Shown here: piece by piece, positions 1-64,000 of the stretch
Position numbering within the stretch: position 1 is the first letter of the stretch
Layout of the letters: every line of letters begins with the position of its first letter
Source: Luteimonas terricola
GTDB lineage: Bacteria > Pseudomonadota > Gammaproteobacteria > Xanthomonadales > Xanthomonadaceae
Direction of reading: 5' to 3'
Assembly: GCF_004352845.1 (NCBI RefSeq)
Contig: NZ_SJRX01000008.1
Coordinates: forward strand, 62,001 to 126,000
Length of the DNA stretch: 64,000 bases
The notes under the pieces: model-generated
Database searches by the model: none
What the model was told of the DNA's origin: nothing
The model's input: the letters and a program-made list of their open reading frames with translations, nothing else
Position numbers and translations under genes: made by a program

Positions 1-1041
1 TGCCGCAGCGAGCAGCCACTGCCCGACAGCGAGCGCCGCAAGATCGCCCTGTTCACCAACGTCTCCGAGAAGGCGGTGATCTCGGTGGTGGACCTGGACA
101 ACATCTACAAGATCCCGATGTGGCAGCACCTCCAGGGCCTGGACGCGATCGTGCTCGAGCGCCTGCGCCTGGAGGGCAAGGCCGCCGCGGTGGCGGATCT
201 CTCGGAATGGGAGGCGGTGGTCGACGCCACCGAGTATCCGATCGACGAGGTCACGATCGCCGTCGTCGGCAAGTACGTCGACCACAAGGACGCCTACAAG
301 TCGGTTGCCGAGGCCCTGCGCCACGGCGGCATCCGCCAGCGCACCCGCGTGAACCTGAAGTGGGTGGAATCGCAGGACGTCGAGCGCGACGGCGCCGCGG
401 AGGTGCTGGCCGGCGTCGACGGCGTGCTGGTACCGGGCGGCTTCGGCGACCGCGGCTTCGAAGGCAAGGTGCTGACCTCGCAGCATGCGCGCGAGGTCGG
501 CCTGCCGTACTTGGGCATCTGCTACGGCATGCAGGCCGCCGTGGTCGACGTGGCCCGCAACATGGCCGGGCTCGAGGGCGCCAACAGCACCGAGAACGAC
601 CGCAAGACCCCGCATCCGGTGATCGGCCTGATCACCGAGTGGCGCACCCAGGCCGGCGAAGTCCAGCGCCGCAGCGAAGAAAGCGACCTCGGCGGCACCA
701 TGCGCCTGGGCCTGCAGGAGCAGCGCCTGAAGCCGGGCACGAAGGCGCGCGCGATCTACGGCCAGGACGTCGTGGCCGAACGCCACCGCCACCGCTACGA
801 GTTCAACAACCGCTATCGCACCCAGCTGGAAGATGCCGGCCTGGTGATCAGCGCCAAGTCCATGGACGACCTGCTGGTCGAAATGGTGGAGCTGGCCGAC
901 CACCCCTGGTTCATCGCCTGCCAGGCGCATCCCGAGTTCCAGTCCACCCCGCGCGGCGGCCACCCCCTCTTCATCGGCTTCGTCCGCGCCGCGCGCGAGC
1001 GCAAGGCTGGCGGGAAGCTGTTGAAAGAAGCAACGGCATGA
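1..1041 (+). CDS. pyrG: CTP synthase, 3' part (glutamine amidotransferase half)
   Basis: The gene enters the window already open; the reading frame runs from base 1 with no start of its own. CTP synthase makes CTP from UTP using ammonia from glutamine. What is visible is the end of the synthase domain ([11 protein letters not shown]) followed by a class-I glutamine amidotransferase: the oxyanion motif VPGGFGDRG, the nucleophile elbow GICYGMQ with the catalytic Cys, and the His/Glu pair in CQAHPEF near the C-terminus. The 3' end abuts an inverted-repeat element that separates it from kdsA. The pyrG-kdsA-eno order is common in gammaproteobacteria. Identification is secure; only the N-terminal part is missing, because of the window edge. 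Confidence 0.97.
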
Positions 1042-1050
1042 GCATTTTTA

Positions 1051-1187
1051 GCCACGGATTTACGCGGATTACGCGGATCAGGCTTCTGCTCTTCCCGATT
1101 GTTACGCAAGTAACCTAGCGTACGGTCTTGCAATGGCGGCAGGAAAGACCTTTACCTTATCCGCTTTTATCCGCGTAAATCCGTGGC
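1051..1187. repeat. inverted-repeat element 1 (pyrG-kdsA gap)
   Basis: A 137-bp element is bounded by a perfect 19-bp inverted repeat, 1051-1069 against 1169-1187. The arms are built from iterated GCGGAT modules (CCACGGATTTACGCGGAT). The right arm ends next to the kdsA ribosome-binding region, and the GTG at 1183 lies inside it. A related, longer element sits on the other side of kdsA at 2047-2230. No transposase is encoded within. It is probably a small non-autonomous or structured repeat; its nature is inferred from symmetry only. Confidence 0.85.
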
Positions 1188-1203
1188 AAAAAAAGGCTTC
1201 TCA

Positions 1204-2037
<834 letters not shown>

Positions 2038-2046
2038 AAAAAAGCG

Positions 2047-2230
2047 TTACCACGGATGACGCGGATTAGCGCGGATTTACGCGGATCAGGCCGAGGCGAG
2101 AAACGTGCGGAGCGCAGGCAGAAGAGAACGAAGAAGCAAACTGAAATAAAAAGAATGGGCGGGGCGTGCCCTTTGACCCATTCCAGATCTGATCCGCGTA
2201 AATCCGCGGCATCCGCGTCATCCGTGGTAA
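2047..2230. repeat. inverted-repeat element 2 (kdsA-eno gap)
   Basis: A 184-bp element has two nested perfect inverted repeats: 2047-2066 with 2211-2230 (20 bp, outer) and 2071-2089 with 2189-2207 (19 bp, inner). The modules are the same as in the element at 1051-1187 (CCACGGAT, GCGGATTTACGCGGAT, CGCGGATCAGG). The centre (about 2090-2188) is purine-rich on the plus strand up to about 2160 and has no convincing open reading frame. The two elements share their arms but not their centres. Confidence 0.85.
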
Positions 2231-3559
<1,329 letters not shown>

Positions 3560-3569
3560 CGGAACGGCC

Positions 3570-3902
3570 ATGCGCACGCTGCGGATCGTGCTGGTGGTGC
3601 TGGTCGCGCTGCTGGCGTGGCTGCAGTACCGGCTGTGGTTCGGCAGCGGCGGCAACCATGAGGTCGCCGCGCTGCAGGCCGAGGTCGAGCAGCAGGCGCG
3701 CCAGAACGACGGCCTGCGCGAGCGCAACGCCGCGCTGGCCGCCGAAGTCGCCGACCTCAAGTCCGGCGAGGCCGCGATCGAGGAGCGCGCGCGCGCGGAG
3801 CTGGGCATGATCAAGCCCGGCGAGACCTTCTACCGCGTGGTCGACCACGCGCCGCCGACGGCTCCGGCCGCGGCCGGCAATGACGAAGAGGAGACGCCAT
3901 GA
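3570..3902 (+). CDS. ftsB: cell division protein FtsB
   Basis: A 110-aa bitopic membrane protein of the septal FtsQLB complex. There is an N-terminal transmembrane helix (about residues 4-20, [19 protein letters not shown]) followed by a periplasmic coiled coil (about 30-75, with heptad-like Glu/Gln/Ala/Leu spacing) and the family's C-terminal [14 protein letters not shown] segment. It lies 10 bp after eno, and its stop overlaps the ispD start (ATGA), so it is likely co-transcribed with ispD. Length and context match FtsB of gammaproteobacteria. Confidence 0.93.
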
Positions 3903-4600
3903 CCTGGGTCGTGGTTCCGGCCGCCGGCCGTGGCACGCGCTTTGGCGGCGAGGTGCCCAAGCAGTACCTTGAGGTCGCCGGCGAGCCGCTGATCGCCCAC
4001 AGCCTGCGTGCGCTGTTCGCGCATCCCGGCGTCGAGGGCGCGGTGCTGGTGCTGGCCGATGGTGATTCCCGCTGGCCGGGCTGGAGCGACGGCAGCGGCC
4101 GACCGGTCATTGCCTGCACCGGCGGCGACACGCGCGCGGAATCGGTGCTGGCCGGGCTGGCCGCGCTGCCCGACAGCGTGCGCGCCGATGCCTTCGTGCT
4201 GGTGCACGATGCGGCGCGCCCCAACCTGCGTCCGGCCGACCTGGCGGCGCTGCTCGAACGTGGCCGCGAGGATCCGGTCGGCGCGATCCTCGCCAGCCCC
4301 GTGCGGGACACGCTCAAGCGTGCCGGCGACGACGGCGGCATCGACCGCACCGAGCCGCGCGATCGCCTGTGGCGCGCGCTGACGCCACAGCTGTTCCGTC
4401 GCCTGCAGCTGGGCCGCGCATTGGAATCCGCCGCCGCCGACGGCGTCGAAGTGACCGACGAAGCCATGGCCATGGAGCGCCAGGGCGCGCGCCCGCTGCT
4501 GGTCGAGGGCGCTGCGGACAACATCAAGGTCACGACCCCGGCCGACCTGGCCTATTTCGAATTCCTGCTCGCGCGGCGCGCGGCGGGGGAGGACGCATGA
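3899..4600 (+). CDS. ispD: 2-C-methyl-D-erythritol 4-phosphate cytidylyltransferase
   Basis: IspD transfers CMP from CTP to methylerythritol phosphate, the third step of the MEP isoprenoid pathway. The 233-aa protein begins with the nucleotidyltransferase signature [19 protein letters not shown], contains [11 protein letters not shown] around the catalytic region, and has TDEAMAMER and [10 protein letters not shown] near the C-terminus. Its start overlaps the ftsB stop by ATGA, and its stop overlaps the ispF start by ATGA, indicating translational coupling of ftsB-ispD-ispF. Consecutive MEP steps are encoded by ispD and ispF here; the IspE step between them is not in this window. Confidence 0.97.
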
Positions 4601-5076
4601 CCATCCGTATCGGCCACGGCTACGATGTCCACGCCTTCGGCGACGGCGACCATGTGATGCTCGGCGGCGTGCGCGTGCCGCACGGCCGCGGCCTGGTCGC
4701 GCACAGCGACGGCGACGTGATCCTGCATGCGCTGTGCGACGCCATTCTCGGCGCGCTGGCGCTGGGCGACATCGGCGTGCATTTCCCGCCGTCGGACGAG
4801 CGCTGGAAGGGCGCCGACAGCCGCGCACTGCTGCGCCACTGCGTGGTCCTCGCGGCGGAGCGCGGCTGGAAGGCCGGAAACGTCGATGCCACCGTGGTCT
4901 GCGAGCGGCCGAAGATCGGTCCGCACGCGCAGGCGATGCGCGAGGCGATCGCCGCCGACCTCGGCGTCGCGCTGGACGCGGTCAGCGTCAAGGCCACCAC
5001 CAGCGAGCGCCTGGGCTTCATCGGCCGCGAAGAGGGCATCGCCGCGCACGCGGTGTGCCTGCTCGTGGCGGCGTGA
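4597..5076 (+). CDS. ispF: 2-C-methyl-D-erythritol 2,4-cyclodiphosphate synthase
   Basis: IspF cyclises CDP-methylerythritol 2-phosphate with release of CMP, in the MEP pathway. The 159-aa protein has the metal-binding motif GYDVHAF (Asp and His ligands), the second His in [17 protein letters not shown], the [11 protein letters not shown] loop, and the C-terminal [20 protein letters not shown] signature. The start is the ATG overlapping the ispD stop; upstream sequence in this frame is an ispD shadow. Length fits the family (about 155-160 aa). Confidence 0.97.
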
Positions 5077-5122
5077 GCGAAGCGACGCTGCCGCGCGCAC
5101 AGGCAGGCCGGCGCCGGTGAGC

Positions 5123-6169
5123 ATGGATCTTCCGCGCGCCCACGGCGCGCCGGTGCTGGGCGCGCGGATCCGGGTCGCGCCGGAAGACTTCGACGTCACC
5201 GAGATCACCGGCTTCGAAGCCAGCGGTGCCGGCGAGCACCTGCTGCTGACGATCGAGAAGCGCGGCATGAACACCGCCTTCGTCGCGCGCCTGCTTGCCG
5301 AGTGGGCCGGTGTGGATGAGCGCGCGGTCGGCTACGCAGGCCTCAAGGACCGCCACGCGGTGACACGGCAGCGTTTCAGCGTGCAGATGCCGGGACGGGA
5401 GGCGCCGGAGATCGCGACGCTCGAACGCGACGATCCCGCCACCGGGCAGGCGCTCCGCGTGCTCGACCACGCCCGGCATGTGCGCAAGCTGCCCCGCGGC
5501 GCGCTGGCCGGGAACCGCTTCGTGCTGGTGCTGCGCGATGTCGAAGGCGATGCCGCCACCATCGACGCGCGCCTGCAGGACATCGCCGCCCGCGGCGTTC
5601 CCAACTACTTCGGCGTGCAGCGCTTCGGGCGCGGCGGCGGCAACGTCGACAAGGCGCGGCGCATGTTCGACGGGATGCGGGTGCGCCGCGACGAGCGCGC
5701 GCTGCTGCTGTCGGCGGCGCGTTCGGCGCTGTTCAACCGCGTGCTCGCCGCGCGCGTGGAGTCGGGGCGCTGGGACCGCGGCCTGGCCGGCGAGGTGTGG
5801 GTGCTCGACGGCAGCCGCAGCGTGTTCGGACCCGAACCCTGGAGCGATGCGCTGGCGGCGCGGCTGGATGCCTTCGACATCCATCCCAGTGCGCCGCTGT
5901 GGGGACGGGGCCAACTGCGGAGCGAAGGCGAGGCGCGAGCCCTGGAACTGCTTGCGCTGGTCGATGGCGACAGTCTCGCGCTGCGTGCCGGGCTGGAGGC
6001 CGAGGGCCTGCGGCAGGAACGGCGCGCGACCCGGCTGCGGCCCGATGGCCTGGCCTGGCGCTGGCTGGCCGGAGACGTGCTGGAGCTCGGGTTCGGCCTG
6101 CCGCCCGGCACCTACGCCACCTCGGTCCTCGCGGAACTGGGTGCGGTCGACGATGCCGGCACCACCTGA
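5123..6169 (+). CDS. truD: tRNA pseudouridine(13) synthase TruD
   Basis: TruD isomerises uridine 13 of tRNA(Glu) to pseudouridine. The 348-aa protein contains the family motif [19 protein letters not shown] with the catalytic Asp, [19 protein letters not shown], and the C-terminal [20 protein letters not shown] segment. I chose ATG 5123 (MDLPRAHG); GTG 5117, two codons upstream, is an alternative. There are only about 45 bp between ispF and truD, so it probably belongs to the same transcript. The ispD-ispF-truD-surE-pcm order is widely conserved in gammaproteobacteria, although here two genes separate truD from surE. Confidence 0.93.
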
Positions 6170-6277
6170 AGTGCCGCCTGTCGGAAAGCCCGCCGGGGCA
6201 CTGGCAAGGTGTCAGCGGCGGGTATAGAGGTGGTATGCGGGCCGCTGGTGGCGGCACGCAATCACGGAGGGCATCCC

Positions 6278-6535
6278 ATGAAAACCAGAACCCAGGCAGC
6301 CCTGATCGCAACCTCGGCCGTATTGCTCGCGGCCTGCGCCAGCGGCGGGGGCATGGCGTCGAAAGCAGCGCCGCAACCCTACCAGGCGCCGGACCATGTA
6401 GTGCAGGACGCCGAGTACGTGGCGATAGTGGAACGAGTGGCGCGCCGCCGCGGCGTGAGCGTGCGCTGGTTCAATCCGCCGACCAAGCGCGTCGGCGCCG
6501 ACAGCGACAGCGACGGCGGAGTCGAGGCCCAGTAG
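6278..6535 (+). CDS. small lipoprotein, unknown function
   Basis: An 85-aa protein has a classical lipoprotein signal peptide: basic MKTRTQ, a hydrophobic stretch, and a lipobox VLLAAC with the lipidated Cys at about residue 20. The mature part has no domain I recognise; it contains APDHVVQDAEYVAIVERVARRRGVSVRWFNPPTKRV-type sequence (shown in part) and an acidic Asp/Ser-rich tail. ATG 6278 is chosen because a CGGAGG site lies 8 bp upstream and the signal peptide begins there. It converges on the smr gene with one base between the stops. It is likely an outer-membrane or periplasmic lipoprotein; its role is unknown. Confidence 0.75.
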   Translation: MKTRTQAALIATSAVLLAACASGGGMASKAAPQPYQAPDHVVQDAEYVAIVERVARRRGVSVRWFNPPTKRVGADSDSDGGVEAQ

Positions 6536-6536
6536 C

Positions 6537-7088
6537 TCAGCGCCGGGCCAGCAGCACCAGCACCGCGCCGGTCCCGCCCTGGGTGGGCGGCGCGGAATGG
6601 AAGGCGAGCACGTCCGCGCGGTGGCGCAGGACGCGGTCGACCACGTTCTTCAGCACCGGCAGGCTGTCGGTGGAATTGATGCCCTTGCCGTGGACCACGC
6701 GCACGCAGCCGTGGCCGGCGTCGCGTGCCTCGGCGAGGAAACGGCGCAGCAGGGTTTCGGCGGTGCCCGCATCGGCGTGATGCAGGTCGAGTTCGTCCTG
6801 GGCGGCGTACAGCCCCTGTGCCAGGCGCCTGAATGTGCGTGGCGGCACCTGCTCGCGCCGGTGCGAGATCACGTCGCCGCGTTCGATCGCGAAGGCCTCG
6901 CCGCGGCCGAGGCGGAAGTCCTCGCGCGCCTGCGCTTCGTCGCGTTCGGCCATGCGTGCCCGTGGTCGCGGCCGGGGGCGCCCGGGTGGCGCGGGGGTCG
7001 CGGGCAATTCGCGCACCGGGCCGACCGCGGCGCGGAACAGCGCCGCGTCGTCATCCTCGTCGTCGTGTTTTCCGCCCGCTCCGACCAT
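6537..7088 (-). CDS. Smr/MutS2 C-terminal domain protein
   Basis: A 183-aa protein has a C-terminal Smr domain (about residues 95-180). The signatures are the LDLHHADAGTAETLL block (family LDLHG), the VRVVHGKGINS loop, and TGAVLVLLAR, equivalent to the G-rich C-terminal strand. Smr domains are nucleic-acid-binding and often have nicking endonuclease activity; stand-alone proteins of this size resemble SmrA/YdaL of enterobacteria. The N-terminal third is low-complexity, Pro/Arg-rich (PAPPGRPRPRPRARM) and probably disordered. It is divergent from surE (55 bp between starts) and convergent with the small lipoprotein gene. The physiological role is uncertain. Confidence 0.9.
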   Translation of the reverse strand: MVGAGGKHDDEDDDAALFRAAVGPVRELPATPAPPGRPRPRPRARMAERDEAQAREDFRLGRGEAFAIERGDVISHRREQVPPRTFRRLAQGLYAAQDELDLHHADAGTAETLLRRFLAEARDAGHGCVRVVHGKGINSTDSLPVLKNVVDRVLRHRADVLAFHSAPPTQGGTGAVLVLLARR

Positions 7089-7130
7089 GTTGCAAGCCTA
7101 GCGCGAGGGACCCCGGGCGTCGCGTTCCGT

Positions 7131-7136
7131 TATCAT
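7131..7136 (+). promoter_or_regulatory. candidate -10 box for surE, leaderless geometry
   Basis: A TATCAT hexamer ends 7 bases before the surE ATG (7144), so transcription initiating about 7 bases downstream would begin at or next to the A of the start codon. No Shine-Dalgarno sequence is visible between the hexamer and the ATG. The -35 region is not obvious. The leaderless interpretation is inference. Confidence 0.4.
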
Positions 7137-7143
7137 CGACGCA

Positions 7144-7929
7144 ATGAAAATCCTCGTTAGCAACGACGACGGCGTCGACGCCCCCGGCATCAGCGCGCTC
7201 GCCGAAGGCCTGCGTGCCGCCGGCCACGAGGTCACCGTCGTCGCCCCCGATCGCGACCGCTCCGGCGCCAGCAATTCCCTCACCCTCGACCTGCCGCTGC
7301 AGGCCGTGCAGCTGGACGCGTCCACCTGGCGCATCCACGGCACGCCGACCGACTGCGTCCACGTCGCCATCACCGGCCTGCTCGAGGACGACCCGGACAT
7401 CGTGGTTTCCGGGATCAACAACACCGCCAACCTTGGTGACGATGTCATCTACTCGGGCACCGTCGCCGCGGCGATGGAAGGCCGCTTCCTCGGCCTGCCC
7501 GCGGTGGCGGTCTCGCTGGTGACGCGCGACCACGTCGGCCTGCACTACGAATCCGCGGCGCGCGCGGCGGTCGAGATCGTCGCCCGCCTGAAGGCCGACC
7601 CGCTGCCGGCCGACACCATCCTCAACGTCAACGTGCCCGACCTGCCGTGGTCGGAGATCGAGGGCTTCGAAGTCACGCGCCTGGGCAACCGCCACCGCGC
7701 CGAGGCCTGCGTCCCGGCGCAGGACCCGCGGGGCCGCCATTTCTGGTGGATCGGCGGCGCCGGCGCCGAGCAGGACTCGGGTCCCGGCACCGACTTCCAC
7801 GCCGTGCGTACGAAGCACATCGCGATCACCCCCATCCAGGTCGACCTGACGCGTTACCAGGCGCTCGAGCAGGTCGCCGCCTGGGTCGGTGGCCTCGAAG
7901 AAGCCCTGCGCAACGGAGGCCAGGCATGA
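7144..7929 (+). CDS. surE: 5'/3'-nucleotidase SurE
   Basis: SurE is a divalent-metal-dependent nucleoside monophosphatase/exopolyphosphatase linked to stationary-phase survival. The 261-aa protein starts [16 protein letters not shown], with the metal-binding NDDG pair of Asp residues. It also has [51 protein letters not shown] (the conserved SGIN and YSGTVAAA blocks) and a C-terminal [10 protein letters not shown]. It overlaps pcm by ATGA, the usual surE-pcm coupling. No ribosome-binding site is seen, and a -10-like box sits just upstream. Confidence 0.97.
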
Positions 7930-8606
7930 CGCCGCGCCTGCGGCTGCAGCCCGAAGCGCTGGGCGTGGGCATGACATCGCAGCGCGTGCGCGATCGCCTG
8001 ATCGAGCGCCTGCGCGGCAACGGCATCACCGACGAGCGGGTGCTCAATGCCATCCGCGTCGTGCCGCGGCATCTGTTCATCGATGAGGCGCTGGCCACCC
8101 GCGCCTACGAGGACACCGCGCTGCCGATCGGCCACGGCCAGACCATCTCCCAGCCCTGGGTGGTGGCGAAGATGACCGAAGCCCTGTTCGACGGCGCGCA
8201 GCCCAGGCGCGTGCTCGAGGTCGGCACCGGTTCCGGCTACCAGGCCGCGATCCTCGGCGCGCTCGGGCTGGAGGTGTTCACGGTCGAACGCATCGGCGAC
8301 CTGCTGCGGGTGGCGCGCAAGCGCTTCCGTTCGCTCGGACTCAACGTGCGCAGCAAGCACGACGACGGCCGCGTCGGCTGGCCGGAAGAGGCGCCGTTCG
8401 ACGGCATCCTGGTCACCGCCGGCGCACCGGCGCTGGTCGATGCGCTGACCGCCCAGTTGGCTCCCGGCGGCGTGCTGGTGGCACCGGTGGGCGCCGGCGG
8501 CGGGCAGTCGCTGCTGCGCCTGCGCAAGGACGCCGAAGGCCACATCACGCAGGACACGCTGGCGAGCGTCGCCTTCGTGCCCCTACTTTCCGGACTCGTG
8601 GACTGA
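7926..8606 (+). CDS. pcm: protein-L-isoaspartate O-methyltransferase
   Basis: Pcm methylates L-isoaspartyl residues in damaged proteins using S-adenosylmethionine, starting their repair. The 226-aa protein has the pre-motif [31 protein letters not shown], the SAM-binding motif [15 protein letters not shown], and the C-terminal [12 protein letters not shown] and [12 protein letters not shown] segments. The start ATG 7926 overlaps the surE stop. It is followed after 4 bp by the ExoD-like gene, so surE-pcm-exoD-nlpD looks like one transcription unit. Confidence 0.96.
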
Positions 8607-8610
8607 ACGC

Positions 8611-9264
8611 ATGACCATACCCGTGACACCCTCCGGCGGCGCCGGCGACGAATCCCTGCGCAGCCAGCTCGAGGGGATCGTCGAGCGCCTGCCAAGGGGG
8701 TCGATGAGCCTCGGCGAGCTGCTTGCCGTCATCGGCGACGAAGGCCTGCTGGTGCTGTCGATGCTGCTGACCCTGGTGTTCCTGATCCCGGTATCGATCC
8801 CGGGCGTGAGCACGGTGTTCGGCGCGGCGATCCTGCTGGTCGGGATCAGCCGCCTGTCCGGGCGGCCGCTGTGGATTCCGAAGAAGCTCGCCGAGCGACA
8901 GCTGCCCGCCGACCGCCTGCGCCCCGCGCTCACCGCCGGCATGTCCTGGGTGCACAGGCTCGAGCGCATCAGCCGTCCGCACCGCATGGCCGCGGCGGTC
9001 GACGGACGCGCGCAGCGGGTATTCAACGACCTCGCCTTCATCTTCGCCGCGCTGCTGCTGATGGCGCCGTTCGGATTCGTCCCGTTCAGCAATACCATCC
9101 CCGGAATCGCGCTGCTGCTTTACGCTGTCGGCTTCATCCAGCGCGATGGCGGTGCGGTGCTGCTCGGCCACCTCGCCACGATCGGCACCGTGATCTATTT
9201 CAGCGTGCTGATCGGCGGCGGCGGACTGGCCCTGCAGCATCTGTGGCAGCGCTTCGCGGGTTGA
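8611..9264 (+). CDS. ExoD family membrane protein
   Basis: A 217-aa integral membrane protein of the ExoD family (named after a rhizobial exopolysaccharide gene). It has the LRSQLEGIVERLPRGSMSLGELLAVIGDEG N-terminal module (seen in part), a central hydrophobic pair beginning LLVLSMLLTLVFLIPVSIPG, and C-terminal hydrophobic helices (LAFIFAALLLMAPFGFVPFSNTIPG and GTVIYFSVLIGGG regions). The repeated L.P.SIPG/F.P.SNTIPG pattern suggests an internal duplication. The biochemical function of the family is not established. It is tightly spaced after pcm and just before nlpD. Confidence 0.85.
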   Translation: MTIPVTPSGGAGDESLRSQLEGIVERLPRGSMSLGELLAVIGDEGLLVLSMLLTLVFLIPVSIPGVSTVFGAAILLVGISRLSGRPLWIPKKLAERQLPADRLRPALTAGMSWVHRLERISRPHRMAAAVDGRAQRVFNDLAFIFAALLLMAPFGFVPFSNTIPGIALLLYAVGFIQRDGGAVLLGHLATIGTVIYFSVLIGGGGLALQHLWQRFAG

Positions 9265-9302
9265 ACCCACACGCCATGCCCAGCCTGGAGGTCCCCTCGC
9301 GC

Positions 9303-10112
9303 ATGCTCCCGATCCGTCGCAACGCCCGCATCGCCCTGGTCCCCGCCGTCGCACTGATGCTGGCGCTTGCCGGCTGCGGCACGAGCAAGGTGGTCCGGGA
9401 GGGCGGATCTTCGACCCGTGCGTCGGCGCCGAAGCCGGGGCAGACGGTGGCCGTGCGCAAGGGCGACAACCTCTACCGGCTGGCGGTCAACAACGGCATC
9501 AGCCCGCTGGACCTGGCGATGTGGAACGGCATCCCGGCGCCATACACGATCTACCCGGGGCAGAGGCTGCGCCTGTACCCGTCATCGGGTTCCGGCGGCA
9601 GCACGCGCACGGCAGGCACGTCCCCCGCGGCCGGCGGGCGTTCCAGCGGCACCTCGCGTCCGGTGACCGACAGCCGAGGCAAGACCGTGCAGCCCACGCA
9701 GGCCCCGCCGCAGCCCACGGGGTCGGCGCCGGCGAGCAGCGCGGTGTCCTGGCGCTGGCCCGCAGACGGGCAACTGGTCAGCCGCTATGTCGAGGGCGAC
9801 CCCACGCGCCAGGGCGTCGGTGTCGCGGGTTCGGCCGGACAGGCGGTGCGCGCAGCCGGCGACGGCGTGGTCGTGTACTCGGGTTCCGGACTGGTCGGCT
9901 ACGGCGAACTGGTCATCATCAAGCACGACGAGCAGTGGCTGTCGGCCTATGGCCACAACCGCAAGCGCCTGGTAGGCGAGGGCGACCGCGTGCGCGTGGG
10001 CCAGCAGATCGCGGAAATGGGCCGCACCGGCGCCGACCGCGACATGCTGCACTTCGAGATCCGCTACAACGGCAAGCCGGTCGATCCGCTGCGCTACCTG
10101 CCGCGGCGCTGA
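9303..10112 (+). CDS. nlpD: LysM/M23-domain lipoprotein NlpD (amidase activator type)
   Basis: A 269-aa outer-membrane lipoprotein: signal peptide with lipobox LALAGC, a LysM peptidoglycan-binding domain (about residues 48-92, TVAVRKGDNLYRLAVNNG to YPGQRLRLYP), a Ser/Thr/Pro-rich linker, and a C-terminal LytM/M23 domain (about 150-265). The zinc-site residues are degenerate: GVGVAG replaces the HxGxD motif, and MLHFEIR lacks the first His of HxH. That matches NlpD/EnvC-type proteins, which activate amidases rather than cut peptidoglycan. I chose ATG 9303 because GGAGG lies about 11 bases upstream; ATG 9276 is an alternative without such a site. No rpoS follows it. Confidence 0.9.
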   Translation: MLPIRRNARIALVPAVALMLALAGCGTSKVVREGGSSTRASAPKPGQTVAVRKGDNLYRLAVNNGISPLDLAMWNGIPAPYTIYPGQRLRLYPSSGSGGSTRTAGTSPAAGGRSSGTSRPVTDSRGKTVQPTQAPPQPTGSAPASSAVSWRWPADGQLVSRYVEGDPTRQGVGVAGSAGQAVRAAGDGVVVYSGSGLVGYGELVIIKHDEQWLSAYGHNRKRLVGEGDRVRVGQQIAEMGRTGADRDMLHFEIRYNGKPVDPLRYLPRR

Positions 10113-10135
10113 GCGCGACGGCGAAGTCCGGACGC

Positions 10136-10513
10136 TCAGGCGTCGGAGAGGATGAAGCCGGCCACCACGCGCCGGCCTTCACTGGCCAGCACGTTGAAGG
10201 TTCGCGCCGCGGCGGCGTTGTTCATCGCTTCCAGGCCCACGCCGCGCGCCAGGCAGGCGGCAAGGGTGCGCGGCGGAGGGAATCCCTGCGCATCGCCGGT
10301 GCCGATCACCAGCACTTCGGGTTCGAGCGCGAGCAGGGGTTCGAGCTGTTCCGGCGTCAGCTCGGTGATGGGCGCGGCCGCCCAGTCCTCGACCAGGCGG
10401 TCGGGCGCGAGGATGAAGCTGGACCCGAGCTGGCGGTCGTTGACCAGGGCCGAGCTGCCGTCGGCGGCGCGCAGCACGTAGTCGTAATCCGGGCGCTCCT
10501 GGACGAGATCCAT
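10136..10513 (-). CDS. Mth938/Xcc1710-like domain protein
   Basis: A 125-aa protein of the Mth938/Xcc1710-like family (DUF498, related to mitochondrial NDUFAF3). Signatures are FILAPDRLVEDW, LLALEPEVLVIGTGDAQGFPPPRTLAACLARGVGLEAM (seen in part) and AAARTFNVLASEGRRVVAGFIL. Members are small alpha/beta proteins; in mitochondria the relative assists complex I assembly, but bacterial roles are unproven. It lies 17 bp downstream of yhbY on the same strand and convergent with nlpD. Confidence 0.88.
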   Translation of the reverse strand: MDLVQERPDYDYVLRAADGSSALVNDRQLGSSFILAPDRLVEDWAAAPITELTPEQLEPLLALEPEVLVIGTGDAQGFPPPRTLAACLARGVGLEAMNNAAAARTFNVLASEGRRVVAGFILSDA

Positions 10514-10530
10514 CGTGTGCCCTCCCGGAC

Positions 10531-10836
10531 TCAGCCTCGCGGCAGGATAATCTGGCGCTTCTCGCTGTTGGGCCGGTAGAGCACGGCCACGTGGCCGATG
10601 CGCTGCACCAGCACGGCGCCGCTGCGCTCGGCCAGCGCGCCCACCAGGGCGTCGCGCGCCTCGCGGTCGGCCGCGGCGACCTTCACCTTGATCAGTTCGT
10701 GGTGCTCCAGCGCGCCCTCGACCTCGGACACCAGGGTGTCGGTCAGGCCCTTGCCGCCGACCTGGAGCATCGCCTTGAGCCCGTGGGCCTGGCCGCGCAG
10801 GAAGCGGATCTGGGCGGCGGTTAGGTCGACGGTCAT
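10531..10836 (-). CDS. yhbY: ribosome assembly RNA-binding protein YhbY
   Basis: A 101-aa CRS1/YhbY (CRM) domain protein associated with 50S precursor assembly. The start [32 protein letters not shown] (seen in part) contains the family's R-A-H-x-L-x-P/A-M-x-Q-V-G-x-x-G-L pattern; [22 protein letters not shown] and [14 protein letters not shown] follow. It is divergent from rlmE with 70 bp between starts, the usual yhbY/rlmE-ftsH arrangement. The start ATG at 10836 is favoured over upstream extensions, which run into rlmE. Confidence 0.93.
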
Positions 10837-10906
10837 GTGGGCGGCAGTCAGGTGCGGAAGGCCACGCAGGGTATCATGGCGGCCCGCGTTGCTCCGTTCC
10901 CAGGCG

Positions 10907-11539
10907 ATGGCCACCCGCAGTAAAAGCAGCCAGCGCTGGCTCCAGGAGCACTTCGCCGACCCCTTCGTGAAGAAGGCGCAGGCCGAGGGCATGCGCTCGC
11001 GGGCCGCGTACAAGCTCGAGGAGCTGGTCGCCCGCGACCGCCTGCTGAAGCCGGGCATGACCGTGGTCGACCTTGGCGCCGCCCCCGGGGGCTGGTCGCA
11101 ATGGGTCCGCAAGGCCCTGGGCGACGGCGGCCGGGTGATCGCCCTGGACATCCTGGACATGCCGCCGCTCGCCGGCGTCGAGTTCCTTCATGGCGATTTC
11201 CGGGACGATATGGTGCTCTCACGGCTGGAATCCATGCTTGAAGAGGCACCAGTGGACCTTGTCTTGTCCGACATGGCCCCCAACAAGAGTGGTGTAGCAG
11301 CCGTCGACCAGCCGCGGGCCATGCACCTGGCCGAGCTTGCGATGGATTTCGCCGATCGGCACCTGCGGCCGGGCGGCGCCCTCCTGATCAAGCTGTTCCA
11401 CGGGGCCGGGTTCGACGACTACGTGCGCGAGCTGCGCCGGCGGTACGCGAAAGTCGCGGTCCGCAAGCCGGCGGCCTCGCGCCAGCGTTCACCGGAAGTC
11501 TATGCGTTGGCGCAGGGCAAGCTGGAACGGATCAAGTAA
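10907..11539 (+). CDS. rlmE: 23S rRNA (uridine(2552)-2'-O)-methyltransferase
   Basis: RlmE (FtsJ/RrmJ) methylates the 2'-OH of U2552 of 23S rRNA in the 50S subunit. The 210-aa protein begins with the basic [16 protein letters not shown] and has [12 protein letters not shown] (first catalytic Lys), the SAM motif [27 protein letters not shown] with the catalytic Asp, [11 protein letters not shown] with the second Lys, and [13 protein letters not shown] with the Glu. This completes the K-D-K-E tetrad. It is followed by ftsH after 32 bp. A TATCAT hexamer at 10872-10877 is a possible -10. Confidence 0.96.
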
Positions 11540-11571
11540 CCTAGCGGCGTTGCCGCGGAGCAGAATTTAGA

Positions 11572-13485
<1,914 letters not shown>

Positions 13486-13499
13486 GGCAAAAGGTGGGA

Positions 13500-13513
13500 G
13501 CGGCTATAGCCGC
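13500..13513. repeat. REP-like palindrome after ftsH
   Basis: GCGGCTATAGCCGC is a perfect 14-bp palindrome within GTGGGAGCGGCTATAGCCGCGA. It resembles the GTAGGAGCGGC-type repetitive extragenic palindromes of Xanthomonadaceae and Pseudomonas. It lies 14 bp after the ftsH stop. Confidence 0.55.
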
Positions 13514-13537
13514 GATCACCATGCCGGCCATCCCGCG

Positions 13538-13566
13538 AAGCCGCGCCTCCGGGCGCGGCTTTCTTT
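13538..13566 (+). terminator. rho-independent terminator of ftsH
   Basis: A perfect 10-bp stem, AAGCCGCGCC / GGCGCGGCTT, with a TCCG tetraloop is followed by TCTTT. Its position about 50 bp after the ftsH stop and the following T-rich run fit intrinsic termination of the rlmE-ftsH transcript. Confidence 0.8.
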
Positions 13567-13647
13567 CGGTTCATCTCCCAACTCCGGGGGAACGGTTTCG
13601 ACGACGGGTGTCTGCTTCTTTCGCTACGCCTTGCCGTGACCTGGAGG

Positions 13648-13756
13648 GCCCCGCCGCGGCCGGGAGGCCTTCGCGGCTCATGTCCCCCGGCATCCGCCTG
13701 GCGGCGGATGCCTCCTCCTTTACTTCCCCGCGAAGGCCTCCCGGCCACGGCGGGGC
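13648..13756. repeat. structured repeat A (ftsH-folP gap)
   Basis: A 109-bp element with an outer stem of 29 bp (13648-13676 with 13728-13756, one mismatch) encloses a perfect 10-bp hairpin (13689-13698 with 13703-13712, loop TGGC). Between the stems lie the unpaired strands CTCATGTCCCCC (from 13677) and TCCTCCTTTACTTC (from 13713). The same two interior-loop strands occur in inverse orientation in the element at 13821-13922, where both stems have different sequences. No reading frame of note is present. Confidence 0.8.
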
Positions 13757-13820
13757 TCGGCTTCGGCTGGAGTGCGCACGACCCCCGGCTTTTTGCTCCC
13801 GGGCCCCCGCGTACTGCTGC

Positions 13821-13922
13821 GCACCGGGTGCCAGGGCCCTTGAGAGCGAAGTAAAGGAGGAGGCGCTGGCCGCAGGCCAGCGCCGGGGGACATGAGCACT
13901 CAAGGGCCCTGGCACCCGGCGC
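13821..13922. repeat. structured repeat B (ftsH-folP gap), opposite orientation
   Basis: The outer stem is 24 bp (13821-13844 with 13899-13922, one mismatch) around a perfect 10-bp hairpin (13862-13871 with 13875-13884, loop GCA). Read on the minus strand, its interior-loop strands are GCTCATGTCCCCC and TCCTCCTTTACTTC, identical to repeat A, while both stem sequences differ from A. Architecture and inner stem length are therefore conserved by compensating changes. Confidence 0.8.
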
Positions 13923-13978
13923 CCGAGAGTATCAATGCCGCGCCATTCCCATTCCGGAGTCCGGGTTACGGGCGATAA

Positions 13979-17953
<3,975 letters not shown>

Positions 17954-18012
17954 CGGTTGCGTCGGCGCCTTCCGGCCCCATCTCAGGGCCATGACAACGA
18001 GCCGCCGACCGC

Positions 18013-19332
18013 ATGCCCACCCAGCTGTTTGAACGTTCCCGCAAGGGCGAGCACGCGCTGCTGGTCCAGCCCCATGCCGGTGGGCCCCCCGACGAGGGCG
18101 CGCTGGAGGAGTTCACCGAGCTCGCCCGCTCGGCGGGCGCCACCGTGGCCCACGTCATGCCCGCGCGCATCGGCCGCCCGAACCCCGCCACCCTGCTGGG
18201 CAGCGGCAAGCTCGACGAGATCAAGGCCGCGGCCGACGCCACCGGGGCCGACCTGGTGCTGGTCAACCATCCGCTGTCGCCGGGCCAGGAGCGCAACCTC
18301 GAGAAGTTCCTCGAGCGCCGCGTGGTCGACCGCACCGGGCTGATCCTCGACATCTTCGCCCAGCGCGCGCGCAGCCACGAGGGCAAGCTGCAGGTCGAAC
18401 TCGCGCAGCTGCGGCATATGGCCACCCGCCTGGTCCGCGGCTGGAGCCACCTGGACAGCCAGCGCGGCGGCTCGATCGGCCTGCGCGGCCCGGGTGAGAC
18501 CCAGCTCGAGACCGACCGCCGGCTGCTGCAGAAGCGGGTCGAACAGCTGCAGGCGCGGCTGGCCAAGGTGGAAGTGCAGCGCACGCAGATGCGCCGTGCC
18601 CGCGTGCGCAGCGAGCTGCCGCGCGTGGCCCTGGTCGGCTATACCAACGCCGGCAAGTCGACGCTCTTCAACGCCCTGACCGGCGCCGACGCCTACGCCG
18701 CCGACCAGCTGTTCGCCACGCTCGACCCGACGGTGCGCAAGATCACCCTGCCGGGCGGGTACGTGGTGCTGGCCGATACCGTCGGCTTCGTGCGCGACCT
18801 GCCGCATGAGCTGGTCGCCGCCTTCCGCTCCACCCTCAGCGAGGCCCGCGAGGCCGACCTGCTGCTGCACGTGATCGATGCCTCCGATCCGCTGCGCGAC
18901 GAGCGCGTGGCGCAGGTCGACGAAGTGCTGGCCGAGATCGACGCCGGCGACATCCCGCAGCTGCTGGTCTACAACAAGGTCGACCGCCTGGGCGTGCCCG
19001 CGCGCCACGACCAGCCGCACGCCGGCGACCACCCCGACGAGGCCGCCGTGCGCGAGCGGGTCTGGATCTCGGCGCGCGACCGCGAAGGCATGGACCTGCT
19101 GCGCAGCGCGCTGGGACGGCGCCTGGGGCTGCGTCGCCTGCAGGGCGAGGTACGCCTGCCGCCGGATGCCGGCCGCCTGCGCGCGCGCCTGCACGAGGTC
19201 GACGCCATCCGCGGCGAAACACATGACGAACACGGCTGGACGCTCGACATCGACCTGCCGCTGGCCGACGCCCGGCGCCTGGCGGCGCAGGCCGGCGGCG
19301 AACCGCTGCGGCCGCTGCTGCCCGCGGCCTGA
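18013..19332 (+). CDS. hflX: GTPase HflX (ribosome rescue/splitting)
   Basis: A 439-aa OBG-HflX family GTPase that acts on 50S/70S ribosomes. Seen are the N-terminal nucleotide-binding-like domain with RPNPATLLGSGKLDEI, the conserved RGPGETQLETDRR linker, G1 VGYTNAGKSTLFN, G2/G3 LFATLDPT and DTVGFVRDLP, and G4 VYNKVD. The protein is in the usual position between hfq and hflK. The start MPTQLFERSRKGEHALLVQPH fits the family N-terminus. Confidence 0.96.
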   Translation: MPTQLFERSRKGEHALLVQPHAGGPPDEGALEEFTELARSAGATVAHVMPARIGRPNPATLLGSGKLDEIKAAADATGADLVLVNHPLSPGQERNLEKFLERRVVDRTGLILDIFAQRARSHEGKLQVELAQLRHMATRLVRGWSHLDSQRGGSIGLRGPGETQLETDRRLLQKRVEQLQARLAKVEVQRTQMRRARVRSELPRVALVGYTNAGKSTLFNALTGADAYAADQLFATLDPTVRKITLPGGYVVLADTVGFVRDLPHELVAAFRSTLSEAREADLLLHVIDASDPLRDERVAQVDEVLAEIDAGDIPQLLVYNKVDRLGVPARHDQPHAGDHPDEAAVRERVWISARDREGMDLLRSALGRRLGLRRLQGEVRLPPDAGRLRARLHEVDAIRGETHDEHGWTLDIDLPLADARRLAAQAGGEPLRPLLPAA

Positions 19333-19376
19333 ACCTTCTTCGCGTACGCGGGCAGGACCGCCGCGCCCGCACCTTG

Positions 19377-19382
19377 TAGAAT
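19377..19382 (+). promoter_or_regulatory. candidate extended -10 upstream of hflK
   Basis: TGTAGAAT, with the hexamer TAGAAT at 19377-19382 and a TG-like extension, lies about 53 bp before the hflK ATG. This suggests hflKC can be transcribed independently of hflX. No clear -35. Confidence 0.35.
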
Positions 19383-19434
19383 GTCCTTATCGTCGCCGGC
19401 TCCCCGGTGGCGGGACCCCCAGACTGGAGCCAGC

Positions 19435-20586
19435 ATGGCCTGGAACATCCCCGGCAAGAACAACGACGACCGCGGTTCGGGCGGCGACAGCGGCAACGGC
19501 CGCCGCCAGAATCCCTGGCCGCCGCGCCGCAGTGGCGGTGGCCGCGGCCGTGGTCCCTTCGACGGCATCCTCGACCAGCTCCGCGGCCTGTTTGGCGGCG
19601 GCGGTGGCGGCAACCCGCTGCGCTGGATCGGCATCGCCCTGGTGCTGTGGCTGGCCTTCAACTGCTTCGTGCTGATCGGCGAACAGGACCGCGGCGTGGT
19701 GCTGCGCTTCGGCAAGTTCGACCGCGTCATGCAGCCGGGCCCCAACTTCAAGCTGCCGTGGCCGGCCGAGAGGGTCATCAAGCTCAACACCACCGGCGTG
19801 CGCACCTTCAGCAACAGCCTGCCGGTGCTGACCCGCGACGAGAACATCGTCACCGTGTCGTTCAACGTGCAGTACCGGGTCAGCGATCCGCAGATGTACC
19901 TGTTCGGCTCGCGTGATGCCGACCGGGTGCTCGAGCAGATCTCGCAGAGCGCGGTGCGCGAGCAGATCGGCCGCTCCAACCTCGACTCCGCGCTCAACGC
20001 GCGCGGCCCGCTGTCGGCCGCCGCGGCGACCTCGCTGCAGGCCTCGCTCGACACCTACCGCACCGGCCTGATCGTGACCGAGCTCAGCCTGCAGGACGCC
20101 CGCCCGCCGGAGGCCGTCAAGCCGGCCTTCGACGAGGTCAACAGCGCCCAGCAGATGAACGAGCGCCTGGTGAACGAGGCCCGTGCCTACGCCGCGCGCA
20201 TCGTGCCCGAGGCCCGCGGCCAGGCGCAGCGCGTGCGCACCACGGCCGAGGGCTACAAGACCGCCTCCGTCGCCCGCGCCACCGGTGACGCCCAGCGCTT
20301 TACCCTGCTGGTGAACGAGTACGCCAAGGCGCCCGAGGTCACCCGCAAGCGCCTGTGGCTGGAGACGGTCGAAGAGGTGCTGGCCGACAACCGCACGGTG
20401 GTCGGCGGCGACGGCCGCCAGCTGATCTACGTGCCGATGGCCGGGCAGGGCGCCGCTTCGCAGCCGCCGCTGCTGACGCCCGACATGGTCGCGCCTCCGC
20501 TCGACCCCAGGCCCCAGGCCGAGCCCACCGTGCCCGCCGCCACCAGTACCATGCCGCGCCCCGCGCGTGATGGAGGAACCCGATGA
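19435..20586 (+). CDS. hflK: FtsH protease modulator HflK
   Basis: A 383-aa band-7/SPFH membrane protein that forms a large HflK-HflC complex around FtsH. It has a Gly-rich cytoplasmic N-terminus (MAWNIPGKNNDDRGSGG), one transmembrane helix (about 65-83, IGIALVLWLAFNCFVLIG), the SPFH core beginning EQDRGVVLRFGKFDRVMQPG, and a long helical region (NERLVNEARAYAARIVPEARGQ, seen in part). ATG 19435 has GGAG upstream and gives the standard MAWN start. It overlaps hflC by ATGA. The C-terminal tail is Pro-rich. Confidence 0.95.
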   Translation: MAWNIPGKNNDDRGSGGDSGNGRRQNPWPPRRSGGGRGRGPFDGILDQLRGLFGGGGGGNPLRWIGIALVLWLAFNCFVLIGEQDRGVVLRFGKFDRVMQPGPNFKLPWPAERVIKLNTTGVRTFSNSLPVLTRDENIVTVSFNVQYRVSDPQMYLFGSRDADRVLEQISQSAVREQIGRSNLDSALNARGPLSAAAATSLQASLDTYRTGLIVTELSLQDARPPEAVKPAFDEVNSAQQMNERLVNEARAYAARIVPEARGQAQRVRTTAEGYKTASVARATGDAQRFTLLVNEYAKAPEVTRKRLWLETVEEVLADNRTVVGGDGRQLIYVPMAGQGAASQPPLLTPDMVAPPLDPRPQAEPTVPAATSTMPRPARDGGTR

Positions 20587-21446
20587 AGCCGCAGCTGATC
20601 GTCCCCATCGTCCTGGTCGTGATCCTGGGCCTGCTCGGCTCGATGTTCGTGGTCCGCGAGGGCCAGGTCGGCCTGGTGCTGAACCTCGGCCGCGTGGCGC
20701 GCACCGACCTCGGTCCGGGCCTGCACTTCAAGATCCCGATGGTGGAGAGCGCGCGCGTGTTCGACCGCCGCTTCCAGGCCAACGAGTTCCCGCCCGAACG
20801 CTCGCTGACGTCCGAGCGCAAGGACGTGAGCGTCGACTTCGTCGCCATCGGCTTCATCGTCGACGCCGCGGATTTCTACCGCGCCACCGGCGGCAACGAG
20901 GAACTGGTGACCGCGCGCCTGGCGCCGATCATCAAGGATTCGCTGCGCAACGAGATCAACTCGCAGACCCTGACCCAGCTGGTGTCGGGCAACCGCGCCG
21001 AGCTGATCGACCGCCAGCTGCCGGGCATCAACGATGGTGCGCGCACCCTCGGCATGCAGGTGGTCGACATCCGCTTCAAGCAGATCGACCTGCCCACCGA
21101 CAGCGAAGTGATCGGCCAGGTCTACGACCGCATGCGCGCCGAGCGCCGCCAGGTGGCCGCCGCGCTGCGCGCCGAGGGCGAGGAGCAGGCGCGGATCGTG
21201 CGCGCCGAGGCCGACCGCGAACAGACCGTGCTGCTGGCCGAGGCCGAGCGCGACGCCCAGAAGCTGCGAGGCGAGGGCGACGCCGAGGCCGCGGGCATCT
21301 ATGCACAGGCCGCGAACCGTGATCCGTCGTTCTTCGCCTTCCAGCGCAGTCTCGACGCCTATCGCCGCGCCTTCGTCTCCGGCGACGCGGTGATCGTGCT
21401 GGAGCGCAACGACCCGTTCCTGCAGTACATGCGCAGCGACCGGTGA
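20583..21446 (+). CDS. hflC: FtsH protease modulator HflC
   Basis: A 287-aa SPFH protein, partner of HflK. It has an N-terminal transmembrane helix (about 6-24, IVPIVLVVILGLLGSMFVV), the SPFH start REGQVGLVLNLGRVARTDLGPGLHFKIP (seen in part), the conserved RRFQANEFPPERSLTSERK, and a long Glu/Ala/Arg-rich helix (EADREQTVLLAEAERDAQKL). Its start overlaps the hflK stop, indicating stoichiometric co-translation. Confidence 0.96.
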   Translation: MKPQLIVPIVLVVILGLLGSMFVVREGQVGLVLNLGRVARTDLGPGLHFKIPMVESARVFDRRFQANEFPPERSLTSERKDVSVDFVAIGFIVDAADFYRATGGNEELVTARLAPIIKDSLRNEINSQTLTQLVSGNRAELIDRQLPGINDGARTLGMQVVDIRFKQIDLPTDSEVIGQVYDRMRAERRQVAAALRAEGEEQARIVRAEADREQTVLLAEAERDAQKLRGEGDAEAAGIYAQAANRDPSFFAFQRSLDAYRRAFVSGDAVIVLERNDPFLQYMRSDR

Positions 21447-21462
21447 GCCGGACGCGGCGCCG

Positions 21463-22972
<1,510 letters not shown>

Positions 22973-23085
22973 GTGATTCCCCGGCGACCCTTGGCTGGGG
23001 CGCCGGCAGCAGGGCGGCAGCGCCCTCGATTGGCGACACCCCGCTGCAGACTCCAGCGGGCACAGCCTCATGCACTGGAGTCGCA

Positions 23086-24267
23086 GTGATCGGACCAGCC
23101 TCGCTGTACCTGGCACTTCTTGCCGGCTTCGCTCTCTCTTTTCCCGTACCTGCCGCGGCCACCGAAACGCTTCCGCTGCCCGCGGGTTGCGGGGTCGCGT
23201 ACAGCGTCGTCAGTGCGGATGCCCCAGCCACTGCGGTCGCCCCGGCTTTTCCGCCGGTCCAGCTCGATATCCGCACGCCCTTCGAACCCAGTTCGTTCAA
23301 CGCAGGCGGGTATAGCTATCTGGTTTACGAATTGCAGTTGCTGAACCACTCGGAAGACGCACTTGCCATCAATGGCATCGACGTTCTCGCTGCAACGGCA
23401 AGTGATGACGAACTCGTGTTCTCGTTGGCTGGCGAGCGTCTCCATGACCAGCTCAATCCCATAGGCGGAGGCACGCTCGACGATGCCCATCCGCTGGGCG
23501 CAGGTCGCTCGGCCACCGTGTACCTGTGCCTGGCCTTCGGCGATGGTGCACAGGTTCCGAGCCGCTTGCGTCATCGTGTGCACCTGCATGGAGCCACTGC
23601 CGAGGGGCCGCCCATCGGCAGCCGACACAACGCCGTGAAAGTGCTGGCAAGCCCGGTTCTCGGCAATCACTGGCTTGCTGATAACGGCTTGGCGCTCGAC
23701 CGTCACCATCGGCCCGGCCTGTTCGTTGCGGGTGGAGCAGCGCAGATCTCGCGCAGATACGCCATTGACTGGAAGCAGCGCATCGATGGCAAGGTCCAGT
23801 CGGGGGATCCCCTGGACGTGCGTACCTATCATGCGTATGCGCAACCGGTGTTTGCTGTTGCCGATGCCGTTGTTGTCCAGGCAAGGGATGGTCTCCCCGA
23901 CAATGTCCCTCGGACATCTGCCGGTTTCACGCCTGCGTTGCCGCTCAGCATGGAGACACTCGCGGGCAATACCGTGGTGCTCGACCTGGGCGATGGACAG
24001 TACGCGCACTATGCGCACCTTCAGCCAGGCAGCGTGATCGTCGCGCCCGGGCAGCGTGTCCGGAGTGGCGAGCTACTGGCAAGGATCGGAAATTCCGGGG
24101 ATGCCAGATGGCCGCACCTGCATTTCCAGGTCACTACCGGTCCGGACATCATGGACAGCGAAGGCGTGCCATTCGTGATCAATCAGTTCCGCGCCAAGGG
24201 GGCCGATGGCAACTGGACCGACCGCAGGCTGGAGTTCCCGCTGGGTGGGGACGAGGTCGATCTGTAG
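23086..24267 (+). CDS. secreted M23-family peptidase-like protein
   Basis: A 393-aa exported protein from GTG 23086, chosen because TGGAG sits just upstream and the signal peptide VIGPASLYLALLAGFALSFP begins there; an earlier in-frame GTG at 22969 overlaps the purA stop. After an N-terminal beta-rich region with no recognised domain, a C-terminal M23 domain shows SRRYAIDWKQ, NTVVLDLGDGQYAHYAHLQPG (shown in part) and RWPHLHFQV. These carry the Asp and HxH zinc ligands, although the first usual His is not in its standard HxGxD form. Its codons are visibly more AT-rich than those of purA or gcvP, suggesting transfer. It is probably a cell-wall hydrolase or a secreted bactericidal or proteolytic enzyme; the substrate is unknown. 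Confidence 0.8.
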   Translation: MIGPASLYLALLAGFALSFPVPAAATETLPLPAGCGVAYSVVSADAPATAVAPAFPPVQLDIRTPFEPSSFNAGGYSYLVYELQLLNHSEDALAINGIDVLAATASDDELVFSLAGERLHDQLNPIGGGTLDDAHPLGAGRSATVYLCLAFGDGAQVPSRLRHRVHLHGATAEGPPIGSRHNAVKVLASPVLGNHWLADNGLALDRHHRPGLFVAGGAAQISRRYAIDWKQRIDGKVQSGDPLDVRTYHAYAQPVFAVADAVVVQARDGLPDNVPRTSAGFTPALPLSMETLAGNTVVLDLGDGQYAHYAHLQPGSVIVAPGQRVRSGELLARIGNSGDARWPHLHFQVTTGPDIMDSEGVPFVINQFRAKGADGNWTDRRLEFPLGGDEVDL

Positions 24268-24368
24268 CGCCGCTGCCACCCCGGGCGGCCACCCGCGGCG
24301 ACTGCGAGCAGTTTGCGGCTGCTGCGGGCCGTTCGCCACCGACCAGCAGCTGGCCAGGACAGGCGGGC

Positions 24369-24397
24369 TTTACACATAGCAAAATGTGGAATAGTAC
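24369..24397 (+). promoter_or_regulatory. candidate promoter with inverted-repeat operator
   Basis: TTTACA (24369-24374) and TAGTAC (24392-24397) are spaced 17 bp apart. Between them an inverted repeat CACAT-N6-ATGTG (24373-24388) overlaps the -35. The placement is that of a repressor site. The likely candidate regulator is the helix-turn-helix protein encoded second in this unit; that is inference. Confidence 0.45.
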
Positions 24398-24450
24398 TCA
24401 GGCGTTCAGGATGGTTCCGTCGCATTCCGCGACGCCTCCGGGAGCCTCCC

Positions 24451-25146
24451 ATGTACACGCCAATCGAGCCCCTTGCCCTCGCGCTCGCGCTGGTCCTTGC
24501 CGGCTGCAGCCCTGCGCCAGCCCCGGTCGACACCTCCACAGGCACCGATGACGCGAGCGCCGATGCCAGCGGGACCGTCGAGCCGGCCGCAGCGGATGAC
24601 GGCGACGTGGCCGCGCCGCAGTTGCAGGCCGCGATGCGCGAGCTCTGGCATGGGCACATCGTGCATGCCCGCGACTACGCGCTGGCCATGCATGCCGGCA
24701 ACGAGGCTGACGCCGCGGCCGCGTCCGACGCCGTGGTCGAGAACGCCAGGCAGATCAGCCGCGCGGTGGCCGGCTTCTACGGCGATGCCGCCGGCGACCG
24801 GATGCTGACCCTGCTCGGCGGCCACTGGGGCGCGGTGAAGGCCATGACCGACGGCCGCACCGCCGGCGACGACGTCGCGGCAGCCAGGGCGATGGACGAC
24901 CTCACCGCCAACGCCGGCCAGATCGCGAGCTTCCTTGCCGGCGCCAATCCGAACTGGCCCGAAGACACGCTCAAGGGCATGCTGCTGGCCCACGGCGCGC
25001 ACCATTCGCAGCAGGTGAACCTCATCCTTGCCGATGACACCGCAGGCGAGGCGGCCGAGTGGACCGCGATGCAGTCGCACATGGACATGATCGCCGACGC
25101 GCTCGCCGCGGGCATTGCCAGGCAGTTTCCGGACAAGGCCAGCTGA
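24451..25146 (+). CDS. helical lipoprotein, unknown function
   Basis: A 231-aa lipoprotein with signal peptide and lipobox LVLAGC (Cys about residue 19) and an Ala/Asp-rich linker. An all-helical domain follows, with ELWHGHIVHARDYALAMHAGN, VAGFYGDAAGDRMLTLLGGHW and a C-terminal HMDMIADALAAGIARQFPDK. The spaced LW-x-x-HI, FYG...GDR, HW and GI-x-x-QFP motifs recall a family of uncharacterised small helical proteins that I cannot name with certainty. The many His residues (LWHGHIVH, LAHGAHHSQQ) could bind a metal. A regulator with four clustered cysteines is encoded 10 bp downstream, so the two probably form one unit. Confidence 0.72.
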   Translation: MYTPIEPLALALALVLAGCSPAPAPVDTSTGTDDASADASGTVEPAAADDGDVAAPQLQAAMRELWHGHIVHARDYALAMHAGNEADAAAASDAVVENARQISRAVAGFYGDAAGDRMLTLLGGHWGAVKAMTDGRTAGDDVAAARAMDDLTANAGQIASFLAGANPNWPEDTLKGMLLAHGAHHSQQVNLILADDTAGEAAEWTAMQSHMDMIADALAAGIARQFPDKAS

Positions 25147-25156
25147 GGCCACGACC

Positions 25157-25795
25157 ATGCAAGGGCTTTCGCAGTTCGGTGACACCCGGCAGCGGCTGCT
25201 CCGGCAGCTGCTGCCGGCCCGCAATGGCGTCGGTGTGGAAGAGCTGTGCGAGCGGTTGCGGGTCAGCCACAACGCCGTACGACAGCACCTCACCCCGCTG
25301 GTCGTGCGCGGCTTCGTGGAGCGCGTCGAGCCGCGGGCCACCGGCGGGCGCCCGCAGGCGCGCTACGCACTGACCGCCGCGGGACGCGAACTGTTCCCCC
25401 GCAACTATGGCGCCATCGCCGCGGCACTCATCTCCCAACTGCTCGAGCGGATGGGCGAGGCGGAGGTGGGCGCGATGCTGCAGGAACTGGGCTCGACCGT
25501 CGCCGCCACCCAGGCGTCGATGCGCACCGAACATGGCGAAGCCCTGGCGCGCGCCCTGGCCCAGCGGCTCGACGCGCTTGGCTACGAGGCCGTGCCTGCC
25601 CGGCACGGCGACGACTGGGAGGTCGAAGCCTTCAACTGCGTCTTCCACGCCCTGGCCAGGCAGCACCCGCAGGTCTGCAAGTTCGACATCGCCTACATGG
25701 AAGCCGCCACCGGGCGGCGCGTGCACCACATGGAATGCATGGTGCGGGGCGGGCAGGTTTGCCGGTTCAGGCTTGGGCAGGTGGTGGGGCCTTGA
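25157..25795 (+). CDS. HTH regulator with Cys cluster (SufR/ArsR-like)
   Basis: A 212-aa transcription factor. Residues about 8-75 form a winged helix-turn-helix (TRQRLLRQLLPARNGVGVEELCERLRVSHNAVRQHL, seen in part, with the wing TGGRPQARYALT). The C-terminal domain has four cysteines at about residues 161, 174, 194 and 202, in AFNCVFHALARQHPQVCKFD and HHMECMVRGGQVCRF. This arrangement resembles SufR-type regulators, whose cysteines bind an iron-sulfur cluster. A redox- or nitric-oxide-sensing repressor of the preceding lipoprotein gene is plausible, but the ligand and target are inferred. ATG 25157 begins MQGLSQFGDTRQ. Confidence 0.85.
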   Translation: MQGLSQFGDTRQRLLRQLLPARNGVGVEELCERLRVSHNAVRQHLTPLVVRGFVERVEPRATGGRPQARYALTAAGRELFPRNYGAIAAALISQLLERMGEAEVGAMLQELGSTVAATQASMRTEHGEALARALAQRLDALGYEAVPARHGDDWEVEAFNCVFHALARQHPQVCKFDIAYMEAATGRRVHHMECMVRGGQVCRFRLGQVVGP

Positions 25796-25805
25796 GCAAT
25801 CGGCC

Positions 25806-25886
25806 AGGCTGATCGGCATCGCGGTGACGAACTCGATCCTGCTGGTGGATTACGCCGTGATGGTGCAAGAGCAGGGCATGGGCGGC
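25806..25886 (+). pseudogene. remnant of an RND efflux permease
   Basis: Twenty-seven codons read RLIGIAVTNSILLVDYAVMV and continue QEQGMGG. This is the conserved transmembrane segment GI-x-x-x-NSILLVDYA of HAE-type RND pumps. The frame is open beyond, but the flanking sequence on both sides has no RND similarity that I can see, so only a fragment of the gene remains. It lies 11 bases after the regulator stop. Confidence 0.55.
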
Positions 25887-26183
25887 ACCCTCCGAATCCT
25901 GACAAAGCATGTCAGTCTCCCGCCACAAGGCAAAATTCCTGGCCACATCGGATCCGTCGGGAAAATCCTTTCGTACAAGACACGGAACTTGTTTCGGCAG
26001 TATCGCGAACAGTGAATGCGAACCGGGCATCACTCCGATTGCAAAACGCGAATCATTCGCATTTAATACACCCATTCGCCCCGGCCGCGCGCCGCCGCGA
26101 ACTGCCAACCCGATCTGTCCCGCCAGCCGAGGTCGCCAGCGGACACAGGGCTAGTCCCCTACGTCCGACAACCAGCGACCTCA
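25887..26183 (+). other. AT-richer non-coding leader before the siderophore receptor
   Basis: No gene is supported here. The stretch is less GC-rich than its surroundings and holds the Fur-like box at 26045, so it is most likely the promoter region of the receptor operon. Confidence 0.5.
26045..26063 (+). promoter_or_regulatory. Fur-box-like operator
   Basis: AACGCGAATCATTCGCATT contains a 6-1-6 inverted repeat, GCGAAT-C-ATTCGC (26048-26060), centred on the AATCATT core of the Fur consensus. It lies 121 bp upstream of the TonB-dependent siderophore receptor, consistent with iron repression of the operon. Confidence 0.6.
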
Positions 26184-28406
26184 ATGCACTCCACCTGCCA
26201 GATCTACCCGCGGTCCGCCCGCGCTCGCATCGCCGATCCCGTGTTCCGTGCCAGCCGGCTCCGCGCCGCCATCGCGTTGGTCCTGCCGCTCATGCTCGTC
26301 GGGCCGCCCGGCCTGGCCGCGGCCCAGTCCGCCCAGCCCAACGCCCAGCCCGCCGCCGAGGCCACCATCACCACCGGCGCTGTCGCCGCCACCGACCTCG
26401 ACACCATCCGCGTCGTCGGTCAGCGCGCCAACCGCGTCAGCAACGGCGCCACCAACCTCGACCTGAGCATCCGCGAGACCCCGCAATCCATCAGCGTGGT
26501 CACCGCCGAGCAGATGCGCCAGTTCGGCGCCGACAGCGTCAACGAGGCGCTGCGGCTGGCCACGGGCGTGCGCGTGGACGAGTGGGAGACCAACCGCACC
26601 AGCTATAGCGCGCGTGGCTTCGACATCCTCAACACGCAGATCGACGGGGTGGGCCTGCCCAACGGCTGGGGCGTGACCACCGGCGCGGTCGATGCCGCCG
26701 GTTACGAGAAGGTCGAGGTGATCCGCGGCGCCAACGGGCTGCTGACCGGCGTGGGCAACGCGTCGGGCACGATCAACTACGTGCGCAAGCGGCCCACCAA
26801 CGCGCGCGAGGGCCGCTTCGGACTGTCCTACGGCTCCTGGAACACGCTGCGCGCGGAGGTGGACTACTCCACGCCGTTCACCGTCGACGGCACCTGGGCG
26901 GGCCGCGTGGTGGTCGCGCACGAGCACGGTGATTCCTGGCTGCGCGCCAACGAGAATTCGCGCGACTTCTTCTACGGCGTGGTTGACGGCCAGGTCGGCG
27001 AGCGCGGCACGCTCACGCTGGGCTACTCGTACCAGCGCGCGGAGTCCGACGGGATCATGTGGGGCGCGCTGCCCTTCACCAACAGCGACGGCACGCAGCG
27101 TGAGTGGCCGCGCGATGCCAGCACCACGCAGGACTGGACGTACTGGGACACCACCGCGCACACGGCCTTCGCCGAGTACACGCACGACGTGGCCGACGAC
27201 TGGCAGTTGAAGCTGTCGTACAACTGGCGCCGCAACACCGGCGACGAGCGCATGTTCTACGCCTTCGACGGGCAGGGCACGGGGCTGGACCCGGAGACCG
27301 GCCTCGGCCTGTCCGGCTATCCCTGGGGCGGCGACGACGAGGCCACGGCCCAGCTCGGCACCGCCACGCTCAACGGCACGTTCCGGATGTTCGGGCGCGA
27401 GCACGAGGCCATGGTGGGCCTCGCCCGTGCGCGCAGCACCACCGACAGCCGCGAGCGCACGGCGGACTTCTCCTCGCCGGCCTGGGGCCCGCTGCCGCCG
27501 TTCCCCTACCCGACCGACGCCATCCCGGAGCCGGCCTGGAGCGAGCCCAGCCTCTACTCCGAACTCGACCAGGAGCTCACGCGCGCCTTCGCCGCCACGC
27601 GCATCGCGCTCACCGACCGCTTCAAGGCCATCGTCGGCGCCAACCACGCGCGCTACCGCCGCAGCGGCCATTCCTACGACCTCGGCTTCGACCAGACCAC
27701 CCGCCACACCAGCCCATACGGCGGCCTGACCTTCGACTTCACCGACCGCGTGCTCGGCTATGTCAGCTACTCCGACATCTACCAGCCGCAGGACCAGGTG
27801 GACGCGAACGACCGCTACCTCGACGCCAGCCAAGGCGTGAACTACGAGGCCGGCATCAAGGCCGACTGGCTGGACGGGCGGCTCTTGACCACGGTGGCGG
27901 TGTTCAAGGCCGACCAGGAAGGCCTGGCCACGCCGACGGGGCAGTACAACGAGTTCGGCATGTCCATCTACGCGCCGGTGGACGTGCGCTCGAAGGGTGT
28001 GGAGCTGGAGGCGGTCGGGCGGCTCACGGACCATCTCGATATCGTGGCCGGCTACACCGCGCTGCGCCTGGACGGCCTCAACGGGCGCGACACCTATCCC
28101 TGGGTGCCGCGCCACGCGGCCAACCTGCTGCTGAGCGGGCGCCTCCCGGCGCATGAGGCGCTGTCGTGGGGCGTCGGCGCGCGCTGGCAGGGCGGCATCT
28201 TCAACACCGAGGCCAGCGGCTTCCGCGTGCGCCAGGACAGCTACGCGGTGGCCAATGCGTACATCGCCTGGGACTTCGCGCCCGACGCCACGCTGCGCCT
28301 CAACGCCAACAACATCACCGACGAGAAGTACATCAACACGTTGCGCTACAGCGGTTACTACGGCGCACCGGCCAATTACACGCTCAGCCTGGACTGGAGG
28401 TTCTGA
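26184..28406 (+). CDS. TonB-dependent siderophore receptor (FhuE/FoxA-like)
   Basis: A 740-aa outer-membrane receptor. The N-terminus has a basic extension, then a signal segment (IALVLPLMLVGPPGLAAAQ). The plug domain (about 70-200) has TIRVVGQRA, the ETPQSISVVTAEQM box, GVRVDEWETNRTSYSARGF and EVIRGANGLLTGVGNASGTI. The barrel ends YSGYYGAPANYTLSLDWRF with the C-terminal Phe needed for BAM insertion. The plug sequence is of the ferric-hydroxamate/coprogen type. It heads an operon with DUF3649, PepSY and DUF3325 membrane proteins and is preceded by a Fur-like box. The exact siderophore cannot be read from sequence. Confidence 0.93.
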   Translation: MHSTCQIYPRSARARIADPVFRASRLRAAIALVLPLMLVGPPGLAAAQSAQPNAQPAAEATITTGAVAATDLDTIRVVGQRANRVSNGATNLDLSIRETPQSISVVTAEQMRQFGADSVNEALRLATGVRVDEWETNRTSYSARGFDILNTQIDGVGLPNGWGVTTGAVDAAGYEKVEVIRGANGLLTGVGNASGTINYVRKRPTNAREGRFGLSYGSWNTLRAEVDYSTPFTVDGTWAGRVVVAHEHGDSWLRANENSRDFFYGVVDGQVGERGTLTLGYSYQRAESDGIMWGALPFTNSDGTQREWPRDASTTQDWTYWDTTAHTAFAEYTHDVADDWQLKLSYNWRRNTGDERMFYAFDGQGTGLDPETGLGLSGYPWGGDDEATAQLGTATLNGTFRMFGREHEAMVGLARARSTTDSRERTADFSSPAWGPLPPFPYPTDAIPEPAWSEPSLYSELDQELTRAFAATRIALTDRFKAIVGANHARYRRSGHSYDLGFDQTTRHTSPYGGLTFDFTDRVLGYVSYSDIYQPQDQVDANDRYLDASQGVNYEAGIKADWLDGRLLTTVAVFKADQEGLATPTGQYNEFGMSIYAPVDVRSKGVELEAVGRLTDHLDIVAGYTALRLDGLNGRDTYPWVPRHAANLLLSGRLPAHEALSWGVGARWQGGIFNTEASGFRVRQDSYAVANAYIAWDFAPDATLRLNANNITDEKYINTLRYSGYYGAPANYTLSLDWRF

Positions 28407-28723
28407 TGCGGTCGCCCGCCACGAGAGCCACGTCCACCGCTTCGCCCCGGCTGGCGCTGCTTGCACGGATCACTGCCGCGGTGCTCGGCGGCTACGGCTT
28501 CGCCTGGGGCGTGGTGGCCGCGTGCACCAGTCTGGCGGTCGCGGCGGGCATGGGCTTCCACGACGCGGAGTTCCTGTCGAGCCTCGTCGGTGTGCTGGCC
28601 CTCCTGGGTGCGCTGCTGTGGGCGATCGCGGCGCGGCGGCTGTGGCCGGTGTGGGCGGTGTTGGTGGTCGGCGGCGCGCTGCTGGCCGGCGTGGGTTCGG
28701 CCGTGCAGACGGCCCTGGTCTGA
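28406..28723 (+). CDS. DUF3649-like membrane protein
   Basis: A 105-aa protein with three predicted transmembrane helices (about 18-45, 57-76, 79-102). It starts at the ATG sharing one base with the receptor stop (TGATG). The sequence ITAAVLGGYGFAWGVVAACT and its position between a siderophore receptor and a PepSY protein match DUF3649 proteins of iron-uptake operons. The molecular role is unknown; it probably assists inner-membrane steps of ferric-siderophore use. Confidence 0.8.
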   Translation: MRSPATRATSTASPRLALLARITAAVLGGYGFAWGVVAACTSLAVAAGMGFHDAEFLSSLVGVLALLGALLWAIAARRLWPVWAVLVVGGALLAGVGSAVQTALV

Positions 28724-28737
28724 GGAGGACGCAGCTG

Positions 28738-30423
28738 ATGTTCGCCACGTTCCGCCAGGCGATGGCCTGGCTCCATACCTGGTTCGGCCTGGTGCTCGGC
28801 TTCGTGCTGATGGCCGCGTTCTTCTTCGGTGCGTTGTCGGTGTTCGACCGCGAGTTCGACCGCTGGGCGATCCCGGCCACGCGCATCGAGCCGCAGCCGA
28901 TGCCGCCGTACGAGGCGGTGCTGCGCCCGGCCTTCGAACGCATGCAGCCCACGCGCGAGGCTGTGGACGCCATGCGCCCGCGCGCCAATGGCGAGCTGCC
29001 GGACCGCTTCGACATCATCGCCTACTGGAGCGCCTACACCACCCACCGCGATCCGCTCGTGGCGCTCTTCGCCGGCTTCGAGGTGCCCAACGCCAAGCAT
29101 CCCGCTGAGCAGATCCATGCCGAGGCCACCGTCGATCCACGCGACGGCCATGTGCTGCCCGACGACCGGCTGAAGGTCGGCAGCGGCTTCTTCTATCCGA
29201 TGCACTACGGCCTGACGCTGGACTGGAAGAACCTCGGCATCTGGATCGTCGGCTTCTCGGCGCTGGTGATGCTGGCGGCGCTGGTCAGCGGTGTGGTGAT
29301 GCACCGCAGGATCTTCCGCGAGTTCTTCACCTTCCGGCCGGGCAAGCAGCGGCTGCGCAGCGTGCTGGATCTCCACAACCTGACCGGCGTGGTCGCGCTG
29401 CCGTTCCACTTCTTCTTTGCGCTCACCGGCCTGCTGATCTTCGCGGCCACCTACTACTTCCCGCTCGGCCACACCCAATTGCACGAGCTGCACGACCGCG
29501 CCGCGGCACTCGAAGCGCAACAGACCGGGCTGCCGCACGAGCGCTCCGGCGTGCCCGGCGACCTCGCCAACGTCGACGCGATGGTGGCCGACGCCCGCGC
29601 GCGCTGGGAGGCGGCGGGCAAGGCCGGCGACGTCGGCTTCCTGGTGCTGATGCATCCCGGCGACGCCAACGGCTACGTGAGCGTGTATCGCGCCGGCACC
29701 GACCGCATCGCGCTGGTGGGCGACGGCATCCACTACAAGGCCGCGACCGGCACGCTGATCCGCGAGGATCCGGCCCCGACCGCCGTGGGCCGCATGGCCG
29801 AGTTCCTCACCGGCCTGCACCTGCAGCATTTCCGGCACTGGCTGCTGCGCTGGCTGTACGTCTTCGGTGGGCTGGCCGGCGCGGTGTGCATCGCCACCGG
29901 CTTCCTGTTCTTCGTCGAGAAGCGCAAGCGCCAGCACGCGGCGCGCGGCGTGCAGGGCGCGCGCGTGGTCGATGCGCTGGCGGTGACCACGGTCACCGGC
30001 ATGGTGCTGGCGACGCTGGGCATCCTGGTCGCCAACCGCCTGCTGCCCGCGGACCTGCCCGCACGCGGTGACTGGGAGCAGCGAGCGTTCTGGCTCACCT
30101 GGGTGTTGGCGTTGCTGCACGCGGGCTGGCGAAGCGCCCCGGTGACGCGCGGGCTGCCGAACCCGGCGTGGCGCGAGCAGGCCTGGGCGATCGCAGCGCT
30201 GGCGGCGGTTGCGCCGCTGCTCAACTGGGCCACGACCGGGGACCACCTGCTGCGCACGCTGCCGGCGGGCTATTGGCCGGTCGCCGGCATCGACCTGGCC
30301 CTGCTGGCGGTGGCGGTCATCGCCGGCGCGGCGGGGCGCAGGCTGGGGCAGCGCGCGCACGCGCCGGTGGGCAGCCCGTCGACGTCGGCGCCGGCGTCCG
30401 CCTCGGAGGCGCGCCATGCATGA
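28738..30423 (+). CDS. PepSY-associated TM protein (iron-regulated, PiuB-like)
   Basis: A 561-aa inner-membrane protein with four or more transmembrane helices: the N-terminal WLHTWFGLVLGFVLMAAFFFGALSVFDRE (in part), then FWIVGFSALVMLAAL-like, LHNLTGVVALPFHFFFALTGL, and a C-terminal group. PepSY-associated proteins carry conserved membrane His residues (HTWFG, LHNLTG, PFHFFFA) and are thought to be ferric-siderophore reductases. ATG 28738 follows TGAGGAGG. It overlaps the next gene by 8 bp. Confidence 0.88.
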   Translation: MFATFRQAMAWLHTWFGLVLGFVLMAAFFFGALSVFDREFDRWAIPATRIEPQPMPPYEAVLRPAFERMQPTREAVDAMRPRANGELPDRFDIIAYWSAYTTHRDPLVALFAGFEVPNAKHPAEQIHAEATVDPRDGHVLPDDRLKVGSGFFYPMHYGLTLDWKNLGIWIVGFSALVMLAALVSGVVMHRRIFREFFTFRPGKQRLRSVLDLHNLTGVVALPFHFFFALTGLLIFAATYYFPLGHTQLHELHDRAAALEAQQTGLPHERSGVPGDLANVDAMVADARARWEAAGKAGDVGFLVLMHPGDANGYVSVYRAGTDRIALVGDGIHYKAATGTLIREDPAPTAVGRMAEFLTGLHLQHFRHWLLRWLYVFGGLAGAVCIATGFLFFVEKRKRQHAARGVQGARVVDALAVTTVTGMVLATLGILVANRLLPADLPARGDWEQRAFWLTWVLALLHAGWRSAPVTRGLPNPAWREQAWAIAALAAVAPLLNWATTGDHLLRTLPAGYWPVAGIDLALLAVAVIAGAAGRRLGQRAHAPVGSPSTSAPASASEARHA

Positions 30424-30781
30424 CGCTGCCGGCGCCGTCTGGCTGCTCGCCGCGGCGGCCTGCGCTCTCTCCGGCATGGGCTGGCTGGCGCTGGCGATGC
30501 CGGGGCATGCCGCCCAGGCCTGGGGCGGGGTGTCTGCGCCGCGGTCGCTGCGCGTGCTGAGGCGGGCCGGGGCCTGTGCGCTTGCGCTCGCGCTGGGCGG
30601 CTGCCTCGCGGCCGACCACGCGAGCATGGCCGTGCTCACGTGGGTGATGCTGCTGGCCGCGTCTGCGGCCGTCACGGCCTTCGTCCTGGCCTGGCGCCCG
30701 CGGTGGTTGCGGCACCTGGCGCCCTGGATCGGGGCCGGCAATGCCGGCCGGCGGCCCGCTCCGCGGCGAGCGAAGCTCTAG
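30416..30781 (+). CDS. DUF3325-like membrane protein
   Basis: A 121-aa protein with three predicted transmembrane helices and a basic C-terminus. It starts inside the PepSY gene (8-bp overlap). The sequence ALSGMGWLALAMPGHAAQAW and its context at the end of a receptor-DUF3649-PepSY operon match DUF3325. It probably forms part of a siderophore-iron release complex with PepSY; this is inferred from gene neighbourhood. Confidence 0.8.
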   Translation: MHDAAGAVWLLAAAACALSGMGWLALAMPGHAAQAWGGVSAPRSLRVLRRAGACALALALGGCLAADHASMAVLTWVMLLAASAAVTAFVLAWRPRWLRHLAPWIGAGNAGRRPAPRRAKL

Positions 30782-30855
30782 GGCCGAGGTCGCGGGCACG
30801 CCCCCCTGGAGCAGACAGCCGCATACTTGCCTCTCCCCGGATGTTCGAGGCCGCC

Positions 30856-31719
30856 ATGATCATGTCGCCCCTGATGCCCGCCGCCTTCCTCGGCCACGGC
30901 AGCCCGATGAACGCGCTCGAGCGCAACCGCTACACCGAGGCCTGGCGCGCGTTCGGCGCCTCGGTGCCGCGGCCGCGCGCGATCCTGGTGGTGTCGGCGC
31001 ACTGGTACGTCAACGCCACCGCGGTCACGGCGATGCCGCGGCCGAAGACCATCCACGACTTCTTCGGCTTCCCGCAGGCGCTGTTCGACGTGCAGTACCC
31101 GGCGCCGGGCCTGCCGGAGCTGGCGGAAGAGGTGGCCGATGTCGCGAAGCCCGACTTCGTCGGCGCCGACATCGATGGCTGGGGGCTGGACCACGGGACC
31201 TGGTCGGTGCTGGTGCATGCGTTTCCCGACGCCGACATCCCGGTGGTGCAGCTGTCGATCAACGCGCAGAAGCCGGCGGAGTTCCACATCGAACTCGGCG
31301 CCCGCCTGGCCGCGCTGCGCGCGCGCGGCGTGCTGGTGGTGGGCAGCGGCAACGTGGTGCACAACCTGCGGGCGATCGACTGGAGGCAGCCGGATTCCGG
31401 GTTCGACTGGAACCGGCGCTTCGATGCCGATGTGAAACAGCTGCTGGCCGAACGTCCGGGCGATGCGGCCGGACTCGTGCGGCATCCGGACTACGCTGCC
31501 TCGGCGCCGACAGCGGAGCACTTCCTGCCGGTGCTGTACCTCGCCGGGATCGCCGCGGCGGCGGGCAAGGGCGCCGACGTGCTGGTGGAGGGGCCGGCGT
31601 ATGGGTCGCTGTCGATGACGTCGTACACCGTGGGCGCGCAGTGCCCGCCGGAGAGTGGCATCACCGCGGGAGCGGCGGCGCTGTCCGCCGACGTGCCGGC
31701 GGACGCGAGCAACCTGTAG
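30856..31719 (+). CDS. extradiol aromatic-ring dioxygenase (LigB, DODA type)
   Basis: A 287-aa class III extradiol dioxygenase related to YgiD/4,5-DOPA dioxygenase. Likely metal ligands are the His in FLGHGSPMNAL, the His in VVSAHWYVN, and the His in NVVHNLRAIDW; the substrate-pocket segments DFFGFPQALFDVQYPAPG and WGLDHGTWSVL are typical. YgiD-like enzymes open catecholic substrates such as L-DOPA; the true substrate here is unknown. Starts at 30841, 30856 and 30862 are possible; GAGG precedes 30856 at a good distance. It stands between the siderophore operon and a MATE exporter. Confidence 0.9.
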   Translation: MIMSPLMPAAFLGHGSPMNALERNRYTEAWRAFGASVPRPRAILVVSAHWYVNATAVTAMPRPKTIHDFFGFPQALFDVQYPAPGLPELAEEVADVAKPDFVGADIDGWGLDHGTWSVLVHAFPDADIPVVQLSINAQKPAEFHIELGARLAALRARGVLVVGSGNVVHNLRAIDWRQPDSGFDWNRRFDADVKQLLAERPGDAAGLVRHPDYAASAPTAEHFLPVLYLAGIAAAAGKGADVLVEGPAYGSLSMTSYTVGAQCPPESGITAGAAALSADVPADASNL

Positions 31720-31726
31720 CGCGGCC

Positions 31727-33070
31727 TTGTCACTGCACGCAGCGGGGCTGACCCGCAGGGCCATCGCGCGGCAGGCCTGGCCGATCATCCTGGCCAACGC
31801 CGCGGTGCCCAGCCTCGGCCTGGTCGACACCGCCGTCATCGGCCACTACGGCAGCGCGGTGGAGCTGGGTGCGCTGGCGCTGGGCGCGCTGCTGGTCAAC
31901 TTCGTCTACTGGAGCTTCGGCTTCCTGCGCATGGGCACCACCGGCTTCGTGGCGCAGGCGTCCGGGGCCGGCGACGAGCCCGAAGTGCGCGCCACGCTGG
32001 CGCGCGCGGTGCTGCTGGCCGCGGGCCTGGGCGTCGCGCTGTTGCTGCTGCAATGGCCGATCACCTGGCTCTACTTCGCGCTGATGGATGGCAGCGCCGC
32101 GGTGGAGGCAGTGGCCGGCGACTACTTCCGCGCGCGCATCTGGGGCGCGCCGGCGGCGCTTGCCCTGTTCGCGACCAGCGGCCTGCTGATCGGCCTGGGC
32201 CGCAGCCGCGAACTGCTGCTGGTGCAGCTGCTGCTCAACGGCCTCAACGCCGGCCTGGACATCTGGTTTGCAGGCACGCTGGGCATGGGCGCGCGCGGCA
32301 TCGGCCTGGGCACCGCGATCGCCGAGTGGGGCACCTGCGCGGTGGCGATCGTCGTGGTGCTGCGCGTGCTGCGTGCGCGCCATGGGGATGCGGCGCCGTT
32401 CCTGCCGTGGGCGCGCATCGCCGACTGGCAGCGCGTCCGCGCGTCGCTGGCCGCCAACCGCGACATCCTGGTGCGCACGCTGTGCCTGCTGCTGACGTTC
32501 GGCTGGTTCGCCAACGCTGGCGCGCGCTTCGGCGACGTGACCCTGGCGGCGAACCACATCCTGCTGCAGCTGGTGTCGTTCAGCGCGTTCTTCCTGGATG
32601 GCTTCGCGTTCGTGGGCGAGGCCCACGTGGGCGCGGCATGGGGTGCGCGCGACAGCGGCAGGTTCCGGCGCGCCGTGCGCCTGACCAGCGAGCTGGCGGG
32701 CGGGACCGCGCTGGTGCTGGCGGGGTTGGTCCTGCTGTCGGGCGAGGCGGCGGTGATGGCACTGACCAGCCTGCCCGCGGTGCGCGAGGTGGCCGCGACG
32801 CACTTGCCGTGGACCGCCCTGTACGTGCTGCTTTCGGTGGCCGCGTTCCAGCTGGACGGCGTGTTCATCGGCGCCACGCGCACGCGGGAGATGCGGCAGG
32901 CCGGCCTGGTGTCAGTGGGCGTGTTCCTGCTGGCGGCGTGGCCGCTGGCGGCCGCCTGGGGCAACCACGGATTGTGGGCGGCGTTCGTGGTGTACGTGGT
33001 GGCGCGGGCCATTGCGCTGCTGGCCCATTACGAGCGCCTGGTCAGGTCCCTGCCGACGCCTGGAACGTGA
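31727..33070 (+). CDS. MATE family exporter (DinF-like)
   Basis: A polytopic protein of about 447 aa with about 12 transmembrane helices. The N-terminal RRAIARQAWPIILANAAVPSLGLVDTAVIGHYG (seen in part) and FGFLRMGTTGFVAQA match DinF-type MATE multidrug/metabolite antiporters, as do DVTLAANHILLQL and FQLDGVFIGATRTREMRQA. No ATG lies near the expected start. TTG 31727 is the nearest plausible start; the frame continues upstream inside the dioxygenase gene. Its 3' end overlaps the convergent histidine kinase gene by 29 bp. Confidence 0.87.
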   Translation: MSLHAAGLTRRAIARQAWPIILANAAVPSLGLVDTAVIGHYGSAVELGALALGALLVNFVYWSFGFLRMGTTGFVAQASGAGDEPEVRATLARAVLLAAGLGVALLLLQWPITWLYFALMDGSAAVEAVAGDYFRARIWGAPAALALFATSGLLIGLGRSRELLLVQLLLNGLNAGLDIWFAGTLGMGARGIGLGTAIAEWGTCAVAIVVVLRVLRARHGDAAPFLPWARIADWQRVRASLAANRDILVRTLCLLLTFGWFANAGARFGDVTLAANHILLQLVSFSAFFLDGFAFVGEAHVGAAWGARDSGRFRRAVRLTSELAGGTALVLAGLVLLSGEAAVMALTSLPAVREVAATHLPWTALYVLLSVAAFQLDGVFIGATRTREMRQAGLVSVGVFLLAAWPLAAAWGNHGLWAAFVVYVVARAIALLAHYERLVRSLPTPGT

Positions 33071-34151
33071 CCACGAACGTGCTCCCCAGGTCCCGGCCGC
33101 CGCTGCTGCCCACGACGGTGCCACCGTGGGCCTCGACCAGCTCGCGCACGATGGCCAGGCCGATGCCGAGTCCGCCGGGGCGCAGCGCGGCGGCGGCGCT
33201 GTCCTGCACGAACATGTCGAAGATGCGAAGCAGTGCGTCGGCCGGTACCCCGATGCCGTTGTCGTTGACACTCACCGTGAGCGCGGCCGGGGACCGCACC
33301 GCGACCAGGCTGATGCGACCGCCCTCCGGCGTGTACTTCGAGGCGTTGTCGAGCAGGTTGGTGAACACCTGCACCAGACGGGTGTAGTCGGCGTGCAGCT
33401 GCATGGCATCGCCAGCCGGCAGGTCGATGACCAACTGCTGGTGCCGCGACTCCATCGCCGGCCGGCAGGTCTGCACCGCGCTCTCGAGCACCGACGCAAG
33501 GTTGACGTCCGCGTACTCGAGGCGGAGTTTGCCGCTGACCACCCGCGACCCGTCGACGAGATCGTCGACCAGCCGGGCGATGTGGACGACCTCGGCTTCG
33601 ATGACGTCGCGGAGCCGGGTGAACCGCACGAGGTCGTCGCGCGCCTCGCCAAGCATGCCGGCCGCAAGCCTGATCGGGGTAAGCGGATTGCGCAGCTCGT
33701 GCGCGGCGGTCGCCATCGAACCGAGCGCCTGCGCATGCGCTTCCAGTGCCCGCGTTTCCTGTGCCTGTGCCTGCAGGGACGACGCCACGAGCAAGCCGTT
33801 GGCCTCCTGCAGGGCACCGTGCTGCGCCCGGGTGCCGGCGCGCTGCCGGCCATCGATGCTCCGCTTGCGCGCCGCCGCCTCTTCGCGGTGGCGTTCGGCC
33901 GCCTCGGCGACGGCCTGGGCCCGCAGTGCCGCCAGGATCAGCTGCTCGTTGGCTTCGAGCAGGTCGCCCCCGCCGCGCGGTGGCAGGCGGTCGCGCAAGT
34001 TGGCGAGTTCCGCCCGCAGTCCGGCGACCTCCGCACGCAGCAGCACGGCGTGGGCCTCCAGCGTGGCCAGCGACTGCGTCGCCACCGCGCTGCGCGAAGT
34101 GGAATCCCGCCTGGTCACGTGGAGCGCACCGGCCGCGTTCCGTTCATCCAC
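33042..34151 (-). CDS. soluble sensor histidine kinase of KaiC-like cassette
   Basis: A 369-aa kinase with no transmembrane helix. Residues about 25-130 are Ala/Glu/Arg/Gln-rich and likely coiled coil; the HisKA domain has the H-box MATAAHELRNPLTPIRLA (His about 150); the HATPase_c domain shows the N-box LLDNASKYTPEGG, G1 VNDNGIGVP and G2 PGGLGIGLAIVRELVEAHGG. The GTG start at 34151 overlaps the end of the KaiC-like gene by 8 bp, so it should be translated together with it. No response regulator is adjacent. It is presumably the output or partner of the KaiC-like ATPase. Confidence 0.9.
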   Translation of the reverse strand: MDERNAAGALHVTRRDSTSRSAVATQSLATLEAHAVLLRAEVAGLRAELANLRDRLPPRGGGDLLEANEQLILAALRAQAVAEAAERHREEAAARKRSIDGRQRAGTRAQHGALQEANGLLVASSLQAQAQETRALEAHAQALGSMATAAHELRNPLTPIRLAAGMLGEARDDLVRFTRLRDVIEAEVVHIARLVDDLVDGSRVVSGKLRLEYADVNLASVLESAVQTCRPAMESRHQQLVIDLPAGDAMQLHADYTRLVQVFTNLLDNASKYTPEGGRISLVAVRSPAALTVSVNDNGIGVPADALLRIFDMFVQDSAAAALRPGGLGIGLAIVRELVEAHGGTVVGSSGGRDLGSTFVVTFQASAGT

Positions 34152-35628
34152 GCGGCGCGCCCGGTGGTGCGGCCTCGATCACCCGCTTCGGTCGGCCGCC
34201 GAGCAGGCCTTCATGGCCGGCCAGGCGCTCGCCCAGCTGCAGGCCGTCGTCATCGATGTCGAACAGGCGCAGGTCGTGCGAGTGCGCGCTGCCGCGGACC
34301 TTGACCACGGCAAGCACGCGTTCCAGCCGGCTGCCCACTTCGATGTAGCGCTGCACGATGATCGCGTCGGTGAGGAAGGCGGTGCCGTAGGGGCTGAAGC
34401 TGAGCTCGCTGTAGCGGTCCTCGAGCTCCGACGTCATCAGCACCGTGGCACCGGTGTCCGCCAGCGCGGACACCAGCCGCGCCAGCGACTCGCGGAAGTC
34501 GTCGCGGAAGGTCGGTGCGAGTGCGAGCTCGAAGCCCGACAGCGAATCGATGACCACGCGCGTCGCCTTCAGTCGCTGCACCTCCTCGATTAGGAGCAGG
34601 GTGATCTCGTCCACTGACAGCGTCGACGACCGGGTGTCGATGACGCCGATGCGACCGTCCTCGATCAGGCCGGCGATCACCGCCCCGCGCGAGTGCAGGG
34701 AACGCTGCTCGAAGGCCGCGATCACGCCGGTTTCGCCCTGGCGCGCGCCCTCGGCGAGGAATGCTGCGGCGAGGATGCTCTTGCCCGATCCCGAGGGCCC
34801 GGCGATCAGCAGCGAATACCCGCGGGGCAATCCGCCGCCGAGCATCTCGTCCAGGCCGGCGACGCCCACGTTGCGACGGTCCTGCAGCGGCGGGACCGCG
34901 GTGGCTTCGGACGCCAGCGAGGTGGTAGGTGGCGGAACGAAGACCATGAGCCCCGCCTGCGTGATGCGGAACGTGTGCAGCCCGGGCAGGGTTGGCTGCC
35001 CGCGCATTTTCACGATCTCGAGTTTGCGCACCACCGAGTTGCGCTGCACGCTCTGGCGCAGCCAGATCAGGCCGTCGGCCACGGTGAAGATGGGATTGGG
35101 TTCGGTGTCGCTGAAGTACTCGCCCAGCAGGAAGGTCGTCGCCTCCCAGCTGGTCAACAGGATCCCCAGCCGCTGGATGAATTCCTGCAGCGACAGGAAG
35201 GCATCGCCGTCGCTCTGGGTTGCGAGGATCACCGAGCGGAACGAATCCACGAATACGAAGCCCGGGGCATGGGCGCGTACCTCCTCGACGATGCGCGCGA
35301 GCACCTTGTCCAGGTCGCCGTTGGCGGTGTCGTCGGCGAGGTTGACGAAGCGGATCGAGGAATTGACCTGTTCCGGATCGAAGAAGTCGAACTGCTGCTG
35401 GTAGCGCAGCATCTTGAGTGCCGGCTCGCCAAGCACGGTGAAGTACAACGCCGGCCGCTCCGGCGTCGCCATCGCGAACATCATCTGGTGCGCGAGCGTG
35501 GTCTTGCCCGCGCCCGGCGAGCCGGCGATGAGGTTGAAGGAGAACTCCGGGATGCCGCCGCCGAGGATGTCGTCGAGGCCTTTGACGCCGGTGGGCAGGC
35601 GACGGATGGTCGCGTTCTGCTTGTTCAT
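34144..35628 (-). CDS. double-domain KaiC-like ATPase
   Basis: A 494-aa protein with two KaiC/RecA domains. Domain 1 has Walker A GSPGAGKTT (about 36-44) and VFVDSFRSVILA; domain 2 has Walker A GPSGSGKS (about 277-284), VVIDSLSGFELAL and the C-terminal VVKVRGSAHSHDLR block equivalent to KaiC's KMRGSWHDK. By eye, the catalytic Glu-Glu pairs become Gly-Glu (68-69) and Glu-Gln (307-308). The positions of KaiC phosphosites S431/T432 are Ala417/Phe418. It overlaps the small upstream gene by ATGA and the kinase gene by 8 bp. No kaiA or kaiB is nearby, so a clock role is unlikely; a signalling switch is more plausible. Confidence 0.9.
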   Translation of the reverse strand: MNKQNATIRRLPTGVKGLDDILGGGIPEFSFNLIAGSPGAGKTTLAHQMMFAMATPERPALYFTVLGEPALKMLRYQQQFDFFDPEQVNSSIRFVNLADDTANGDLDKVLARIVEEVRAHAPGFVFVDSFRSVILATQSDGDAFLSLQEFIQRLGILLTSWEATTFLLGEYFSDTEPNPIFTVADGLIWLRQSVQRNSVVRKLEIVKMRGQPTLPGLHTFRITQAGLMVFVPPPTTSLASEATAVPPLQDRRNVGVAGLDEMLGGGLPRGYSLLIAGPSGSGKSILAAAFLAEGARQGETGVIAAFEQRSLHSRGAVIAGLIEDGRIGVIDTRSSTLSVDEITLLLIEEVQRLKATRVVIDSLSGFELALAPTFRDDFRESLARLVSALADTGATVLMTSELEDRYSELSFSPYGTAFLTDAIIVQRYIEVGSRLERVLAVVKVRGSAHSHDLRLFDIDDDGLQLGERLAGHEGLLGGRPKRVIEAAPPGAPRG

Positions 35629-36050
35629 GGGGCAGTGTCCTGTCGGATGGGGCCGGCGGACGGGACGTCCCAGATCGGCTTCAGCAAACGCTCGGTGAGC
35701 GATGCGCCAATCAAGGTGACCAGCAGGCGGTCGAAGGTTTCAAAGAGGGTAGTGACCGACGCGATCGCGTCGTCCACCGCTTGTTCCGAGGCGGCGCGGG
35801 CAAGCGAGGAGAAGACCGGCAGTTCGCCGTCCTCGCCACGCGCCTGCCCGAGCCACCGATGCTGCGCCGCTGCGAGGTGCAGGGCGCGCTCGTAAAGCGC
35901 GGACATGCCGCGCTGGCCGATGATGGGGACGAGCACGCGCGCCACCTCGGTCCAGAGTGCGACCGTCCGGGCGGCGATGGCCTCCATGCCACCCCCATCA
36001 GCCGCGATGCGGCGCAGGACGCGATCCACCTGGTGGACTTGGGGTTGCAT
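35625..36050 (-). CDS. small helical protein of KaiC-like cassette
   Basis: A 141-aa protein, probably all helical and soluble, that I do not recognise. Segments are IAARTVALWTEVARVLVPII, GMSALYERALHLAAAQHRWL, and LIGASLTERLLKPIWDVP near the C-terminus. I take ATG 36050 (MQPQVHQVDRV) as the start; the frame stays open for another 78 codons, but that part is Arg/His/Pro-rich, non-family-like sequence. Its stop overlaps the KaiC-like start by ATGA, so it is the first gene of a three-gene unit. The strict overlap suggests a direct partner of the ATPase or kinase. Confidence 0.72.
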   Translation of the reverse strand: MQPQVHQVDRVLRRIAADGGGMEAIAARTVALWTEVARVLVPIIGQRGMSALYERALHLAAAQHRWLGQARGEDGELPVFSSLARAASEQAVDDAIASVTTLFETFDRLLVTLIGASLTERLLKPIWDVPSAGPIRQDTAP

Positions 36051-36087
36051 GTGCCGCCTGATGCCCCGTGAATGCGGGTCACAGCAT

Positions 36088-36103
36088 CGTACGCGTTCGT
36101 ACG
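36088..36103. repeat. short inverted repeat upstream of KaiC-like cassette
   Basis: CGTACG-CGTT-CGTACG is a 6-4-6 inverted repeat 38 bp before the start of the small helical protein gene. Position and symmetry fit an operator, but no known consensus was recognised. Confidence 0.35.
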
Positions 36104-36302
36104 GCAGGGCGTTGGCGCACCTGAATGCAGGGTGCGGCCGCGATCGGTGGCGCTGCCAGCCGGGGCCGTGGTGGTGACCGTGGCCACGCACGACCTGGCC
36201 AAGGGGCCCCAGGCGGCCCCGCGTCGGCGCCCGCAGCGCCCCGCGCCCTGGAAGACGCGTGAGCGCACCCTCGGATGCGCACACCAGGCCTTGGCCGCCC
36301 GC

Positions 36303-38483
<2,181 letters not shown>

Positions 38484-38581
38484 CAGGGATCAGGGGGGGA
38501 CACCATCTTTCTCCCGGCGTTGTAAACGGCGCGTCGTGCCGCCGCCGTGGCGGCCCTCTGCAGCCGGCGCGGGTCGGGATG

Positions 38582-39226
38582 TCAGCCGCTTCGCGCCCGA
38601 TGAAGCGTGTGGAACGTGCGGATTTCCGCGAGCACGCAGGCCGGCTTGCGCGGGGTCGGCGCCCGCTGCGACAGCCAGGTCAGGCCTTCCCGGGAAGGAG
38701 CATGGGGATCGCCGCCGGCCGCAGCTTCCTGCGCGCGCTCCCAGCAGGTCCGCGCATCGGCAGCATCGGGTGATGACGCCGGCAGGACGGCTAGCGCCAG
38801 CAGGATTTCGAGGGTGCGGCTGTCCAGCGGCCGGTACGCCGCCACGCGCAGGCGCCCGTCCTCGCGCGGCGCGATCGCCGCGAGCAGGGCGTGTCCGCGC
38901 TGCAGGGTCAGGGTGCCGCCCTGGTCAAGGTCGACCGGGCCGACTTCCAGCCACCAGTCGTCGGCCGCGGCGGTGACGGATTCGCGCGCGTCGTCCGGCG
39001 CCAGGAGTTCGGCCAGCCGCGCCATCGCCGGCTCCATGCGCTGCCAGTCCGCAGCGGCGTCGGCGGCGCGCAGCTGCAGGCCGTGCAGCATGTCGGCCAG
39101 CGGCAGTTCGCCGTCGTTGGCCACGGCGGCCTGGAAGGCGGGGAGGGCGACGGGATAGGGGATGGCGGGCAGGCCGAGGCCGTGGAGGGCGTCGGGTTTG
39201 GGGTGGAGCTCGATCATCGATTGCAT
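38582..39226 (-). CDS. conserved-looking hypothetical protein
   Basis: A 214-aa soluble protein without a signal peptide or membrane segments; I do not recognise a family. It begins MQSMIELHPKPDALHGLGLP and contains DDWWLEVGPVDLDQGGTLTL and RVAAYRPLDSRTLEILLALA, then a C-terminal Cys-Trp segment (ARTCWERAQEAA). ATG 39226 is preferred to the upstream extension, which is out of character (RQAPRKGHVAVTPR). The sequence reads like a folded alpha/beta protein, and codon usage matches its neighbours. It lies 98 bp upstream of katE on the same strand. Confidence 0.65.
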   Translation of the reverse strand: MQSMIELHPKPDALHGLGLPAIPYPVALPAFQAAVANDGELPLADMLHGLQLRAADAAADWQRMEPAMARLAELLAPDDARESVTAAADDWWLEVGPVDLDQGGTLTLQRGHALLAAIAPREDGRLRVAAYRPLDSRTLEILLALAVLPASSPDAADARTCWERAQEAAAGGDPHAPSREGLTWLSQRAPTPRKPACVLAEIRTFHTLHRARSG

Positions 39227-39323
39227 GGTGCGTATTGTCCCCGCCTTCGTCTCACGGGGCGTGACTGCGACATGACCCTTCCGTGGCGCTTGGCGCGGCG
39301 CGCGGCTTGACAGCGGCAACGAA

Positions 39324-39349
39324 AACGGCCCCGCCAGGGCGGGGCCGTT
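39324..39349 (-). terminator. rho-independent terminator of nirK
   Basis: A near-perfect stem of 11-12 bp, AACGGCCCCGCC against GGCGGGGCCGTT, is followed on the minus strand by TTTTC. It sits about 22 bp downstream of the nirK stop. Confidence 0.75.
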
Positions 39350-39371
39350 CGGTTGATCGCCGTGCGACCGG

Positions 39372-40748
39372 TCAGTGGCCGGAGGCTGCGTCGATCGTTT
39401 CGTCGCTGTCGAAGATGGTCGCGTCCGCCTCGCCGTGGACCGTGAGGATGCCGGTCAGGCCCTTCTCGGCCCGCGACAGGGCGTGGTCGACCAGGATGTA
39501 CTTGCCCGGATAGTCGACCTTGAACTCGACCATGGTCGCGCCACCCGGCGGCACCAGCGTGGTCTGCACGTCCGTCAGCGGCGGGCTGGTGAACGAGGCC
39601 AGATTGTAGACCCGGTCGAACACCTCGCCGATCAGATGGAAGCTCGAGGTCAGGTTCGGGCCGCCGACGCCGAAGAAGATGCGCACCTCCTCGCCGACGT
39701 CCGCGTTCATGTCGAAGGTCTTGGTCAGCGCGTCCATCGAGCCGTTGAACATCAGGTGCTCGGGCTTCTCGTCGAGCAGCTTGTCGACCGAGAATTCCTG
39801 CAGGCCGCGCGAACCGTGCTTCTGCGCCGTGTACAGCTCGCCCTGCATGACGTAGTACTCCTTGTCGACCGCGGGCAGGCCGCCTTCGGGCTCGACCAGG
39901 ATCATGCCGTACATGCCGTTGGAGATGTGGTGGGCGATCATCGGCGTGGCGCAGTGGTACACGAACAGGCCCGGGTGCAGCGCCTTGAAGGTGAAGCTCT
40001 TGGTTTCGCCCGGGCGCACCTGGGTCACTGCGGCGCCGCCGCCGGGGCCGGTCACGGAGTGGAAGTCGACCGAGTGGATGTTGATGCTGTCCTCGGCGTT
40101 CTTCAGGTTGATCGTGACCGTGTCGCCCTGGCGGATGCGCAGGAACGGGCCCGGCACCGTGTTGTCGAAGGTCCAGTAGCGGTAGGTGCTGCCGTCGGAC
40201 AGGCGACCCTCGACCTCGGTGGTCAGCAGGTCGTAGGTGACGTGCTCCGGGCCGCGGTCGCCGACCGGCGTGCCGACTTCGGCCGGGTTCTTGGCCACGT
40301 CGAGCGCCGTGCTCACGACTTCCTTCACGTCACCGACGATCAGGTTTCCGGCCATGCCCGCCAGCTTGTGGCCGGGAATGGTGCAGATGTACTCGAACGT
40401 GCCGGACTTGGTGGCGCGGAACACGATCGTGGTCGCCGAGCCGACGCCGACCAACTGGTCGGACTGGGCATCGAATTCCGGCACGGCGATGTCGTGCATG
40501 GCGCCGTCGTTGTTGGTGATGGTGATCGCCACCACCGCGCCCTCGGCCACGCGCAGGTCGGGGTTGACCACGTCCTTGATCGGGCCGGCGTTGCCGATGA
40601 AAACCATCTGGCCGTTGGTGATCTCGGTGCGCAGGCTGAAGGTGACGTCGGCGATCGGGGTGACCGACGCCGCCCCCTGGGCGGCGACATCGTGCGGGAT
40701 GAAGCCGCCAGCGGCGGCGAGTGCGAACAGCAGTACCAGGTTCCTCAT
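39372..40748 (-). CDS. nirK: copper nitrite reductase with N-terminal cupredoxin domain
   Basis: NirK reduces nitrite to nitric oxide in the periplasm. The 458-aa protein has a signal peptide (ending about residue 23, DVAAQ), an extra N-terminal cupredoxin domain with apparent type 1 copper ligands H85, C122, H127 and M132, and then the two-domain NirK core. Core residues are H225, D228 and H230 (IHSVDFH), H265-C266 (YHC), H274, M279 and H371 (FHLIGEVFD). These cover the type 1 and type 2 sites and the catalytic Asp/His pair. This is the three-domain architecture known from Hyphomicrobium-type enzymes. It faces the copper-receptor genes across two FNR/DNR-like boxes. Confidence 0.95.
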   Translation of the reverse strand: MRNLVLLFALAAAGGFIPHDVAAQGAASVTPIADVTFSLRTEITNGQMVFIGNAGPIKDVVNPDLRVAEGAVVAITITNNDGAMHDIAVPEFDAQSDQLVGVGSATTIVFRATKSGTFEYICTIPGHKLAGMAGNLIVGDVKEVVSTALDVAKNPAEVGTPVGDRGPEHVTYDLLTTEVEGRLSDGSTYRYWTFDNTVPGPFLRIRQGDTVTINLKNAEDSINIHSVDFHSVTGPGGGAAVTQVRPGETKSFTFKALHPGLFVYHCATPMIAHHISNGMYGMILVEPEGGLPAVDKEYYVMQGELYTAQKHGSRGLQEFSVDKLLDEKPEHLMFNGSMDALTKTFDMNADVGEEVRIFFGVGGPNLTSSFHLIGEVFDRVYNLASFTSPPLTDVQTTLVPPGGATMVEFKVDYPGKYILVDHALSRAEKGLTGILTVHGEADATIFDSDETIDAASGH

Positions 40749-40847
40749 GGCGTGTTTCCTCGCGGGTTATTGAAAGTCCGTAAAGCGTGCTGGCGAAGGG
40801 TCTTCCGCCGATGGAAGCAACGATATCGGGCAGGTCCCGGCCCCTCC

Positions 40848-40861
40848 ATGACCTGGGTCAA
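40848..40861 (-). promoter_or_regulatory. FNR/DNR-type box, nirK-proximal
   Basis: ATGACCTGGGTCAA matches the TTGAC-N4-GTCAA form of FNR/ANR/DNR sites in all but one flank base. It lies about 100 bp upstream of the nirK start and is the mirror copy of the box at 40895. Confidence 0.6.
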
Positions 40862-40894
40862 GCACATACGTCCGCGTATGCGAATCGCGTGTGC

Positions 40895-40908
40895 TTGACC
40901 TGGGTCAT
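40895..40908 (+). promoter_or_regulatory. FNR/DNR-type box, receptor-operon-proximal
   Basis: TTGACCTGGGTCAT lies 40 bp before the DUF2946 gene start, a distance typical of class II FNR-like activation. Together with the box at 40848 it forms a longer inverted repeat that also includes the flanking CAAGCACA/TGTGCTTG sequences. Confidence 0.6.
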
Positions 40909-40947
40909 CGGCCTGCTTGCAGGCAGGCAGGGATAATCGGCATCGTC

Positions 40948-41355
40948 ATGAAGCGCAGCGCATTCCACGAGTGGATGGGACGGATCGGCCTGGCGGCGGC
41001 GCTGCTGCTGGTACTGGTGCCCACCGCCGGGCGAGTGATCCACGCGTCGATGGCGGGTGGCGCTGGACATGCCGCCAACGCCGCCCTTCATGGGGCCGCG
41101 CAGGCCGGTCGTGCGGACCATGACGCAGGCCACGCACGGCACGGCGGACAGGGCGGGGACGTCCGCCCGGCGATCGGCGATCCGGACTGCGACTATTGCC
41201 CGCTGCTGGCGTCCATGGCCACCAGCGCCGGCGTTGCCTTCGCTGTCGCCCATGTTCCGCCGGCGATCGCGCCGGTCGCAGGGCGCAGGGAGTTCCGCCA
41301 GCGCTGGCGGCATCCCAATGGACTTGGTTCGCGCGGGCCACCGCGCAGGGACTGA
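40948..41355 (+). CDS. DUF2946 domain protein
   Basis: A 135-aa protein with an N-terminal membrane/signal segment (GLAAALLLVLVPTAGRVIHAS), a His/Ala/Gly-rich stretch (GHAANAALHGAAQAGRADHD, seen in part) and the DUF2946 signature PDCDYCPLLAS with paired cysteines. These features suggest a periplasmic or membrane metal-binding protein. Small DUF2946 proteins often accompany TonB-dependent copper receptors, as here (start of the receptor gene 69 bp downstream). A role in copper supply is inferred from context. Confidence 0.8.
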   Translation: MKRSAFHEWMGRIGLAAALLLVLVPTAGRVIHASMAGGAGHAANAALHGAAQAGRADHDAGHARHGGQGGDVRPAIGDPDCDYCPLLASMATSAGVAFAVAHVPPAIAPVAGRREFRQRWRHPNGLGSRGPPRRD

Positions 41356-41423
41356 CACACGCCACGTCGCGCCGGCAGCTGCCGCGCGGCCCCCCCAAGG
41401 TACCAAGCTGCGTGGAGTTCCCC

Positions 41424-43601
41424 ATGTCGATCCCGTATTGCCCGGCGATCCGTTCGTCCTGCCTGTTCGTGGCCATCGCCGCTGCGCTGGCCAGCCCTTC
41501 GCTCTTCGCGCTCGATACACCGGCCAGTGCTGTGCAGGCCGCGGGCGTGGCAGACCACGCCGACCACGCGCGCCACCTTGCGCCCGATGCCGCACCCGAT
41601 CCCGGACGCACCGTCGACTTCGATGCGCTGGTGGTCACCGGCGCTGCGCCGGTATCGGCGCTCACCTGGGAAACCAGCCCCAAGCTGCCGCGCCAGCCGG
41701 TGCCCGCCAGCGACGGCGCCGACTACCTCAAGACCATTCCCGGCTTCAGCGCCATCCGCAACGGCGGCAGCAACGGCGACCCGGTGCTGCGCGGCATGTT
41801 CGGCTCGCGCCTGAACCTGCTCACCAACGACGGCGTCATGCCCGGCGCCTGCCCGTCGCGGATGGACAATCCGATGTCCTACATTTCGCCGGAGACCTAC
41901 GACGCCTTGATCGTCATCAAGGGCCCGCAGACGGTGCTCTGGGGACCGGGCGCATCGGCCGGCACGGTGCGCTTCGAGCGCGACCGCGAGTTCTACGAAG
42001 CGCCGACCTGGAAGTTCGCGGGCAGCCTGCTGGGCGGCAGCTGGGGCCGCAACGACCAGGTCATCGACGCTACCTACGGCGCGCGCATGGGCTATGCACG
42101 CATCAGTGCCAACCGTTCCGAGTCCGGCGACTACGACGACGGCAACGGCGACCCGGTCGGCTCGGCCTGGAAGAAGTGGAACGCCGACGTCGCACTCGGC
42201 TGGACGCCCGACCAGGACACGTTGCTGGAACTCGGCATCGGCGTCGGCGACGGCCAGGCGCGCTACGCCACGCGCGGCATGGACGGCAGCCGGTTCGATC
42301 GCGCGAACTACAGCCTGCGCTTCGAGAAGGACAATATCGGCGAACGCCTGCAGGCCTTCGAAGCGAGTGTGTTCCACAACGTCGCCGACCACGTGATGGA
42401 CAACTACAGCCTGCGCGAACCCAATCCGGACGGTCCGATGCCGATGGCGATGGCGTCCAACGTCGAGCGCAGCACCAGCGGTGGACGCGCGGCGGCGACC
42501 TGGCGTGGCGCAGGCTTCGAGCTGGTGACGGGCATCGATGCGCAGGACAGCCGCCACCGCCGGCGCAGCGCGATGGGGCGTGGCGCGTATCTTGCGGTGC
42601 CGTGGACGGTGGATGCGCGCTTCGACAATCTCGGCGTGTTCGGTGAAGGCACCTGGTTCCAGGGCGATGACAATCGCTGGATCGCGGGCGCGCGCGTGGA
42701 TCGTGCCGGCGTGGACGACGGGCGCCCCACGGTGACGGGCGGCGGGCACGGGCACGGAGGACATGCGGTGCCCAACCCGACCGCCGGCCAGAAGCGCGAG
42801 GACACGCTCAAGGCCGGCTTCGTCCGCTTCGAACAGGACATCGACCGCAGGCTCAGCTGGTACGCCGGCGTCGGCCACACCGAGCGCATGCCCGACTACT
42901 GGGAGCTGTTTTCCGCCGACATGGGGCCGGTGGGCGCGGTCAACGCCTTCACCGGCCTGGACACCGAGAAGACCACGCAGCTCGACGTCGGCCTGCAGTA
43001 CAAGGGCGAACGCTTCGACGCCTGGATCTCGGCCTATGCCGGCCGCGTCGAGGACTTCATCCAGTTCCATTACTTCCAGTTTCACGGCACGGACGGAACG
43101 ATGGGACCGATGTCGATGGTGTCGAATATCGATGCGCGGATCAGCGGCGCCGAACTCGGCGTCGACTACCGCGCCTCGGATGACTGGAAGTTCGGCGGCA
43201 GCCTGGCCTATGCACGTGGCAAGGACCGCGACAGCGGCCGCCCGCTGCCGCAGATGCCGCCGCTGGAGGGCCGCTTCAGCGCCGACTGGGACAACGGCAC
43301 CTGGTCGGCCGGCGCCCTGCTGCGCGTGGTCGACGGACAGGATCGCGTGGCCAGGGGCTATGGCAACGTGGTCGGCCAGGACATCGGGCCGAGCGCCGGC
43401 TTCGCGATGGCGGCGCTCAACGTCGGCTACCGGGTGAACGGCAGCCTGCAGCTCACCGCCGGCGTCGACAACCTGTTCGACCGCGCCTACAGCGAACACC
43501 TGAACCTGGCCGGCAACGCCGACTTCGGCTATCCCGCCGATGCGGTGCGGATCAACGAGCCGGGACGCACGTTCTGGCTGCGGGTGGGCTACACGTACTG
43601 A
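41424..43601 (+). CDS. TonB-dependent copper receptor (OprC/NosA-like)
   Basis: A 725-aa outer-membrane receptor. There is a signal peptide (VAIAAALASPSLFA), a His-rich N-terminus (ADHADHARHLA), and a plug domain with LVVTG, LRGMFGSRLNLLTNDGVMPGACPSRMDNPMSYISPE (seen in part) and IVIKGPQTVLWG. The GACPSRMD...SYISPE motif is characteristic of OprC/NosA copper receptors. A His/Gly loop (GGGHGHGGH) lies in the barrel, and the last residue is aromatic (WLRVGYTY). It likely imports copper for NirK, with which it shares a divergent regulatory region. ATG 41424 follows GTGGAG. Confidence 0.92.
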   Translation: MSIPYCPAIRSSCLFVAIAAALASPSLFALDTPASAVQAAGVADHADHARHLAPDAAPDPGRTVDFDALVVTGAAPVSALTWETSPKLPRQPVPASDGADYLKTIPGFSAIRNGGSNGDPVLRGMFGSRLNLLTNDGVMPGACPSRMDNPMSYISPETYDALIVIKGPQTVLWGPGASAGTVRFERDREFYEAPTWKFAGSLLGGSWGRNDQVIDATYGARMGYARISANRSESGDYDDGNGDPVGSAWKKWNADVALGWTPDQDTLLELGIGVGDGQARYATRGMDGSRFDRANYSLRFEKDNIGERLQAFEASVFHNVADHVMDNYSLREPNPDGPMPMAMASNVERSTSGGRAAATWRGAGFELVTGIDAQDSRHRRRSAMGRGAYLAVPWTVDARFDNLGVFGEGTWFQGDDNRWIAGARVDRAGVDDGRPTVTGGGHGHGGHAVPNPTAGQKREDTLKAGFVRFEQDIDRRLSWYAGVGHTERMPDYWELFSADMGPVGAVNAFTGLDTEKTTQLDVGLQYKGERFDAWISAYAGRVEDFIQFHYFQFHGTDGTMGPMSMVSNIDARISGAELGVDYRASDDWKFGGSLAYARGKDRDSGRPLPQMPPLEGRFSADWDNGTWSAGALLRVVDGQDRVARGYGNVVGQDIGPSAGFAMAALNVGYRVNGSLQLTAGVDNLFDRAYSEHLNLAGNADFGYPADAVRINEPGRTFWLRVGYTY

Positions 43602-43631
43602 CGCCGTGCGGGGCGGGGCAGGGTGGCGCGA

Positions 43632-44033
43632 CTACTTCGGCGCCACCACTCCGCCATCTTCCTTGGTGAAGGGCGCGGGGAGCGGCGGCAGGATGTCGAG
43701 CACCGCTTCCGACGGCCGGCTCAGGCGAACGCCGCGGTCGGTGCGCACGAAGGGGCGGTTGATCAGGATCGGTTCGGCGAGCATCGCGTCGAGCAGGGCG
43801 TCGTCGGACAGCGATGGATCGTCCAGTCCCAGCTCGGTGTACTTCGCTTCCTTGGCGCGGATCGCGTCGCGCACGCCGATGCCGGCGTCGCGGATCAGTG
43901 CGGCCAGCTGTTCGCGCGTGGGCGTGTCCTTCAGGTATTCGATGACCTCGGGCTCGATGCCGGCGTGGCGGATCAGCGCGAGCGTGTTGCGCGACGTGCC
44001 GCAGCGGGGGTTGTGGTAGATCGTGGCGTGCAT
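43632..44033 (-). CDS. arsC: arsenate reductase (glutaredoxin-dependent)
   Basis: A 133-aa ArsC/Spx-fold protein that reduces arsenate to arsenite using glutathione/glutaredoxin. The catalytic Cys is in the N-terminal IYHNPRCGTSRNTLAL (about residue 11), and the C-terminal conserved segment EPILINRPFVRTDRGVRLSRP contains the oxyanion-binding Arg residues. It is the second gene of the minus-strand half of the arsenic cluster, 9 bp after arsH, and converges with the copper-receptor gene. Confidence 0.95.
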   Translation of the reverse strand: MHATIYHNPRCGTSRNTLALIRHAGIEPEVIEYLKDTPTREQLAALIRDAGIGVRDAIRAKEAKYTELGLDDPSLSDDALLDAMLAEPILINRPFVRTDRGVRLSRPSEAVLDILPPLPAPFTKEDGGVVAPK

Positions 44034-44042
44034 GGTGGCTCC

Positions 44043-44792
44043 TCAGGTGCAGCAGGACTTGGCGGGTGCGGATTCAATCGCGGCACTGGCCTCCGCCAGC
44101 TCCCGGGCGGCAAGGTCGCCCTTGCGCTCACTGTAGCGGCTGGTGAGGGAGTCGCTGCGGCCGCGCACCAGCAGGGTGAACTTCACCAGCTCCTCGATCA
44201 CGTCGACCACGCGGTCGTAGTAGGGCGAGGGCTTCATGCGGCCGTTGTCGTCGAACTCCTGCCAGGCCTTGGGCACCGACGACTGGTTCGGAATCGTCAC
44301 CATCCGCATCCAGCGCCCGAGCAAGCGCAGCGCGTTGACCACGTTGAACGACTGCGAGCCGCCGCAGACCTGCATCACCGCCAGCGTGCGGCCCTGGGTC
44401 GGGCGCACGCCGCCTTCCTCCAGCGGCAGCCAGTCGATCTGGTTCTTGAACACGGCGCTCACGGCACCGTGGCGCTCCGGACTCACCCAGACCTGGCCTT
44501 CGGACCACAGCGACAGCGCGCGCAGTTCCTGCACCTTCGGGTGCTCCGTTTCGACGCTGCCCTGCACCGGCAGGCCGCGTGGGTCGAACACGCGGGTCTC
44601 GGCGCCGAAGTGGCGCAGCAGGCGCTCGGCTTCCAGCGCGAGCTTGCGGCTGTAGGACTCCGGGCGCAGCGAGCCGTAGAGGATCAGGATCCGCGGAGGG
44701 TGCGTGGCACTGTCTTCCGGCCCGCGCTCGCCGCGGGTGGGAATGCGTGCGGCTGCGGGAACCAGGTTGGGAAGGTCGATGGGCGTGGTCAT
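44043..44792 (-). CDS. arsH: arsenical resistance flavoprotein ArsH
   Basis: A 249-aa NADPH-dependent FMN reductase of the ArsH type, which oxidises trivalent organoarsenicals. Seen are the flavodoxin-like [25 protein letters not shown] (in part), [40 protein letters not shown] and [24 protein letters not shown]. The C-terminus has a CysCys pair (KSCCT). ATG 44792 is preferred over TTG 44807. It is divergent from arsR with a short shared control region. Confidence 0.95.
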
Positions 44793-44820
44793 GGTTGCTT
44801 CTTGCAAAACGTTTCGACTA

Positions 44821-44828
44821 TTCTAGAA
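44821..44828. promoter_or_regulatory. candidate ArsR operator between arsH and arsR
   Basis: The palindrome TTCTAGAA lies 2 bp upstream of the arsR ATG in an AT-rich gap (44793-44830) that must contain both promoters. ArsR family repressors often bind such short dyads at their own promoter. No footprint-level evidence is possible from sequence. Confidence 0.4.
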
Positions 44829-44830
44829 AA

Positions 44831-45181
44831 ATGGAAATAGAAAACGCAACCGTCGCCCTGGCTGCCCTGGGGCATCCCACGCGACTGTCCGTGTTCCGCC
44901 TGCTGGTCGAGGCGGGTCCCGAAGGCCGCACGCCCGGAGAGATGGCCGAGGTCCTGTCCCTGCCGGGCGCCACCCTGTCGTTCCATCTCAAGGATCTCGC
45001 AGCAGCCGGTCTCATCGCTGGTGAGGCGCAGGGGCGACACATCTCCTATCGCGCCGAGTTCGATGCGATGAACGGCCTCATCGAGTTCCTGACCCGCAAC
45101 TGCTGCGGCGGCGACGCGACGCGTTGCCGCCCCGCCGCCCGGGCGTCCCGCAAGGCGCCCCGCAAAGTGCGCGAGGCCTGA
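44831..45181 (+). CDS. arsR: ArsR family transcriptional regulator
   Basis: A 116-aa winged-helix repressor: ALAALGHPTRLSVFRLLVEAG, the recognition-helix region LPGATLSFHLKDLAAAGLI and the wing EAQGRHISYRAEF. The classical CVCDLC arsenite site in the recognition helix is absent. A C-terminal Cys group, NCCGGDATRC, is the likelier arsenite-binding site, as in C-terminal-type ArsR proteins. It is four bases from the ArsB-like gene. Confidence 0.92.
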   Translation: MEIENATVALAALGHPTRLSVFRLLVEAGPEGRTPGEMAEVLSLPGATLSFHLKDLAAAGLIAGEAQGRHISYRAEFDAMNGLIEFLTRNCCGGDATRCRPAARASRKAPRKVREA

Positions 45182-45184
45182 GCC

Positions 45185-46471
45185 GTGCTCCTCGCGCTGC
45201 TGATCTTCATCGCCACCATCGTCCTGGTCATCTGGCAGCCGCGAGGCCTCGGCGTCGGGTGGAGCGCGTCGTTCGGCGCCGTGCTGGCCCTGGTCACGGG
45301 CGTGGTGGGCCTCTCCGACATTCCGACGGTCTGGGGCTTCGTCTGGAACGCCACCTTCACCTTCGTGGCCGTGATCCTCATCAGCCTGGTGCTTGACGAG
45401 GCCGGCTTCTTCGAATGGGCCGCGCTGCACGTGGCGCGCTGGGGCAGGGGCAGCGGTCGCAGGCTGTTCGTCTACCTCGTGCTGCTGGGTGCGGCCGTGG
45501 CGGCGCTGTTCGCCAACGACGGCGCGGCGCTGATCCTGACGCCGATCGTGATCGCCATGCTGCTGGCGCTCAAGTTCACTCCCGCGGCCACGCTGGCCTT
45601 CGTGATGGCGGCCGGATTCATCGCGGATACGGCAAGCCTGCCCCTGGTCGTCTCCAACCTGGTCAACATCGTCTCGGCGGATTACTTCGACATCGGTTTC
45701 GCCGGATACGCCTCGGTCATGTTCCCGGTCAACCTGGTCTCCGTGGCCGCGACGCTGCTCGTGCTGATGTGGTTCTTCCGCCGCGACATTCCCGGGAACT
45801 ACGACGTGACCCGGCTGAAGGATCCGCGTTCGGCGATCGTCGACCGCACCACCTTCAACGCGGGCTGGGCGGTGCTGGGCCTCCTGCTGGTGGGCTTCTT
45901 CGTGCTGGAAAGGCTCGGTGTGCCCATCAGCGCCGTGGCGGGCGCGGGGGCGCTGGCGCTGCTGGGCGTGGCGGCGAAGGGACATGTGATCTCGACCCGC
46001 AAGGTCGTGCGCGAGGCGCCCTGGCAGATCGTGGTGTTTTCGCTCGGCATGTACCTGGTGGTCTATGGCCTGCGCAACGAAGGGCTGACCGACCACCTGG
46101 CCGGCCTCCTGGATTGGTTCGCCGGCCATGGCCTGTGGGCCGCGACCTTCGGCACCGGCCTGCTGACGGCCTTCCTGTCGTCGGTCATGAACAACATGCC
46201 GACGGTGCTTGTCGGCGCGCTGTCCATCGATGCCAGCCAGGCGGAAGGGGCGGTGCGCGAGGCGATGATCTACGCGAACGTCATCGGCAGCGACCTGGGC
46301 CCGAAGTTCACCCCGATCGGGAGCCTGGCCACGCTGCTGTGGCTGCACGTGCTGGCACGCAAGGACATCAGGATCACCTGGGGCTATTACTTCAGGGTCG
46401 GTGTCGTCCTGACGCTGCCGGTGCTGCTCGCAACGCTGGCGGCCCTGGTGATACGGCTGAGTCTTGCGTGA
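45185..46471 (+). CDS. arsB: arsenite efflux permease ArsB-like
   Basis: A 428-aa polytopic protein of the ArsB/NhaD ion-transporter superfamily with about 11-12 transmembrane helices. Seen are [57 protein letters not shown], and [15 protein letters not shown] with [23 protein letters not shown]. The two N-D/N-M-P half-repeat motifs are characteristic. It extrudes arsenite. The GTG start lies 3 bp after the arsR stop. Confidence 0.93.
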
Positions 46472-46563
46472 GCACGCTGGCCGTGGCATCCGGTCACGGC
46501 ACGAAGCACGCCTGAAGCCGACGCCCGCGTTGCCACGCGTCACAGCTGGCAGCGCTACGTGGC

Positions 46564-46569
46564 TACACT
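46564..46569 (+). promoter_or_regulatory. candidate -10 box, near-leaderless FUSC gene
   Basis: TACACT ends 6 bases before the GTG start at 46576, so initiation would fall at the start codon. No Shine-Dalgarno sequence lies between them and no strong -35 was seen. Confidence 0.3.
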
Positions 46570-46575
46570 CTCCGC

Positions 46576-48453
46576 GTGTCCACGGCGCCGCAAAGTCCGC
46601 CTCCGCCGCCCCTGCGCCAGCAGCTGCGCGGCATGTTGCATGTCAGCCGCGGGCCTCCGCAGCGCTGGCGCTTCGCGCTGCGGGCGGCGCTCTGCATGGG
46701 CGCACCGATCCTGGCGGGCTGGCTGGCCGGTGACGTCGCTGCGGGAATGATGGCCGCCACCGGTGGCTTCACCGCGCTCTATGGCAGCGGCCGCCCCTAT
46801 CTGAGCCGTGCGCGCGAACTGGCGGTGATCGCCGCCGCGTTCGCGCTGTCGGTGGGCATCGGCCTGGCCGCCGCGCCGCTGGGATGGCTGGTGGTGCCGG
46901 TCGTCGCGCTGCTGGCGATGCTGGCCACCTGGCTCGGCAACGCGTTCCGGATCGGCCCGCCGGGTGCCTACATGTTCCTGCTGGCCTGCGCCGCGGCCAG
47001 CGGCATGCTGACGCCCGCGATCGATCCCGTGGAAGCGGGGTTGCTGGTGCTGGGCGGCGGAGGCTTCGCGTGGTGCATGCACATGCTCGGCGCGCTGTTC
47101 GAGCCACGCGGCCCCGAGAAGCGGGCGGTCGTGCGTGCAGGCGATGCGGTCATCGCCTATGTCCGGGCGCTCGGCACGCCGGCCCAGGACGAAGTCCGGC
47201 ATGAAGCCGCGCGCACGCTGCACCAGACGTGGACGACGCTGGTCACCCACCAGCCCGCGGATGCGCGTCCCGGCGGCCGCCTGACCGGCCTGCGCGCGGT
47301 CAGCCGCCGGATGCACCTGCTGTTCGCGGATGCCATGGCCGCGGCCGCGCGCGGCGAAACCCTTCCCGAATCCACCGTCGACGACCTGCGGCAGCTCCAG
47401 GCACTGGCCAGGCAGACGGTGCGCGCGCGGGTGCTGCCGCTGGACGTGGTCCCCGGCCTCGTCCCGCTGGGGCGCCCGGGCGCCGCCACCGTGCTGCGCG
47501 AGGCGCTGGCGGCGGGCACGATGTCGCGCATGGTGGTGCTGCGCGTGGGCGTCGCGGCCCTGCTGGCGGGCTGGATCGGCGCGCAGTTCCAGCTCGAACG
47601 CTCGTACTGGGCGGTGGCCGCGGCGGTACTGATGCTGCACCAGGGCCTGCACTGGCAGCGGACGCTGGTGCGCTCCATCGAGCGCCTGCTCGGTACCTGG
47701 GTCGGGCTGCTGCTGGTCGCCGTGATCCTGCTGGCGTATCCGCAGGGCCTGTGGCTGGTGGCCACGGTGATGCTGCTGCAGTTCGTGATCGAGATGCTGA
47801 TCCTGCGCAACTACGCGCTGGCGGTGGTGTTCATCACCTGCGCCGCGCTGGTGCTGGCTTCGGGCGGCCATCCGGTGGAAGCCCCCGGCGCCTACCTGCT
47901 CGCGCGCGGCGTGGACACCGCGGTCGGCTGCCTGGTCGCGCTGCTGGTATACCGCGCCATGCCGTCGCGGGCGGCCGCCGCGCTGCCGGTGGAACTCGCC
48001 GCGATCGTGCGCGATGTCCGGGCGGTGGTGCCGCACATGGCCGCTGGTGCCGTCGCGACGCGGGCGGCGCACGCGGCCCGGCGCGACCTGCAGCGCGGAA
48101 GCTTTTCGCTTGAGGACGCCTATGCCAGCGCCGTGGCCGCATCGCCCGCGCAGCGGCGCGAGGCCGAGCGCCAGTGGCCGGCGGTGGCGGCGGCGCAGCA
48201 GTTGGCCTATCGCACCCTGTCGGCGTGCTGGACGCTGGAGCAGTTTGACGCGGATGCCGCGGCGACGCGGGCGGACGAACTGTTCGGATGCGACGGCACC
48301 GAACGCTTGCTGGTCGAACTGCGATGGCTGGCCGAAGCCGTGGCTGCGGGTCGGATCCCGGACGCGCCGGGACCGGTGCCCGCGCTGCTCGAGCGCGAGC
48401 TGCAGAACCTGCAGGAGTGCCTGGCACGGGAGCCGGCCCCGCCCGGCGGCTGA
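46576..48453 (+). CDS. FUSC family membrane exporter
   Basis: A 625-aa inner-membrane protein of the fusaric-acid-resistance-like (FUSC/YccS) type. Two blocks of transmembrane helices (about 30-155 and 310-450) are separated and followed by cytoplasmic helical regions. The second block has the FUSC signature QLERSYWAVAAAVLMLHQGL and IERLLGTWVGLLLVAVIL. The family exports aromatic acids and related toxic compounds; the substrate here is unknown. It starts with GTG (MSTAPQSPPPPP) and has a Pro-rich N-terminus. It stands alone between arsB and egtD. Confidence 0.88.
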   Translation: MSTAPQSPPPPPLRQQLRGMLHVSRGPPQRWRFALRAALCMGAPILAGWLAGDVAAGMMAATGGFTALYGSGRPYLSRARELAVIAAAFALSVGIGLAAAPLGWLVVPVVALLAMLATWLGNAFRIGPPGAYMFLLACAAASGMLTPAIDPVEAGLLVLGGGGFAWCMHMLGALFEPRGPEKRAVVRAGDAVIAYVRALGTPAQDEVRHEAARTLHQTWTTLVTHQPADARPGGRLTGLRAVSRRMHLLFADAMAAAARGETLPESTVDDLRQLQALARQTVRARVLPLDVVPGLVPLGRPGAATVLREALAAGTMSRMVVLRVGVAALLAGWIGAQFQLERSYWAVAAAVLMLHQGLHWQRTLVRSIERLLGTWVGLLLVAVILLAYPQGLWLVATVMLLQFVIEMLILRNYALAVVFITCAALVLASGGHPVEAPGAYLLARGVDTAVGCLVALLVYRAMPSRAAAALPVELAAIVRDVRAVVPHMAAGAVATRAAHAARRDLQRGSFSLEDAYASAVAASPAQRREAERQWPAVAAAQQLAYRTLSACWTLEQFDADAAATRADELFGCDGTERLLVELRWLAEAVAAGRIPDAPGPVPALLERELQNLQECLAREPAPPGG

Positions 48454-48557
48454 AGCGCGCACAGCAAGCCGTGGCCGTGGGCCGGGACGATAGCGGTGCA
48501 CTGGGGCGTGGGCACGGCGACGCTGGGCATCGTGCTGTCCCCAAGCTGCCGCCGGAC

Positions 48558-48581
48558 GCGGTGCCGCGTCAGCGGCACCGC
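48558..48581. terminator. perfect hairpin in the FUSC-egtD gap
   Basis: GCGGTGCCGC / GCGGCACCGC form a perfect 10-bp stem with a GTCA loop between the convergent FUSC and egtD genes. No T-run follows on either strand, so it may be a bidirectional terminator or a palindromic repeat. The rest of the 176-bp gap has nothing else I can identify. Confidence 0.45.
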
Positions 48582-48629
48582 CCGGTCTCCACCTGGCACC
48601 TGTCCGCGCCGGATCCCCGCGCGCCGCTC

Positions 48630-49598
48630 CTACGGCGTTGCGGGGCGCAGCAGGCGCAGGCCGAACCAGTCGAGCGGGTCGTTCCATCGCGCGGCAACCC
48701 GCAATCCGGCGCGTGCCGCCAGCGCGGCGATGCGGGCGTCGCTGTACTTCTGGCTCTGCTCGACGTGCATGTGCTCGCCGGCGGCGAAACCGAACGCGCG
48801 GCCTTCCACGGTCACCACCTGGTCGCGGAGGCTTTCGAGCGTGGTCACGATGCGGCCTTCCGGCACCACGTAGCACGCACGGTGGGCGAAGGCGCCGGGG
48901 TCGAAATCGCTGCCGACGTCGCGATTGAGCCGGTGCAGGAGGTTGAGGGTGAACTCCGCGGTGATGCCGGCGGCGTCGTTGTAAGCGGCTTCGACGATCG
49001 CGGGATCCTTCTCCAGGTCGATGCCGACCAGGGCGGCGCCGTTGCCGCCCATGGTGTCGCGCATCGCTTGCAGCAGCCGCACCGACTCCTCGTGGCCGAA
49101 GTTGCCCAGGGTCGAACCGGGGAAGAACACCAGCGCCGAGGCGGCCGGGCGCGACGGGCTCGGCAGCGCTATGGCGCGGGTGAAATCGGCCAGCACGGGC
49201 AGCACTTCGACATCGCCGAACTCGCGGTCCAGGCGCTCGGCGCTTGCGGTCAGCGCCGAGCGCGAGATCTCGATCGGCGTGTATGCCACCGGGTCCTCGA
49301 GGGCGTCGAGCAGCAGCCGCGTCTTGCGGCCGCTGCCGCTGCCGTACTCAACCACGTGCATGCAGGGTCCGGCCGCGGCCGCGATCTCGGGCCCGTGCTC
49401 GGACAGAAGTGCCAGCTCGATGCGGGTCGGGTAGTACTCGGGCTGGTGGGTGATGGCCTCGAACAGTTCGGAGCCGCGGCGGTCGTAGAAATACTTCGAA
49501 GGCAGGCGCTTGGGCGTCGACGCGAGTCCGCGCAGCACGTCGCCGGTGATGTCGTCCGCACTGGGGTGGAGGTCGGTAAGCCTGAGTTCGGGGTTCAA
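48630..49598 (-). CDS. egtD: L-histidine N(alpha)-methyltransferase
   Basis: EgtD trimethylates histidine to hercynine with SAM, the first step of ergothioneine synthesis. The 322-aa protein has LPSKYFYDRRGSELFEAITHQPEYYPTRIE (seen in part), the SAM motif VVEYGSGSGRKTRLLL, VFFPGSTLGNF, and the histidine-binding YNDAAGITAEFTLNLLHRLN region. The start is a TTG overlapping the egtB stop (TTGA), reading LNPELRLTDLHPSADD. It is the second gene of egtB-egtD. Confidence 0.95.
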   Translation of the reverse strand: MNPELRLTDLHPSADDITGDVLRGLASTPKRLPSKYFYDRRGSELFEAITHQPEYYPTRIELALLSEHGPEIAAAAGPCMHVVEYGSGSGRKTRLLLDALEDPVAYTPIEISRSALTASAERLDREFGDVEVLPVLADFTRAIALPSPSRPAASALVFFPGSTLGNFGHEESVRLLQAMRDTMGGNGAALVGIDLEKDPAIVEAAYNDAAGITAEFTLNLLHRLNRDVGSDFDPGAFAHRACYVVPEGRIVTTLESLRDQVVTVEGRAFGFAAGEHMHVEQSQKYSDARIAALAARAGLRVAARWNDPLDWFGLRLLRPATP

Positions 49599-50932
49599 TC
49601 GATGTCCTTTGCCAGGCGCAGGCCGGAGAACTGCCAGCGCGCGTGCGGTGCGAAGAAGTTGCGGTAGCTGGCGCGGGCGTGCCCCGCGGGCGTGGCGCAG
49701 CTGCCGCCGCGCAGTACCAGTTGGCCGCTCATGAACTTGCCGTTGTATTCGCCCAGCGTGCCGGGGAGCGGCCGGAAGCCGGGGTAGGGCGCGTAGGCGC
49801 TGCCGGTCCACTCCCAGGTGTCGCCGAACAGGCCCAGCGGGTGGGACGGCACGGATGCGGAAGGCGTGCCGGCATCGGCATTGGCGACGGCGGTCGCAAC
49901 GGGGTGCAGCGGTGCGCCCGCATCGGCGAAATTCCCTTCGATGCGCCGTCCGGCAGCGGCGGCCTCCCATTCGGCTTCGGTGGGCAGGCGGGCGCCGGCC
50001 CAGCGCGCGCAGGCGTCGGCCTCGTAGTGGCTGAGATGGCATACCGGTGCGTGCGGGTCGCGCTCGCGCCAGCCGCCGAGGGTGAACTCGCGCACGCCGT
50101 CCTCGTGCCAGTACAGCGGCCGCGTCCAGCCTTCGCGCTGCGCCGTGTCCCAGCCGTCGCTGAGCCACAGGCCGGGCGTCCGGTAGCCGCCGTCGGCGAC
50201 GAAGGCGGCAAAGTCCGCGTTCGACACCGGGCGCTCGGCCAGCGCATGTGCGGGCAGGAGCACGCGGTGGCGCGGGGTCTCGTTGTCGTACACGAAGGGC
50301 GCAGCGTTGGCCGGCCAGGGCGGGGCTCCGGTCTCGACGATGGCCTCCTCCCGCCGCAGCCAGCGCAGGGGGCCGGGGCCGCCGGCCGCGGCCAGGCGCG
50401 GCCACGGCAGGTCGCTGCGATACGCGGGCTTCAGCGGATTGCACCACAGCGCGTGCTTGATATCGGTCAGCAGCAACTCCTGGTGCTGCTGCTCGTGATG
50501 CATGCCGAGTACCAGCACATCGCATGCGGCGGCGTCGAAGCGGCCGTCCTCCAGGCCGCGCAGCACGCGGGCGTCGACCTCGTCGCGCCAGGCGAGCACC
50601 TCGTGCAGCGATGGGCGCGAGACGAGTCCGCGAAGCGTCCGCGCATGGCGTTCGCCGGCGCCGACGTAATAGCTGTTGAAGAGGTAGTCCCAGCCTTCAG
50701 GGATGACCGCGGGATCGTCCAGCACGAAGCGGGCGAAGAACCACGTCGTGTGCGCCAGGTGCCATTTCGCCGGGCTGGCTTCGGGCATGGACTGGAGTTG
50801 GGCGTCTTCGGGCGAGAGCGGGGCTGCGAGTGCGCACGTGCGGCCGCGGACGTCCGCATAGCGACGGCGGAGGTCTGGCGTGGCGTCGCCCGGGGACGGC
50901 GCGTCTGCGTGGGCTGCCTGGGAGGCGGGCAT
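49595..50932 (-). CDS. egtB: ergothioneine biosynthesis sulfoxide synthase EgtB
   Basis: EgtB is a non-heme iron enzyme that joins a thiol to hercynine with oxygen. The 445-aa protein has an N-terminal DinB-like domain with the iron-binding motif LGMHHEQQHQELLL and an earlier His in KWHLAHTTWFFARF, then a formylglycine-generating-enzyme-like domain with RPVSNADFAAFVADGGY, CARWAGARLPTEAEWEAAA, LGLFGDTWEWTGSAY, and VLRGGSCATPAGHARASYRNFF. ATG 50932 (MPASQAAHADAP) is preferred; the upstream frame runs through a hairpin repeat. Mycobacterial EgtA, EgtC and EgtE homologues are not nearby. Confidence 0.95.
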   Translation of the reverse strand: MPASQAAHADAPSPGDATPDLRRRYADVRGRTCALAAPLSPEDAQLQSMPEASPAKWHLAHTTWFFARFVLDDPAVIPEGWDYLFNSYYVGAGERHARTLRGLVSRPSLHEVLAWRDEVDARVLRGLEDGRFDAAACDVLVLGMHHEQQHQELLLTDIKHALWCNPLKPAYRSDLPWPRLAAAGGPGPLRWLRREEAIVETGAPPWPANAAPFVYDNETPRHRVLLPAHALAERPVSNADFAAFVADGGYRTPGLWLSDGWDTAQREGWTRPLYWHEDGVREFTLGGWRERDPHAPVCHLSHYEADACARWAGARLPTEAEWEAAAAGRRIEGNFADAGAPLHPVATAVANADAGTPSASVPSHPLGLFGDTWEWTGSAYAPYPGFRPLPGTLGEYNGKFMSGQLVLRGGSCATPAGHARASYRNFFAPHARWQFSGLRLAKDID

Positions 50933-50990
50933 GGCCGCAGGGTAGCGCGGCTGGAAGACGGCGGCGTTAATCGGGAATGTCCCGCCAGAA

Positions 50991-51027
50991 CCGGCCTCTT
51001 CCCCCGCAAGGCGGGGGAAGAGGCCGG
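50991..51027. repeat. perfect 17-bp hairpin after gcvP
   Basis: The arms 50991-51007 and 51011-51027 are exactly complementary with a 3-base loop (AAG). It lies between the gcvP stop and the egtB start. No U-tract follows on the minus strand, so it is either a GC-only terminator or a repetitive palindrome. Confidence 0.7.
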
Positions 51028-51065
51028 AAGGACAGATGGGGACAAGCGCGCGGGAGTGTCCGGCC

Positions 51066-53972
<2,907 letters not shown>

Positions 53973-54023
53973 GGCAATGGACTCTCGCGGGCGCGGATGG
54001 GCCGCGTGCACGCACGCGGGGCG

Positions 54024-54219
54024 CCCCTCTGTCCTTTTGCCTGAGAGTTCGGGACGGGCGCGAGCCGCGTCACATGCACCTTCGGCGCCGGGTTTGACCG
54101 GTCTCTCCAGAGTTTTCCCCGCCGGCGGTACGTGGGCCTGAGCGATTACGGGCGTTGCGCCTTCGGCAGCCGTCCCGGTGGACCGGGGCGGCTTCTCCCG
54201 CTGGAGGGTCTTGCCCCGC
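54024..54219 (-). promoter_or_regulatory. tandem glycine riboswitch of gcvP
   Basis: Read on the minus strand, two aptamers follow one another. The first has GGGAGAAGCC, then CCGAAGGCGCAACGCC and TCAGGC; the second has CTGGAGAGACCGG, CGCCGAAGGTGC and CTCTCAGGCAAAAGGACAGAG. These are the GGAGA, CCGAAGG and TCAGGC elements of glycine riboswitches in the standard tandem order. It lies about 50 bp upstream of the gcvP start. In this class, glycine binding normally turns on expression of the cleavage system. Confidence 0.92.
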
Positions 54220-54220
54220 A

Positions 54221-54226
54221 ATTATA
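54221..54226 (-). promoter_or_regulatory. -10 box of the riboswitch transcript
   Basis: On the minus strand TATAAT lies immediately upstream of the riboswitch, so transcription would start within the first bases of aptamer 1. The -35 region is GC-rich and weak. The remaining bases to the divergent exporter start (54227-54318) show nothing else. Confidence 0.65.
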
Positions 54227-54318
54227 GCCCGCGTCGGCGACCCCGGCTGCGGACCCGGTATCCTTTATCCTTGCCGGCCCCGCCTTCATCTCGCCGGCCC
54301 TGGTGCCGGCGCCCGCCC

Positions 54319-55569
54319 ATGCCCCCGCATCTGCCCAAATCCACCGGCCGGCTGGCCCTGCTGCTGGCGGGACTGTCGATGTTCGGCCCGTTTTCGATCG
54401 ACGCCATCTTCCCCGCTTTCCCGGTGATGGGCGAGGCGCTGGGCGCCGACAAGCTGGCGATGCAGCAGACCATCAGCGTGTACCTGGTCGCCTATGCGTT
54501 GATGAGCCTGGTACACGGCCCGATGTCGGACGCCTTCGGCCGTCGCCGGGTGATCCTGGGCGGACTCGTGGTGTTCATCGGCGCCTCGGTGGGCTGCGCG
54601 CTGGCCGACGACCTGCCGACCATGCTGGCGTTCCGTGCGCTGCAGGGCCTGTCGGCGGGCGTGGGCCTGATCGTGGGCCGCGCGGTGATCCGCGACGTGC
54701 TCCATGGCGACGACGCCCAGCGGCTGATGAGCCAGGTGTCGATGATCTTCGGCATCGCCCCCGCGATCGCGCCGGTGATCGGCGGCTGGATCCTGGGCTG
54801 GGGCCACTGGCACGACATCTTCTGGTTCCTGGTCGGCTTCGGCGTGCTGCTGCTGGCGGCGACCTGGGCCTGGCTGCCGGAGACCCATCCGCCGGAAAAC
54901 CGCAGCACGCCGGTGCCGCGGCGGATGCTGCGCGACTATGTGCTGATCTTCGCCAACCGGCGCTTCCAGCGGTTGGCGGCGGCGGGCGCGTTCAACTTCG
55001 CGGCGCTGTTCCTGTACATCGCCTCGGCCCCGGCCTTCGTGCTCGACCTGCTGCGGCTCGACGAGCGCAGCTTCGCCTGGTTCTTCGGGCCGATGATCGG
55101 CGGGATGATGCTCGGCGCCTTCACCTCCGGGCGCGTGGCCGGGCGGATGCCGCACGTGCTGCAGGTCAACCTGGGCTTCGCCTGCTGCGGCCTGGCCGCG
55201 GCGGGCAACGTCGCCTACGGCCTGCTGGTGGACGTGCCGACCGTGCCCTGGGCCGTGTTGCCGGCGGCGCTGACCGCCTTCGGCGTGGCCCTGGTGTTCC
55301 CGGTGCTGACGCTCGCGATCCTCGACATGTATCCGCGGCAGCGCGGCTCGGCATCGTCGCTGCAGGCCTTCACCGCCCTCGCGCTCAACGCCGTGGTGGC
55401 CGGCCTGTTGTCACCGATGGTCAGTGGTTCCATGGCGACGCTGGCGATGGCGGCCGCGGCGTTCACGCTCGCGGGTTGGCTGATGTGGCGGCTGGAGCGG
55501 TATCGCACCAAGCGCCTGCCGGCGGGGCAGTGCGAACCGGGGATGCCGGATCCGACGGAGCACGTTTAG
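54319..55569 (+). CDS. Bcr/CflA family multidrug exporter (MFS)
   Basis: A 416-aa, 12-helix major facilitator of the Bcr/CflA subfamily. N-terminal LALLLAGLSMFGPFSIDAIFPAFPVM and LADDLPTMLAFRALQGLSAG are typical, and the A-motif-like GPMSDAFGRRRVILGGL lies between helices 2 and 3. The subfamily exports drugs such as bicyclomycin and some metabolites; the substrate here is unknown. ATG 54319 starts the protein (MPPHLPKS). It is divergent from gcvP and convergent with the M2 peptidase. Confidence 0.9.
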   Translation: MPPHLPKSTGRLALLLAGLSMFGPFSIDAIFPAFPVMGEALGADKLAMQQTISVYLVAYALMSLVHGPMSDAFGRRRVILGGLVVFIGASVGCALADDLPTMLAFRALQGLSAGVGLIVGRAVIRDVLHGDDAQRLMSQVSMIFGIAPAIAPVIGGWILGWGHWHDIFWFLVGFGVLLLAATWAWLPETHPPENRSTPVPRRMLRDYVLIFANRRFQRLAAAGAFNFAALFLYIASAPAFVLDLLRLDERSFAWFFGPMIGGMMLGAFTSGRVAGRMPHVLQVNLGFACCGLAAAGNVAYGLLVDVPTVPWAVLPAALTAFGVALVFPVLTLAILDMYPRQRGSASSLQAFTALALNAVVAGLLSPMVSGSMATLAMAAAAFTLAGWLMWRLERYRTKRLPAGQCEPGMPDPTEHV

Positions 55570-55594
55570 GCCTCCGCCGGATCGCCGTCCCGCC

Positions 55595-57565
55595 TTACTG
55601 CGCGGCCGTGGTTCCGCCCGCGGAGGCCTGCCACCCGCAGGTCTTGCCTTCGTTCTGCTCCACCAGCCATCCCTGCAGCGGTGCGAAGTATTCCAGCACC
55701 GCCGACGCGTCCATGGTCTCGCCGCCGGTCAGCTCCTTCATCGTCTGCTGCCACGGCTGGCTGTTGCCCTTGGACAGCATCGCCCAGAACTTCCCGCCCG
55801 CGGCCTGGTCGCCGGCGAAGCTGCACTCGTTGAGCGGACCGTCGTGGCCGGCGGCATCGCACAGCGCCTTGTAGAACTGGAACTGCAGCACGTGCGAGAG
55901 GAAGTAGCGCGTGTACGGGGTGTTGCCCGGCACGTGGTACTTGGCGCCCGCATCGAAGAACTCCTCGCCGCGCGGGTTCACCGGGGCCACGCCCTGGTAG
56001 CGCGCCTTCAGGTCCCACCAGGCCTGGTTGTAGTTGTCCGGAGTGATCGTTCCGTCGAACACGCCCCAGCGCCAGCGGTCGATCATCAGGCCGAAGGGCA
56101 GGAAGGCGACCTTGGACAGCGCCATGCGCATCTGCGAGTTGATCAGCGCCTCTTCGCCCGGCGCCTGGCCTTCGACCAGCCCGATCGACTGCAGGTACTG
56201 CGGGGTCATCGCCAGCTCGATGGTGTCGCCGATGGCCTCGTGGAAGCCGTCGTGCGCACCGTTCTGGAACAGGGGCGGGAGCTCGCCGTAGGCCAGGTAG
56301 TAATAGACGTGGCCGAGCTCGTGGTAGATGGTGGTGAAGTCTTCCTCGTTGGGCTTGATGCACATCTTGGTGCGCACGTCGCTGGCGTCGGGGTTCATCT
56401 GCCAGGCGCTGGCGTGGCAGACCACGTCGCGGTCGCGCGGCTTGATGAACTGGGTCTTCTCCCAGTACGACTCCGGCAGCGCCGGCATGCCCAGCGATGT
56501 GTAGAACTCTTCGGCCTGGCGGGTCATGGCCTTCGCGTGTTCGAGTTGCGCTCCGCGCGCGACTTCGACCCGACCGTCGGTCTCCAGCAGCGCGCTTTCG
56601 CGCATCAACCGCTCGTTGAGCGAGGCCTGGTACTGGCGCTCCAGCGCGCCGGTCACGTCCAGCTGGCTGGCATTGGGATAGGGCGCCACCAGTGACCACA
56701 GGTTGCTCCAGTCCTGCTGCCACATGTTGCCCATCAGGTGCGCGGGCAGCATGCCGTTGATCGACCCCTTGCCCGGGTACTCCGCCTCCAGGCGGGTGCG
56801 GGTGTAGCAGTGCAGCTGTTCGTACAGCGGCTCGACCTGGCCCCAGAGGCGGTCGGTCTCGGCGGACAGCTCGGCCGGGGTCATGTCGTAACCGGCGCGC
56901 CAGAGTTCGCCGGCGTCGGCGAAGCCGAGGTCGCGCGCGCCTTCGTTGACCAGCGCCGCGAAGCGCTCGTAGTCGGCGCGCATCGGCTGCGAGATGGTGT
57001 GCCAGCCCTGCCACGCATCGAGCTGGGTGTCGTAGTCGCGGTCGTTGCGCAGCACGTCCTCGAGTTCGCCGAGCTGGCGGCAGGAGCGCGCGTCGCCTTC
57101 GCCGGTGCAGTACTCGCCGCGTGCGTAGATGCCTTCCATCTTCGTGGCCAGGGTGGTGAGCTCCGAGAGCTTCGCGGGATCGCGCGGCGGCGGCATCGCG
57201 GTGCCGAGCTTGAGCAGGCTGATCGCGCGCTCGGTGGCCGGCGACATTTCCTTGCCCTCGAAGCGCCGCGACTGCTCCACCCACTGCTGCGTACGCGCGA
57301 GGAAGCGTTCGTTGCCCTTGGACGCCAGCAGTTCGCTGTCGCCGTTGCTGTAGGTGGCGGCCACCCACTGCGAGGCCGTCATCTCCGGCATCAGCTGGGC
57401 GTATTCCTCGTTCACGCGGGCGATGAACTCGTCCGCGGTCTCCTTCTCCAGCTGCGCCTGCGACGGGCCGCCGTCGGGGCCGGGGGCGGTCGAAGGCGTG
57501 CGCGAACAGGCGGCCAGGACCAGGCCGGCGGCAATGGCGATGGCGATGCGGGTGCGTGGTTTCAC
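55595..57565 (-). CDS. M2 family peptidyl-dipeptidase (ACE-like)
   Basis: A 656-aa lipoprotein homologous to angiotensin-converting enzyme. Signal peptide and lipobox are IAIAAGLVLAACS; the catalytic domain shows YHELGHVYYYLAY with the HExxH zinc site, downstream GFHEAIGDTIELAM (third ligand Glu), and NQAWWDLKARYQG. It removes C-terminal dipeptides from peptides in the periplasm. GTG 57565 is chosen because it opens the signal peptide (VKPRTRIAIAIAAG) and follows GGAG; ATG 57637 would add a spurious Arg/Pro extension. M2 peptidases are frequent in Xanthomonadaceae. Confidence 0.93.
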   Translation of the reverse strand: MKPRTRIAIAIAAGLVLAACSRTPSTAPGPDGGPSQAQLEKETADEFIARVNEEYAQLMPEMTASQWVAATYSNGDSELLASKGNERFLARTQQWVEQSRRFEGKEMSPATERAISLLKLGTAMPPPRDPAKLSELTTLATKMEGIYARGEYCTGEGDARSCRQLGELEDVLRNDRDYDTQLDAWQGWHTISQPMRADYERFAALVNEGARDLGFADAGELWRAGYDMTPAELSAETDRLWGQVEPLYEQLHCYTRTRLEAEYPGKGSINGMLPAHLMGNMWQQDWSNLWSLVAPYPNASQLDVTGALERQYQASLNERLMRESALLETDGRVEVARGAQLEHAKAMTRQAEEFYTSLGMPALPESYWEKTQFIKPRDRDVVCHASAWQMNPDASDVRTKMCIKPNEEDFTTIYHELGHVYYYLAYGELPPLFQNGAHDGFHEAIGDTIELAMTPQYLQSIGLVEGQAPGEEALINSQMRMALSKVAFLPFGLMIDRWRWGVFDGTITPDNYNQAWWDLKARYQGVAPVNPRGEEFFDAGAKYHVPGNTPYTRYFLSHVLQFQFYKALCDAAGHDGPLNECSFAGDQAAGGKFWAMLSKGNSQPWQQTMKELTGGETMDASAVLEYFAPLQGWLVEQNEGKTCGWQASAGGTTAAQ

Positions 57566-57649
57566 TGGTGGATCTCCGGTGGCGCCCGCTCGGGCGCGAA
57601 ACCCCCGCAGGCTAGTAGGCGGGTGGCGTGGCCGCAAGTGGCGGCCGCG

Positions 57650-58246
57650 TCAGGCCGGAAGCAGGGCGCGCGCCTGCAGCCAGGCGCGGGCGTCCCCGGC
57701 GTCACGTTCGAACCAGGCGCGGGTGGAGCCGAGCCGGAAGCTGTAGCCCCAGGTGTCCATGTCCGCCATCAGCCGGTTGCGCCCGACGCCGGGCAGGGCG
57801 TCGGCAAGGACGATCTGCAGGTAGCAGCTCGCGTCCTCCTCGGGCACGGAATCGGTGGCGTCGGTGTGCACGAGCGCGCGGCGCTCGGGCGGCAGCACGA
57901 TCAGGTGGCAGGCTTCGTGCAGCATGGAATGCACGGGCGTATCGCCGCGCGCGTAGACCGTGCAGCCGATGATGCCGGCCTCGGGCTCGCCCCAATAGCT
58001 GCCGGGAATCGGTGCGCCATCCTCGACGCCGACCAGCTCCAGCCCGTGCTCCGCAAGCAGCGCGGCCGCATCGGCAACGCCGATGTCCCGCAGCAGCAGC
58101 ACCTCCGCGTCACCGCTTGCCGCGGCCACTCCTGCAGGAGCAGCTGCAGCTGCGATCGGGGTTGCGACCTGCTCGGCCATGGTGTCCGGACTGGGCTCTG
58201 CAACAGTCGCAGCTGTGGCTGCTCCTGCGGAAGCATCGCGGGTCAT
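57650..58246 (-). CDS. small HExxH protein, possible metalloprotease
   Basis: A 198-aa protein that I do not recognise by name. The C-terminal two thirds are well folded-looking: SYWGEPEAGIIGCTVYARGD, then PVHSMLHEACHLIVLPPERR with HEACH (about residues 110-114) as a candidate zinc site, and YLQIVLADALPG. The N-terminal 45 residues are Ala-rich and are encoded by an inverted pair of REP-like repeats (58133-58158 and 58207-58228), so the true start could be further downstream. It lies 16 bp after minE on the same strand. No signal peptide is evident. Protease function is inferred only from the motif. Confidence 0.72.
   Translation of the reverse strand: MTRDASAGAATAATVAEPSPDTMAEQVATPIAAAAAPAGVAAASGDAEVLLLRDIGVADAAALLAEHGLELVGVEDGAPIPGSYWGEPEAGIIGCTVYARGDTPVHSMLHEACHLIVLPPERRALVHTDATDSVPEEDASCYLQIVLADALPGVGRNRLMADMDTWGYSFRLGSTRAWFERDAGDARAWLQARALLPA
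58133..58228. repeat. inverted REP-like pair inside a coding sequence
   Basis: TGCAGGAGCAGCTGCAGCTGCG at 58133-58154 and the opposed TCGCAGCTGTGGCTGCTCCTGC at 58207-58228 form an imperfect inverted repeat that resembles the GTAGGAGCGGC-type REPs of this family. Both lie in the 5' part of the HExxH-protein gene and encode its Ala-rich region. Confidence 0.5.
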
Positions 58247-58262
58247 GGGGAGCTGCGCGCGC

Positions 58263-58526
58263 TCAGCCGACGGTCGCGCGCTCGTCGGTCAGGGCCACGC
58301 TGATGTCGAGCACGTCGTGGTCGCCGTCCTTGATCAGGTCGACCTTGACCGCGTCGACGTCGACGCTGACGTACTTGCGGATCACTTCCAGCAGTTCGCG
58401 CTGCAGCAGCGGCAGGTAGTCCGGCGCGCCGCGCGAGCTGCGCTCCTGCGCGACGATGATCCGCAAGCGCTCCTTGGCGATCGACGCGGTGTTCTTCTTC
58501 GGCTTGAGGAAATCGAACATGCCCAT
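58263..58526 (-). CDS. minE: cell division topological specificity factor MinE
   Basis: An 87-aa MinE. The N-terminal amphipathic membrane helix and MinD-binding region read [20 protein letters not shown] and [10 protein letters not shown]; the dimeric C-terminal domain contains [19 protein letters not shown] and [20 protein letters not shown]. MinE stimulates MinD ATPase and drives pole-to-pole oscillation. It follows minD by 3 bp. ATG 58526 or 58520. Confidence 0.95.
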
Positions 58527-58529
58527 GCC

Positions 58530-59339
58530 TCAACCTCCGAACAGCTTGCTGAAGAAACCCTTCTTCTCCAGCTGGATGAAGCGCATCGGCCGCTCCTCGC
58601 CCATGATCCGGGCGACGGCGTCGTCATAGGCTTGCCCGGCCTCGGATTCCATGTCCAGGATCACCGGTTCGCCCTTGTTGGAGGCGTTGAGCACGTCGCC
58701 CGACTCCGGGATCACGCCCACGGTCTTCAGGCCGAGGACGTCCTCGACGTCGGTGATCGACAGCATTTCGCCATCGCCCACGCGCTGCGGGTTGTAGCGG
58801 GTGAGCAGCAGGTGCGAGGTGATCGACTCGCCCGCCTCGGCCCTGCGGGTCTTGGAGTCCAGCAGGCCGATGATGCGGTCGGAGTCGCGCACCGAGGAAA
58901 CCTCGGGATTGACCACGACAACCGCCTGGTCGGCGAAGTACATGGCCAGGAACGCGCCCTTCTCGATGCCGGCCGGGGAGTCGCAGACGATGTAGTCGAA
59001 GCCGTCGGCGTCGAGCTCCTTCAGCACTTTCTCCACGCCGTCGCGGTTGAGCGCGTCCTTGTCGCGGGTCTGCGACGCCGCGAGGATATACAGGGTGTCG
59101 AAGCGCTTGTCCTTGATCATCGCCTGCTTCAGCGTGGCCTCGCCCTGGGTGACGTTGACGAAGTCGTACACCACGCGGCGCTCGCAGCCCATGATCAGGT
59201 CGAGGTTGCGCAGGCCGACATCGAAGTCGATGACCGCGACCTTCTTGCCGCGCCGCGCCAGGCCGCAGGCCAGGCTCGCGCTGGTGGTTGTCTTGCCGAC
59301 GCCGCCCTTCCCGGACGTGACTACGATGATCTCGGCCAA
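58530..59339 (-). CDS. minD: septum site-determining ATPase MinD
   Basis: A 269-aa deviant-Walker ATPase: P-loop IIVVTSGKGGVGKTTTSASL, VIDFDVGLRNLDLIMG, YIVCDSPAGIEKGA, VNPEVSSVRDSDRIIGLL, and the C-terminal amphipathic membrane-targeting helix (KKGFFSKLFGG). The start is a TTG (LAEIIVVTSG) preceded by CAGGAG at ideal spacing; no ATG is possible near there. It recruits MinC to the membrane and oscillates with MinE. Confidence 0.97.
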   Translation of the reverse strand: MAEIIVVTSGKGGVGKTTTSASLACGLARRGKKVAVIDFDVGLRNLDLIMGCERRVVYDFVNVTQGEATLKQAMIKDKRFDTLYILAASQTRDKDALNRDGVEKVLKELDADGFDYIVCDSPAGIEKGAFLAMYFADQAVVVVNPEVSSVRDSDRIIGLLDSKTRRAEAGESITSHLLLTRYNPQRVGDGEMLSITDVEDVLGLKTVGVIPESGDVLNASNKGEPVILDMESEAGQAYDDAVARIMGEERPMRFIQLEKKGFFSKLFGG

Positions 59340-59362
59340 AGTCTGTCTCCTGTATGCGCGCT

Positions 59363-60169
59363 TCAGTCGAGCGCTGCTATTTTCAGCTGGTCGCCATCCA
59401 GCCAGACCTGCACGGCCTTGCCGCGCAGGTCTGCGGGGATGTCTTCCAGCACCTTGTAGTGTCCAGCGACAGCCACGAGTTCGGCATGGAACTCGCGGCA
59501 GAAGATACGCGCCCGGGCATTGCCCTGCGCGCCGGCGAGCGCGCGACCGCGCAGCGCACCGTAGATATGAATGGAGCCGTCGGCGATGACCTCGGCGCCG
59601 GCGCCCACGGCGGCCAGCACGGTGAGGTCGCGGTTGTCGGCATAGACCTGCTGGCCCGAGCGCACCGCGCTGGCCTGGATCAGGCCGGGGCCACCGTTGC
59701 CCGCGGGCGGTTCGACCGCGGCGGACGTGGCCGCGCGGGACCGTTCCGCGGCCGGCTGCGCGGCGGGAGCCGCTTCGGGAGGCGCGGCCGCGGTTGTGCC
59801 GCCACCGGCGGGTTCGTACTGGGCGCGGAACTTGGCCAGCAGCGGCAGGCCGAGTTCGATGGCCAGCTGCTCGTTCTCGCTGTTGCCCCAGGCCAGGGCC
59901 ACGGGCAGGGCACCGGCCGCGCGCAGGGCGTCGAGCAGGGCGCGCGCGGTTTCGGTGTCGGGCAGTGCGGACAGGCCGCCGAAATCGACCACCACCGCGC
60001 CGCGGCCGAACAGCTTGGGCGCGCGCTGCACGCGATCGCGCATCTCGGCGGCGAGGCGTTCGACGTCGAGGCTGCGGATGCGCAGGTTGGCGATGCCGAC
60101 CTGGCCGATCTTGAGCTCGCCGGCGGGCTCGAAGCTCACGGCGGGTGCGCCCTGGGCCTTCGCCATCAT
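59363..60169 (-). CDS. minC: septum site-determining protein MinC
   Basis: A 268-aa inhibitor of FtsZ polymerisation. The N-terminal domain (about 1-110) has VVVDFGGLSALPDTETARALLD; an Ala/Pro-rich linker (about 125-165) follows; the C-terminal beta-helix domain shows SGQQVYADNRDLTVLAAVGAGAEVIADGSIHIYGALRGRALAGAQG (seen in part) and ARIFCREFHAELVAVAG. Its ATG overlaps the stop of the GNAT gene (ATGA). The order minC-minD-minE is standard. Confidence 0.95.
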   Translation of the reverse strand: MMAKAQGAPAVSFEPAGELKIGQVGIANLRIRSLDVERLAAEMRDRVQRAPKLFGRGAVVVDFGGLSALPDTETARALLDALRAAGALPVALAWGNSENEQLAIELGLPLLAKFRAQYEPAGGGTTAAAPPEAAPAAQPAAERSRAATSAAVEPPAGNGGPGLIQASAVRSGQQVYADNRDLTVLAAVGAGAEVIADGSIHIYGALRGRALAGAQGNARARIFCREFHAELVAVAGHYKVLEDIPADLRGKAVQVWLDGDQLKIAALD

Positions 60170-60762
60170 CGGGTTCCCGTCGCCAGGCGGGCTTCGTCGG
60201 CCGGCCGCGGCTGCGTGAGCCAGGGCTCGTCGGGCAGGGCGTCGCCATAGGTGTCGCGGACCCAGGCGTAGCTGCACATGCCCTTGGTCAGCATCGAGGC
60301 GCGGATGCCGGTGCCCGGCATCACGTGCTGGCCGACCTCGCGGAAGCCGAAGCTGCCGTGGAAGATGCGCGCGGTGTCGCTGTCGTGCTCGACGAAGACC
60401 TCGCAGGCCAGCACCGGGTAGCGGAGTTCGGCATAGCCCTGGACGTCGGCGTAGATCGTGCGGCCCACGCCACCGCCACGGCGGCGGCTGGCGACGACCA
60501 CGCGGTCGATGTACATGAAGTCCGGATGGCGCTCGGCGAACCAGCCGAAGTTGCTGCTGTCGTGGCCACGGCGCGAGCCGAAGCCGACCAGGAACCCGGC
60601 CAGGGTGCCGTCGCGCTCGGCCACCCGGAAATAATCCGCGCTGTTGAAAAACTGGCGCAGGCGGGCCGAATCGAGCGGCAGGATGGAGGGACCGGCGGCA
60701 TTGTTCAGGGCAAGGACGGAATCCAGCTCGTGCTCGCGCACGTCGCGGACGACAATCGACAT
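60166..60762 (-). CDS. GNAT family N-acetyltransferase
   Basis: A 198-aa acetyltransferase. The GNAT fold is seen in YFRVAERDGTLAGFLVGFG, MYIDRVVVASRRRGGGVGRTIYADV (acetyl-CoA loop RRRGGGVG) and ARIFHGSFGFREVGQHVM. The substrate is unknown. It starts MSIVVRDVREHELDSVL and ends translationally coupled to minC, so it leads the min operon. Confidence 0.88.
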   Translation of the reverse strand: MSIVVRDVREHELDSVLALNNAAGPSILPLDSARLRQFFNSADYFRVAERDGTLAGFLVGFGSRRGHDSSNFGWFAERHPDFMYIDRVVVASRRRGGGVGRTIYADVQGYAELRYPVLACEVFVEHDSDTARIFHGSFGFREVGQHVMPGTGIRASMLTKGMCSYAWVRDTYGDALPDEPWLTQPRPADEARLATGTR

Positions 60763-60921
60763 TCCAGACTCCGTGGTGTGACCAATGACGCCAACGTGGC
60801 GGGCGAGGGCGTGGGGCCAGCGCGTCGCGTTCGTCGACTTCGGGCGATTATCGCATGGCCCCGTTGCGTCGGGTGACCGCGGGCATGACTTCCGGACCGT
60901 AGCCGGGGCGTCGCTTGCGCC

Positions 60922-60927
60922 TACCAT
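60922..60927 (+). promoter_or_regulatory. candidate -10 box, leaderless kinase gene
   Basis: TACCAT ends 6 bases before the kinase ATG (60934), with no Shine-Dalgarno sequence between. The 171-bp divergent gap (60763-60933) otherwise shows no feature that I can name. Confidence 0.3.
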
Positions 60928-60933
60928 GCGGGC

Positions 60934-62160
60934 ATGCTCCAGCGTTTCGACCACAACCGGCTGCTGCGTTACGCGGGACTGTTCACCTGGGCGGTGATCG
61001 GCCTGCCATTGCTGCTGCTGACCCTGCCCCAGCCGGACCGCGACGGCGTGGCCGCAGCGGTCGCCCCGGGGGCGATCCAGGCCTGGGTGGCGTGGGCGGT
61101 CTTCGGTTCCAGCTATGCCTGGCTCACCCGGGGACTGGGCCGGCAGCGGGTCGGGGGCGTGGACCGGACGCTGCTGGCGGGCCTCGCCGGTGGCGCGATC
61201 GCGATCAGCTACTACAGCCAGAGCGGCCTGGGCAGCATCCTGCTGATGGTGGTGGCCAGCGTGCTGCCCTGGGTGCTTCCCGTGTGGCAGGGCGTGGCCC
61301 TGCTGGTGCTGTGCGAATTCGTGATCGTGCCGGTGTACGTGCGCGGATTCGACTTCTCCTGGGCCGAGGCGGTGCTCCAGGCCAGCCTGTACGTGGGGTT
61401 CACCGGCTTCGCCTTCGTCACCGGCCTGGTCGCGCGCCAGCAGGCCCAGGCCCGGGACGAGCAGCGCCGCCTGAATGCGGAATTGCGCGCCACCCGCGCG
61501 CTGCTGGCCGAAAGCGTGCGGGTCAACGAACGCACCCGGATCTCCCGCGAGCTGCACGACCTGCTCGGCCACCACCTGACCGCGCTGAGCCTGAACCTGG
61601 AGGTCGCCAACCACCTCACCCAGGGCAAGGCCCAGGAACACGTCGGGCAGGCGCACACCCTGGCCAAGCTGCTGCTTTCCGATGTCCGCGAGGCGGTCAG
61701 CCAGATCCGCGGCAACGAGACCATCGACATGGCCGCGACCCTGGAGCCGCTGGCCGGCAACGTGCCGGGGCTGACGGTGGAGATGCGCCTGCCGCGGCCG
61801 TTCCCGATGGAAGACCCCGAGCGCGCGCACGTATTGCTGCGCTGCACCCAGGAGATCATCACCAACGCCGTGCGCCACGCCCAGGCCAGCGTGCTGCACC
61901 TGCAGTACGCGCTGGAGCGCGGCGCGGTGCGCCTGGTGGCCCGCGACGACGGCCGCGGCGCCGACGGTTTCACCGCCGGCAACGGCCTGCGCGGCATGCG
62001 CGAGCGGCTGTCGGCGTATGGTGGCGAGGTCGAGGCGGAAACCGCCCCGGGGCAGGGCTTCACCCTGCGCCTGCGCCTGCCCCTGGACGACATCGCGGAC
62101 ATCGCGGTACCCGTGGCGGAGCCGTCCGGCCCGCCGCAAACCACTACGGAGGCGACATGA
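60934..62160 (+). CDS. sensor histidine kinase (HisKA_3, DesK/NarL-partner type)
   Basis: A 408-aa membrane kinase. Five or six N-terminal transmembrane helices (about 10-165) end in a coiled linker (ARQQAQARDEQRRLNAELRA). The HisKA_3 dimerisation domain has RISRELHDLLGHHLTALSLN (phospho-His about 208), and HATPase_c has QEIITNAVRHAQAS and DDGRGADGFTAGNGLRGMRERL. This is the layout of DesK-like kinases that sense membrane state. The adjacent LuxR-type regulator starts inside its stop codon (ATGA), so the pair is certain. The signal is unknown. Confidence 0.92.
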   Translation: MLQRFDHNRLLRYAGLFTWAVIGLPLLLLTLPQPDRDGVAAAVAPGAIQAWVAWAVFGSSYAWLTRGLGRQRVGGVDRTLLAGLAGGAIAISYYSQSGLGSILLMVVASVLPWVLPVWQGVALLVLCEFVIVPVYVRGFDFSWAEAVLQASLYVGFTGFAFVTGLVARQQAQARDEQRRLNAELRATRALLAESVRVNERTRISRELHDLLGHHLTALSLNLEVANHLTQGKAQEHVGQAHTLAKLLLSDVREAVSQIRGNETIDMAATLEPLAGNVPGLTVEMRLPRPFPMEDPERAHVLLRCTQEIITNAVRHAQASVLHLQYALERGAVRLVARDDGRGADGFTAGNGLRGMRERLSAYGGEVEAETAPGQGFTLRLRLPLDDIADIAVPVAEPSGPPQTTTEAT

Positions 62161-62834
62161 CGACCACCGCAAGCCCCGCGGCCCCCGGCTCCGTGATCCG
62201 CGTATGCCTGGTCGACGACCAGACCCTGGTGCGCCAGGGCATCCGCTCGCTGCTGGCGCTCGACGGCGGCATCGAGGTGGTGGCCGAGGCCGTGGACGGC
62301 CGCCAGGCGGTGGAGATCATCCCCGGCGTCGCCCCGGACGTGGTGCTGATGGACATGCGCATGCCGGCGATGTCCGGGCTGGAGGCGCTGCAGGCGCTGT
62401 CCCAGGCCGGCACGCTGCCGCCCACGATCATCCTGACCACCTTCGATGACGACCAGCTGGTCCTGGCCGGGCTCAAGGCCGGGGCCAAGGGCTACCTGCT
62501 CAAGGACGTGTCGCTGGAGCAGCTGGTCGGGGCCATCCGCACGGTGGCCGGGGGCGGCTCGCTGGTGCAGCCGGCGGTCACCCAGCGCCTGCTGTCCGGC
62601 CTGGAGCACATGCGCAACGACTTCGTCAGCCTCGACCGCCCGGACCCGCTCACCGACCGCGAGACCGAGATCCTGCGCCTGATGGCCTCGGGCTTCTCCA
62701 ACAAGGAGATCGCCAATTCGCTGGGCGTGGCCGAAGGCACGATCAAGAACCACGTGTCCAACATCCTCAGCAAGCTCGGGGTCCGCGATCGTACCCGCGC
62801 GGTGCTCAAGGCATTCGAGCTGCAACTGGTCTGA
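62157..62834 (+). CDS. NarL/LuxR-type response regulator
   Basis: A 225-aa DNA-binding response regulator. The receiver domain has RVCLVDDQTLVRQGIRSLL, phospho-acceptor Asp in VVLMDMRMPAMSGLEAL, TTFDDDQLVLAGLKAGAKGYLLKD. The LuxR helix-turn-helix has LTDRETEILRLMASGFSNKEIANSLGVAEGTIKNHVSNILSKLGVRDRTRA (seen in part). It overlaps the kinase gene by ATGA. It is a transcription factor responding to the kinase; the regulon is unknown. Confidence 0.95.
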   Translation: MTTTASPAAPGSVIRVCLVDDQTLVRQGIRSLLALDGGIEVVAEAVDGRQAVEIIPGVAPDVVLMDMRMPAMSGLEALQALSQAGTLPPTIILTTFDDDQLVLAGLKAGAKGYLLKDVSLEQLVGAIRTVAGGGSLVQPAVTQRLLSGLEHMRNDFVSLDRPDPLTDRETEILRLMASGFSNKEIANSLGVAEGTIKNHVSNILSKLGVRDRTRAVLKAFELQLV

Positions 62835-62982
62835 GCGCGGCGCCGCCGCGTGCCCGCCGGCCCCGGTCGCAGCCGGATGTGGAAAAATGCGCGTCGCGAA
62901 GGTCGCGGCGACGCCGGCAATCTTGCTAGGATTGCCCGTCTGCGCCCCGGCCTCGGCCGGTCCTGGTCCCGGAGAACCCTGA

Positions 62983-64000
62983 ATGACCCGTTTGCTTGAG
63001 CTCCTGATTTCCCTGGCGATCGTCGCCGTGCTGTTCCTGCTCGTCGGCGTGCTGCTGCCGTCCAGCCGCTCCCTGACCGAAAATGTCGAGACCAATCGCA
63101 GGATGGCGATCGTGTTCGACACGCTCAACAGCTTCAAGCGCTTCGACGACTGGCATCCCTTTGCGCTGGGCCAGGTGAAGCTCAACCGCTCGGGCCCGGA
63201 CGATGGCGTCGGCGCGCGCATCGACTACGACTCCGAAGTGTCGGGCGTGGGCAAGGGCAGCTGGGAGATCGTCGAGTCCGATCACGATTCGCGCGTGGTC
63301 TACAGGATCGAGGACAACAAGCGCGGCTCTGACAAGTCGACCTCGTTCACCCTGAAGCCGACCGGTCGCGGTGGCCGCAACATCGAGATCACCCAGGACT
63401 ACAAGGTCGACTACGGCTGGAACCTGCTCGGCCGCTACGCCGGCCTGTATGTCAGCCGCAACGTCGGCGACACCATGAAGCTCGGCCTTGGCCGCCTGAG
63501 CAACATGCTGGCCTCGGTGCCGAACTTCGACTACCGCGTCGAGGGCTCGAACCTGACCGGCCTGGAGATCGCGGAAATCCCGGCCGAGAACCTGCTGGTG
63601 GTCAACGCCGGCGCGATCGAGCGCAACAACGAAGTCATCAAGAAGGCGATGAAGGACAACGTCGAGTGGATCGCGCGCACCATGGCCGCGAGCGACCTCG
63701 AGCCGGTCGGCCCGGTGCGCATCGTGACCACCGAGTTCGCGCGTGAGACCTACACCTTCGACGTCGTCCAGGCCGTGCGCCGCAAGGGTACCGCCAGCGA
63801 GGCCGACGCCGTGGCCGATGGCGCCGATGCGGCGGGCGAAGCCGCCGACGAAGCAGTGGAAGGCGGCCAGGCGCCCGTCGCGCCGACCTTTGTGGTGACC
63901 GGGTCGGAAGCCATCGACGAGGCGTCGATCGAGCTGCTGGGTCCGGTGACCTACGTGCGCAGCGAGCCGACGCGCGTGGTCCGCGCCAGCTACAAGGGCT
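62983..64000 (+). CDS. SRPBCC family protein, 3' truncated by window end
   Basis: A protein of at least 339 aa continues past the window. It has one N-terminal transmembrane helix (about 5-24, LELLISLAIVAVLFLLVGVLL), then a START/SRPBCC (polyketide-cyclase-like) domain with NRRMAIVFDTLNSFKRFDDWHPF, GVGKGSWEIVESDHDSRVVYRIE (seen in part) and YAGLYVSRNVGDTMKLGLGRL. The C-terminal part (from about 190) resembles GyrI-like or effector-binding sequence, with an Ala/Asp/Glu-rich insert (ASEADAVADGADAAGEAADE). It has a GGAG at 62971-62974. Probably membrane-attached and lipid- or ligand-binding; function unknown. Confidence 0.8.
   Translation, partial: MTRLLELLISLAIVAVLFLLVGVLLPSSRSLTENVETNRRMAIVFDTLNSFKRFDDWHPFALGQVKLNRSGPDDGVGARIDYDSEVSGVGKGSWEIVESDHDSRVVYRIEDNKRGSDKSTSFTLKPTGRGGRNIEITQDYKVDYGWNLLGRYAGLYVSRNVGDTMKLGLGRLSNMLASVPNFDYRVEGSNLTGLEIAEIPAENLLVVNAGAIERNNEVIKKAMKDNVEWIARTMAASDLEPVGPVRIVTTEFARETYTFDVVQAVRRKGTASEADAVADGADAAGEAADEAVEGGQAPVAPTFVVTGSEAIDEASIELLGPVTYVRSEPTRVVRASYKG

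What the first reader, a model, noticed from the sequence alone, without database searches (positions are those of the whole stretch)
13648..13922. Two structured repeats with conserved interior loops but fully changed stems
Seen directly: repeats A (13648-13756) and B (13821-13922, opposite orientation) share exactly the loop strands GCTCATGTCCCCC and TCCTCCTTTACTTC, and both have a long outer stem plus a perfect 10-bp inner hairpin. The stem sequences differ almost completely. Compensated stems with fixed unpaired sequences are the signature of selection on a folded nucleic acid, as RNA or as a single-stranded DNA substrate. It is not a classical REP, and no known riboswitch or ribozyme core was recognised. 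Two copies in one intergenic gap suggest a mobile or recurrent family.
Basis: seen in the sequence. Interest (0 to 1): 0.72.

Follow-up and report, generated by a model that had tools for sequence, protein, structure and literature searches.

The report
Mobile folded-strand hairpin pair
Two big hairpins between two genes belong to a widespread, apparently undescribed family of small mobile elements whose stems change freely while a built-in core stays almost fixed, which points to selection on one folded single strand (DNA or RNA) whose job is still unknown.

Summary
Units A and B form one small transposon-like element (MITE) behind the ftsH terminator; the genome holds 88 model hits. Stems here are near-constant (a recent burst), but across Xanthomonadaceae and betaproteobacterial lineages they are rewritten with compensation: 415 double-change cells against 119 shuffled.

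Three results show what is selected. (1) Stem mismatches are A·C rather than G·T in the C-rich sense (233:44; 184:11 in 12 further genomes), so the folded strand is the G-rich one; in the window's own genome this bias is weak (45:35). (2) The "loops" are not unpaired: they form a purine core with covarying pairs. (3) The inner hairpin is capped by C-GNA-G in 119 of 217 distinct hairpins (background 4 of 1140), a cap known as exceptionally stable in DNA.

The module rides in MITEs with at least two kinds of end; in Luteimonas these match an ISL3-family element. No RAYT-type gene was found in the three highest-copy relatives, and no Rfam family reaches its threshold. I favour a single-stranded-DNA module; RNA is the close rival.

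The parts
13568..13950 (.). the whole MITE copy in the ftsH-folP gap; right terminal repeat lost, so the right edge is where homology to other copies ends
   Evidence: alignment of 20 A-B pairs of this genome, row L058; edges read by eye
13540..13567 (+). ftsH terminator hairpin and T-rich tract into which the element is inserted
   Evidence: sequence by eye; same place holds another family element in G003 and is empty in G018
13568..13581 (+). left terminal inverted repeat GGTTCATCTCCCAA
   Evidence: matches the ends of an ISL3-family element in G002
13648..13755 (-). unit A; the folded (G-rich) strand is the minus strand
   Evidence: model hit; strand from mismatch asymmetry
13676..13688 (-). 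core strand of unit A (3' strand GGGGGACATGAGC in the G-rich sense)
   Evidence: core pairs
13689..13712 (-). inner hairpin of unit A, cap C-GCCA-G (GNNA) in the G-rich sense
13713..13726 (-). core strand of unit A (5' strand GAAGTAAAGGAGGA in the G-rich sense)
   Evidence: core pairs
13819..13925 (+). unit B; the folded (G-rich) strand is the plus strand
   Evidence: model hit; strand from mismatch asymmetry
13848..13861 (+). core strand of unit B, GAAGTAAAGGAGGA
   Evidence: core pairs
13862..13884 (+). inner hairpin of unit B, cap C-GCA-G (GNA)
13885..13897 (+). core strand of unit B, GGGGGACATGAGC
   Evidence: core pairs

Best explanation
The two repeats are the two halves of one MITE. Each half carries a structured module that works as a folded single strand of its G-rich side: outer stem, a compact purine core of non-canonical pairs (GAAGTAAAGGAGGA facing GGGGGACATGA), and an inner hairpin capped by a GNA loop. 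I think the folded strand is most likely single-stranded DNA, exposed during replication or strand processing and bound at the core by a protein not yet identified. The two modules lie in opposite orientation, so each DNA strand offers one competent hairpin whichever way the element lands. Shown: the family, its spread, the structure, the folded strand, the core covariation. Inferred: DNA rather than RNA, the bound protein, and movement in Luteimonas in trans by an ISL3-family transposase into T-tracts of terminators.
For: Stem covariation: 88.4% paired cells vs 54.3% shuffled, 415 double changes vs 119. Strand: A·C 233 vs G·T 44 in the C-rich sense, 104 units to 8 with 18 ties, 184:11 and 12 of 12 genomes in a later set. 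Core: A-U 235 to G-C 16; G·G 237 to A·U 18; A·G 233 to G·A 12. Cap C-GNA-G in 104 of 181 and 15 of 36 distinct hairpins, GNRA 4 and 0, UNCG 0 and 0, background 4 of 1140; GNA and GNNA mini-hairpins are described as extraordinarily stable DNA. All 47 close pairs in 80 loci convergent. Carrier: terminal repeats and exact 8-9-nt duplications in L045, L048, L091, ISL3 element with the same ends.
Against: G·T at about a tenth of stem cells and isosteric core changes are as natural, or more so, for RNA. The asymmetry is weak in the window's own genome (45:35). Only for unit A does the G-rich strand fold better than the other; for unit B it is slightly worse. The second core covariation (G·G to A·U) did not recur in the 54 parsed units of the later set. 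No binding protein or neighbour gene was found. G000 itself has no ISL3 hit, and the other full ISL3 hit, in G003, lacks these ends. The RNA-hairpin baseline in these loci is only 9 terminators.
Confidence: 0.5

Rival explanations
1. The module works as RNA: transcripts that run through the element fold the G-rich unit on the exit side, where it binds a host factor or ligand and protects, processes or conditions the mRNA end, so that insertions behind genes are tolerated. One unit per direction serves transcripts from either side.
For: G·U-type wobble frequent and A·C rare on one strand; core pairs change as isosteric RNA pairs would; placement next to gene ends, few between divergent genes, 6 of 54 against 44 of 214 background.
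Against: Caps are C-GNA-G, with GNRA 4 of 181 and 0 of 36 and no UNCG, unlike usual RNA caps (recalled); no Rfam family at threshold; no transcript data were available; the placement bias is mild.
Confidence: 0.4
2. Passive MITE: the palindromes are by-products of transposon ends and of template-switch repair, without selection on a fold.
For: Long near-perfect stems; a burst of near-identical copies in this genome.
Against: It predicts equal A·C and G·T, no fixed core and no cap preference; found 184:11, a nearly invariant core over 256 distinct units, C-GNA-G caps.
Confidence: 0.05
3. REPIN-like element moved by a RAYT (Y1) transposase on single-stranded DNA.
For: Inverted pairs of hairpins, intergenic, many copies, one strand folded.
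Against: No Y1_Tnp match in G000, G036, G051, the three relatives with most pattern hits (76, 40, 23), though the search rings in E. coli; G003, G018, G044, G061 have one match each. Luteimonas copies have terminal repeats and target duplications.
Confidence: 0.04

Closest known systems
MITEs with ISL3-family ends
   Same: Short, no gene recognised inside, terminal inverted repeats matching an ISL3-family element, T-tract target with about 8-nt duplication
   Different: Carries two conserved strand-specific folded modules; the same modules occur between other kinds of ends elsewhere
REPIN / REP with RAYT
   Same: Inverted hairpin pairs, intergenic, high copy number, likely ssDNA-level fold
   Different: About 105-nt units with a non-canonical core and rewritten stems; no Y1 gene in the highest-copy genomes
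GNA / GNNA DNA mini-hairpins, d(GCGAAGC) type (PMC4686876, passages)
   Same: Inner cap C-GNA-G or GNNA on G-C stems
   Different: Here only the cap of a much larger module
Burkholderiales-1 motif of Weinberg et al. 2010 (PMC2864571, table passages)
   Same: Candidate structured motif of Burkholderiales without an Rfam number
   Different: Unknown: its consensus is in a supplement that could not be read
Integron attC sites
   Same: Strand-specific folded DNA with variable stems (recalled)
   Different: No conserved recombination boxes at the stem base; that part is among the most variable

Membership tests
MITE (ISL3 type), Luteimonas elements | terminal inverted repeats of an autonomous IS | tested here: met
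   GGTTCWTCTCCCAA at both ends of better-kept copies; ISL3-family element in G002 with the same ends, 1 and 0 mismatches in 14. The window copy lacks the right repeat
MITE (ISL3 type), Luteimonas elements | target-site duplication | tested here: met
   exact 8-9 nt in L045, L048, L091; 15 of 23 repeat pairs by a lax rule that homopolymer flanks favour; none for the window copy
MITE (ISL3 type), Luteimonas elements | cognate transposase in the same genome | tested here: not met
   no PF01610 match in G000; trans movement is inferred from a relative
REPIN/RAYT | RAYT (Y1_Tnp) gene in the genome | tested here: not met
   0 in G000, G036, G051; 1 each in G003, G018, G044, G061
REPIN/RAYT | two hairpins in inverted orientation | tested here: met
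   47 of 47 close pairs; but G235 has four units without a detected mate
Rfam family (riboswitch, ribozyme, sRNA) | match at the family's gathering score | tested here: not met
   window: only glycine riboswitches elsewhere; 8 beta loci at E up to 5: one weak mir-B6 match over a unit in L101, 39 bits against a threshold of 89, both strands
Intrinsic terminator | hairpin followed by a T-run | tested here: not met
   no T-run after either outer stem in the window; the terminator is the separate ftsH hairpin before the element
Integron attC | conserved boxes at the base of the folded site | tested here: not met
   stem-base columns are highly variable in A1 and A2
Burkholderiales-1 motif | published consensus | not testable with these tools
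   only a table line is in the text

The most novel reading that the evidence does not exclude
A previously undescribed class of natural functional single-stranded DNA: a chromosomal, mobile, strand-specific DNA fold with its own non-canonical core, kept for long evolutionary times while its stems are rewritten, and carried as cargo between unrelated MITE ends because a conserved cellular partner recognises it.
Probability: 0.4. Interest if true: 0.87.

Novelty: new variant of a known kind. Interest (0 to 1): 0.74.

Why it matters
Small bacterial repeats are often treated as passive debris. Here one module keeps a nearly invariant folded core over 256 distinct units while stems and element ends change, so something in the cell probably recognises it. 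The folded strand can be read from sequence alone and can be made as DNA and as RNA, so 'functional ssDNA or RNA' becomes a direct bench question. If DNA, it adds to the few known natural ssDNA folds; if RNA, it is a new structured RNA class that travels in MITEs.

Tried and rejected
Translation signal: AAAGGAGG and ATG on the G-rich strand suggested a start site, but open frames behind the ATG (median 40 codons, 101 cases) are no longer than in the +2 frame (median 43); rejected.

Kissing of left and right units through their complementary core strands: variants in mates do not coincide beyond chance except at column 114 (39 of 47 concordant, expected 25.8) and weakly at 119 (p 0.048); rejected as a general rule. 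Left and right stems are no more alike (0.40) than random units (0.43).

RAYT as mover: not found in G000, G036, G051. Recurrent neighbour gene: several shared-protein clusters (largest 13 loci) appeared within 4 kb; I did not annotate them and none stood out beside the units. A gapped pattern with wrong spacing gave 0 hits and was replaced. Autonomous partner of the G121/G122 ends: not seen in 30 of the listed pattern sites of two draft genomes; no target duplication recognised there. Phages, plasmids (blastn of the window element) and viral contigs (pattern): no match. Papers holding the core strings: 1 and 10 listed, none on bacteria by title. Structure prediction, protein-family and solved-structure tools were not used.

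Full report
What is there. The window is part of a 3.04-Mb genome of 20 contigs. Its genus is inferred: G003 is 'same genus' and its contig C5 has the length (267,753) of a Luteimonas padinae contig. GCTCATGTCCCCC is present 80 times, control 0, and a covariance model finds 88 units. I fetched 55 stretches covering all 80 motif sites; 48 of the 80 lie in 24 convergent pairs, and 20 pairs with enough flank aligned as one element. Nearly all A stems are alike and nearly all B stems alike, with a few exceptions, so this is mostly a burst of one element.

The carrier. In better-kept copies the element begins with GGTTCATCTCCCAA and ends with its inverse, about 340-415 bp in this genome (one of 232); flanks are mostly T- or A-rich, with exact 8-9-nt duplications in L045, L048 and L091, and 15 of 23 repeat pairs by a lax rule. 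Two full ISL3 transposase hits were found in 12 genomes: the one in G002 sits in a 1309-bp element with the same terminal repeat (1 and 0 mismatches in 14) and T-tract flanks; the one in G003 does not; G000 has none. Movement in trans by such an enzyme is therefore an inference. In the ftsH-folP gap a family element with other stems sits behind the same terminator in G003 (L222), and the site is empty in G018 (L220). The window copy has lost its right repeat.

The family. Copy numbers were 2 to 113 in 10 such genomes. Thirteen of 36 genomes, one per genus, in the family of G235 carry units; with stricter filters 3 of 185 genomes of the class, the window's included; 7 of 120 relatives, own genome included, by a strict pattern. 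G235 has four units without a detected mate, so the pair is usual but not obligatory. All 47 close pairs in the 80 loci are convergent in the C-rich sense, gaps 37-141, 41 of 47 within 40-60.

Covariation. On 40 units (38 chosen of 81 below 70% left-stem identity, plus the window's two) 88.4% of cells pair (54.3% shuffled; 39-48% when slid), with 415 double-change cells (119 shuffled); all 24 outer, both middle and 6 of 7 inner pairs change on both sides. The search patterns forced part of the core, but the 130 model hits include mates not chosen by them, and columns outside the scan pattern are equally fixed (A115 129, T118 127 of 130).

Which strand folds. In the C-rich sense mismatches are A·C/C·A 233 against G·T/T·G 44 in outer stems and 39:7 in inner ones; in a 39-unit subset 73:21 and 10:0. 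Over both stems 104 units lean this way, 8 the other, 18 tie. On the other strand these are G·T or G·U. An ungapped count on 38 units gives 78:16. In 72 units from 12 genomes fetched later it is 184:11, 66 units to 1 with 5 ties, and 12 of 12 genomes agree; these were found with the same model, so the independence is of genomes, not of method. In the window's own genome the bias is weak, 45:35 over 51 distinct units, which I read as recent, little-filtered copies. Folding energies do not decide it: for unit A the G-rich strand folds better, for unit B slightly worse.

The core. In the G-rich sense 256 distinct units of 280 read 5' GC-GAAGUAAAGGAGGA and 3' GGGGGACAUGA-GC. Facing positions change together: A9-U11 235 to G-C 16; G16·G6 237 to A·U 18 with one intermediate; A17·G5 233 to G·A 12 and A·A 8; G5-C15 232 to C-G 15; G7·A13 with A8·G12 stands as a tandem G·A. 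The variants occur in many different loci, but independent events were not counted on a tree. In the later set 9-11 (A-T 40, G-C 11, C-G 3) and 17-5 (A·G 41, G·A 10, A·A 3) vary likewise; 16-6 does not (G·G 53, A·G 1); 18 of 72 units were not parsed.

DNA or RNA. The inner stem varies from 3 to 13 bp, yet its loop in the G-rich sense is C-GNA-G in 104 of 181 distinct hairpins (GNA with any closing pair 109; GNRA 4; UNCG 0; 246 of 280 units parsed) and in 15 of 36 in the later set (GNRA 0, UNCG 0). Among 1140 other perfect hairpins in the same loci it is 4; true terminators there were only 9, too few for an RNA baseline. GNA and GNNA mini-hairpins with G-C pairs are described as extraordinarily stable DNA (PMC4686876, passages); that the RNA form is far less stable is recalled, not seen. 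I take the cap as pointing to DNA and the wobble frequency as pointing to RNA, and weigh DNA slightly higher.

Context. Of 83 elements, 54 had classifiable neighbours by a simple GC-frame gene caller: 15 between convergent, 33 codirectional, 6 divergent genes; 20 were at an edge and 9 overlapped a called frame. Background pairs in the same loci: 41, 129, 44 of 214. This is at most a mild avoidance of promoters; I ran no significance test. No neighbour gene stood out.

Ends elsewhere. A Rubrivivax MAG (G121) and an unclassified Pseudomonadota MAG (G122) share elements of 337 and 327 bp with terminal repeat near CGGCCCGTTGCGGCCGTTCG. In Sulfurisoma (G126) and Ca. Nitricoxidireducens (G123) many copies show an ATGAAAC-type sequence outside the stems, seen by eye. 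So the module rides between at least two, perhaps three, kinds of end, which argues that it is not just the binding site of one transposase.

What is known. No Rfam family reaches its gathering score at the site; in 8 other loci at E up to 5 one weak miRNA-model match lies over a unit, 39 bits against a threshold of 89. Paper searches (listings seen) and passages of PMC2864571, PMC10969869, PMC2817692, PMC4686876 and PMC10527192 gave no description. The table of PMC2864571 lists 'Burkholderiales-1' without an Rfam number; its consensus is in a supplement that I could not read, so prior description there cannot be excluded.

Noticed in passing
window 54027-54210 (-): Tandem glycine riboswitch aptamers (Rfam RF00504, 50 and 44 bits).
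   Followed up: no
L098 1438-1631: Two xanthine riboswitch aptamers (RF03054) on opposite strands about 80 bases apart in a Hydrogenophaga MAG, within 1.3 kb of a unit pair.
   Followed up: no
L133 1055-2118: Units in an array-like run with a period of about 500 bases in a Burkholderiales MAG, unlike the usual pairs.
   Followed up: no
G000 contig ends: By my count, about 21 of 40 contig ends of the window's assembly lie in or next to this element; it breaks the assembly.
   Followed up: partly
L222 and L220 (ftsH-folP gap in G003 and G018): The terminator of ftsH carries a different family element in G003 and none in G018: an insertion hotspot or a fast-changing old insertion.
   Followed up: partly
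L286 1467-2776: ISL3-family element of a Luteimonas relative with the MITE's terminal repeats and T-tract flanks.
   Followed up: yes
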